Assembly: GCA_947259685.1 (NCBI GenBank)
Contig: CAMYNC010000011.1
Location: forward strand, 1 to 39,779
Origin: an uncultured Desulfuromonadales bacterium
Lineage (GTDB): Bacteria; Desulfobacterota; Desulfuromonadia; Desulfuromonadales; Geopsychrobacteraceae
DNA length: 39,779 bases
Reading direction: 5' to 3'
A program made the translations under genes and the position numbers. Under the pieces are notes generated by a model that saw nothing but the letters and a program-made list of their open reading frames with translations, did not search any database and was not told where the DNA came from. Of the stretch, positions 1 to 39,779 are shown in pieces; the stretch's first letter is position 1, and every line of letters starts with the position of its first letter.

Positions 1-996
1 AGTGGTAACCCGACCCGCGATGTGCTTGAGGATGCCTTAGCGCAACTTGAAGGTGGCACGCGCGGCCTGGCCTTTTCTTCCGGAATGGCGGCGTTGACCA
101 CCCTGTTTCTACATTTTTCTAGTGGCGATCACCTGGTGGTCTCCGAGGATCTCTACGGTGGTACTTACCGAGTGCTTGATCAAGTGTTCGGGAAATTTGG
201 TCTCACTGCAACCTATGTCGATACCACTGACACGGTTGCTGTCGAAGCGGCGCTGACTTCTTCCACCAAGGCACTGCTGGTTGAAACACCGGGCAATCCC
301 TTGCTCGGTGTCGCCGATATAAGCGCTCTGGCCATTTTATGCAAAGAACGTCGGTTGCTGTTTATCGTCGATAACACCTTTCTTACCCCAGCTCTGCAAC
401 GGCCACTGGAACTCGGGGCTGATATTATCGTTCATTCGGCCACTAAGTATCTCGGTGGTCACAGTGACCTCTGCGCCGGGGCGCTGGTCGCTAAAGATGA
501 AGCCATGGGTGAACGGCTCTATTTTCTCCAGAATTCGACCGGTGCGATTCCCTCACCCCAGGACTGCTGGTTGTTGATCCGCAGTTTGAAAACCTTGCCG
601 ATACGGATGAATCAACACTGTGCTGCGGCGCAGCAGGTAGCCGAGTGGTTGGTTCAACAACCGCAGGTTGAGAAGGTCTACTATCCGGGCTTGCCGGAAC
701 ACCCAGGGCATGCCCTGACCAAAGTGCAGGCCGCTGGCTTTGGTGGGATGCTCTCTTTTAGGGTCCGCAGTGCGCAGCTGGCTGAACAGCTGTTGGAAAG
801 ACTGAAGCTAATCTCTTTTGCTGAAAGTCTCGGAGGGGTTGAGTCATTGATGACCCTGCCGGCGGTGCAGACCCACGGTGATATTCCCGAAGCGGAACGC
901 CAGCGGCTTGGAATCTGTAATTGCCTGCTGCGACTTTCGGTTGGCTTGGAGGATCCAAACGATCTGATCTCCGATCTTGAGCAGGCCCTGAAGTAA
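1..996 (+). CDS. Trans-sulfuration family PLP enzyme (cystathionine synthase/lyase type), 5' partial
   Basis: This is the C-terminal 331 residues of a Cys/Met-metabolism PLP-dependent enzyme (MetB/MetC/CGL family), acting in cytosolic sulfur amino acid metabolism. The frame is open from base 1 and begins inside the conserved SGNPTR motif; roughly the first 50 residues of a usual ~380-residue enzyme lie outside the window. The GTG at 22 is internal and is not the true start. Visible landmarks are the SSGMAA turn that binds the PLP phosphate, the DNTFLTP strand with its cofactor aspartate, and HSATKYLGGHSD, whose lysine (codon 445-447) forms the Schiff base. The C-terminal ESLGG and THGDIPEAER motifs are usual for the family. 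Whether it is a gamma-synthase, beta-lyase or gamma-lyase cannot be told by eye. The class call is very secure. Confidence 0.93.
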   Translation, partial: SGNPTRDVLEDALAQLEGGTRGLAFSSGMAALTTLFLHFSSGDHLVVSEDLYGGTYRVLDQVFGKFGLTATYVDTTDTVAVEAALTSSTKALLVETPGNPLLGVADISALAILCKERRLLFIVDNTFLTPALQRPLELGADIIVHSATKYLGGHSDLCAGALVAKDEAMGERLYFLQNSTGAIPSPQDCWLLIRSLKTLPIRMNQHCAAAQQVAEWLVQQPQVEKVYYPGLPEHPGHALTKVQAAGFGGMLSFRVRSAQLAEQLLERLKLISFAESLGGVESLMTLPAVQTHGDIPEAERQRLGICNCLLRLSVGLEDPNDLISDLEQALK

Positions 997-1028
997 TTGA
1001 AACTACCCCTTTATCGTTGTGCATTTTC

Positions 1029-1049
1029 TTCGCTATAGAAAATAGCGAA
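1029..1049. repeat. Short inverted repeat after the PLP enzyme
   Basis: Eight-base arms TTCGCTAT (1029-1036) and ATAGCGAA (1042-1049) flank a 5-nt loop, 33 bases after the PLP enzyme stop codon. No T-run follows on either strand, so it is a poor intrinsic terminator. It could be a weak 3'-end structure or an operator for the following gene. Confidence 0.35.
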
Positions 1050-1178
1050 AATATCTGGGATGACTAAGGAGACTGAAGCCGTCGATGGGAATACTCAACT
1101 CCCCAGTTCGCAAGAACTTGTGATATCCTGCCAAACTTCTTAGGGAAACAACGCTTATCAATATTTAGAGGGAGTTTG

Positions 1179-2978
1179 ATGAACGACATGTCGATAGGGG
1201 AAGAGGTTTCCAGTGAAATGAATGTCGGCGGGCAACTTTCTGAATTGCTCTCGCAGGCTGTTGACTGTCTGGCTGCACTTGGTGGCGACTATGCAGGCAG
1301 TGCAGCGGAGTTACAGCTGCTGCTACAGCGCCTGGCTGAAGGACGTTTTCATCTGGCGGTTCTTGGTCAGTTTAAGCGGGGCAAAAGCACCCTGCTGAAT
1401 GCGCTGCTCGGCGATGATCTGCTGCCGACCGACATTTTACCGGTGACGGCGATACCAACCTTTATCCTCGGCGGCGACCAAGTTCGGGCGACGGTTATCT
1501 TTAGCGATCAGCGAGACCCGGTCAACTGTTTACCCGAAACGGGGAGATCACTCGGCGATTTACTTGCTGAATATGTCACCGAAGCCGGCAATCCGCATAA
1601 TCAGCGGCAGGTGGAGCGGGTGGAAATCACCCATCCTGCACAGCTGCTCGGACAGGGCGTCGTGCTGATCGATACCCCCGGCATCGGTTCAACCCTGAAG
1701 CATAACACCGAAGTTGCCCATCAGATTCTGCCGCACTGCGATGCCGCTCTGTTTCTGGTTTCGCCGGATCCGCCAATTACCGAAATGGAGCTGGAATATC
1801 TTGGAAAAATTCAGCAGCAGCTGCCCCGGACCTTCTTCCTGCTGAATAAGGTCGATTTTCTTGATGATGCCGAAAAGGTAGCCTCTTTACGTTTTTTATC
1901 CGAGCAACTCACTCCTTTTTGTGCCGGTGAGCCGCAGATTCTGCCTATTTCTGCCCGCCAGGGGCTAAGGTCCCGTTTAGCCAAGGAACAGTCTGGCTGG
2001 GTAAGTAGCGGTATGCAGCAGGTCGAGGAGAATCTGATCGATTTTTTTGCCCGGGGAAAACAGCAAATCTTACAGCAGGCCCTGGCGGGTAAGTCGGCCA
2101 AGCTGGTCAACGATAATATTATCCAACTGCAGTTGTCGCTTGCTGCATTGACCCTGCCGGTTGCTGAACTGGAAAAACGGATCGAGCAATTCCGGCAGTC
2201 GTTGCCGGCAGTGGAGCGCGAAAGAAAGGCTGCCGCTGATGTTCTTTCCGGCGACTTAAAACGGGCGATCGAAAAGCTGCATGCTGAAGTTGATCGGGTG
2301 CGTGAACAGGCCAAGCAGCAGATTTCTACCAGGGTCGCTGGCATTCTTGACTCTGTGGAGGACCCTGAAGAGATGGAGCGGCAGGTGCACCGTTCCCTGG
2401 CTGGAGAGATCCCGCAATTTTTCGCCCCGGCCATGAGTGCTGTTACAGAGGCCGTTCGACTGGAAGCGACTGAACTGCTGAGCCTGAATCAGCAGCGCAG
2501 CAACCAGCTGATCGAGCAGGTGCGGCAAACCGCAGCCAACCTGTTTGAGATCCCTCACCAAGCTCCTTCTGTAGGAGAGGCCCGTGCTGAATTAGCTCTG
2601 GCTGGCTGGAATACCGACCTGTTTATCTCTGATATGGATCCGCTCGGCCAGCGGCTGGCGCGAAAATTATTCACCCGCAAGTTTCGCCGCCGGCGGACGG
2701 TGAAGCGTTTGCGTGAAGAATCCCGCAAACTGGTCAGTCAGAATGTTGAACAGATCAGCTGGACCTTGCGCCGCAGTCTGGAGGAGAACTTTCGAAAATT
2801 TGGCATTGAGCTGGATGGGCAGTTGAAAAAAAACATCGCCGCAACCCGCAATGCGATGGAAGTTGCTTTGGTGCAACGGGAAAATCATTCTCAGCAAAGT
2901 GTCGGTGAAGAAGTTCGGTTGACTCAGGCGCTGAAAAAATTGCAAGGAATTGACCAGAAGCTGGGGCAGATTTGTTAA
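1179..2978 (+). CDS. Bacterial dynamin-like GTPase
   Basis: This 599-residue protein belongs to the dynamin superfamily, large GTPases that remodel or survey membranes. The G domain is clear: P-loop GQFKRGKS at residues 63-70, DTPG at 165-168 and NKVD at 223-226, with a plausible G2 threonine in the VTAIPT segment (about 90-94). The rest is mostly predicted helix, as expected for the stalk of bacterial dynamin-like proteins, and carries a strongly basic stretch (KLFTRKFRRRRTVKR) that might touch phospholipid. No transmembrane segment is obvious. ATG at 1179 is chosen because GAGGGAG at 1168-1174 is properly spaced from it; the in-frame TTG at 1176 is too close. Bacterial dynamins often occur as adjacent pairs, but here there is one copy. 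Its cellular role cannot be inferred from the neighbours. Confidence 0.88.
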   Translation: MNDMSIGEEVSSEMNVGGQLSELLSQAVDCLAALGGDYAGSAAELQLLLQRLAEGRFHLAVLGQFKRGKSTLLNALLGDDLLPTDILPVTAIPTFILGGDQVRATVIFSDQRDPVNCLPETGRSLGDLLAEYVTEAGNPHNQRQVERVEITHPAQLLGQGVVLIDTPGIGSTLKHNTEVAHQILPHCDAALFLVSPDPPITEMELEYLGKIQQQLPRTFFLLNKVDFLDDAEKVASLRFLSEQLTPFCAGEPQILPISARQGLRSRLAKEQSGWVSSGMQQVEENLIDFFARGKQQILQQALAGKSAKLVNDNIIQLQLSLAALTLPVAELEKRIEQFRQSLPAVERERKAAADVLSGDLKRAIEKLHAEVDRVREQAKQQISTRVAGILDSVEDPEEMERQVHRSLAGEIPQFFAPAMSAVTEAVRLEATELLSLNQQRSNQLIEQVRQTAANLFEIPHQAPSVGEARAELALAGWNTDLFISDMDPLGQRLARKLFTRKFRRRRTVKRLREESRKLVSQNVEQISWTLRRSLEENFRKFGIELDGQLKKNIAATRNAMEVALVQRENHSQQSVGEEVRLTQALKKLQGIDQKLGQIC

Positions 2979-2993
2979 CCTGGTTTAGGATAG

Positions 2994-3021
2994 CGGAAAA
3001 TTAATACTTCTGATTTTTCCG
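2994..3021. terminator. Weak terminator-like hairpin after the dynamin-like gene
   Basis: Arms CGGAAAA (2994-3000) and TTTTCCG (3015-3021) form a 7-bp stem with a 14-nt loop, 16 bases after the stop codon. The T-tract lies inside the right arm rather than after it, so termination strength is doubtful. It lies between this gene and the convergent minus-strand cluster. Confidence 0.3.
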
Positions 3022-3078
3022 TGGCCTCAGGGGTGATTGGCGTTATGGGTAGTGATTCAGAGTTGATCTGACGGCCAT

Positions 3079-3429
3079 TCAATTTACCGGTCGCACACTG
3101 ACGAGGACTTGAACCGAATGTTGATTGGTTGGTATTGGATAGTTCTGCATGGTTATATAGTCCCCAGAAGTTATTTCCCTGTTCCCACTGACATCGACAT
3201 GGACTGTAAGGCTATACCTTTCGCGTTCATCGAGCGCTGGGAATTTCATTGAAAAAGGGATAGGGCTCGGGCCTTCAGTTCTCATGGATATGCCATTTAA
3301 CGCCTTTTCAGCGACAATCTGCGATGGCGCATCAGCAAGGCTTACATTCTCAAGGCGAAGGTATATGGTGGCGTTCGAAAATGAGGAGGTAAGTTGTTCG
3401 AAAATTATTTTACCCTCAATAACTGACAA
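3079..3429 (-). CDS. YscW/YbaY-like small protein (PF09619-type), third gene of the astacin cluster
   Basis: This 116-residue protein resembles the YbaY/YscW family (PF09619), small beta-sandwich proteins usually found as periplasmic lipoproteins; YscW itself is a pilotin for type III secretion. Family-like features are an N-terminal IEGKIIFEQL strand, a central LENVSLADAPSQIVAEK segment, the IPFSMKF turn followed by ERYSLTVHVDV, and a C-terminal strand rich in Val. Unlike the usual members it has no signal peptide or lipobox. The start is a TTG (3427-3429) with AAAGG upstream; the frame stays open for 15 more codons upstream but shows no ATG or GTG. It follows the acidic repeat gene after 146 bp that contain a strong hairpin (3483-3516). 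Family assignment is by remembered pattern only, so moderate confidence. Confidence 0.6.
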   Translation of the reverse strand: MSVIEGKIIFEQLTSSFSNATIYLRLENVSLADAPSQIVAEKALNGISMRTEGPSPIPFSMKFPALDERERYSLTVHVDVSGNREITSGDYITMQNYPIPTNQHSVQVLVSVRPVN

Positions 3430-3482
3430 AATTGGCCGCCTTTCGATCCGAGTTGATCCCCTCTGTTTCGAAATTTAAGTGG

Positions 3483-3516
3483 GCCGTCTGCAGGTTATTC
3501 GCTGCCTGCAGACGGC
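3483..3516 (-). repeat. Strong 12-bp hairpin between the acidic-repeat gene and the YscW-like gene
   Basis: GCCGTCTGCAGG (3483-3494) and CCTGCAGACGGC (3505-3516) are perfect inverted repeats with a 10-nt loop. On the minus strand the hairpin is 59 bases after the acidic-repeat stop codon and 53 bases before the TTG start of the next gene. No T-run follows on the minus strand, so an mRNA-stabilising or attenuating intercistronic structure is more likely than a full terminator. Confidence 0.6.
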
Positions 3517-3575
3517 AACTGGGGACAACATTTAGTATATTTTAGCTTAGTTTTCCAGGCCTGTCCTACTGTCCC

Positions 3576-3983
3576 TTAAGCTTGATCTGGAGTTTCCAAG
3601 CCATCGCCCTCAAGCTCCTCCACCAGGGCATCAGGAGGACTGCCGACATCCAAGGGTTTCTCCTCTGAGCCTTCCTCAGCATATGGGGTTTCGACAGGGA
3701 CCTCTTCCAATTCCTCAACAAGCGACTCTGGCGGTCCGCCTGCGCTCATCGCTACCTCGGCAGGCGTTTCAGCTAGCTCAAGATCCTCGCAGCTGCAACT
3801 GCCCATCTCAATTTCCTCCATGAGCGAGGCCGGAACAGCTCCGCCATCAAGGTGTTCCTCCGCATTCCCCTCTGCTAGGTTGGGGACTTCAAGGAATCCT
3901 TCTTCTATCTCCTCGACGAGAACCGTCGGTGGGCCTCCCGTGTCGAGGTACGTTTGTCTCTCCTGCTGTTTGTCTTCAGCCAT
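3576..3983 (-). CDS. Very acidic protein with four copies of a G-x-P-P-x-x-L-V-E-E-L/I-E motif
   Basis: This 135-residue protein is extremely rich in Glu and has no recognised domain, signal peptide or membrane segment. It consists of four degenerate units with the core G-[GSA]-[PV]-P-x-x-L-[VM]-E-E-[IL]-E, cores near residues 16-27, 48-59, 82-93 and 114-125; three of the units end in a VP or TP step about five residues after the core. The second copy is the most divergent and holds the only cysteines, a CSC pair at 63-65. The start is supported by AAGGAG lying directly after the astacin stop codon, 15 bp upstream, so the two genes are almost certainly co-translated. I infer a partner role (inhibitor, substrate or multi-unit peptide precursor) from position alone. 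I recognise no known family. Confidence 0.75.
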   Translation of the reverse strand: MAEDKQQERQTYLDTGGPPTVLVEEIEEGFLEVPNLAEGNAEEHLDGGAVPASLMEEIEMGSCSCEDLELAETPAEVAMSAGGPPESLVEELEEVPVETPYAEEGSEEKPLDVGSPPDALVEELEGDGLETPDQA

Positions 3984-3998
3984 TTCTACATTCTCCTT

Positions 3999-5111
3999 TT
4001 AACGCAACCAGCCTCTGACATGATAACGTGCCTCGACGCTGACATTGTAATTTACGAGGTTTTTCACGCAGATGAAATACTTGATGTATTTATCGGACTG
4101 CCTGGTGGCCTTTATCGTCCACTCGATTTGTGGTCCAGCATCACGCGGAGGGCTCAAAGGGGCCACGACCCAGTCCACGTGCCAGTGCGCCGGCCAGCTA
4201 TGGGTAAACCAACACTGAGTTGCGCCGGCCCTGACGGTGCCCTTGAACTGAACACCCAGCCAGGTGCGTGAGGGTTCGCAGTTGGGGTACATAGCCCGGA
4301 CAGCAGCGATATCCCCAGCGCTGAGGCCGCTTCTTTGGCCGATGGTTGCGCCGCTTTGCAAGGGGACGATGGTCGGTTGACCGTTGCGAGAAAAGGCGTG
4401 TGTACCGTAGTGCATGATCGATCTGTAATCATACCGGCCATAATCATCGCCGTCGGTGATGTGCTGATTGAAATTGCTTACCGCACTTGGAGTGATATTT
4501 TGATAATTGATCCTGACGAAACTGTTCCGGTCCTCCCGACTTTGTTCGTGCCAAAGCCCCACAGCATGACCGATTTCGTGGATTGTGCTGCCGGTACCAC
4601 AACCAGCGGCCAAACCGAGGTCTTGCTTGCCGCCCCGCATGCCCACGTATGACCAGCAGCCATTCGATGGCTTGAAGTTCACATAATTGGGATAACTGCT
4701 CGCGTTACCGCTGGTTCGCCGCACGAACCGGAGGCGGGTCTTCTGTTGCCAATGGGCAATGGCGTCAGTAACCCGACGCTGATTGGGGAGGCTTGGGTCG
4801 ATGGTGTATGGTATGAGGCAGCGAGGCCAACGATAACGTTGGCCGGTAATACCAACCCCGAATTCAACACCCTCGGGAATCTCTCCAGAATCCGCAGCGG
4901 CTTGATCGGCTTCTTTTAGTATCATATCGGCGAGTTGGTCCATCTCTTCAGCGGTACCTAAAACGATGTCACCCTCGAAAACGGCAAGGCCATCAACGAC
5001 TGCATACTCGATCGGTTTGGAACCAAAATTAATGCCAGTGATGAAACCTTTCTTAATTATTTCACTTCCCAACATCTCTTCCTTACACATTTTTTGTTGA
5101 TCATCATTCAT
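3999..5111 (-). CDS. Pro-astacin zinc metalloprotease (M12A) with FxGDI latency motif
   Basis: This is a 370-residue astacin-family endopeptidase. The catalytic signature HEIGHAVGLWHEQ gives zinc ligands H178, H182 and H188 and general base E179; the Met-turn SIMHY supplies M233 and the astacin-specific Tyr235. Cysteines 98/278 and 152/171 match the two disulfides of the astacin fold. The N-terminal ~85 residues are a propeptide carrying FEGDI (45-49), the FxGDI aspartate-switch of animal pro-astacins in which the Asp caps the zinc. A further ~90-residue C-terminal beta-rich domain of unknown function follows C278. No signal peptide is visible, odd for a disulfide-containing protease. The ATG is preceded by AGGGG with good spacing. 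It heads a three-gene minus-strand operon with the acidic-repeat and YscW-like genes. Confidence 0.93.
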   Translation of the reverse strand: MNDDQQKMCKEEMLGSEIIKKGFITGINFGSKPIEYAVVDGLAVFEGDIVLGTAEEMDQLADMILKEADQAAADSGEIPEGVEFGVGITGQRYRWPRCLIPYTIDPSLPNQRRVTDAIAHWQQKTRLRFVRRTSGNASSYPNYVNFKPSNGCWSYVGMRGGKQDLGLAAGCGTGSTIHEIGHAVGLWHEQSREDRNSFVRINYQNITPSAVSNFNQHITDGDDYGRYDYRSIMHYGTHAFSRNGQPTIVPLQSGATIGQRSGLSAGDIAAVRAMYPNCEPSRTWLGVQFKGTVRAGATQCWFTHSWPAHWHVDWVVAPLSPPRDAGPQIEWTIKATRQSDKYIKYFICVKNLVNYNVSVEARYHVRGWLR

Positions 5112-5143
5112 AGCTCATCCCCTATGGAAGATTTTTTAAGGTC

Positions 5144-5166
5144 AAAAGGTGCCCATTGCACCTTTT
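5144..5166. repeat. Perfect 9-bp inverted repeat in the astacin leader
   Basis: AAAAGGTGC (5144-5152) and GCACCTTTT (5158-5166) flank a 5-nt loop and end 33 bases upstream of the astacin ATG. The shape, A-tract, GC core and T-tract, is that of a bidirectional terminator; on the minus strand TTTTGACCTT follows the core. It may therefore attenuate or gate expression of the protease operon, or be an operator. Confidence 0.55.
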
Positions 5167-5338
5167 ACGGTAGGCGAACTCACCTTATTGTTTCGAAGAC
5201 AGTGGCTGAAAACCTCACCGCCTCTGACTTCTGAAATATTTTTTTGAGCAATCTTTTTTTTGCGCTGCAAAATATTTCCCTAAAAACTTCACCTCCTCTC
5301 ATCACTAGCGAAGAATTAGGTGGGTCGCCGATTCTCTT

Positions 5339-5398
5339 ATGCAAAAGAACTTTGCCAAGCGACAGATGGCCTGGTTCCTTTTGCATTTGCTTTTTTTT
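5339..5398 (+). terminator. Long hairpin followed by T8, orphan terminator-like element
   Basis: ATGCAAAAG (5339-5347) pairs with CTTTTGCAT (5378-5386), then AAC/GTT and GCCA/TGGC continue the stem inward with small bulges, and TTGCTTTTTTTT follows to 5398. It reads as a plus-strand intrinsic terminator, but no plus-strand gene lies upstream. It could end a small RNA starting between about 5170 and 5330, or be a relic. Confidence 0.4.
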
Positions 5399-5770
5399 AA
5401 AGCAGGGGCGGTTACGGATGGCTTACGGATTTGGAATACGTGGAAAATTTGTTGAAAACATTAAATAGTCGGAATTTCGTGAGATCGGAGCAAAAAGAAG
5501 AGGTAGGAGAATTGTTTTATCTCACCGCAGAAACGGTGGTTGGCAAGGTCGTTGTCGCCTCAGTTCTATCAAGCGGTATTTGATCGCAATTCGTCTTTGG
5601 ATGACCTTTTTTTGTTCCGGGTTGGGTGAACGATTCCGTTTGGGTTCCGGTTGCGGGTTTTACGTGCCGACAGACTGTTCGCGTGATTGAAACAACCAAG
5701 GTCGTCTTAACAATTAGTAAGTTGAAAGGAAGGAGTGAATTATTGACTATTAATGCTTTGAGGGAGGTCG

Positions 5771-5803
5771 AAAAAAAAGCCGGATCGAAATTCGATCCGG
5801 CTT
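5771..5803 (-). terminator. Intrinsic terminator of the RNase E gene
   Basis: A 13-bp inverted repeat (5777-5789 with 5791-5803, core GCCGGATCGAA) is followed on the minus strand by a run of eight T residues (complement of A5771-A5778). It starts only 5 bases after the RNase E stop codon. Stem length, GC core and T-run make this one of the clearest terminators in the window. Confidence 0.9.
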
Positions 5804-5808
5804 GGCTT

Positions 5809-8415
5809 TTATTCGGCAGTTGATTCTTCTGGTGGTGTCTCAGATTTTTTGGTCGTTCTGCGGCGGCGTTTCGGTTTTTCTTCTGTGGCCGCATCGCTGG
5901 TTGTCGCTGCTGGGACATCCTCCGGCTTTGCCGCAGTTTTCCGTGGCCGACCCCGTTTGGGTTTTGTAACAGCTGGTCCCTCGGCAGTCGTTTCGGAGGC
6001 GATCTCTTCAGGCTTGGCTGGGACCTTCCGCGGCCGTCCACGTTTCGGTTTTTCTGTCTCCAGCGACTCAGTTTTTTCGGCTGCAGGAGTGTCCGTGGTT
6101 TTCTTAGCAGTTCTGCGGGGGCGCCGTTTCGGCTTTTCCTCTGTTGCTTGTTCATCCTGGGCTGCTGCTTCGCTCGTGACGTCTTTGGCTTTCGGGGCCG
6201 CTTTCCGGCTGCGCGGTTTCGGTTTGACTTCTTCCGCAATCTCTTCCGACGTTGAGACTGCAGCTTCAGGGGATACTTCTGCAGTTTTTGGGGTCGCCGG
6301 TTTTCTGCGGCGGCGTTTCGGTTTTTCTTCTGCCGTTGCTTCTTCGGTGGTCGATTCAGCAGTGGCTACTTCCGGTTTCTTTTCTGTGCTTGTGTGGCTG
6401 AGGAATTCCGGTTTTTCTTCGATTGATGAAGTTATTTCAGTTGTGGCAATGTCAGTGAGCTGCACGTTATTATCGGCCACTGTTCCAGGATCCGTAGCGG
6501 CTGTATTTTTAGCTTTTTTCGCAGGTGCCCTACGGGAACGGCGCCGTTTCGGTCGTTCTGGTGGCGCTTGTTCTGACTGAGCCTCAACAGTTGCAGGCGC
6601 TTTAGTGGCTGCAACTTCTGCCGGGGACGTTTCTGTGGTTGCTTTTTCGACCAGCTCCGCCGCCTGACCTGACTCGACCAGCTTGGACTCGACACCTTCC
6701 TGCTGCGCGCCGTTGCCCTCTTCCGTGCTGTGGTCGCTCTTCCTCCGCCGTCGCCGACGGCGGCGACGACTTTTGCGCTCGCCGAGTTCTTCACCGGTTT
6801 GCTCAGCAGCCGGTTCGCTAATTGCCTCTGCTGGTTCGCTTTCGTCCTCTTGTTCGTCCTGCTGCGAAGCTGCCGCCAAGGCCATTTCAATCTGGTTGGA
6901 GTGGGAGACCGGGAGGATTTCTCGGTCGTTCTCAGGAGTCTTTTCCCGTTTGTGCAGTTCCAGATCGATTTGCCCAGGGGTAAGATCCGTGCGGCCGACA
7001 ATGGTTACTTTTAGATTCAGGCGCCGTTCCAACTCGACCAGCGTTTGTCGCTTGCTATTCAGCAAGTCGTTAGCCACCTCAAGCGGTACGCTGGCTTCAA
7101 TATGACCGATGTGCCCTTTGGACGCCGCAGCGTGAATCTGCCGCAAGAGCGCGACCGCCTGATTTTCTGCGCTCTTGATCCGTCCTTTACCCTGACAGTG
7201 CGGACAATCCAGGTAGGCGCCGACACTTAGGGTGGGTTTGAGCCGCTGGCGGCTCATTTCAAGCAGGCCGAACTGACTGATTCGACCGACGGTCACTTTG
7301 GCCTTGTCGTCCTTTAACGATTTGCGCAGTTCCTGCTCAACCTCGCGAATATGCTTACGATCGCGCATATCGATGAAATCGATGACCACTAGCCCGCCTA
7401 GATCACGTAGCCGCAACTGCCTGCCGACTTCAGCCGCTGCTTCCAGGTTGGTTTTTACCGCCGTCGCTTCAATGCCGCTTTCGCTTGACATTTTTCCGGA
7501 GTTCACATCGATAGCGACCAGCGCTTCGGTCTGATCGATGACGATAGAGCCACCGGATGGCATCGGGATCTGGTTTTTCGCCAGAGTGTCTATCTGTTCT
7601 TCGATCTGATAGCGGGAAAAGATTGGTCGCCGCTCGCGGTGCTGTTTGACCAGGTGGGATAACTCGGGCATCACCAGCGAGAAAAAGTCTTTGGCGTCCT
7701 GAAAGATCTTCTGGTCGTCGATCAGCACTTCATCCATTTCGCTACTGAAATAATCGCGGATCGAGCGGATGACCAGGTTTGATTCCCGGTAGAGTTGGGC
7801 TGGAGCTTTGACTTGTTCTTTACGGGAAACGATTCCTTCGAAAAGCCGGACCAGGTAATCGAAATCGCGCTTGAGTTCTTCCTTTTCTTTGCCGATCCCA
7901 GCGGTACGAACGATGTAGCCCATGCGCTCTGGCAGATCGAGTTCGGCCATGGTTCTTTTCAGCTTTTTACGCTCGGGATCATCCTGGATTTTGCGGGAAA
8001 CCCCTTTGGTTGTACTGTCGGGCATCAGTACCATATAGCGGCCGGGGATCGACAGAAACGTGGTCAGAGCTGCGCCCTTGTTGCCGCGCTCCTCTTTGAC
8101 GATTTGGACGAGGATTTCTTGGCCGCGATTCAGGATGTCGTTAATTCGCGGGCGACCCTTGGAGTCATCTTTAGTGGGGTAAAGGTTCGGGTGGATTTCG
8201 CCAATTTGTAAGAAACCGAGCTTTTCAGCGCCATAATCGACGAAAGCAGCCTGCAGCCCTGATTCCACCCGTACTACTGAGGCTTTATAAATATTACCTT
8301 TGGTCTGTTCCTGACCAGCGATCTCGATGTCGAGCTCGCTCAAAATCCCATCAACAACGATCGCCACCCGATTTTCCTCCGGGTGGGAGGCGTTGATCAA
8401 CATCTTCTTACTCAT
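5809..8415 (-). CDS. rne: Ribonuclease E/G family endoribonuclease with basic AT-hook-like tail
   Basis: This is an 868-residue RNase E-type enzyme that cleaves single-stranded RNA in mRNA decay and rRNA/tRNA maturation. Landmarks fall at the same numbers as in E. coli RNase E: D303 and N305 in AIDVNSGK, D346 in VIDFIDM, and the Zn-link cysteines C404 and C407 in CPHCQGKG. An S1 RNA-binding domain lies at about 35-125. After the catalytic half, from about residue 520, comes a low-complexity tail of Glu/Ala/Thr segments alternating with basic blocks such as KPKRRRRK and two KPKRGRPRK units that match AT-hook cores. E. coli uses its unrelated tail to scaffold a degradosome; a similar role here is inference. 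The ATG has AAAGG eight bases upstream. A 205-nt leader from a predicted promoter (8636-8663) hints at autoregulation. Confidence 0.95.
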   Translation of the reverse strand: MSKKMLINASHPEENRVAIVVDGILSELDIEIAGQEQTKGNIYKASVVRVESGLQAAFVDYGAEKLGFLQIGEIHPNLYPTKDDSKGRPRINDILNRGQEILVQIVKEERGNKGAALTTFLSIPGRYMVLMPDSTTKGVSRKIQDDPERKKLKRTMAELDLPERMGYIVRTAGIGKEKEELKRDFDYLVRLFEGIVSRKEQVKAPAQLYRESNLVIRSIRDYFSSEMDEVLIDDQKIFQDAKDFFSLVMPELSHLVKQHRERRPIFSRYQIEEQIDTLAKNQIPMPSGGSIVIDQTEALVAIDVNSGKMSSESGIEATAVKTNLEAAAEVGRQLRLRDLGGLVVIDFIDMRDRKHIREVEQELRKSLKDDKAKVTVGRISQFGLLEMSRQRLKPTLSVGAYLDCPHCQGKGRIKSAENQAVALLRQIHAAASKGHIGHIEASVPLEVANDLLNSKRQTLVELERRLNLKVTIVGRTDLTPGQIDLELHKREKTPENDREILPVSHSNQIEMALAAASQQDEQEDESEPAEAISEPAAEQTGEELGERKSRRRRRRRRRKSDHSTEEGNGAQQEGVESKLVESGQAAELVEKATTETSPAEVAATKAPATVEAQSEQAPPERPKRRRSRRAPAKKAKNTAATDPGTVADNNVQLTDIATTEITSSIEEKPEFLSHTSTEKKPEVATAESTTEEATAEEKPKRRRRKPATPKTAEVSPEAAVSTSEEIAEEVKPKPRSRKAAPKAKDVTSEAAAQDEQATEEKPKRRPRRTAKKTTDTPAAEKTESLETEKPKRGRPRKVPAKPEEIASETTAEGPAVTKPKRGRPRKTAAKPEDVPAATTSDAATEEKPKRRRRTTKKSETPPEESTAE

Positions 8416-8472
8416 TGTTAAAACCTTTCTGGCCGCCGGTTACAGCGGGTCATCCCGGATTCCGCTTTATCT

Positions 8473-8498
8473 AGACCTCACCGCTGTCTGCGGGGTCT
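8473..8498 (-). repeat. Hairpin in the predicted RNase E 5' leader
   Basis: AGACC (8473-8477) pairs with GGTCT (8494-8498) and CCGC (8481-8484) with GCGG (8490-8493), leaving a 3-nt bulge and a 5-nt loop. It lies 58 bases upstream of the RNase E start codon within the predicted untranslated leader, where autoregulatory structures are known in E. coli rne. Confidence 0.4.
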
Positions 8499-8635
8499 GC
8501 TGGCGGAATAGCCGGTTCAATTGAAGATACAGTTGACCCCGAGCAGGGTCGGTCGTACCAAACTTTGTTTACCTATGCTTTGCCGGTCTCAACGCCCAGG
8601 TGGCGGAGACGCGAGAAAACTCATCAATTATCGGA

Positions 8636-8663
8636 ACTATATCAGATAAAAACTCACTGTAAA
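8636..8663 (-). promoter_or_regulatory. Candidate sigma70 promoter for the RNase E gene
   Basis: On the minus strand TTTACA (complement of 8658-8663) is followed after 16 bases by TATAGT (complement of 8636-8641); each hexamer has five of six consensus bases. The predicted transcript starts near 8629 and has a leader of roughly 210 nt before the ATG at 8415. Confidence 0.5.
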
Positions 8664-8774
8664 ATCGAATAAATGGTAACGGGTTTTTTTATCCAGGTTC
8701 AAGCGGCTCTGACCACGGACTCTTTACTCTGTTTGCTTGCGGGGACATTGAGAATGCCAGCTGGATTATCACCT

Positions 8775-8814
8775 TTGTAGAATATTCGCTGATTTGTTGT
8801 AGAATATTCTACAA
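8775..8814. promoter_or_regulatory. Tandem operator-like sites upstream of the Cus operon
   Basis: TTGTAGAATATTCTACAA at 8797-8814 is a perfect 18-bp palindrome. Exactly 22 bp upstream, 8775-8787 repeats its first 13 bases (TTGTAGAATATTC). Two matching sites two helical turns apart suggest cooperative binding of a dimeric regulator. They lie about 130-170 bp upstream of the start of the first Cus gene, and about 100-120 bp before the start point predicted from the partial sigma54-like element at 8875, the usual distance for an enhancer-binding activator. The regulator gene is not in the window. Confidence 0.7.
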
Positions 8815-8874
8815 TTTGTGCGCCTAGGCATGTCGAAAATAGAGAAATGTTTCATAAAATAAGGCATTTATCTT

Positions 8875-8891
8875 TTGGCACAGAAGCTGAT
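8875..8891 (+). promoter_or_regulatory. Partial sigma54-type promoter for the Cus operon
   Basis: TTGGCAC (8875-8881) is a full match to the -24 element. At the correct distance the -12 element reads CTGAT where TTGCA/T is expected, so it keeps only T, G and the final W. The match is incomplete but its location downstream of paired palindromes supports it. No better sigma70 promoter was seen for this operon. Confidence 0.35.
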
Positions 8892-8945
8892 AATAAAAGA
8901 TGGCATGAATCATTGTCATCTTAATTGCTACAGGAGTTTAGCGGG

Positions 8946-10253
8946 ATGAGTTCATCATTACAGACTATTGGGTTGCTGGTTTTACTTTTCGGCATATCAG
9001 CCGGCCTGGTTAACGCAGACAATATTCAGCTGCAGCAGCTGCTCGAGGAAGCAGACCAAAGAAATCCCTCGCTGGGTGCTGCTCTCGAGCAGATTGCTGT
9101 TGCTGATTCTAAGATAGCCCAAGTCAGTTCACTCAAAGATCCGGTATTGTCATTTGCCCTGTCAAACTATCCAGTCGATAACTTTAATAGCGACTCGGCC
9201 CCGATGACGGGCAACGAGCTCCGCTTGGCGCAGATGTTCCCCTTTCCGGGTAAGCTGGATACCAAGGGCAAGATCGCTGCGAAAAAGAGCCGCTGGTTCG
9301 CTTCGGCCTACCAGGATGCCCGCCTGCAGCTCCGCCAAAAGGTCAAAGATGCCTGGTATCGGCTGTTGTTTCAACGCCAGGCCATCGAGTTAACCAATCG
9401 CAACCTGAAGATCATCGATGATTTCATCAAGCTGACCGAAGTCCGTTACGAGGTTGGCAAGGGGCTGCAGCAGAATGTCTTGAAAGCCCATTTGCAACGC
9501 TCGAAACAGCTGGATATGCTTTTGGATTTGCAGCAGAAGGAGGCGGCCACCTTGGCAGAGTTGAATAGTTTGGTCGGCCGCGATACCGATGCAGAGCTGG
9601 AGACCAACGCGCAGCTCGAAGCCCTGTCGACGAAATTTGATCTGGCAGAGCTGCAGGACCAGGCCGAGCAGAAGCGGCCGATGTTCGGTTCCTTTGCGGC
9701 ATTGATCGATCAATACAAGTCGCAACGGGAGCTGGCTAAGCTGGATTATAACCCTGACTTTACCGTTTGGGCAGGTTACCGCTGGCGCGATGATGCCCTG
9801 CCCGATGGCGGCACCGATTTTGCCAGTGCCGGCATCAGCTTTAACCTGCCGATTCCCAACGAGCGGCGTAGGGCCGGGGTTGCTGAAGCCGATTCGGCGT
9901 TGCGAATGGCCTATCAAAGACGTAACGATTTTCGCAATCAGGTGAACCTGGCGATCCATCGTTCGCTGACTCAATATGATCAGGCCAGCAAACTGGTTGA
10001 ACTGTACCAGAGCGGTATTCTCCCTCAGGCCAATCAGACCTTTCAGGCGACTTTGAGCGCTTATCAGGTCGATAAGGTCGATTTTCTTTCCCTGCTCGAT
10101 TCAGTCATGAGTCTTTACCGCTATGAAATAGATCATGCCCGTGCCCTGAGTGACCAACAGCGCAGCCGGGCCCAGCTTGAGGCTGCCGCCGGCCTTGAGG
10201 CTGACCAGTTAAAAACCTTGCCGAAACCCGGCGAAGGGTACCCCCGCCAATGA
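8946..10253 (+). CDS. cusC: CusC-type outer membrane efflux protein (TolC family)
   Basis: This 435-residue protein is the outer-membrane channel of the following metal efflux system. It has a Sec signal peptide (hydrophobic core LLVLLFGISAGL, likely cleavage after VNA around residue 24) and two outer membrane efflux protein repeats of long alpha-helices, with the usual LxLAQMFPFPGKLDTKG and AGISFNLPIPNERR segments. ATG at 8946 is preferred because AGGAG at 8932-8936 is nine bases upstream; the frame opens earlier at a TTG (8925) that would bury the signal peptide. There is no lipobox, unlike E. coli CusC. The stop overlaps the next start as ATGA, so the adaptor gene is translationally coupled. 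Confidence 0.88.
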   Translation: MSSSLQTIGLLVLLFGISAGLVNADNIQLQQLLEEADQRNPSLGAALEQIAVADSKIAQVSSLKDPVLSFALSNYPVDNFNSDSAPMTGNELRLAQMFPFPGKLDTKGKIAAKKSRWFASAYQDARLQLRQKVKDAWYRLLFQRQAIELTNRNLKIIDDFIKLTEVRYEVGKGLQQNVLKAHLQRSKQLDMLLDLQQKEAATLAELNSLVGRDTDAELETNAQLEALSTKFDLAELQDQAEQKRPMFGSFAALIDQYKSQRELAKLDYNPDFTVWAGYRWRDDALPDGGTDFASAGISFNLPIPNERRRAGVAEADSALRMAYQRRNDFRNQVNLAIHRSLTQYDQASKLVELYQSGILPQANQTFQATLSAYQVDKVDFLSLLDSVMSLYRYEIDHARALSDQQRSRAQLEAAAGLEADQLKTLPKPGEGYPRQ

Positions 10254-11782
10254 GACGACTGTTTAAATCCACTATCTCTCTGCTTAGCATGCTGTTGCTG
10301 GGCGGCGGAATTTTCCTCAGTGCTGATCTGAGCTTCCGCCAATTCCCTTTGGCCGGGACCGAGCACAGCCATGCCGCAGAAAAATACACCTGCGGCATGC
10401 ACCCGATGATTATTGTTGATGATCCGGGGAGCTGTCCGATCTGCGGCATGGATCTGACTCCGCTAAAAGCGGGGACCGGGGGATCGTCTGCTGCAACCGC
10501 TGGCGGCAAGCGGAAGATCAAATACTGGCAGGCGCCGATGGACCCGACATTCATCCGTGATGAACCGGGAAAATCGCCAATGGGGATGGATCTGATTCCG
10601 GTTTATGAAGATGAGGCGACCGGTGGTTTGTTGATCACCATCGATCCGACCACCATCCAGAACATGGGTGTGCGTACCGCAGCGGTCAGTCGTGGTGATC
10701 TGTCGCGGACCATCCGTACGGTTGGTCTGGTCAGTTATGAGGAACCAAAGCAGTACGTGGTCAACGCTAAAATAGCCGGTTGGGTGGAAAAGCTTTATGT
10801 TGCCGAGACTGGGCAACAGGTGAAAAAGGGGCAGGCCTTACTTGAAATCTACAGCCCCGATCTGGTGTCCGCTCAGCAGGAACTCTTGTTGGCGCGGGAT
10901 AACTACAACTCTCTCAAAGACAGCAGCTTTGCGCAGATCTCCGAGAACGCCAAACGGCTGCTTGAATCCTCGCGCAAGCGGCTGCAGCTCTGGGATGTCA
11001 GCAAAAGTCAGATCGCCAGGGTGGAAAAGACCGGCCAGGTGCGTAAAACAGTAACTCTTTACGCTCCATACACTGGCATCGTTACCATGAAAATGGTCAA
11101 TGAGGGGATGTACGTCAAGCCTGGAATGACCCTGATCAATCTAGCTGATCTGTCCAGGGTTTGGGTATTGGCCGACCTTTACGAATACCAGCTGCCCTGG
11201 GTCAAGCTGGGGCAAAAGGCTAAGGTGGTGCTGCCCTATGTGAAAAATCGCAGCTTTGAGGCTGAGGTCAGCTACCTCTATCCCTATGTCGAAGGCAAGA
11301 CCCGGACTGTCAAGGCTCGCTTGGAGCTGGACAACGCCGAATTCGAACTGCGGCCGGAGATGTACGTTACGGTCTATCTCTCTGGAGAAAAGGTCGAAGA
11401 TGCCCTGCTGATCCCGCAGGAAGCTGTTCTTCATTCCGGAGAAAAACAGACCGTCTTTGTTGCCTTAACCGGTGGGCGGTTTGAACCAAGGCTGGTGAAG
11501 ACCGGGCTACAGGGGGAAAACGGTCATATCGAGGTGGTACAGGGGCTGTTCGAAGGTGAACAGGTGGTGACCAGTTCGCAGTTTATGCTCGATTCTGAAA
11601 GTAAACTGCGCGAAGCGATCCAGAAGATGCTCAATCCGACCCGTGACGAATCGCCGGAAAAAGGTGCCGATGATGCCGAAGACCTGTTCGGCGACGAAGG
11701 CGGCAAAGAAGACGATATGGAAGATCTCTTTGGCGATGATGAGAAGAAAGCTAAGGAAGATATCGAGGATCTGTTCAAATAA
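10250..11782 (+). CDS. cusB: CusB-type periplasmic adaptor with two N-terminal heavy-metal-binding motifs
   Basis: This 510-residue membrane fusion protein links the RND pump to the outer membrane channel. After an N-terminal membrane anchor or signal (about residues 7-25) come a Cys-type metal-binding unit (CGMHPM...CPICGMDL, 48-70) and a Cys-less copy (APMDPTFIRDEPGKSPMGMD, 95-114), the latter typical of CusB proteins. The barrel-sandwich hybrid, helical hairpin and beta-barrel regions follow (about 135-430). The last ~50 residues are highly acidic with three EDLF units (DAEDLFGDE, MEDLFGDD, IEDLFK), an unusual tail. Start and end are firm: the ATG overlaps the cusC stop and cusA begins 36 bp downstream. 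Metal likely Cu(I)/Ag(I). Confidence 0.92.
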   Translation: MRRLFKSTISLLSMLLLGGGIFLSADLSFRQFPLAGTEHSHAAEKYTCGMHPMIIVDDPGSCPICGMDLTPLKAGTGGSSAATAGGKRKIKYWQAPMDPTFIRDEPGKSPMGMDLIPVYEDEATGGLLITIDPTTIQNMGVRTAAVSRGDLSRTIRTVGLVSYEEPKQYVVNAKIAGWVEKLYVAETGQQVKKGQALLEIYSPDLVSAQQELLLARDNYNSLKDSSFAQISENAKRLLESSRKRLQLWDVSKSQIARVEKTGQVRKTVTLYAPYTGIVTMKMVNEGMYVKPGMTLINLADLSRVWVLADLYEYQLPWVKLGQKAKVVLPYVKNRSFEAEVSYLYPYVEGKTRTVKARLELDNAEFELRPEMYVTVYLSGEKVEDALLIPQEAVLHSGEKQTVFVALTGGRFEPRLVKTGLQGENGHIEVVQGLFEGEQVVTSSQFMLDSESKLREAIQKMLNPTRDESPEKGADDAEDLFGDEGGKEDDMEDLFGDDEKKAKEDIEDLFK

Positions 11783-11818
11783 TCGACCGAAACTGGTCTG
11801 GCACTATAGGTAGTTCCA

Positions 11819-14800
11819 ATGCTGGAAAAACTCATCGAATGGTCGATCAAGAATAAATTCATGGTGGTGCTGCTGACTTTCTTTGTGATTGTCGGCGGTC
11901 TTTACGCCCTGAAGAATACCCCGCTCGACGCCATCCCCGACCTCTCGGATGTCCAGGTGATTGTCTTTACCGAGTACCCGGGGCAGGCGCCGCAGGTGAT
12001 CGAGGATCAGGTCACCTATCCGCTGACCACGCAGATGCTGGCGGTGCCGCAGGCGAAAACCGTGCGCGGGTACTCCTTCTTCGGCCTCTCTTTTGTCTAC
12101 ATTATTTTTGAGGATGGCACCGACCTTTACTGGGCCCGTTCACGGGTGTTGGAATACCTGAACTACGCCGCCGGAAGATTGCCGCCAGGGGTGAATCCGA
12201 GCCTTGGCCCGGACGCCACCGGCGTCGGCTGGATCTACGAGTATGTGATCGAAAGTGATCAGCACGATCTGCAACAACTGCGTTCGATGCAGGACTGGTT
12301 CCTGCGCTACGAGTTGACCTCGGTCGAAGGGGTTTCTGAAGTTGCCGCGATCGGCGGTTACGTGAAACAGTACCAGGTCGAAGTCGATCCCGACCGGTTG
12401 CTCGCCTACAACATCGGCATCCCGAAGATCCGCATGGCGATCAAAAAGAGCAACAATGATGTCGGTGGTCGGTTGGTCGAGATGGCTGAGACCGAGTTTA
12501 TGGTTCGCGGCTTGGGCTACATCCAGTCGGTCGAGGATCTGGAACTGGTCGTGGTCGGCAATGATGGTCGAGGTACGCCGATTCTGCTGCGAGATGTCGC
12601 GCGGGTAACCGTTGGCCCCGAACTGCGGCGAGGCGTGGCCGAACTGGACGGCAAGGGCGAGGCGGTCGGCGGCGTGGTGATTATGCGCTATGGCGGCAAC
12701 GCGCTGAAAACCATCGAGAATGTCAAAAAGAAATTGGAGCAGTTGCAGGCCGGGCTGCCCGAAGGGGTGACGATTAAACCTGTCTACGATCGCAGCGGGT
12801 TGATCGAGCGGGCGGTCGACAACCTGACCGAAAAACTGATCGAAGAGAGTATTGTCGTGGCGGTGGTGACGGCGCTGTTCCTGTTCCACCTGCCGAGCTC
12901 CCTGGTGGCGATACTAACCCTGCCGATAGCGATCCTGATGGCTTTTATGGTCATGTACTTTCAGGGGATCAATGCCAATATCATGAGCCTGGGTGGCATC
13001 GCCATCGCCATTGGCGCGATGATCGACGCCGCCATCATCATGATCGAAAATGCCCACAAGCATCTGGAGCGTGACCGCGGCAAGAAAGATCACTGGGCAA
13101 TTATCACCGACTCCTGCAAGGAGGTTGGCCCCTCACTGTTCTATGCCCTGTTGGTGATCACGGTCTCCTTCTTTCCGGTCTTTACCCTGGGCGAGCAGTC
13201 GGGCCGGATGTTTAAACCGCTGGCCTATACCAAGACCTACGCCATGGCAGCCGGAGCTCTGCTCTCGGTGACCCTTGTGCCGGTGTTGCTCGGCTGGTTT
13301 GTTCGCGGCAAGATACCGGATGAGCACAAAAATCCGATCAATCGGTTTCTGATCTGGGCCTATAACCCGATGGTCGATTTCGTCATCAGGTGGCGGAAGC
13401 TGGTGCTGATCGTTGCGCTGCTGGTCACGGTGTCGATAATCGTGCCGATTCAAAAGATGGGTTCCGAGTTCATGCCGCCGCTTTACGAGGGTGATCTGCT
13501 CTACATGCCGACCACCCTGCCGGGGATTTCGATCACCAAGGCGCGGGAACTGTTGCAGCAAACCGATAAAATTATTGCTCAGTTTCCTGAAGTCCATCAT
13601 GTTTTCGGTAAGGTCGGCCGGGCCGAAACTGCCACCGATCCGGCGCCGCTGTCGATGCTGGAAACCACCATTATGCTCAAACCGGAATCGGAGTGGCGAA
13701 CGGTGCCGAAGCAGCGCTTCTACTCCGACTGGTCGGAGGAATATGAGTGGCTAAAAGATCCGCTGCGAATCGTCTGGCCGGAAGAGGGGACCATCGACGT
13801 TGAGGAGCTTAAGACCCTGCTTAATGATTCGATCAGGTTTCCGGGTCTGACCAACGCCTGGACCATGCCGATCAAGACCCGGATCGACATGCTTTCCACT
13901 GGGATCAAAACCCCGGTCGGCATCAAGGTCATGGGGGATGATCTGGAGATCCTCTCACGGATTGGTGAAGAGATCGAAGCGGTAGTCCGCGAGATACCGG
14001 GAACCTTAAGCGCCTTTTCCGAGCGTGTGGTCGGTGGTAACTATTTGGATTTCGAGATCGATCGGCGGGCGATAGCGCGTTATGGACTCACCGTCGGCGA
14101 TGTACAAGACACCATCCAGTCGGCCATCGGTGGGATGAACGTCTCGCAGACGGTTGAAGGCTTGGAACGCTACCCGATCAATATCCGCTATGCCCGCGAT
14201 TATCGGAATGATTTGCAGTCGCTCGGGCGGGTCCTGATCCCGACACCGACCGGTCAGCATATCCCGATCTCGCAGGTTGCCGAGATCAAGATCAAAAAAG
14301 GGCCACCGGGAATCAAGAGCGAGAACGCCCGCCGAACTGCCTGGGTGTTCGTCGACCTCAAAGGGGTTGACGTGGGGACCTATGTGCAGCAGGCACAGCA
14401 GGTGGTGGAAGCGAAGATCAAGCTGCCGCCGGGATACAATATTATCTGGAGTGGCCAGTACGAGTACATGCAGGCGGCTGCGGCCAAGCTGAAAGTGGTG
14501 ATTCCGCTGACCCTGCTGATTATCTTTGTCATCATCTATATCAGCACCAAGTCGATAGTCAAAACCGGGATCATCTTCATCGCTCTGCCGTTGTCGATGG
14601 TCGGTTGTTTCTGGTTTCTCTGGGCGCTCGACTACAACATGTCGGTAGCGGTTTGGGTCGGGATTATTGCGCTGGCAGGAATCTCAGCGGAGACCGGGGT
14701 GGTGATGCTGCTCTACCTTGATCTGGCCTACGAACTCTGGATGAAGAATAGCCGGATGCTCAATCGCGGTGATCTGGTTCAGGCGATTCATCATGGCGCG

Positions 14801-15043
14801 GTCAAGCGGATTAGGCCGAAGATCATGACCATTTGCGTCATTATCGCTGGTCTGATTCCGATCATGTGGAGTCACGGGGCCGGAGCCGATGTCATGAAAC
14901 GGATTGCTGCGCCGATGGTCGGCGGGGTGATCACTTCGGGAGTTATGGAGCTGCTGGTCTTTCCGGTTATTTATTTCATCTGGAGGCAGAGAGGGTTGGA
15001 ACAATCCACCGAACCGACAGCGCTGGAAGAACTGCACGAATGA
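11819..15043 (+). CDS. cusA: CusA-type heavy-metal efflux RND transporter
   Basis: This 1074-residue inner-membrane proton antiporter belongs to the HME-RND family and exports monovalent copper or silver. Length and architecture match CusA/SilA: twelve membrane segments with two large periplasmic loops. The transmembrane motif GAMIDAAIIMIENAHK carries the proton-relay Asp. The three methionines forming the CusA metal site appear conserved in context: LLYMPTT, PLSMLETT and RIDMLSTG. These favour Cu(I)/Ag(I) over Zn/Co/Ni (CzcA). The ATG follows a weak AGGTAG. It is the third gene of the cusCBA operon and is followed after 112 bp by the Met/His-rich protein gene. Confidence 0.95.
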   Translation: MLEKLIEWSIKNKFMVVLLTFFVIVGGLYALKNTPLDAIPDLSDVQVIVFTEYPGQAPQVIEDQVTYPLTTQMLAVPQAKTVRGYSFFGLSFVYIIFEDGTDLYWARSRVLEYLNYAAGRLPPGVNPSLGPDATGVGWIYEYVIESDQHDLQQLRSMQDWFLRYELTSVEGVSEVAAIGGYVKQYQVEVDPDRLLAYNIGIPKIRMAIKKSNNDVGGRLVEMAETEFMVRGLGYIQSVEDLELVVVGNDGRGTPILLRDVARVTVGPELRRGVAELDGKGEAVGGVVIMRYGGNALKTIENVKKKLEQLQAGLPEGVTIKPVYDRSGLIERAVDNLTEKLIEESIVVAVVTALFLFHLPSSLVAILTLPIAILMAFMVMYFQGINANIMSLGGIAIAIGAMIDAAIIMIENAHKHLERDRGKKDHWAIITDSCKEVGPSLFYALLVITVSFFPVFTLGEQSGRMFKPLAYTKTYAMAAGALLSVTLVPVLLGWFVRGKIPDEHKNPINRFLIWAYNPMVDFVIRWRKLVLIVALLVTVSIIVPIQKMGSEFMPPLYEGDLLYMPTTLPGISITKARELLQQTDKIIAQFPEVHHVFGKVGRAETATDPAPLSMLETTIMLKPESEWRTVPKQRFYSDWSEEYEWLKDPLRIVWPEEGTIDVEELKTLLNDSIRFPGLTNAWTMPIKTRIDMLSTGIKTPVGIKVMGDDLEILSRIGEEIEAVVREIPGTLSAFSERVVGGNYLDFEIDRRAIARYGLTVGDVQDTIQSAIGGMNVSQTVEGLERYPINIRYARDYRNDLQSLGRVLIPTPTGQHIPISQVAEIKIKKGPPGIKSENARRTAWVFVDLKGVDVGTYVQQAQQVVEAKIKLPPGYNIIWSGQYEYMQAAAAKLKVVIPLTLLIIFVIIYISTKSIVKTGIIFIALPLSMVGCFWFLWALDYNMSVAVWVGIIALAGISAETGVVMLLYLDLAYELWMKNSRMLNRGDLVQAIHHGAVKRIRPKIMTICVIIAGLIPIMWSHGAGADVMKRIAAPMVGGVITSGVMELLVFPVIYFIWRQRGLEQSTEPTALEELHE

Positions 15044-15155
15044 ACAAGAATGGCTACTTAGGTGGTAAGTGACAACGCACTTGAGACAAACAACCGAGGT
15101 TGAATCCTTCTACTAACCCTGGATTGATATCCACTAACGACACAGGAGAAGACAG

Positions 15156-15716
15156 ATGAAAAAACAGATTTTAACCCTGATGCTGACCACACTGCTGGTC
15201 ATCCCCGCAACCCTTTTGGCCATGAGTCACGGTGATGATGGAAAAAAGATGGACATGGATCATGGTAAAGAAATGGCCATGGATCATGGTGAAAAAAAGG
15301 GCCATGACATGGACAAGATGGATCACGGCAACATGAAGGGGATGGATCACGCGGGCATGTCGATGGACGGTAAAATGATCATGCTCGGCAATGAAGATGT
15401 TGATGGGGTCAAGGGGATGTTTCATTTGAACGATGTGCAGGAACAGATGGCCGCACACGGTATGAAAGAAACCCACCATATCATGGGCGCTTTTGTTGAT
15501 GTGGCGAGTGGCGATACTATTGAATCAGGCACTGTCGCGGTGAAGATCGAAGATCCTGATGAAAATGTCAGCAAAGCGATAAAAATGATGGGTATGGAGG
15601 GTCACTTCGGGGTTGATATCACTCTCGACAAAAAGGGGATGTATCATTTCAAGATCGGCACCAAGCTGGCTGATGGTAAGAAGCGGACTTACCATATGCA
15701 CTTTGAAAATAAATAA
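15156..15716 (+). CDS. Met/His-rich secreted protein, probable periplasmic copper-binding partner of Cus
   Basis: This 186-residue protein has a clear Sec signal peptide (about residues 1-22, ending LLA) followed by a ~50-residue segment of MDHG/MDM/GHDM-like repeats packed with Met and His, a composition suited to Cu(I)/Ag(I) binding. The C-terminal ~110 residues form a beta-rich domain with further Met and His (HHIMG, KMMGMEGHFGVDITL, KGMYHFKIG) that I cannot assign to a family. It is preceded by a good AGGAG and ends the Cus operon just before a strong terminator. By position it may replace CusF as metal chaperone or sink, but the fold differs from CusF as far as I can see. Confidence 0.82.
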   Translation: MKKQILTLMLTTLLVIPATLLAMSHGDDGKKMDMDHGKEMAMDHGEKKGHDMDKMDHGNMKGMDHAGMSMDGKMIMLGNEDVDGVKGMFHLNDVQEQMAAHGMKETHHIMGAFVDVASGDTIESGTVAVKIEDPDENVSKAIKMMGMEGHFGVDITLDKKGMYHFKIGTKLADGKKRTYHMHFENK

Positions 15717-15749
15717 GTTGAGAGCTGATTAAATAGCCATGCTTCTCTT

Positions 15750-15775
15750 GCCCCGGCAGAAATGTCGGGGCTTTT
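15750..15775 (+). terminator. Intrinsic terminator of the Cus operon
   Basis: GCCCCGGCA (15750-15758) and TGTCGGGGC (15763-15771) form a 9-bp stem with one G-U pair, closed by a GAAA tetraloop and followed by TTTT. It lies 33 bases after the stop of the Met/His-rich protein gene. Confidence 0.88.
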
Positions 15776-15878
15776 GATATTCTTCTTCACGTGTGCAGCC
15801 GAAAACTTGAAACAAATCGGCTATAATTTTAGTTATCTGCCAACCGAGGTTAGCCCCACCAATTGCAAGGAGGACGCT

Positions 15879-16571
15879 ATGGCAACCAAAACACTCTGGA
15901 ATCCGCAACAGGAAGCGAAGCTACTGGCATGGCACCAGATGCAGGTGGCCGCGCCAGTCAAAAAAGCTCCCTGCATCACTATTGCCCGCGAATTCGGTTG
16001 TCAGGCTTATCCCTTGGCCGAGGAACTGCTGAGCAGGCTAAATGCACCGCAGTCGGGTGAACCCTGGGTGATTATCGGCAAACAGGTGCTGGATGAGGTC
16101 GCCAGGTTATCCGGCTATTCTGTTGCTCAGATCGAGAAATCACAAGATACGCCGGCCTCACTGAAGGCGATTTTCTCCATGTTTCTGGACAAGAGTCGCG
16201 CCGAAGAAACCGAGATCTTTATCCATATGAAAAATGTTCTGCGAGATTTCGCCAAGCGTGGCAATTGTATTCTGGTTGGGCGCGGAGGGGTGTTTGCCTC
16301 ACAGGACCTGGCGAACTGTCTCCACCTGAGGCTGGTCGCTCCCTATGATTTCCGGGTGCAGAAGATTATGCGGGCCAATAAAATGAATCAAAAAGAGGCA
16401 GAAAGCTTTATTTCCCTGCACCAGAAACAGCGCGACGATTTTGTGCGCCGCTTCGCCGCCGGCGACATCGACGATTCCCGGCTTTATCATCTGGTAATCA
16501 ACAACAGCCGGCTGCCGGTTGAATCGATTGCAGAAATGGTAGAGAACTACCTTTTGAAATCTCTGGGCTAG
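15879..16571 (+). CDS. Cytidylate-kinase-like family protein (PF13189 type)
   Basis: This 230-residue soluble protein matches the cytidylate-kinase-like family seen as a stand-alone protein in many anaerobes. The N-terminal phosphate-binding region CITIAREFGC (with AREFG in place of the usual SRQFGSGG) is followed by the acceptor-site helix, a strongly conserved CILVGRGGVF strand and the LRLVAPYDFRVQKIM segment usual for the family. The substrate is unknown for most members. ATG at 15879 is chosen because GGAGG sits directly upstream; an upstream in-frame ATG at 15762 would overlap the preceding terminator and is rejected. It stands alone between two terminators. Family is likely right; activity is open. 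Confidence 0.82.
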   Translation: MATKTLWNPQQEAKLLAWHQMQVAAPVKKAPCITIAREFGCQAYPLAEELLSRLNAPQSGEPWVIIGKQVLDEVARLSGYSVAQIEKSQDTPASLKAIFSMFLDKSRAEETEIFIHMKNVLRDFAKRGNCILVGRGGVFASQDLANCLHLRLVAPYDFRVQKIMRANKMNQKEAESFISLHQKQRDDFVRRFAAGDIDDSRLYHLVINNSRLPVESIAEMVENYLLKSLG

Positions 16572-16627
16572 GTCATATTAGCAGGCAAACACATCGCCGC
16601 AGTGCTCTTCCAATCATCGTCTTTTCA

Positions 16628-16658
16628 AGAGGTTTCCCGCCAGTGGAAGCCTCTTTTT
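16628..16658 (+). terminator. Intrinsic terminator after the cytidylate-kinase-like gene
   Basis: AGAGGTTTCC (16628-16637) pairs with GGAAGCCTCT (16645-16654), allowing one T-G pair, and is followed by a T-run to 16658. It lies 56 bases after the stop codon. A tandem 10-bp repeat, TGTCTGCTGC twice (16661-16680), follows immediately and has no obvious role. Confidence 0.8.
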
Positions 16659-16682
16659 ATTGTCTGCTGCTGTCTGCTGCTG

Positions 16683-16709
16683 TTGCAGTTTTTCAGGTTG
16701 TGTTATAAG
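16683..16709 (+). promoter_or_regulatory. Candidate promoter for the ABC-F gene
   Basis: TTGCAG (16683-16688) is followed after 15 bases by TATAAG (16704-16709) with an upstream TG (TGTTATAAG) resembling an extended -10. Spacing is short of ideal, but the site lies just after the previous terminator and 38 bases before the start codon. Confidence 0.4.
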
Positions 16710-16746
16710 TGACAACTTGTTTTTGACTGAAGGATAGAAGCTTAAA

Positions 16747-18666
16747 ATGCTGCAACTCAGAGAAATCGTCAAACATTTCGCCGACCGGAAGATTTTTGCC
16801 GGTATCGACTGGCATATCCGGCCCAGCGACCGGATCGGTCTTTGTGGAGAAAACGGTGCTGGCAAATCGACCCTGCTGAAAATGCTGGCTGGCATGGTCG
16901 AGACCGATGCCGGGACGCTGCAGGTCGCCAAGGGAACGACTTTCGGCTATCTGCCCCAGGATGGTCTGGAGCACCACGGCCGCTCGCTGTTTGACGAAGT
17001 TCACAGCGCCCTGGCCGAGCTGTTGATGATGGAACAGGAGCTCCGCCAGTTGGAGGCGAAGATCGCCAGCGAGCATAATCCCGCAGAGCTGGAACGTTAT
17101 GCCGAACTGCAGCACCTGTTTGAACAGCGTGGCGGTTATCAGATGGAGTCGGAGGTGGGCCGGGTGCTCAGCGGTCTCGGTTTCAGCCCGGATGATTTCA
17201 CTAAGCCCTGTGAGACCTTTTCCGGTGGCTGGCAGATGCGCATTGCTCTAGCCAAACTGTTGTTGCAACGACCCAATCTGTTGCTGCTGGATGAGCCGAC
17301 TAACCATCTGGATCTGCCGGCCCGCGATTGGCTGGAAGATTACCTGGTGGCCTATCCACACGCCGTGGTGCTGGTTTCACATGATCGTTTCTTTCTGGAT
17401 AAAGTGGTCACGCGCATCGTCGAGATCTGGAACGGCAAGCTCAGCGAATATCCGGGCAACTACACCAAATATATCAAGGTGCGCGATGAACGGGTGGCGG
17501 CGTTGAAAGAGGCCAAGCGCCAACAGGATGAAGAGATCGCCCGCATCGAAGCTTTTATCGGTCGCTTCCGCTATCAAGCCAATAAAGCCTCCCAGGTACA
17601 GAGCCGGGTCAAACAGTTAGATAAAATCGAGCGGATTTCCCTGCCGCCGGAACGCAAGAAAATCGCCTTCAGTTTTCCTGCGCCACCCAAAGGCGGGAGG
17701 ATGGCGATGGAATTACACCAGGCTTCGCAACAGTATGGCGACCTCAAGGTGCTGCAGCAAGTTGATGTGCAGGTTGAACAGGGGGAACGACTGGCGTTGG
17801 TTGGTCCCAACGGCGCCGGAAAGTCAACCCTGATGCGCCTGCTGGCAGGGGTTGAAGTGCCGGTCAGTGGCGAGCGTAAGGAGGGACATAACCTGCAACT
17901 GGCCTACTTTGCCCAGGATCAGGCTGCAGAATTGAACCCCACACGCGATGTTTACGCCGAGCTTTGCGCCGATGCTCCGGTGCCGATGGTGCCGAAACTG
18001 CGCAACATCCTCGGTGCGTTTCTGTTCTCCGGGGATGATGTTGAAAAATCGGTCAAGGTGCTCTCCGGGGGGGAGCGCAACCGCCTGGCGCTGGCTAAAT
18101 TGCTGCTGCGGCCCGCCAACCTGTTGCTGCTCGATGAACCGACCAACCATCTGGACTTGCAGTCCAAGCAGGTGTTGCTCGATTCTTTGCGCAGCTATCA
18201 GGGGACCATCGTGTTCGTTTCTCACGACCGTTATTTTGTCGACCAGCTGGCCACCCGGGTGCTGGAGGTGGGGGGCGGGAAGGTCGACTCCTACCTGGGG
18301 AACTATGAGGATTTTCTCGCTGCCAAGCAGCAGCAGGGGGATCTGAGTCACAGCGCTCAGCGGGTCGAACAGCATGCGCAGGCCAGCAGTGAGTCACCGC
18401 TCGATAAAGAGTCGCGGTTGCAGGCTCATGCTGAGCGTAAAGAACAGCAACGGCGCGAGCAGAAACGACAACGCCTGCTGGCCGATATCGAGAGCCGGAT
18501 CGAAGCTCTGGAAGCGCAGTTGGCAGTCATTGAGCAGACCATGGCCGATCCGGAGCTTTATCAGGATCAGCACCGCTGGAGCCAGGTCAGTAGCGAACAT
18601 CAGCAGGTCAAGGATCAGCTGGATGAGGCGTACCATCAGTGGGAAGGTTTGCAAGAGTCGGCATGA
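16747..18666 (+). CDS. ABC-F family ATPase (ribosome-associated translation factor type)
   Basis: This 639-residue cytosolic protein has two ABC ATPase domains and no membrane segment, as in the ABC-F family (EttA, Uup, YheS, ABCF3), which act at the ribosomal E site. Walker A motifs are GENGAGKST (34-42) and GPNGAGKST (about 353-361); signatures are FSGGWQMR and LSGGERNR; both Walker B regions read LLLLDEPTNHLDL. The linker helix with FRYQANKASQVQSR is typical of the YheS/ABCF3 branch. A ~100-residue C-terminal coiled coil ends the protein. The stop overlaps the next gene's start as ATGA. The exact ABC-F subgroup is not assigned. Confidence 0.94.
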   Translation: MLQLREIVKHFADRKIFAGIDWHIRPSDRIGLCGENGAGKSTLLKMLAGMVETDAGTLQVAKGTTFGYLPQDGLEHHGRSLFDEVHSALAELLMMEQELRQLEAKIASEHNPAELERYAELQHLFEQRGGYQMESEVGRVLSGLGFSPDDFTKPCETFSGGWQMRIALAKLLLQRPNLLLLDEPTNHLDLPARDWLEDYLVAYPHAVVLVSHDRFFLDKVVTRIVEIWNGKLSEYPGNYTKYIKVRDERVAALKEAKRQQDEEIARIEAFIGRFRYQANKASQVQSRVKQLDKIERISLPPERKKIAFSFPAPPKGGRMAMELHQASQQYGDLKVLQQVDVQVEQGERLALVGPNGAGKSTLMRLLAGVEVPVSGERKEGHNLQLAYFAQDQAAELNPTRDVYAELCADAPVPMVPKLRNILGAFLFSGDDVEKSVKVLSGGERNRLALAKLLLRPANLLLLDEPTNHLDLQSKQVLLDSLRSYQGTIVFVSHDRYFVDQLATRVLEVGGGKVDSYLGNYEDFLAAKQQQGDLSHSAQRVEQHAQASSESPLDKESRLQAHAERKEQQRREQKRQRLLADIESRIEALEAQLAVIEQTMADPELYQDQHRWSQVSSEHQQVKDQLDEAYHQWEGLQESA

Positions 18667-19931
18667 ACCCGGATCACCCTTATGTTGTTGTGGTCTGCGG
18701 ACTCTCTGCGGGGGTGGGAAAAACCACTCTGGCCAGCAATCTGGCGATCTATTTAAAAGCGCTGGTAGAAGACTTGCCGGTTGCCTACCTCCCGCTGGAT
18801 GAAAATGCCAACCCGGATGCGACTTTTGCCCTGGCCGGCAGGGCCAGACGTTCCCTCGCTGAATTTAACGAGGTAGACAACCTGGTTGAGCTGCTCAGTT
18901 TCGGCCAGTTCGGGGTGGAGTATTGCAAGGCGCTTCCTGCCGGTTCTCTAGCACCGCAGCCACAGCAGCTCAGACGCTGGTTGTCGCGCTCAGACTATCC
19001 AGGAGTGGTGTTGTGCGATGTTAGCTCGCAAAGCCCGTTTCAGCAGGCTGCCCTAATGGCGGCTGATCTGCTGTTAGCGATCGTCAAAGATCCGGCCAGC
19101 CTTGGCGAGTTGACCGCATTGCGGCAGGAATTCCGAACGACAGGCGGCGATGACCGGCAAATCTGCCTGCTGCCCAGCCAACTGGGAGACCTGCAACACG
19201 AACAACCACAGCTGGACCTGGAAGGCTTTTTGCGTTTTGCCGCTGAGGAGCGTGGTTTTCAGGTGTTGAAAGAACTTTTACCGGCAGAGCCTCGGGTGGC
19301 TGAAAAGATCAGTGCTGGCCAAGCGGTGTTGACCCGCGTGCCAGAAAGTCGCAGCCATCAGCAGTTGCATCAGCTCGCAGAATTTTTACTGGCCCGAAAA
19401 CAGGCTGGGGAGTATCTTCCCTCCCGGGTAAGCCGGGCCATCGATGATCAACTGTTGCCAACACGGGCTGCGCGGGTCGATTTCTGCTGTCCGGTTTGCG
19501 AGCAATCGGTTTGGGCGCAGAAGACGCACTATCTAGAGTCCGCACCGGCTCGTCGCCGTCTGCTGTTGCACCAGGACTGCCTTGACCAGCTGCTGAATGA
19601 TCTGAAGCTTGCCGAATTTAAGAATTCCTGGGAGCTGCTGCTAATGCAGCCAGCTGCAGCGCATGGCGGTGAGAACCAGCATATTCGCTTGCAGCTCTTC
19701 GACGCTTCAGGAGAACGATTGGAGGGGCGGGATTTTCCCTTGCCGGTTCCGTCAGGCTGGTCAAAAGTTCTGCACGCAGCGACTGGACGCCATCCGGTTG
19801 AGCTGTATGGTGAAACGCTGCTGCTTGCTAACGCACAGCCGGTCGATACTGTGCTGACCACCGATTGGTATCAGAACTTCAAACGACTGTGCCGCCAGTT
19901 GCGGCAGCGCTGCGTAACTGAGCTCTGGTAG
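18663..19931 (+). CDS. MinD/ParA-like P-loop protein with a Cys-rich C-terminal part
   Basis: The 422-residue protein starts at the ATG overlapping the ABC-F stop. Residues 7-22 carry a MinD/SIMIBI-type P-loop (CGLSAGVGKTT), but without the second lysine of the classical KGGxGKT deviant motif. A Switch-like VVLCDVSS segment and a VKDPAS stretch continue the P-loop fold to about residue 190. At about 276-312 a CCPVC...HQDC arrangement could bind zinc, followed by ~100 residues of unknown fold. I know no named family with this combination. Translational coupling to the ABC-F gene suggests a shared pathway, but none is established. A spurious upstream in-frame ATG at 18639 is rejected because it lies inside the ABC-F gene without a binding site. 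Confidence 0.75.
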   Translation: MNPDHPYVVVVCGLSAGVGKTTLASNLAIYLKALVEDLPVAYLPLDENANPDATFALAGRARRSLAEFNEVDNLVELLSFGQFGVEYCKALPAGSLAPQPQQLRRWLSRSDYPGVVLCDVSSQSPFQQAALMAADLLLAIVKDPASLGELTALRQEFRTTGGDDRQICLLPSQLGDLQHEQPQLDLEGFLRFAAEERGFQVLKELLPAEPRVAEKISAGQAVLTRVPESRSHQQLHQLAEFLLARKQAGEYLPSRVSRAIDDQLLPTRAARVDFCCPVCEQSVWAQKTHYLESAPARRRLLLHQDCLDQLLNDLKLAEFKNSWELLLMQPAAAHGGENQHIRLQLFDASGERLEGRDFPLPVPSGWSKVLHAATGRHPVELYGETLLLANAQPVDTVLTTDWYQNFKRLCRQLRQRCVTELW

Positions 19932-19947
19932 CCACCTGCACTCTGTG

Positions 19948-19976
19948 TTGACAGGCGGGAAGAAAATTTTTAAATT
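19948..19976 (+). promoter_or_regulatory. Sigma70 promoter for the DUF4388-like gene
   Basis: A perfect TTGACA (19948-19953) is followed after exactly 17 bases by TAAATT (19971-19976, four of six). It begins 17 bases after the MinD-like stop codon and would start transcription near 19983, giving a leader of about 25 nt with the GAGGAA binding site in it. Confidence 0.65.
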
Positions 19977-20007
19977 GCTTAATGTTTTTTTGCGAATTGA
20001 GGAAACA

Positions 20008-20955
20008 ATGATTTATCTGCCGCGAGGCATGGCCGTTAGAGAAAATGTTAATCCCGCCCGGATCAACCTGCCGGAAGCGATGGATAAGTTGCGGACCGGA
20101 AGTTTTTCCGGTTACCTGCGGTTTGATGCGCCCCAGGGAAGTGCGGTTGTCATTTTTGAGCAGGGGAAGCTGGCCAGTGCCCTCTATGTGAACAGCGATG
20201 AAACCGAACGGCTGATCGCCTATGATGCGATTGCTCGAATTTTTGAAATCTCAATCCTTGGCGACGCCCTGCTGAATATTTACCGCCTGGCTCCGGAACT
20301 GGCGATGGGGCTGCATGCCCTGCTGCATGGTCAATATGCCTATAAAGGGCAGGACCTTAAGCTGATCGATATCAAGGCCTTGCTAAGCCGGATCAAGGAA
20401 GAGCAACTTACCGGGTGTTTGCGGGTCTATGATGCAGATAAGGCGGTACTGATTTTTTATGACCAGGGCAATGCGCTCGGATTTTTTCACGATGGCGGTA
20501 GCGAAATCGTCACCACCGCAGATCTCGCCAGGTCGGTCGCCAAACGTCCGGGGGCGCGCGCTGATCTGTTGAGAACCGAAAATACCGATGGCCTGGTCCT
20601 GGCTGATTTAATGGCGTCTGCCGATCTTGGACCGCTCTGGCAGCGAGCGCGGAAAGTCTTGCTCCAAGATCGTCGCAAGCGTGAAGAAGCGGCCATGCGC
20701 TCGTTGGAAGAAAACATGGAGTTGCGTAAACAGCGGACGCTCAGTCAGCTAAAGGTTATCGCTGGCAACTATATCGGCAAGTTTGGTGTCTCCCAGGTGG
20801 ATAAAGCTTTCACCCATGTCAGCGCTGAACTGAAGCCGGATGAGCTGGCGCTTTTCTATACCGAATTACAGCGATTGGCCAAACTGGTAGCCGGTCCATC
20901 TAAGATCGCTGCGATGCTTGATGAGATGAAAAATACCCTGAACAACGCTGATTAG
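20008..20955 (+). CDS. DUF4388/PATAN-like two-domain protein
   Basis: This 315-residue soluble protein has two copies of a DUF4388/PATAN-like beta-rich unit: the first around LRTGSFSGYLRF...AVVIFEQGKLASALY, the second around EQLTGCLRVY...AVLIFYDQGNALGFF. In known proteins such units occur with response regulators, GGDEF or Roadblock-like partners and act in signalling. A helical Arg/Glu-rich segment and a final ~70-residue helical part follow. The start is the ATG at 20008 with GAGGAA upstream; an earlier in-frame TTG overlaps the predicted promoter. The next gene begins about 40 bp later. Family assignment is by pattern only. Confidence 0.68.
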   Translation: MIYLPRGMAVRENVNPARINLPEAMDKLRTGSFSGYLRFDAPQGSAVVIFEQGKLASALYVNSDETERLIAYDAIARIFEISILGDALLNIYRLAPELAMGLHALLHGQYAYKGQDLKLIDIKALLSRIKEEQLTGCLRVYDADKAVLIFYDQGNALGFFHDGGSEIVTTADLARSVAKRPGARADLLRTENTDGLVLADLMASADLGPLWQRARKVLLQDRRKREEAAMRSLEENMELRKQRTLSQLKVIAGNYIGKFGVSQVDKAFTHVSAELKPDELALFYTELQRLAKLVAGPSKIAAMLDEMKNTLNNAD

Positions 20956-20997
20956 GGTCACCTAACCAAAGGCGGATATTATGGGAGGTTGCTGCCG

Positions 20998-21684
20998 GTG
21001 GATTTAGCTCTTCTGTCGATCCTTTTATGGTTGATCGCGGGATTAGCCTCCTTCTATTTCAGTCTTGGTAATGCCCGGGTCTGGACCAGCATCACTATCG
21101 GCTTTGCGTTAATTTTTTTCGCCGAAGTCACGCCATCAGTAATTCTACAGCTGCCTGCGTTACAAATTCCCCAGCTACAGGCTCTCAGCCAGATCTCCGG
21201 GACGCTCGCCATCCTGATGGTCACCCTCGGGTTCCTGGAGTATTATATGTTCAGCCGCGCCCTGGAGGTCGAAGGGGAGAAGCTGCACGTCTATCTCGGG
21301 GCTCTTTCGCTACTGATTGCAGCGATGATTATTGTTTTTTTCAATCCTCCACCTACGCCAGAGATATTGCATACCTTAAATATCGTTGAAAATTCCTGCT
21401 GGGTTTTTCTTTCGCTGATTAATATTGATGTTGTCCGGAAGATTTCCCTGGCGGTAAAGGGTACGCCAATATTTAAAGGCTTCATCGGCTTTTTTTTGGT
21501 ATTTAGCTGTATTCTTCTTTGGAAAGGTTCCGAGCTTTATCTTCAGGTTTATGATCTGGTCAGCTATGCGGATCAGTATCCTTGGCGCTACGAGCTTTCC
21601 CGGCAGTTTCACGAGATCGGCAATTATCTGGCCAGTATTTCGGTCGCCGGAACTTTCATTTATCTGAGCCGGCTGCTGCGTTAG
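20998..21684 (+). CDS. Polytopic inner membrane protein of unknown function
   Basis: The 228-residue protein is very hydrophobic, with about six or seven membrane segments beginning almost at the N-terminus (ALLSILLWLIAGLASFYFSL) and ending with a short cytosolic tail. The layout resembles the seven-helix sensory modules often found in front of kinases or GGDEF domains, but no output domain follows. I cannot name it. GTG at 20998 is chosen because GGAGG (20984-20988) is nine bases upstream; the in-frame TTG at 20989 touches that site. It follows the DUF4388-like gene closely and may share its transcript. Confidence 0.72.
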   Translation: MDLALLSILLWLIAGLASFYFSLGNARVWTSITIGFALIFFAEVTPSVILQLPALQIPQLQALSQISGTLAILMVTLGFLEYYMFSRALEVEGEKLHVYLGALSLLIAAMIIVFFNPPPTPEILHTLNIVENSCWVFLSLINIDVVRKISLAVKGTPIFKGFIGFFLVFSCILLWKGSELYLQVYDLVSYADQYPWRYELSRQFHEIGNYLASISVAGTFIYLSRLLR

Positions 21685-21785
21685 CGGCCCAGGTTTTTAC
21701 ATCAAAGGGCCTATCTGGAGGCCCGGTTTGGTGGCGGAAACTGGCCGCTTCTGGCGGGTGCTGGCCGGTTTATTGGCGGGTCGGG

Positions 21786-21844
21786 TTGACTGTTGGTAAA
21801 ACAGAGTTATTATTCTTGACCGGTCAGGTGGTTTGAATTATACC
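21786..21844 (+). promoter_or_regulatory. Two overlapping candidate sigma70 promoters for the liv operon
   Basis: One candidate is TTGACT (21786-21791), 16 bases, TATTAT (21808-21813). The second is TTGACC (21816-21821), 17 bases, TATACC (21839-21844). A 10-bp palindrome, TGACCGGTCA (21817-21826), overlaps the -35 of the second and could be an operator. Both point at livK 60 bases or more downstream. Confidence 0.5.
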
Positions 21845-21903
21845 TAGGCAGTCTCACTAAACATTGTTTTTCTCGAACTTAAAATGTCAGGAGGTCTCTA
21901 CCC

Positions 21904-23019
21904 ATGAAAAAACTTACCATACTGATGTCTACTGTAGCGCTAGTGCTAGGTCTGGTGACGGCTGGCTTCGCTGCTGATACGATCAAGCTTGGTGTTGCTG
22001 GCCCGCACAGCGGGGACTTGGCCCCCTACGGGATCCCGGCGATGAAAGCGGCGCAACTGGTGGTTAAAAAAGTCAATGCGTCTGGTGGCGTGCTCGGCAA
22101 GCAGGTTGAACTGCTGATTCAGGATGACCAGTGCAAACCGGAGATCGCGACCAATACCGCGACCAAGCTGGTCACTGATGGGGCCAACGTTGTTCTCGGC
22201 CATATCTGTTCCGGGGCCACCAAAGCAGCTTTGGGAATCTATAAGGATGCTAAAATTGCTGTTATGTCTCCCTCTGCAACCAACCCGCCTTTGACCCAGA
22301 GTGGCGATTATCCAAACTTTTTTCGCACCATCGCCTCGGATGATATGCAGGCTCAGATGGCTGTCGATTTTACCTTGAACGAACTGGGGCTGAAGAAAGT
22401 TGCCGTCCTGCATGACAAAGGTGATTACGGTAAGGGTTTCGCTGAGTTCGCCAAGAAATTCCTCGAAGAGTCGGGCAAGGCTGAAGTGGTGCTGTTCGAA
22501 GGGGTCACCCCGGGCGCCATGGATTACTCCTCGATCGTCCAGAAGGTTCGCCGTAATAATGCGGAAGCATTGATCTTCGGTGGTTACCATCCGGAAGCCT
22601 CCAAGTTGACTTCACAGATGAAGCGTAAGCGGTTGAAGACGGTTTTTATCTCTGACGACGGTGTTAAGGATGACAGCTTCCTCAAGGTCGCCGGCGAGGC
22701 TGCCGAAGGTGCTTACGTCACCGGACCTCGCGACCTGTCTTCGCTTCCACTCAATGCCCAGGCCACTGCTGACTTCAAAGCCGCTTACGGTGCCGAGCCA
22801 GGGGCTTTCTTCCAAGAAGCTTACTCCGCCACCATGGCGTTGCTGAATGCCATCGAAAAGGCCGGCAGCACCGATTACGATGCGGTGACCAAAGCGCTGC
22901 GGACCGAGTACGTTGAAACTCCGGTCGGCAAGATCAAGTTCGACAGCAAGGGTGATGCCGAAGGCGTTGGTTTCTCGGTCTACAAGGTCGAGGGTGGTGC
23001 ATTCAAAGAGATCAAGTAA
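21904..23019 (+). CDS. livK: LivK-type periplasmic branched-chain amino acid binding protein
   Basis: This 371-residue protein is the substrate-binding component of the ABC importer encoded downstream. It has a Sec signal peptide (about 1-23, ending GFA) and a type I periplasmic binding fold beginning DTIKLGVAGPHSGDLAPYG, with the HICSGATKAAL, SPSATNPPLT, VLHDKGDYGKG and FGGYHPEASKL segments usual for Leu/Ile/Val-binding proteins. A strong AGGAGG lies upstream. A hairpin with a T-rich tail follows the gene, so livK is probably expressed above the membrane and ATPase genes. Substrate is inferred from family and operon. Confidence 0.94.
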   Translation: MKKLTILMSTVALVLGLVTAGFAADTIKLGVAGPHSGDLAPYGIPAMKAAQLVVKKVNASGGVLGKQVELLIQDDQCKPEIATNTATKLVTDGANVVLGHICSGATKAALGIYKDAKIAVMSPSATNPPLTQSGDYPNFFRTIASDDMQAQMAVDFTLNELGLKKVAVLHDKGDYGKGFAEFAKKFLEESGKAEVVLFEGVTPGAMDYSSIVQKVRRNNAEALIFGGYHPEASKLTSQMKRKRLKTVFISDDGVKDDSFLKVAGEAAEGAYVTGPRDLSSLPLNAQATADFKAAYGAEPGAFFQEAYSATMALLNAIEKAGSTDYDAVTKALRTEYVETPVGKIKFDSKGDAEGVGFSVYKVEGGAFKEIK

Positions 23020-23077
23020 CTGAAATTATAATTAAGCAGCGAAAAACCTGAACTCCGGGGTGCTGCAGTTTGGATCC

Positions 23078-23119
23078 CTTCAGGGGGCTGGTGTTTTGCC
23101 AGTCCCCTGAAGCTTTGTT
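23078..23119 (+). terminator. Attenuator-like hairpin between livK and livH
   Basis: CTTCAGGGGGCTGG (23078-23091) and CCAGTCCCCTGAAG (23099-23112) form a 14-bp stem with one G-U pair and a 7-nt loop; CTTTGTTT follows. The T-run is interrupted, so partial termination is likely. This would lower expression of livHMGF relative to livK and stabilise the livK mRNA 3' end. Confidence 0.7.
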
Positions 23120-23230
23120 TGCGGCATGGTTTTCTCACCAAAAGGCCGTTGAATTTTGTCGCAATAAACTGAAGGTTGTTGGCGTCGTATGCCACCCGCC
23201 TTACGTCTCACAACATTTGGCAGCTACTCT

Positions 23231-24133
23231 ATGGAATATTTTCTTGAACTATTTCTCGGTGGCCTGACCCGGGGGAGCATTTATGCTCTGATCGCTCTCG
23301 GTTACACCATGGTTTACGGTATTATCCAGCTGATCAATTTCGCCCACGGCGAAATCTATATGATCGGTGCTTTTGTCGCCCTGATTGTTGCCGGTGTCTG
23401 CACCATCTACGGTTTTTCCGGCGTGTCGGTGCTGATCTTGGCTGCGGTCATCGCCATCATCTATTCCTGTGCCTATGGATATACCTTGGAGAAGATCGCT
23501 TATCGCCCGCTCCGGGGTGCGCCGCGTCTCTCGCCGTTGATCAGCGCTATCGGCATGTCGATCTTTTTGCAGAACTATGTGCTGCTGGTCCAGACCCCTG
23601 ATTTTTTGCCGTTTCCTAACCTGATCCCCGAGTTCGAGTTCATGGAGCCGGTGGCGCATATTATCGGTTCTCCGGAGCTGGTGATTCTGGTGACGACTGT
23701 GGTCACCATGGTGCTGCTGACCCTGCTGATCAAGAAGACCAAGATGGGCAAGGCGATGCGTGCCACCCAGCAGGATATGAGCATGGCCCGGCTGGTCGGA
23801 ATCAATGTCGACCGGGTTATTTCAATCACCTTTATCATCGGTTCGGCCCTGGCAGCGATCGGTGGAGTGCTGGTCGCCTCCTATATCGGCCAGGTTAACT
23901 TCTATATCGGCTTTCTGGCCGGAGTGAAGGCTTTTACGGCGGCAGTGCTCGGCGGTATCGGCTCCATTCCCGGGGCGGTGCTCGGGGGGTTGGTTCTCGG
24001 CTGGACGGAGAGTTTCTCTGCTGGTTACATTTCCAGCGACTATGAAGATGTCTTTGCCTTCGGCCTGCTGGTCTTGATTCTGATTCTGCGGCCTGCCGGG
24101 ATTCTCGGTAAGTCACGAAAGCAGAAGGTTTAA
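23231..24133 (+). CDS. livH: LivH-type branched-chain amino acid ABC permease
   Basis: This 300-residue inner membrane permease pairs with LivM to form the channel. It starts with the family-typical MEYFLELFLGGLTRGSIYALIALGYTMVYG region and shows the conserved INFAHGEIYM, LLIKKTKMGKAMRATQQD and GGIGSIPGAVLGG segments. The start at 23231 fits family length but has no strong binding site; the frame opens at ATG 23189 (14 more residues) with GAAGG 13 bases upstream, so that start cannot be excluded. LivM follows after 14 bp. Confidence 0.92.
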   Translation: MEYFLELFLGGLTRGSIYALIALGYTMVYGIIQLINFAHGEIYMIGAFVALIVAGVCTIYGFSGVSVLILAAVIAIIYSCAYGYTLEKIAYRPLRGAPRLSPLISAIGMSIFLQNYVLLVQTPDFLPFPNLIPEFEFMEPVAHIIGSPELVILVTTVVTMVLLTLLIKKTKMGKAMRATQQDMSMARLVGINVDRVISITFIIGSALAAIGGVLVASYIGQVNFYIGFLAGVKAFTAAVLGGIGSIPGAVLGGLVLGWTESFSAGYISSDYEDVFAFGLLVLILILRPAGILGKSRKQKV

Positions 24134-24147
24134 GGGAGACGATGATA

Positions 24148-25354
24148 ATGCAGAATTTCAAACAATCGATAATCGTTTCTCTGTGGTTTATCTTTCTGAC
24201 CTTCCCGCTGATGGTGGTGCGGGTCAACACCATGAACAATGTTGTTGAGTGGCGGTGGATGAATATCCTCTGGGTCGGGATCGGCAGTTTCATCCTGTCC
24301 TACGCCTGGCGCTATATGCTGACACGTCAGCAAGCGAGTAAAAAGGTCGATGAGGCAGGGGTCGAGCAACTCTCCATGGGACAAAAGCTGCTGGAAAATC
24401 AGACGGTGCGTCAGCGGGCTCTGGTGGTGCTGCTGATCTTTGCGCTGATCTTCCCGCTGGTCTTCGATACCTATCAGAGTAACATTATGATCTCGGCACT
24501 GATCTACGTCATTCTCGGTCTTGGCCTGAACATTACCGTCGGTCTGGCCGGTCTGCTCGATCTCGGTTATGTTGCTTTCTTCGCCGTCGGTTCCTATTCT
24601 TATGCGCTGTTGAATCATCATTTTGATCTCGGCTTCTGGGTCTGTCTGCCGCTCGGCGGGATATTCGGTTGCCTGTTCGGGGTTCTCCTTGGATTTCCGA
24701 TTCTGCGCTTGCGTGGTGACTATCTGGCCATCGTCACTCTTGGTTTCGGTTCGATCGTCAAGATCGTGCTGGAGAACTGGAGTGAATTCTCCTTCGGGCC
24801 CAGCGGGATCGCCAATATCGATCGGCCGGGACTGTTCGGCATGGAAATGAACCTGGCCGGGAACACCACCTACATCTACTACATTATGATCGCTTTGGTG
24901 ATCTTTACCATCCTGACCACCAACCGCTTGAAAGACAGCCGGATCGGGCGCGCCTGGATCGCTCTGCGTGAGGATGAGATTGCCTGCGTGGCAATGGGCA
25001 TCGACATGGCCCGGACCAAACTCTCGGCCTACGCTTTGGGAGCCTTCTGGGCGGGGATGGTCGGGGTGCTGTTTGCCGCGAAAACCACCTTTATCAACCC
25101 AGCCAGCTTTACCTTTATGGAATCGGCGATCATCCTTTCGATTGTCGTCCTTGGTGGAATGGGCTCGGTGCTCGGGGTGATTCTCGGTGCGTTTATTTTG
25201 ATTCTGCTGCCTGAGTATCTGCGTGCCTTCTCCGAATACCGGATGTTGGCTTTCGGTGCCGCCATGGTGTTGATGATGATCTTCCGGCCGCAGGGGATCA
25301 TCAGCAATATCCGCCAGAAATATGAATTTAAAGGCTTGAAGGAAAAGACCGACA

Positions 25355-25362
<8 letters not shown>
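24148..25362 (+). CDS. livM: LivM-type branched-chain amino acid ABC permease
   Basis: This 404-residue permease is the second membrane subunit. It has the long N-terminal part with extra membrane segments found in E. coli LivM (DUF3382-like), followed by the core LGLNITVGLAGLLDLGYVAFFAVG, the LRGDYLAIVTLGFG loop and the C-terminal VVLGGMGSVLGVILGA motif. Two in-frame ATGs exist; the second (24148) is nine bases from AAGGGAG and is preferred over 24142. Its end overlaps livG by 8 bp. Confidence 0.93.
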
Positions 25363-26156
<794 letters not shown>

Positions 26157-26158
<2 letters not shown>

Positions 26159-26281
26159 TGGCGTCGCAAAAATTCCGTCTCACTGCGTTGTCGTATTTTT
26201 CTGGATCTCGGCATACTGCTGTATGCCTTCGCCTCTGAAAAATACTGCCGCCTTGTCAGACGAAAATTTTGCTTAGCCATC
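26157..26281. repeat. 125-bp imperfect palindromic element between livG and livF
   Basis: The whole livG-livF spacer folds on itself: left arm 26157-26216, right arm 26221-26281, TGCT loop at 26217-26220. Perfect blocks include GATGGC/GCCATC at the tips, GCAAAA, CGTCT, TATTTTTC and GGCATAC next to the loop. It starts on the livG stop codon and ends 26 bp before livF. It looks like a dispersed REP- or MITE-like element; I recall very similar spacers in Desulfuromonadales genomes but could not check. In the mRNA it would form a very stable hairpin without a T-run. Confidence 0.85.
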
Positions 26282-26306
26282 TTATATAACGATAAGAGAC
26301 CAATTT

Positions 26307-27014
26307 ATGCTTAAACTGAACAATATCCAGACCTTTTACGGGAATATCCAGGCCCTCAAGAACGTCTCCATCGAAATCAATGAAGGGGAGATCGTCACCC
26401 TGATCGGTGCCAACGGCGCCGGTAAATCCACCACCTTGATGTCGATCTGCGGCATTACCCCGCCGCGCTCTGGCGAGATCCTGCTTGATGGTGATCCGAT
26501 CCACGAGCTGAATCCGGAAAAGATCGTCCAGAAGGGGATCGTCCAGGTGCCGGAAGGACGGCGCATCTTCCCCGACATGACGGTGCAGGAAAACCTTGAA
26601 ATGGGGGCGTTCCTGCGCACCAACAAGCAGTTGGTGCAGCAGGATCTGAACTACGTGATGACCCTGTTCCCGATCCTGGAAAAGCGGCGCTCCCAACTTG
26701 GTGGCACTCTTTCAGGTGGCGAGCAGCAGATGCTGGCGATTTCTCGTGCGTTAATGGCCCGGCCGCGCCTGCTGCTGCTTGATGAACCCTCCTTGGGCCT
26801 GGCACCATTGATCATCAAGCAGATCTTTGAAATCATCAAAAAAATCAACAAAGAGAGCAATACCACTATCTTTCTGGTCGAGCAAAACGCCAACCAGGCC
26901 TTGAAACTCGCCGACCGCGGTTACGTCATGGAGAACGGCAACATCACCCTGGTCGATTCGGCGGACAATCTGTTGGCCAACGATGATGTGCGCAAGGCCT
27001 ACCTTGGTATTTAA
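26307..27014 (+). CDS. livF: LivF-type branched-chain amino acid ABC ATPase
   Basis: This 235-residue protein is the second ATPase of the importer. It shows the LivF-typical IQTFYGNIQALKNVS start, Walker A GANGAGKST (34-42), Q-loop region VPEGRRIFPDMTVQEN, signature LSGGEQQML (about 134) and Walker B LLLLDEPSLGLAP. It ends the operon 29 bases before a strong terminator. The palindromic element upstream may affect its expression relative to livG. Confidence 0.95.
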   Translation: MLKLNNIQTFYGNIQALKNVSIEINEGEIVTLIGANGAGKSTTLMSICGITPPRSGEILLDGDPIHELNPEKIVQKGIVQVPEGRRIFPDMTVQENLEMGAFLRTNKQLVQQDLNYVMTLFPILEKRRSQLGGTLSGGEQQMLAISRALMARPRLLLLDEPSLGLAPLIIKQIFEIIKKINKESNTTIFLVEQNANQALKLADRGYVMENGNITLVDSADNLLANDDVRKAYLGI

Positions 27015-27043
27015 ACTTGTTCAGTTATGATTTGTTTCAGGGG

Positions 27044-27072
27044 GCACCTTGTCAAAGCGAGGTGCTTTTTTT
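27044..27072 (+). terminator. Intrinsic terminator of the liv operon
   Basis: GCACCT (27044-27049) pairs with AGGTGC (27060-27065), extended inward by T-G and G-C pairs, and is followed by seven T residues (27066-27072). Confidence 0.88.
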
Positions 27073-27179
27073 ATGACAAGCCTGTGATTTCTGCTAGTTA
27101 GGTTGATATCTTTCTGCGCGGTTATTTTTAAGCTGTGTTAGAATTGCTCTTTGCAGTGACCTCAGGAGTGGGTTTAATA

Positions 27180-28502
27180 ATGCGGCGAATTTTTTCGACA
27201 GTCACACGAAAAATGGTCATTGGCTATCTGGTGATCGTCTTTTTCAGTCTACTGGCGATCGGCTTTGCGCTCTTTCGTATGGACCAGCAGGCCCAGCAGG
27301 CCCAGCAGCTGGTTAAGGTTGATTTTCATATTTTCGATCTGTTGCGCGATTTGCAACAGAATCTGGCAGCCCAGGATAATATCGATAAACAGTTATTGAT
27401 CCTGCGTGATCCTGAATTCGAGGAATTGCGGGAAAATCGTTCTGAAGAGCTCGGGCAGTTGCTCCAAGCGTTGTCTCAGGTCTCCCTGCCCGAGGCCATG
27501 AAGAACCTTCCGACGCAGATCGAAAATTATCGGGCGATCAATGCCAGGCTTGCCTCGGCCTTAGACAAAGAAGACTGGGACCGGGTGCAGGAGCTGGCTG
27601 ATGACCTGATTGTGCCGGTACGGGGGCAAATCCTGGAGGTTCTGGGGGGCATGCGTCAAGAACAACAGCATCGCATCAATGACGGCCTGTCCCAGCTGCA
27701 TGCGAAAACCAGTGAAGCTTACCAGTTGACCCTGTTTATTGCGCTGATCGGTCTGGGTTTGTCCTTGCCGGTAGGGCTAAAGGTATTTTTCAGTATCGGT
27801 CAATCGGTGAAAACTCTCAAAGAAGCCACCAAGGAGATTTCTGCCGGGAGCTTCGAACATAAGCCGCCACTACGAGGCCAGGATGAGTTTGCCCAATTAG
27901 CGCGCGAATTTGTGCGTATGGGGCGCAAGCTACGCGAACTTGAACAACTGCAGCTGGATGCTAATCCCCTTACCCGCCTGCCAGGGAACCTGGCGATCGA
28001 CCGTGAACTCGATCAGCGGATCAATAATCAGCTCCCTTTCTCACACCTGTATATCGACCTGGATAATTTTAAGGCCTACAGTGATCGGTACGGCTACAAG
28101 GCCGGTAGTGATGTGCTGGCACAGGTCGGCCAGCTGATCGAACAGGTCGCCCAGGAATATGGCTGCGAAGGAGACCTGATCGGGCACATCGGCGGCGATG
28201 ATTACGTGGTGATCACCTCTCTGGAAAAAGGAGAGTTGATCGCCCAACAGATCATCCAGGCTTTTAAGCGCCAGGTCCCGGAATTTTACAATCGGGAGGA
28301 CCGTGAAGCCGGTTTATTTGTCGGCAAGGACCGCTATGGTATTGAGCGCTCATTTCCCTTGATGACCATGTCGATTGCCCTGATCCGTTCCGACTATCTG
28401 AAAAATCCTAGCCGTTTGGAAATTAGCCAGGACTGTGCTAGGCTCAAGGACTTTTTAAAGGGACAGGAGGGGAGTAACTATTTAGTGGATAGACGGAAGT
28501 AG
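27180..28502 (+). CDS. Membrane-bound GGDEF protein with altered guanine-contact residues (possible Hypr/cGAMP synthase)
   Basis: This 440-residue protein has a membrane segment (about 13-33), a ~145-residue periplasmic helical sensor, a second membrane segment (about 183-205), a HAMP-like linker and a C-terminal GGDEF domain. The domain opens with DANPLTRLPGN (variant of DxLTGLPNR), keeps the metal Asp in YIDLDNF (D293), and has GGDDY (338-342) as active-site loop. Where diguanylate cyclases have Asn and Asp contacting guanine (FKxxND...GHxxGD), this reads FKAYSDRYGYKAGS: both are Ser (S301, S310). No RxxD inhibitory site is seen. Asp-to-Ser at the second position marks Hypr GGDEFs of Geobacter. 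The ATG at 27180 follows AGGAG at some distance; the frame opens at GTG 27135. It heads a run of close genes. Confidence 0.85.
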   Translation: MRRIFSTVTRKMVIGYLVIVFFSLLAIGFALFRMDQQAQQAQQLVKVDFHIFDLLRDLQQNLAAQDNIDKQLLILRDPEFEELRENRSEELGQLLQALSQVSLPEAMKNLPTQIENYRAINARLASALDKEDWDRVQELADDLIVPVRGQILEVLGGMRQEQQHRINDGLSQLHAKTSEAYQLTLFIALIGLGLSLPVGLKVFFSIGQSVKTLKEATKEISAGSFEHKPPLRGQDEFAQLAREFVRMGRKLRELEQLQLDANPLTRLPGNLAIDRELDQRINNQLPFSHLYIDLDNFKAYSDRYGYKAGSDVLAQVGQLIEQVAQEYGCEGDLIGHIGGDDYVVITSLEKGELIAQQIIQAFKRQVPEFYNREDREAGLFVGKDRYGIERSFPLMTMSIALIRSDYLKNPSRLEISQDCARLKDFLKGQEGSNYLVDRRK

Positions 28503-28503
28503 C

Positions 28504-28884
28504 ATGAAACTTTTGATTTTAGTAATATTCAGCCTGTGTCTCTCGGCTTGCAGCGCTATGCAAATCCCTGTAAAAATGACCGTTAATGGGGCTGAAAAGC
28601 AGTTTATCAAAGCCCTGGACGATTTTTCCGAAACCAATCGGGTTGAACTGCTCAGACAGTTACAGCGAGATTATCCGAACGGTGCCTGGTATAATCGTGC
28701 GCAAACGATCATTCTTTATGCTCAGGAATTGGATAATCGTAAACTTCAAATTGATAGCCTGCGCAAAGAGAAAGAGCAACAGGCCAAAAAGGTCACCCAG
28801 CTGGAAATTACCAACCAGGAATTGACTGAAAAGCTGGAACAGTTAAAAGGTGTGCTGATTGAGGTTGAACAGCAGCCCCAATAA
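28504..28884 (+). CDS. Small coiled-coil lipoprotein
   Basis: This 126-residue protein has a lipoprotein signal peptide with lipobox LSAC (Cys16), a globular stretch that includes RDYPNGAWYNRAQ, and a C-terminal coiled coil (about 76-120, KLQIDSLRKEKEQQAKKV onward). It begins one base after the GGDEF stop codon, so the genes are translationally linked. It may sit in the periplasm near the GGDEF sensor domain, but nothing shows contact. No family recognised. Confidence 0.78.
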   Translation: MKLLILVIFSLCLSACSAMQIPVKMTVNGAEKQFIKALDDFSETNRVELLRQLQRDYPNGAWYNRAQTIILYAQELDNRKLQIDSLRKEKEQQAKKVTQLEITNQELTEKLEQLKGVLIEVEQQPQ

Positions 28885-28916
28885 ACATACTCGATCTTTT
28901 CAATTCGGAGTCGCCA

Positions 28917-29195
28917 GTGTTACTAGGCTGTTTTATTCTTCTGTTCGCTTCCAGTCTGGTCAACGTCTATTTTTCTATTCAGATTCTGCGCAAAGTCTCC
29001 TCCGCGAAGATTAAAATCAGCTTTTTTGAACTTCGTTATCAGGTTCATAAACATCTCCGCAGCTATAAACAGCTCTGTCAAAAACAGACTGGCCGTCTCG
29101 GTAGCGAATATTACGGTTATTGGTTTAGTCTGGCAGTGATGATTATCTCGGCTTTGGCGATGTTTTATCAGTTGCCCTGGCAGTCTCTGCATTAA
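28917..29195 (+). CDS. Small membrane protein with two membrane segments
   Basis: The 92-residue protein has one hydrophobic segment at the N-terminus (LLGCFILLFASSLVNVYFSI) and one near the C-terminus (YWFSLAVMIISALAMFY), with a basic, probably cytosolic loop between them. The start is GTG with GGAG six bases upstream. It lies 32 bp after the lipoprotein gene and 10 bp before the next gene. No family recognised. Confidence 0.65.
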   Translation: MLLGCFILLFASSLVNVYFSIQILRKVSSAKIKISFFELRYQVHKHLRSYKQLCQKQTGRLGSEYYGYWFSLAVMIISALAMFYQLPWQSLH

Positions 29196-29205
29196 TGGAC
29201 AATTT

Positions 29206-29706
29206 GTGATCTACTACCTCGCATACGGCTCGAATATGGCCCAGGCTAGACTGCAGCGGCGGATTCCCTCTGCGGAGAAGCTCGGCGTGGTCGAACTGAC
29301 TGGTCATCGGCTGACCTTTGACAACGAAAGCAGCATCGACGGTTCCGGCAAGTGTGATGCGTTGATCACCAATAACTCTGCGGACCTGTTGTTTGCCGTG
29401 CTTTATCGAATGGCGGCCAGCGAGAAGTCGATCCTTGATGGTTACGAGGGGTTAGGAGTTGAGTACCGGGACGCTTCTATTCCGATTACCCTGCCTGGTG
29501 GCGATCCGGCCTGCGCGCTGATCTATTATGCGACCAACCTCAATCCCCGCTTGTGCCCTTACCATTGGTATAAAGAGCATGTGGTTCGGGGTGCGTTAGA
29601 AAACGATCTCCCCAATGCCTATGTTGAGGCCATCCGCGCGGTCAAATCGATTTCCGATGAGAATCTTGAACGGGAACAGCGCGAGCTGAGAATTTATCGA
29701 AAATAA
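29206..29706 (+). CDS. Gamma-glutamylcyclotransferase-like protein
   Basis: This 166-residue cytosolic protein has the GGCT-fold hallmark YLAYGSNM at 4-11 (YGSN loop binding the gamma-glutamyl carboxylate) and the catalytic-type glutamate in DGYEGLGVEY (E81). The family opens gamma-glutamyl amides to 5-oxoproline; many bacterial members have unknown substrates. The start is GTG with only a weak binding site, and family length supports it. It belongs to the close run of genes starting with the GGDEF protein. Confidence 0.86.
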   Translation: MIYYLAYGSNMAQARLQRRIPSAEKLGVVELTGHRLTFDNESSIDGSGKCDALITNNSADLLFAVLYRMAASEKSILDGYEGLGVEYRDASIPITLPGGDPACALIYYATNLNPRLCPYHWYKEHVVRGALENDLPNAYVEAIRAVKSISDENLEREQRELRIYRK

Positions 29707-29771
29707 AGCTGACCATTTACACTCTAGGATATTCTTCGCACCATGTTTAAGCTTTCGGGAGGGTAACCAGC

Positions 29772-31115
29772 ATGCCGCACGTTGAACCTGACACTTCCCA
29801 GAAACCGCATGTGCTGATCATTGGCGGCGGCTTTGCCGGTTTGCACTGTGCTATGGGACTTGCCGATGCACCGGTTAAGATTACTCTGGCCGATCGGCAC
29901 AATTACCATCTCTTTCAGCCGCTTTTATATCAAGTGGCTACTGCGGTATTGTCGCCGGCGGATATTGCTGCGCCGATCCGCCGGGTGCTGCGGCATCAAC
30001 AGAATGTGCGGGTGGTGTTAGCGCGGTTGATCGGGGTCGATCTGCAACGTAAACTGGCCCACTTTCCGCGTGGTGATGTTGCCTACGATTACCTGGTGCT
30101 GGCGACCGGGGCGACCCATTCATATTTCGGTAAAGATGATTGGGCAAATTTTGCGCCGGGTCTAAAAACAGTCGATGATGCGCTGGAGATCCGCCGTCGA
30201 GTGTTGTTGGCCTATGAGGCCGCCGAGTGGGAGGCCGATCCTGCCGCCCGCCAGGCGAAGCTGACCTTTGTGGTCGTAGGCGGTGGACCGACCGGGGTTG
30301 AAATGGCTGGCGCACTTAAAGAGATCGCCTCGCAGACCATCCCGAAAGATTTTCGCCATATCGATACGACCACTGCCCAGGTGATCCTGGTCGAGGCCGG
30401 CGACCGGCTGTTGGCAGCATTGCCCGAGCCATTGGGGCAGCGGGCATTGGCCGATCTTCAGCTGATGGGGGTACAAGTACGTTTGAACAGTCTCGTGACC
30501 GATATTCAGGAAGGCGAGGTGAGGATTGGCGATGAGGTTCTCCCTGCGGAAAATATTATCTGGGCCGCCGGCGTTCGTGGTTCCGAAGTTGCCGAAACCT
30601 TGGGCGTTGAACTTGATCGTCAGGGGCGGGTGCTGGTCGCAGAAGACCTGTCCTTACCAAGCCATCCTGAGCTGTTTGTGGTTGGCGATCTGGCCCATGT
30701 CGTGGATGTAAAGACCGACCAGCCAGTGCCGGGAGTTGCTCCGGCGGCCATTCAGATGGGGTGCTATGTCGCCAGGCAGATTCGTAGTGAATTATCTGCG
30801 GGGGAAGTGTCTGTGAATCGCCAGGCCTTTCGCTACCGGGACAAAGGTGGAATGGCCACCATCGGTCGTAACCGGGCCGTGGCCCATATCGGCGGCCGTC
30901 ATTTCAGCGGTTTTTTAGCCTGGTCGATCTGGAGTCTGGTGCATATCATCCCGCTGATCGATTTTCGCAGCAAGCTCTCAGTGATTTTTTCCTGGATCTG
31001 GAGTTATTTTTCCTTAAGCAAAAGCGCCCGGTTGATTACCGGGCGCCCGAAACTGAAGGTTAAATCGGCACTGGGGGTGGTCAAAAAGCAGGGACCGGAG
31101 GAGAGCGACCCTTAG
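29772..31115 (+). CDS. ndh: Type II NADH dehydrogenase (NDH-2)
   Basis: The 447-residue flavoprotein oxidises NADH and reduces quinone at the membrane without pumping protons. The FAD-binding motif IIGGGFAGLHC lies at about 16-26 and the NADH-binding motif VVGGGPTGVEMAG at about 169-181; AGVRGSE and FVVGDLAHV near the end of the second nucleotide-binding domain are family-typical. The C-terminal region (about 370-410) is amphipathic to hydrophobic, fitting membrane attachment. A strong GGGAGGG is upstream. It may be co-transcribed with the preceding genes (65-bp gap). Sulfide:quinone reductase is a relative but lacks this pattern. Confidence 0.92.
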   Translation: MPHVEPDTSQKPHVLIIGGGFAGLHCAMGLADAPVKITLADRHNYHLFQPLLYQVATAVLSPADIAAPIRRVLRHQQNVRVVLARLIGVDLQRKLAHFPRGDVAYDYLVLATGATHSYFGKDDWANFAPGLKTVDDALEIRRRVLLAYEAAEWEADPAARQAKLTFVVVGGGPTGVEMAGALKEIASQTIPKDFRHIDTTTAQVILVEAGDRLLAALPEPLGQRALADLQLMGVQVRLNSLVTDIQEGEVRIGDEVLPAENIIWAAGVRGSEVAETLGVELDRQGRVLVAEDLSLPSHPELFVVGDLAHVVDVKTDQPVPGVAPAAIQMGCYVARQIRSELSAGEVSVNRQAFRYRDKGGMATIGRNRAVAHIGGRHFSGFLAWSIWSLVHIIPLIDFRSKLSVIFSWIWSYFSLSKSARLITGRPKLKVKSALGVVKKQGPEESDP

Positions 31116-31140
31116 GGGGCTACAAGAAATATCTAGCCTC

Positions 31141-31449
31141 TCAGAAGGAGAATTTTAAACCGACAGAAATGTTGCTGGTCGGGTGATAAATCTCATCGTC
31201 TTGATAAAATTGCCCAGCATCTTGTTCATCGGTAAACGGACTGCAGGCCAAAACCAGCGAACTCGATTCGTCGATACGGTATTCTAAATCCTTCTCGAAA
31301 AGATCCACCATGAGATTAACCAGAGACGTCTCTGCCGTCCCTGATTCAGAAGTTTTGAGGGAAATTTGATCGTCAGCGCTGTAGGAGACGGAGCTGAAAA
31401 GTAACAGCATCGCCAGGCATGAGAGAAGTGACAGAATTGACGTTTTCAT
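31141..31449 (-). CDS. Small secreted protein, possible outer-membrane remnant
   Basis: The 102-residue protein has a clear signal peptide (about 1-24, ending SYS-ADD), an acidic middle and a final NISVGLKFSF strand ending in Phe, the signature of outer-membrane barrel C-termini. It is far too short for a barrel, so it may be a truncated porin-like gene or a small periplasmic protein. The ATG has GAGG upstream. It is convergent with ndh. No family recognised. Confidence 0.55.
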   Translation of the reverse strand: MKTSILSLLSCLAMLLLFSSVSYSADDQISLKTSESGTAETSLVNLMVDLFEKDLEYRIDESSSLVLACSPFTDEQDAGQFYQDDEIYHPTSNISVGLKFSF

Positions 31450-31930
31450 TTATTGACCTCACTTTTCGTTTGTTGGGCTGACATTGAAAAGCATAAAACA
31501 TGCCGTGATTGCCAAGGTTGTTCCAATGAAACATCTCAGAGGATGGCCTGGCAAGCGAACTGCCTGAAATTATATGCGCATTTCTGGGGGTAGGGACCTA
31601 GAAAGGAAGCTACTTAAAAATCAGTCCGCAGAAAAAGATCTGATTCAACCCGCTCTACTCGCCATCTATGGCAAAATAACCACAGTTCTGTTTCAAAAAT
31701 GACAACGATGGCTAATGAAAAACCCTATAAGGAAAGAGTTGGCTCGATATGGAAAAAACCTCGAACAGCCTAGGTGATTTTATTGTCGATAGAAGATCTT
31801 AGCTGCCGCTTGGTGATTGCCGTCGAATTACTGGATAATTAGAGGATGATTCCTCTCCACGGCAGGTGTATCCTCCAACCGCTATCTCCTGTGTTGAATT
31901 GAAAACTTTTTATGACTGAGGAAGGGTAAC
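31450..31930. other. 481-bp gene-free stretch upstream of the cis/trans isomerase gene
   Basis: No supported gene or RNA is seen. The stretch should hold the promoters for the minus-strand secreted protein and for cti, but none stands out: GATAAT near 31838 has only a poor -35 partner. A 24-codon frame (from about 31699) lacks a binding site. Confidence 0.45.
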
Positions 31931-34294
31931 ATGAAGAATCTTTTTGTCCTGGCACTGATGGTGAGCTTTTTCGTCATTGGCTGCGTAGCCAAAGTGCCCC
32001 CGCCGGTACCGATCGAAATCAGCTACCGCAATGTCGATTACCTGGCCGATGTTAAACCGATCCTCGACCAACGCTGTGTGGTTTGTCATTCCTGCTACAA
32101 TTCTCCCTGCCAACTAAAAATGAGTTCCTATGAAGGGCTCGATCGGGGGGCCAGCAAAGAGCAGATCTACAATGCCACCCGCTTGAAGACCATGGACCCG
32201 ACCCGACTGTTTGTCGATGCCGAATCGACCGAGGAGTGGCGTAAGAAGGATTTCTTTAGCATCACGGGGAACAGTGCCAAGGTCGGTTTTAACAACTCGA
32301 TCATGTTGCAACTGCTCTCCCATAAAATGAAAAACCCGAAGAGCACCGGCGATTATTTTGCCGAATCGGAAGATAAGAGCTGCGTGGAATCGGCAGCGGA
32401 GCTGGGAAAATATCTGGATGAACATCCCAACCAGGGGATGCCGTTCGGTTTTCCGCCGTTGAAGCAGAGAGAGTTTGAAACCATTGCCCTCTGGTTGTCG
32501 CAGGGTGCAAAAGGTCCGAGTCCGTCCGAGCAGGAACAGCTGACCCGCCCGAAGCCAGTGGATGCCCAGGCGATAGAGCGCTGGGAAGAATTTCTCAACA
32601 CCCCGGACGCCAAGCACGGCATGACCGCCCGTTATCTCTATGAACATCTGTTTCTGGCTCACCTGACCTTCAAGAACGACAGCAATGACTATTTTGAACT
32701 GGTCCGCTCAAAAACCGCACCGGGAGAACCGATCCAGCTGATCGCAACGGTTCGTCCCTATGATGATCCCGGCGTAGAACAGGTCTATTACCGTTTCCGC
32801 AAGATCCACTCGACCATCGTCCATAAAACCCATATGGTGTTCCCCCTGGATGACGCGCAGCTGCAGCGTTTCGATGAGTTGTTTATCCAACCCAATTGGC
32901 TGCAGACACCGCACCTGGTCAGCTACGAGCCGGTCGCCAGTGCCAACCCGTTTCGTACTTTCGAACAGATTCCGCCGCGTTCCCGCTATCAGTTTCTGCT
33001 CGACAATGCCCAATACACCATCATGACCTTTATCCGCGGGCCGGTCTGTCGCGGGCAGGTCGCTCTGAACGTCATTCATGACCAGTTCTGGGTGATGTTC
33101 CTCGATCCCGATCATGACCTGAGCGTCACCTATCCAGGTTTTCTCAAGCAGCAGAGTGACAACCTGCGCACGCCGAATGCAAACGGCAGTAATTTCGGTA
33201 ACTTCAATATTTTTAAAGATGAGTACCGAAAGGCTGCAGACCGGTTTTCAGAGGCTCAGCAGGCCTATTACGCAAGCCACAACTATTTCGGTCTGAATTA
33301 CGATGCGATCTGGAAAGGGAACCGGGCGGCGGATACGCCGATCCTGACCGTCTACCGCCATTTCGACAGCGCCTCGGTTCACAAAGGAGTTCACGGCGGC
33401 CTCCCGGAAACGATGTGGGTGATCGACTACCCGCTCTTCGAAAGGATCTATTACGCCCTGGTCGCCGGGTTCGATGTCTATGGCACTCTCAGTCACCAGT
33501 TGGCAACGCGACTTTACATGGATACCTTGCGTCTGGAAGGGGAAAGCCTGTTCCTTAATTTTATGCCACAAGAGCAGCGCATGCAGATGCTCGACAAATG
33601 GTACACGGGAGTCAGTGAAGACCATGTTCACTATTTTCCGGCTGATATGCCGAGCGGAATAGATTTTTCATCCGCTGAGCCGAAGCGGGAATTCATCGAA
33701 CACCTGGTTAAGCAGCATATCCTGTCTGACACAGGAATTGACTTCGATAAAGCCAATTATGTCGGCAATGGTGAAGAACATCCGCAATTGCCGGCGCAAT
33801 ATCAAACCAATGCCGACTACCTGCAGGGCTTTCGCGCCATCTCCAAGCCAGGCACAGCTTTCTTCAAAGCGATCACCGACAATCAATTCAACCTGGCTTA
33901 TGTCCGGATACGCCGGCCGGACGACAAAGACTTCGTTTTCACCATCGTTGTCAACCGCTGGCACGACAACGTTGCATTTTTATTCTCCGAGAATAAAACC
34001 TTCGAACATGAAAAGGATCAGGCCAACTTTATCCGGGGGTTTGTTGGTTCCTATCCGAATATTTTTCTCGACCTGAAGGTTGAGGAGGTGCCGGAATTTT
34101 TCAAGCTGATCGCCAGTTTCAGCGGGAGCAAGGAAGAAATTACCCGGATGAGGAAATATATCGTTAATCGGGCGAATGAGGACTTCTGGGAAAGGTACGA
34201 TTGGTTTCAACAGCGCTTCAAAGAGGACCAGCCGGTTCAGTCCGGGTTGTTCGACCTGAACCGCTATTACTACCGGGCAGTCACAGACGAGTAA
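31931..34294 (+). CDS. cti: Fatty acid cis/trans isomerase, haem-binding lipoprotein
   Basis: This 787-residue envelope protein matches Cti, which converts cis- to trans-unsaturated fatty acids in membrane lipids to lower fluidity under solvent, heat or metal stress. Length is usual for Cti. A signal peptide ends in FVIGC (Cys18), suggesting a lipid anchor, and CVVCH at 49-53 is the cytochrome c-type haem site essential in Pseudomonas Cti, followed by two further cysteines (C55, C60). The ATG is preceded by GAGGAAGGG. It stands alone, flanked by long spacers. Cti is classically known from Pseudomonas and Vibrio. Confidence 0.92.
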   Translation: MKNLFVLALMVSFFVIGCVAKVPPPVPIEISYRNVDYLADVKPILDQRCVVCHSCYNSPCQLKMSSYEGLDRGASKEQIYNATRLKTMDPTRLFVDAESTEEWRKKDFFSITGNSAKVGFNNSIMLQLLSHKMKNPKSTGDYFAESEDKSCVESAAELGKYLDEHPNQGMPFGFPPLKQREFETIALWLSQGAKGPSPSEQEQLTRPKPVDAQAIERWEEFLNTPDAKHGMTARYLYEHLFLAHLTFKNDSNDYFELVRSKTAPGEPIQLIATVRPYDDPGVEQVYYRFRKIHSTIVHKTHMVFPLDDAQLQRFDELFIQPNWLQTPHLVSYEPVASANPFRTFEQIPPRSRYQFLLDNAQYTIMTFIRGPVCRGQVALNVIHDQFWVMFLDPDHDLSVTYPGFLKQQSDNLRTPNANGSNFGNFNIFKDEYRKAADRFSEAQQAYYASHNYFGLNYDAIWKGNRAADTPILTVYRHFDSASVHKGVHGGLPETMWVIDYPLFERIYYALVAGFDVYGTLSHQLATRLYMDTLRLEGESLFLNFMPQEQRMQMLDKWYTGVSEDHVHYFPADMPSGIDFSSAEPKREFIEHLVKQHILSDTGIDFDKANYVGNGEEHPQLPAQYQTNADYLQGFRAISKPGTAFFKAITDNQFNLAYVRIRRPDDKDFVFTIVVNRWHDNVAFLFSENKTFEHEKDQANFIRGFVGSYPNIFLDLKVEEVPEFFKLIASFSGSKEEITRMRKYIVNRANEDFWERYDWFQQRFKEDQPVQSGLFDLNRYYYRAVTDE

Positions 34295-34672
34295 TGAGCG
34301 ATTTTTCTTTGTGAGAATCTAGCGAGTTGCCCTGAGATCAATTTGAATCCTCATGGAGTTACTGAGATTCTTTTCTGAGCAGGGCAGAGCTTCTTTCCTC
34401 TATGGATGGGTTTGGAAGATCCCAGGCCCGTCTTTTCCTGATTAGCGCTAAATTTCAGCAGGCTTGAAACTGAATACCATTCAATCTTTATGGACATCTC
34501 CTTTGTGCTTTGCCGATGTTAGTCAGTCAGGGCGTCAGTGTACGTCACACGCTGGCTGAAAATTGACACTAATTAAGGAAGCAACATGTCAGCTATAGTT
34601 TGATATAGTCTGAAGTACACAGGTTTTCTTTTATAAATTGCACTGTTAGGCTAACCTAACAGAAGGCTGTCT
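34295..34672. other. 378-bp gene-free stretch upstream of the glycosyltransferase operon
   Basis: No gene is supported. It contains TTGACA at 34563-34568 without a good -10 at normal spacing, two TATAGT hexamers (34594-34599 and 34604-34609), TATAAA at 34632, and a palindrome at 34643-34662. A long-range GCCCTG/CAGGGC pairing (34329-34385) is too loose to call a terminator for cti. Confidence 0.45.
34643..34662. promoter_or_regulatory. Palindrome overlapping the ribosome binding site of the GT-cupin gene
   Basis: CTGTTAGG (34643-34650), spacer CTAA, and CCTAACAG (34655-34662) form a perfect 8-bp inverted repeat ending 10 bases before the ATG. Its right arm shares its last bases with the AGAAGG binding site (34661-34666). 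As DNA it could be an operator; as RNA it could limit ribosome access. Confidence 0.6.
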
Positions 34673-36037
34673 ATGCGCATTGCAATGCTTTCTCCAATTG
34701 CCTGGAGAACACCGCCGCGCCATTATGGCCCATGGGAAAGTGTTGTTTCTCTGCTGACCGAAGGTTTGCTGGCTAAAGGGGTGGAGGTGACGCTCTTTGC
34801 GACCGCTGATTCCAGGACAGCGGGGACTCTTCGGGCTGTTTGCAGAGCCGGCTATGAGGAAGATGAACATGCAGATCCCAAGGTCTTGGAATGTCTGCAT
34901 ATCTCCGAGCTTTTTGAGCATACCGAGCAGTTTGATCTGATCCATAATCACTTTGACTTTTTGCCATTGACGTACAGTGGTCTTGTCTCGACCCCGGTGG
35001 TTACAACTATCCACGGTTTTTCATCCCCCCGCATCCTGCCCGTTTATGAAAAGTACAACAAGCAAGCCCACTATGTTGCCATTAGCGAGGCAGACCGGTC
35101 ACCCAAACTGGACTATATTGCCACGATTCATCACGGCATAAATCTTGACGAATTCAACTTCAATGCACAGCCTGACAATTCTCTGCTTTTCTTTGGCCGG
35201 ATCCATCCCGACAAAGGCGCGAAGGAGGCGATTGAGATCGCAAAGGGGGCTGGTCGAAACCTCATTATGGCCGGCCCGATTCAGGATGAAGTTTACTATG
35301 CGCGTGAAGTAGAACCCCACCTTGGTACAAAAAGCATCAGTTACGTTGGCAGTGTCGGGCCGGAAAAGAGAGATGAACTGCTGCGGAATGCCCAGGGCCT
35401 GTTACACCCGATCAATTTCAATGAGCCGTTCGGGCTGTCTGTTGTTGAGGCGATGGCCTGCGGAACTCCGGTGATTGCCTTTAACCGGGGAAGCATGCCA
35501 GAGCTTATCCGCAATGGCTTAAATGGCTACCTGGTGAGGAATGTAGACGAGGCGATCGCTGCGGTCAGAAAAATTGCTGTTATCGATCGCTTGGCCTGCC
35601 GCCGGTTTGTCGAAGAGAACTTCTCCACTGAACGAATGGTGAATGACTATCTGCAGGTTTATGAGCAGATTCTTGAGTTAACCAAGCGTGAAGACCATCG
35701 CCCTTGGGGATTCTATGAAATCCTCTCCGATACCGCGGATCACAAGGTCAAGCGTATTGTTGTACACCCCGGCAAACGACTGAGTCTCCAGCGACATCGG
35801 CAACGGGACGAACATTGGTATGTCATCGCAGGAGAAGCCCTGATGACCCTCGATGAAAAACAGCTGTGGCTGAAAAAAGGGGATGCCATAGATATCCCGA
35901 GGGGGGCTGTCCATCGGGTCGAAAACAGGTCTGAAGAGGATATGAGGTTTATTGAGGTTCAGAGCGGCGACTATTTTGGTGAGGACGATATTGAGCGACT
36001 GGAAGATGATTTCGGCAGAGTGGAGGAGAAATCGTGA
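34673..36037 (+). CDS. GT4 glycosyltransferase fused to a mannose-6-phosphate isomerase-type cupin
   Basis: Residues 1 to about 335 are a GT4 (GT-B fold) glycosyltransferase: N-terminal MRIAMLSPIAWRTPP, HNHFDFLPL and TIHG segments, LLFFGRIHPDKG opening the donor domain, and the family E-x7-E in NEPFGLSVVEAMACGTPVI. From about residue 340 a separate domain begins at HRPWGFYEIL and runs through KRIVVHPGKRLSLQRH, the HWYVIAGEA strand and DIPRGAVHRVENRS, matching the cupin of type II mannose-6-phosphate isomerases (ManC/AlgA C-terminal part). This pairing in one chain is unusual and suggests a mannose donor or acceptor. AGAAGG precedes the ATG; the end overlaps the next gene by 4 bp (GTGA). Confidence 0.9.
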   Translation: MRIAMLSPIAWRTPPRHYGPWESVVSLLTEGLLAKGVEVTLFATADSRTAGTLRAVCRAGYEEDEHADPKVLECLHISELFEHTEQFDLIHNHFDFLPLTYSGLVSTPVVTTIHGFSSPRILPVYEKYNKQAHYVAISEADRSPKLDYIATIHHGINLDEFNFNAQPDNSLLFFGRIHPDKGAKEAIEIAKGAGRNLIMAGPIQDEVYYAREVEPHLGTKSISYVGSVGPEKRDELLRNAQGLLHPINFNEPFGLSVVEAMACGTPVIAFNRGSMPELIRNGLNGYLVRNVDEAIAAVRKIAVIDRLACRRFVEENFSTERMVNDYLQVYEQILELTKREDHRPWGFYEILSDTADHKVKRIVVHPGKRLSLQRHRQRDEHWYVIAGEALMTLDEKQLWLKKGDAIDIPRGAVHRVENRSEEDMRFIEVQSGDYFGEDDIERLEDDFGRVEEKS

Positions 36038-36972
36038 AAACCGCTGTCGTTAATAGATATGCCAAGAATCCAATTCTGACCAGAGAACAGGTTCCCTACA
36101 AGGTCGAAACGGTTCATAACGCCGGGGTTGTCAAGCATCAGGGGAAGTATGTGATGCTGTTTCGCTCCCATCTGCAAAACGGTCGATCGATTATCGGCCT
36201 GGCGGAAAGTGCCGACGGCTTTTCCTTTAGCGCAAGCAAGGACCCTTTTCTGGTCCCTGCGACTGAAGGGCCGTTTGCCGAATATGAGGAGTTTGGTGTC
36301 GAGGACCTGCGAATCTGCGCCCTGCAGGGGGAAGATTACCTGCTCACCTATAGTGCCTACTCAAAACATGGGGTCAGAATTGCGCTGGCAAGAACGGCTG
36401 ACTTTCGGCAGATTGAGCGGGTGGCCCTGATCTCACAGCCCGACATGCGCAATGCAGTCATCTTCCCTGAAAAATGGAACGGACGCTATGTGCGTCTCGA
36501 CCGGCCCCATTCGGAAATTTCACCCTGGTCGATCTGTATCTCCTATTCTCCTGACCTGATCCACTGGGGAGACTCGCAGGTGGTGATGAAGCCGGTTCCC
36601 TACCATTGGGACGAGATGAAAATCGGCCCTGGGGCAACGCCTTTCAGGACCGCTGCCGGATGGCTGCATATCTACCACGGGGTCTTTGAGACCATGGCCG
36701 GAGCCGTCTATCGATTGGGTGTTGCCCTGCATGATTTTGCCGACCCTGCCAAAATTCTGGGCGTTTCTGATGACTGGATATTGCAGCCGGAAGATCCCTG
36801 GGAAATCACCGGATATGTCTCAAATGTTGTCTTCACCTGTGGTGCTGTCCCGGAAGAGGATGGTACGGTAAAAATCTATTGGGGGGGCGCCGACACCGTC
36901 ATGTGCGTTGGGACGGCCCAAATAGCCGATCTGGTCAAGATGTGTCTGGAAAGGTCCCGGCCGCCATTTTAG
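36034..36972 (+). CDS. GH130 family beta-mannoside phosphorylase/mannosidase, compact form
   Basis: This 312-residue five-bladed beta-propeller enzyme belongs to GH130. Family landmarks are NPILT near the N-terminus, VHNAGV (about 27-32), FGVEDLR (87-93, with D91 as the likely catalytic Asp), the FPEKWNGRYVRLDRPH strand, KIGPGATPF and the HIYHGV segment. The Arg and His positions in the last groups fit the phosphate pocket of GH130 phosphorylases better than the hydrolase subfamilies, but only a structural alignment would decide. The start is GTG overlapping the previous stop, with GGAGGAG five bases upstream, so it is co-translated with the GT-cupin. Confidence 0.88.
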   Translation: MKTAVVNRYAKNPILTREQVPYKVETVHNAGVVKHQGKYVMLFRSHLQNGRSIIGLAESADGFSFSASKDPFLVPATEGPFAEYEEFGVEDLRICALQGEDYLLTYSAYSKHGVRIALARTADFRQIERVALISQPDMRNAVIFPEKWNGRYVRLDRPHSEISPWSICISYSPDLIHWGDSQVVMKPVPYHWDEMKIGPGATPFRTAAGWLHIYHGVFETMAGAVYRLGVALHDFADPAKILGVSDDWILQPEDPWEITGYVSNVVFTCGAVPEEDGTVKIYWGGADTVMCVGTAQIADLVKMCLERSRPPF

Positions 36973-37036
36973 CCAGGAAGCATTTATTGCGGGTGTCGAA
37001 ACAGTAGTACACGGACATCATAGAGAGAGATAAATT

Positions 37037-38515
37037 ATGTTTAAATTATCGCTGGACGTTCGGAGGAAAGAGGTCCGTTTTCAGTCTGAACCTTCCCGGG
37101 TCATTGCCAAGCCCTATTTCCCCGGTGGCAAAGCGCGCATCAAGCAGATAATCAAGCGGATTCTGGATCTTTCAGAGGAGCAGGCCAGTCAACTCCTGAA
37201 AGATCTTGTCGCCGATTTTTCTCTTCGGCACAAAAATATCGAACACATATTCAAGCAGAATTTTGCCGCCGTCAAACAATGGATTCCAGAAACAACCTTA
37301 TTATCCGCTGAAAGACAATCTCTTATCGGCGCCTATTTCACCCACGAGTACTCCATCCAGTCGGCCGCTTTTTTTAATCCTTCCATTGTCAGTCACCCGG
37401 ATCAGAGCCACCTCAACAAGGGGTGCCTGCGTTTTATAATGAGCTTTCGCTCGACCGGAGAGGGACATATCTCCTCTATTGAGTTCAGAAGTGGGGTTCT
37501 GAATGAGAATAATGACTTCACGTTTGACCCGGTTAGCAGGCACGTAGAGACTCCCGAGTTGATTAAAAACCCGACCTATAACAAACATGTCTTTACGTTG
37601 AAACTCGAAGATATGGAGGCAAAACATAAAATTTCCGAGGAGATTCTCCAGCCCCTGCCTGATCAGTTTAAACTCAATGACCTGCAGCATTCGATCCAGC
37701 AGGAACTTGACAAATATCCAGATCCACCCCCTTTGCTTCATGAGACGATCGAAAAGATCTACTGGCTTGCCAAGTCAAATTATGAGTTGAAGTTCAGATC
37801 CGATCACCGCATTTCTGAACGGGTTATTTTCCCGGTTTCAGAAAATGAAAGTCGCGGCATTGAAGACAGCCGGTTTGTCCAGTTTATAGAGGATGGTGGG
37901 GAAAAAAATTATTACGCAACCTATACGGCCTATAACGGTTTTAATATCCTGCCACAACTCCTCGAAACCAAGGATTTCTTAAAATTCAAAATCAGAACCC
38001 TCAATGGAAAGGCGGTACAGAACAAAGGGATGGCGCTGTTCCCAAGAAGGATTGGCGGCAAATACATGATGATCTCCAGGCAGGACGGAGAAAACATGTA
38101 CATTATGGCTTCTGATAATCTGCATTTCTGGCACGAAGCCGAACTTTTGCAGGTGCCGAAGTATCCTTGGGAATTTATCCAGATCGGCAACTGTGGATCG
38201 CCTCTGGAAACGGATGAAGGCTGGATCCTGCTGACACACGGAGTCGGCGCGATGCGTAGATATTGTATCGGTGCTTACCTGCTGGATCTGGAAAATCCGG
38301 CAAAAGTGATCGGTCATCTGCCGGAACCGTTGCTGAGTCCGACGGAAGATGAGCGGGAAGGATACGTCCCCAATGTCCTGTATACCTGCGGGGCAACAAT
38401 TCACAACGATGAGGTGATCATCCCCTACTCTATGTCTGATACGGCCTCCGGGATTGCCGTGGTGCCGGTTAAACGGCTGTTGGCTTGCCTGCAGGCGCAA
38501 CCAGCGCCTGGGTAA
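37037..38515 (+). CDS. GH130 family protein, long form with ~260-residue N-terminal extension
   Basis: The 492-residue protein carries a GH130 propeller in its C-terminal part: SRGIEDSRFV (about 271-280), KGMALFPRRIGGKYMMISR, QIGNCGSPLETDEGWILLTHGV and GYVPNVLYTCGA. Before it lies a helical ~100-residue region (KARIKQIIKRILDLSEEQASQ...) and a further domain including AAFFNPSIVSHPD, where the family's N-terminal Asn motif probably sits, so part of the extension is an enlarged propeller blade. Such long forms exist as a distinct GH130 group, mostly uncharacterised. It is 64 bp after the compact GH130 gene and 24 bp before the next gene. Confidence 0.85.
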   Translation: MFKLSLDVRRKEVRFQSEPSRVIAKPYFPGGKARIKQIIKRILDLSEEQASQLLKDLVADFSLRHKNIEHIFKQNFAAVKQWIPETTLLSAERQSLIGAYFTHEYSIQSAAFFNPSIVSHPDQSHLNKGCLRFIMSFRSTGEGHISSIEFRSGVLNENNDFTFDPVSRHVETPELIKNPTYNKHVFTLKLEDMEAKHKISEEILQPLPDQFKLNDLQHSIQQELDKYPDPPPLLHETIEKIYWLAKSNYELKFRSDHRISERVIFPVSENESRGIEDSRFVQFIEDGGEKNYYATYTAYNGFNILPQLLETKDFLKFKIRTLNGKAVQNKGMALFPRRIGGKYMMISRQDGENMYIMASDNLHFWHEAELLQVPKYPWEFIQIGNCGSPLETDEGWILLTHGVGAMRRYCIGAYLLDLENPAKVIGHLPEPLLSPTEDEREGYVPNVLYTCGATIHNDEVIIPYSMSDTASGIAVVPVKRLLACLQAQPAPG

Positions 38516-38539
38516 ATTTTCAGCAACCAAGAGGACAGG

Positions 38540-39779
38540 ATGCTCAAAACAAAAAAAATTTCCGTCATCGGCAACTATCTCCCCAGGCAGTGTGGCATCG
38601 CCACCTTTACCACTGACCTGTGTGATGCGCTGGCCAGGCATATCCACAATGCTGATGAGAATCTCATCGCCGTTGCCATGGATGACACTGAAGTGGGCTA
38701 TGACTATCCTGCGCGGGTAAAATTTCAGGTCAGGGCGCACTCTCAACCCGATTACCTCTGCGCTGCGGAGTTCGTCAATTTCCACAAATTTGATGCCGCT
38801 ATTCTTCAGCATGAATTCGGTATTTATGGAGGGAAAAACGGTGCACACGTGATGCATCTGATTCAAAACCTCAGAATGCCGGTTATTACCGTTCTGCATA
38901 CGGTCTTAAGCAAACCTTCAGAGGACCAACGCATCATTATTCAGGAACTGGCCAAATATTCAGAATTTCTTGTTGTCATGGCTCATCATGCCAAGACCCT
39001 GCTGCAAGATATTTACGGAATTGAGGAAAGAAAAATTACCTTCATCCCGCACGGTATCCCTGATGTTCCTTTTGAAAGAGCAGATCCATTTCGTAAGAAA
39101 CTGGGCATTGCAGACAAAAAGGTCCTCCTCACCTTTGGCCTGCTGAGTCCCGGCAAGGGGCTTGAAACCATGCTCGATGCCATGCCCGGAATTATCGCCG
39201 AGCACCCTGAGGCTCTCTATATTATTCTCGGCAAAACCCATCCCCACGTCATCGGGGCGTCGGGTGATTCCTACCGGCAGGCCCTTTACCAGCAGGTCAG
39301 GCGCTTGAAAGTCGATAAACATGTGCTCTTCGAGAACAGTTTTGTCGACCTTGACACCTTGACGCAATACATCAGGTCGGCTGATGTCTATGTGACCCCT
39401 TATGTCAGTGAAGATCAGATTGTCTCAGGTACCCTGGCCTACGCTGTTGGGATTGGGGCTGTCACGGTTTCAACCCCTTACTGGTATGCGAAAGAGATCC
39501 TTGCCGAGGGCAGGGGGCGTCTGGTCCCTTTTGCTGACTCAGAGGCGATGACAAGAGAAATCAACAATCTCCTCGACCATGAAGATATCGCCATCAGTAT
39601 GCGAAAAAAAGGCTACCAACACGGCCGATCGATGATCTGGGCAAAAGTAGGCCAGGATTATATTGAGCTTACTGATAAGGCATTGGCGCGATCCGTCGAC
39701 CGACCGATCCCCCAGTATGCTGAAAGGCCTGATGTCAGAATCATAAAAGAACTGCCAGATTTCAACCTGCAGCATATGA
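38540..39779 (+). CDS. GT4 glycosyltransferase, 3' partial
   Basis: From ATG 38540 (GAGGACAGG just upstream) the frame stays open to the window end, giving 413 complete codons. The N-terminal ISVIGNYLPRQCGIATFT with the LQHEFGIYGG segment, HGIPDVPF and LLTFGLLSPGKGLE are typical of a GT4 group of large bacterial glycosyltransferases. The donor domain continues through TPYVSEDQIVSGTLAYAV. The last visible residues (ELPDFNLQHM) resemble the start of a C-terminal alpha/alpha-barrel extension that I recall in this group, so the full protein probably exceeds 700 residues; this is inference. It is the fourth gene of the operon. Confidence 0.88.
   Translation, partial: MLKTKKISVIGNYLPRQCGIATFTTDLCDALARHIHNADENLIAVAMDDTEVGYDYPARVKFQVRAHSQPDYLCAAEFVNFHKFDAAILQHEFGIYGGKNGAHVMHLIQNLRMPVITVLHTVLSKPSEDQRIIIQELAKYSEFLVVMAHHAKTLLQDIYGIEERKITFIPHGIPDVPFERADPFRKKLGIADKKVLLTFGLLSPGKGLETMLDAMPGIIAEHPEALYIILGKTHPHVIGASGDSYRQALYQQVRRLKVDKHVLFENSFVDLDTLTQYIRSADVYVTPYVSEDQIVSGTLAYAVGIGAVTVSTPYWYAKEILAEGRGRLVPFADSEAMTREINNLLDHEDIAISMRKKGYQHGRSMIWAKVGQDYIELTDKALARSVDRPIPQYAERPDVRIIKELPDFNLQHM

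What the first reader, a model, noticed from the sequence alone, without database searches (positions are those of the whole stretch)
3079..5111. Three-gene pro-astacin cluster: protease, acidic repeat protein, YscW-like protein
A zinc protease gene, a tightly coupled four-repeat acidic protein and a pilotin/chaperone-like protein form one minus-strand unit. None has a recognisable Sec signal, yet the protease has the four cysteines of the disulfide-bonded astacin fold. This suggests either an unrecognised export route or an intracellular regulated protease with a dedicated inhibitor or substrate. I know of no described system with this composition.
Basis: partly seen in the sequence, partly recalled or inferred. 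Interest (0 to 1): 0.75.

Follow-up and report, generated by a model that had tools for sequence, protein, structure and literature searches.

The report
Leaderless protease cassette with repeat partner
Three neighbouring genes make a dormant protein-cutting enzyme without an export signal and two small partner proteins, and the same cassette recurs in distantly related bacteria, with one half of it serving a different enzyme in an archaeon, so it looks like a conserved and largely undescribed way of handling such enzymes.

Summary
In detail: an astacin zymogen (3999-5111, -), a four-repeat acidic protein (3576-3983, -) and a YscW-like protein (3079-3429, -). The same order recurs in other phyla. 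The interpretation needs changing. (1) YscW follows the leaderless (no signal peptide) astacin, whatever domain ends it: beside 32 of 37 relatives, beside 0 of 5 with a leader. None of the 32 has the lipobox common in free-standing relatives. (2) The acidic protein follows the astacin's C-terminal domain (CTD, no Pfam family), not its protease: a DxGxxP-type partner lies downstream of 20 of 20 evaluable CTD astacins; similar partners lie beside a CTD subtilase (Haloferax) and, motif looser, a CTD beta-propeller. A dedicated astacin inhibitor or substrate is therefore unlikely. (3) Covarying cysteine pairs suggest work in an oxidising place. Best model: YscW is a cytosolic guard or chaperone of the zymogen; the acidic protein is a multivalent adaptor for CTDs; export route unknown. 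YscW beside peptidases in ATP-grasp 'branch 7' loci is in print (Makarova 2022), so novelty is partial; I found no description of the CTD/DxGxxP module. In seven relatives with an ATP-grasp neighbour, probably such loci, the astacin's own tail looks like the missing graspetide precursor.

The parts
3999..5111 (-). leaderless astacin (M12A, LegP-like) zymogen, 370 aa, ATG at 5111; in-frame TGA two codons upstream
4968..4979 (-). FEGD aspartate-switch motif of the prosegment (residues 45-48)
   Evidence: last position D in 111, C in 29, G in 2 of 142 rows; role of the motif from PMC9848320 passages
4269..4856 (-). astacin catalytic domain, residues about 86-281, HEIGHAVGLWHE, C152/C171 pair, extra pair C98/C278
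4002..4256 (-). CTD, residues 286-370: beta domain without Pfam family, shared with subtilases and BNR propellers elsewhere; C300/C348 pair
3576..3983 (-). acidic four-repeat protein, 135 aa, 29% D+E (DxGxxP kind)
3900..3944 (-). repeat 1, DTGGPPTVLVEEIEE
3807..3848 (-). repeat 2, DGGAVPASLMEEIE
3702..3746 (-). repeat 3, SAGGPPESLVEELEE (no leading D)
3609..3650 (-). repeat 4, DVGSPPDALVEELE
3483..3516 (-). perfect 12-bp hairpin between acidic and YscW-like genes, no T run
   Evidence: coordinates counted by hand
3079..3429 (-). YscW-like protein, 116 aa, TTG start, pilotin fold, no signal peptide or lipobox

Best explanation
A leaderless-protease cassette built of two separable modules. Module A is the latent astacin plus the YscW-like protein. 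The enzyme is made in the cytoplasm without a signal peptide as an FEGD zymogen. The YscW-like protein, a pilotin-fold protein without a lipobox, is its dedicated cytosolic partner and keeps it inactive or export-competent. Module B is the CTD plus the DxGxxP repeat protein (plus, in many genomes but not here, free CTD copies). The CTD is a lectin-like or fibre-tip-like docking domain fused to swappable enzymes. The acidic protein is a flexible multivalent adaptor whose repeats bind CTDs and perhaps, by their PxxLxxEI helices, the YscW groove. The enzyme acts after release into an oxidising place. SHOWN: gene content, conservation, what tracks with what, missing signals, covarying cysteines, pilotin fold of the model. 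INFERRED: all binding, guarding, clustering, the CTD's role, the oxidising place and release. UNKNOWN: export route and substrate.
Against: No physical interaction was tested. Only two non-astacin CTD loci could be read; the G067 partner has no strict DxGxxP motif, and neither has a YscW match nearby. L003 and its genome have none, nor does the genome of L008. A Thermus brockianus astacin without a leader at its annotated start has no YscW neighbour. The leader-bearing astacins are also distant in sequence, so leader and kinship are confounded. The longest ORF of one of the 32 YscW neighbours (L029) begins with a hydrophobic stretch. Many of the 37 loci are near relatives (Lentzea, Streptomyces). 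Motifs were defined after looking, and the partner ORF was picked in the gap by GxxP count. The window lacks the free CTD copy seen in 18 of 20 evaluable loci. Pilotins that I know of (recalled) are lipidated outer-membrane proteins, yet Streptomyces, without such a membrane, carries this gene.
Confidence: 0.4

Rival explanations
1. Toxin-immunity pair like protealysin-emfourin: the YscW-like protein is a tight active-site inhibitor protecting the producer, the protease is delivered to neighbouring cells, and the acidic protein is a stabiliser.
For: Protease without leader next to a small partner gene; intracellular protealysin with its operon-encoded inhibitor emfourin is a working precedent (PMC9505478, passages). 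YscW follows the astacin part, not the CTD.
Against: No inhibitor family matched (Pfam); the zymogen already carries its own FEGD latency motif; contact-dependent delivery genes were not looked for; no PADLOC match for the three window proteins.
Confidence: 0.25
2. One reading: the acidic repeat protein is a dedicated inhibitor or substrate of the astacin.
For: Immediate coupling (15 nt); acidic residues suit some astacin subsites (recalled).
Against: Similar partners accompany a CTD subtilase and, with looser motif, a CTD propeller; two-motif ORFs lie near 1 of 15 astacins without CTD against 15 of 22 with it.
Confidence: 0.1
3. Peptide natural-product locus: the acidic protein is a repeat precursor of a modified peptide, the protease its maturation enzyme, as may hold in ATP-grasp branch 7 relatives.
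For: Seven of 37 relatives have an ATP-grasp ligase next door; of two scanned, one is above and one below the cut-off of the MvdD pre-ATP-grasp family. One locus holds a microviridin-type precursor (L026).
Against: No ligase match in the 22 CTD loci as far as held or in the window; the repeats carry few of the Thr/Ser/Lys partners that graspetide rings need (inspection; chemistry recalled).
Confidence: 0.12
4. The YscW-like protein is an export pilot: it leads the enzyme to a non-Sec exporter, with the repeat protein as docking tag.
For: Pilotin fold; leaderless enzymes with covarying cysteine pairs must leave the cytoplasm if those pairs form disulfides.
Against: No lipobox; no shared exporter found; the one marker tested, the eCIS core domain, is over cut-off in 9 of 24 genomes and absent from 15.
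Confidence: 0.13

Closest known systems
LegP family (NCBIfam NF045530) of astacins
   Same: catalytic domain and prosegment; 326.5 bits against a cut-off of 300
   Different: The Legionella adelaidensis copy has a hydrophobic leader and no YscW match in the 6.7 kb held; L. pneumophila LegP is reported as T2SS- and T4SS-dependent (PMC6617341 passages). The window protein has no leader, an added CTD and two partner genes.
ATP-grasp 'branch 7' graspetide loci (Makarova et al. 2022, PMC8939145)
   Same: peptidases plus a YscW homologue without other T3SS parts
   Different: no ATP-grasp match in the window or in the 22 CTD loci as held; a separate DxGxxP repeat protein instead
Protealysin-emfourin operon
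   Same: a metalloprotease kept in the cell, with a small partner gene in the operon (PMC9505478 passages)
   Different: protealysin is M4 (recalled), not M12A; the window partner matches YscW only; a third gene and the CTD are extra
T2SS/T3SS pilotins, AspS-type 5wec and 2yjl
   Different: no signal peptide or lipobox; secretin genes not looked for
Crayfish and limulus pro-astacin (3lq0, 8a28)
   Different: no signal peptide, C42 missing, C98/C278 pair instead, a CTD of its own

Membership tests
Astacin M12A | HExxHxxGxxHE site and astacin domain | tested here: met
Astacin M12A | prosegment latency motif FxGD | tested here: met
   FEGD at residues 45-48
Astacin M12A | N-terminal signal peptide (architecture stated for animal astacins in PMC9848320) | tested here: not met
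   in-frame stop two codons upstream of ATG, polar N-terminus
Astacin M12A | canonical cysteine pairs C42-C198 and C64-C84 | tested here: inconclusive
   C64-C84 equivalents present; C42 replaced by R, C98/C278 covary instead
LegP effector (NF045530) | score above the equivalog cut-off | tested here: met
   326.5 against 300
LegP effector (NF045530) | translocated Dot/Icm substrate | not testable with these tools
   no genome is held for the window
YscW/pilotin (PF09619) | domain and fold | tested here: met
YscW/pilotin (PF09619) | lipoprotein signal | tested here: not met
   none in the window copy
ATP-grasp branch 7 locus | ATP-grasp ligase in the locus | tested here: not met
   no match among the window ORFs with a profile grown from seven related loci
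ATP-grasp branch 7 locus | peptidase with YscW homologue | tested here: met
   feature
Protealysin-emfourin | M4 protease and emfourin inhibitor | tested here: not met
   Pfam gives M12A for the protease and YscW for the partner; no emfourin match
Protealysin-emfourin | partner inhibits the protease | not testable with these tools
   needs enzyme assays
H-type-lectin or fibre-tip fold for the CTD | fold of solved members | tested here: inconclusive
   weak Foldseek rows 4ru5 E 0.037, 6cl5 E 0.17, 3wmp E 0.19 for the whole model, aligned part not shown; the CTD was not folded alone

The most novel reading that the evidence does not exclude
A cross-domain deployment module for leaderless enzymes: an undescribed C-terminal docking domain (CTD) on swappable payloads (astacin, subtilase, beta-propeller), free CTD copies that co-assemble with the payload in an A-plus-B fashion, and a DxGxxP repeat adaptor that clusters them; leaderless astacins additionally recruit a YscW-derived cytosolic guard. 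The same leaderless astacin family, in ATP-grasp loci, carries its graspetide-type core in its own tail, which would solve the missing-precursor problem of branch 7.
Probability: 0.3. Interest if true: 0.82.

Novelty: new variant of a known kind. Interest (0 to 1): 0.62.

Why it matters
Leaderless enzymes with covarying cysteine pairs pose an open question: how they are kept silent and how they leave the cell. Here the partners can be assigned by comparison alone: YscW with the astacin core, the repeat protein with the CTD. That gives a short list of binding and inhibition tests. The CTD has no Pfam family and occurs on bacterial and archaeal enzymes, many now filed as hypothetical. A relative far from Legionella already bears the name of a Dot/Icm effector (P0098), probably over-extending that label.

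Tried and rejected
Rejected: chance neighbourhood (conservation). Acidic protein as astacin-specific inhibitor or substrate (CTD subtilase and propeller loci). Contractile injection (eCIS) as the general export route: eCIS core over cut-off in 9 of 24 genomes (7 with E of 1e-10 or below, 2 weak), absent from 15; no background rate was measured. Anti-phage defence: no PADLOC match for the three window proteins; a weak PDC-M32A hit to two of three free CTDs scanned (16.9 and 11.9 bits) was absent from the fused CTD proteins scanned and is read as chance (one paper listed, not read).

Led nowhere: CTD in phages and viral contigs, none; YscW in plasmids by the window query, none, although a divergent YbaY-named neighbour was found there through the astacin; astacin with contractile injection system in papers, none; YbaY family lipoprotein with metallopeptidase, none; YscW with astacin, none; astacin with ATP-grasp, one unrelated nematode paper; one search listed 20 of 216 papers, none of the 20 with YscW or YbaY. 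Random draws: LegP-like astacin in 0 of 397 other Pseudomonadota and in 1 (G091) of 395 other Actinomycetota, plus a CTD-only genome, G067; YscW in 2 of 148 other Actinomycetota, one of them G091, the other weak and with a lipobox, and in 11 of 149 other Pseudomonadota, weaker than the astacin-linked ones; CTD in 1 of 300 Burkholderiales drawn, centre included. The CTD fold stays unsettled: no CTD-only model was made, and the second-look list was filled by astacins. Taxonomic origin of the window was not determined.

Limits: the 37 loci contain near-copies; the DxGxxP pattern and the PxxLxxEI extension were written after seeing sequences; hydrophobicity scans stand in for a signal-peptide predictor and are not specific (a leaderless Pararhizobium protein reached 2.31 in its prosegment); the rows include the window twice and near copies; in A1 the L007 and L029 rows were entered without their first residues, so N-termini were read again from the longest ORFs; the tree has 29 rows, 4 of the 33 I listed (L013, L081, L082, L088) having dropped out of my motif cut, and 9 of 26 inner branches open. 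My notebook speaks of 13 YscW relatives away from astacins; recounting one search gives 14.

Full report
WHAT IS THERE. On the minus strand lie an astacin gene (3999-5111), 15 nt further a gene for an acidic protein (3576-3983), and 146 nt further a YscW-like gene with a TTG start (3079-3429). The astacin has a 370-residue product with FEGD prosegment, HEIGHAVGLWHE site and an 85-residue C-terminal beta domain (CTD). It passes the LegP equivalog cut-off of NCBIfam. An in-frame TGA two codons before the ATG (read) excludes a longer N-terminus. Between the second and third gene sits a perfect 12-bp hairpin, so the third gene may be separately controlled.

CONSERVATION. A scan of one genome per species gave 37 relatives of the astacin. 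A YscW-like gene lies within 3 kb in 32 of 37. Of the five without, L002, L008 and L032 end at a contig edge, L003 is a true miss, and L035 is a Legionellales protein with a leader (by eye). For L002 the missing genes were found at the end of another contig of the same genome: a DAGGPPPDL-type repeat protein followed by YscW. Searching 21 of these genomes whole, 19 have a YscW match; comparing coordinates, the best match is the copy beside the astacin in 18. Two genomes have a second, weak match with a lipobox; the genomes of L003 and L008 have none. Among 148 other Actinomycetota drawn, 2 have a match: G091, which also has a LegP-like astacin, both genes near contig ends, and a weak lipoprotein match. 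So two rare genes travel together. The closest locus, L001 (a MAG filed under Sulfurimonadaceae), has the window's trio in the same order; its acidic protein aligns with the window's over 127 columns, repeats in register (E 7e-12, single comparison). The Phycisphaerae one aligns at E 1e-5. A word-based search of 5.8 billion proteins gave one further homologue of the acidic protein, so sequence search alone would have missed the kinship.

TWO MODULES. The C-termini of the 37 astacins differ: 22 have the CTD; others have a LysM-like end (0.1 bit under the Pfam cut-off), ricin repeats or DUF346 repeats, a different small domain in two Halomonas (by eye), or, in 7, a long tail with an ATP-grasp ligase next door. 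YscW is beside nearly all of them. In contrast, the DxGxxP protein was found with the CTD: 20 of 20 CTD loci whose downstream sequence is held have a partner ORF with at least one such motif (L023 read). A uniform scan asking for two motifs in an ORF of 40-250 aa within 3 kb finds 15 of 22 CTD loci (two of the seven misses are contig ends, one has a single motif, four have the frame open far upstream so that the ORF exceeds 250 aa or starts elsewhere) and 1 of 15 others, a Halomonas. Among all ORFs of 60-250 aa in the loci then held, 31 of 2824 have two or more motifs, the partners included. In 18 of the 20 there is also a free-standing CTD of about 85 aa; the window, L001 and L003 lack it and have longer, more acidic partners. 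Halomonas repeats the design with its own domain: fused copy, free copy, a GPPP-repeat protein, YscW.

THE CTD WITHOUT THE ASTACIN. In genome G067 an 888-aa Sortilin/BNR-type propeller ends in a CTD and is followed by a free CTD and an acidic protein with GAAP and GGAP stretches but no strict DxGxxP. On the Haloferax mediterranei plasmid pHME505 a leaderless S8 subtilase ends in a CTD, followed by an annotated free CTD and an ORF (8269-8910 of L080) with DAG-AP repeats, of which only the last part is annotated. Neither stretch has a YscW match. A protein search with that CTD gave 218 proteins; of the 120 listed, 114 have S8, 4 BNR-type and 2 no Pfam domain. None of the 120 reaches 2.2 in a hydrophobicity scan of the first 50 residues. 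An independent hit, G940 in Burkholderiales, has astacin-CTD, repeat protein, free CTD and YscW in order. Hence I read the repeat protein as belonging with the CTD, YscW with the astacin core; the first part rests on two non-astacin loci.

LEADERLESS BUT RICH IN PAIRED CYSTEINES. Among 142 aligned rows (near copies included), C152/C171 are always both Cys. C300/C348 are both present in 29, both absent in 107, never alone. C98/C278 are both present in 17, absent in 118, with C98 alone in 6. Such covariation argues for disulfides and so for work outside the reducing cytoplasm. Of the 120 listed astacin homologues, the window's own included, none reaches 2.2 in the first 40 residues, while four leader-bearing astacins (L086, L088, L089, L081) score 2.28-2.57. 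Those four and L035 have no YscW neighbour; they are also distant kin, and L087 (Thermus brockianus), without a leader at its annotated start, has no YscW either, so the contrast is suggestive only. A leaderless Pararhizobium astacin does have one. The latency residue varies: Asp in 111, Cys in 29, Gly in 2.

MECHANISM. Likely order: zymogen and YscW-like protein are made together; YscW guards it; the repeat protein gathers several CTDs (four repeats here, free CTD copies elsewhere); after release the FEGD switch is removed and the enzyme acts while docked by its CTD to a surface. The CTD's replacement by ricin or LysM-like ends at the same position in relatives supports a binding role; whole-model matches to tail-fibre and lectin folds are weak and I only assume that they fall on the CTD. 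No export route was found; an eCIS marker is present in a minority of the genomes.

KNOWN OR NEW. YscW with peptidases was reported in branch 7 ATP-grasp loci, with no precursor found (PMC8939145; passages and one section part). That the seven ATP-grasp loci here belong to branch 7 is my inference from gene content. LegP has been described (PMC6617341; passages). A protease kept in the cell with an inhibitor gene in its operon exists in protealysin-emfourin (PMC9505478; passages). The graspetide paper PMC13097080 was seen in abstract and outline only. The paper searches for astacin with YscW, astacin with contractile injection system and YbaY family lipoprotein with metallopeptidase found nothing; the library is partial. 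The CTD (two free copies and three fused proteins scanned) and the window's repeat protein have no Pfam entry. The tree of the catalytic domain groups rows of different phyla with good support (an Acidobacteriota row with Gordonia, Sinosporangium and Sphingomonas, 100/98; Pyrinomonadaceae with Nitrosospira, 100/100), which fits horizontal spread. I therefore rate it a new variant of a known kind, with a possible new module inside.

Noticed in passing
L026 2608-4137, L027, L028, L029, L031, L033, L037 (astacin genes in ATP-grasp loci): The astacin's own C-terminal tail carries a PFAV-type motif in 7 of 7 ATP-grasp loci and 0 of 30 others and, by eye, Lys/Thr with Asp/Glu repeats (for example TLKFRDDP); a strict S/T-K-D/E pattern counts 10, 8, 0, 0, 2, 0, 1 in the seven, a looser one 4 to 10. 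It may be the precursor that PMC8939145 could not find for branch 7.
   Followed up: partly
L026 5606-5800 (-): A 64-aa microviridin-type precursor (PFFARFL leader, TLKYPSD core; naming recalled) lies beside the ATP-grasp and YscW genes.
   Followed up: no
window residue 48 of the astacin, alignment of 142 rows: The latency residue swaps between Asp (111) and Cys (29) at one position within this family, an aspartate switch and a possible cysteine switch side by side.
   Followed up: partly
L080 8269-8910 (Haloferax mediterranei pHME505): A 213-aa repeat protein ORF downstream of the free CTD gene is annotated only in its last part (8758-8910).
   Followed up: partly
L021/L079 and L024: Further peptidases without an evident leader sit next to YscW: an M6 protease in Halomonas and a VanY-like protein in a cyanobacterium.
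   Followed up: no
P0098 and NF045530: A Vicinamibacterales protein bears the name Dot/Icm effector LegP, presumably through the equivalog model; the window protein would too.
   Followed up: no
L077 8327-12738: Beside the CTD propeller of G067 lie an InlB-repeat protein, a metallo-beta-lactamase-fold protein and a patatin-like protein by eye.
   Followed up: no
L074 1825-2913 (-), G091: A second zincin-like protein (matrixin/astacin-type and PPC domains) precedes the astacin in G091.
   Followed up: no
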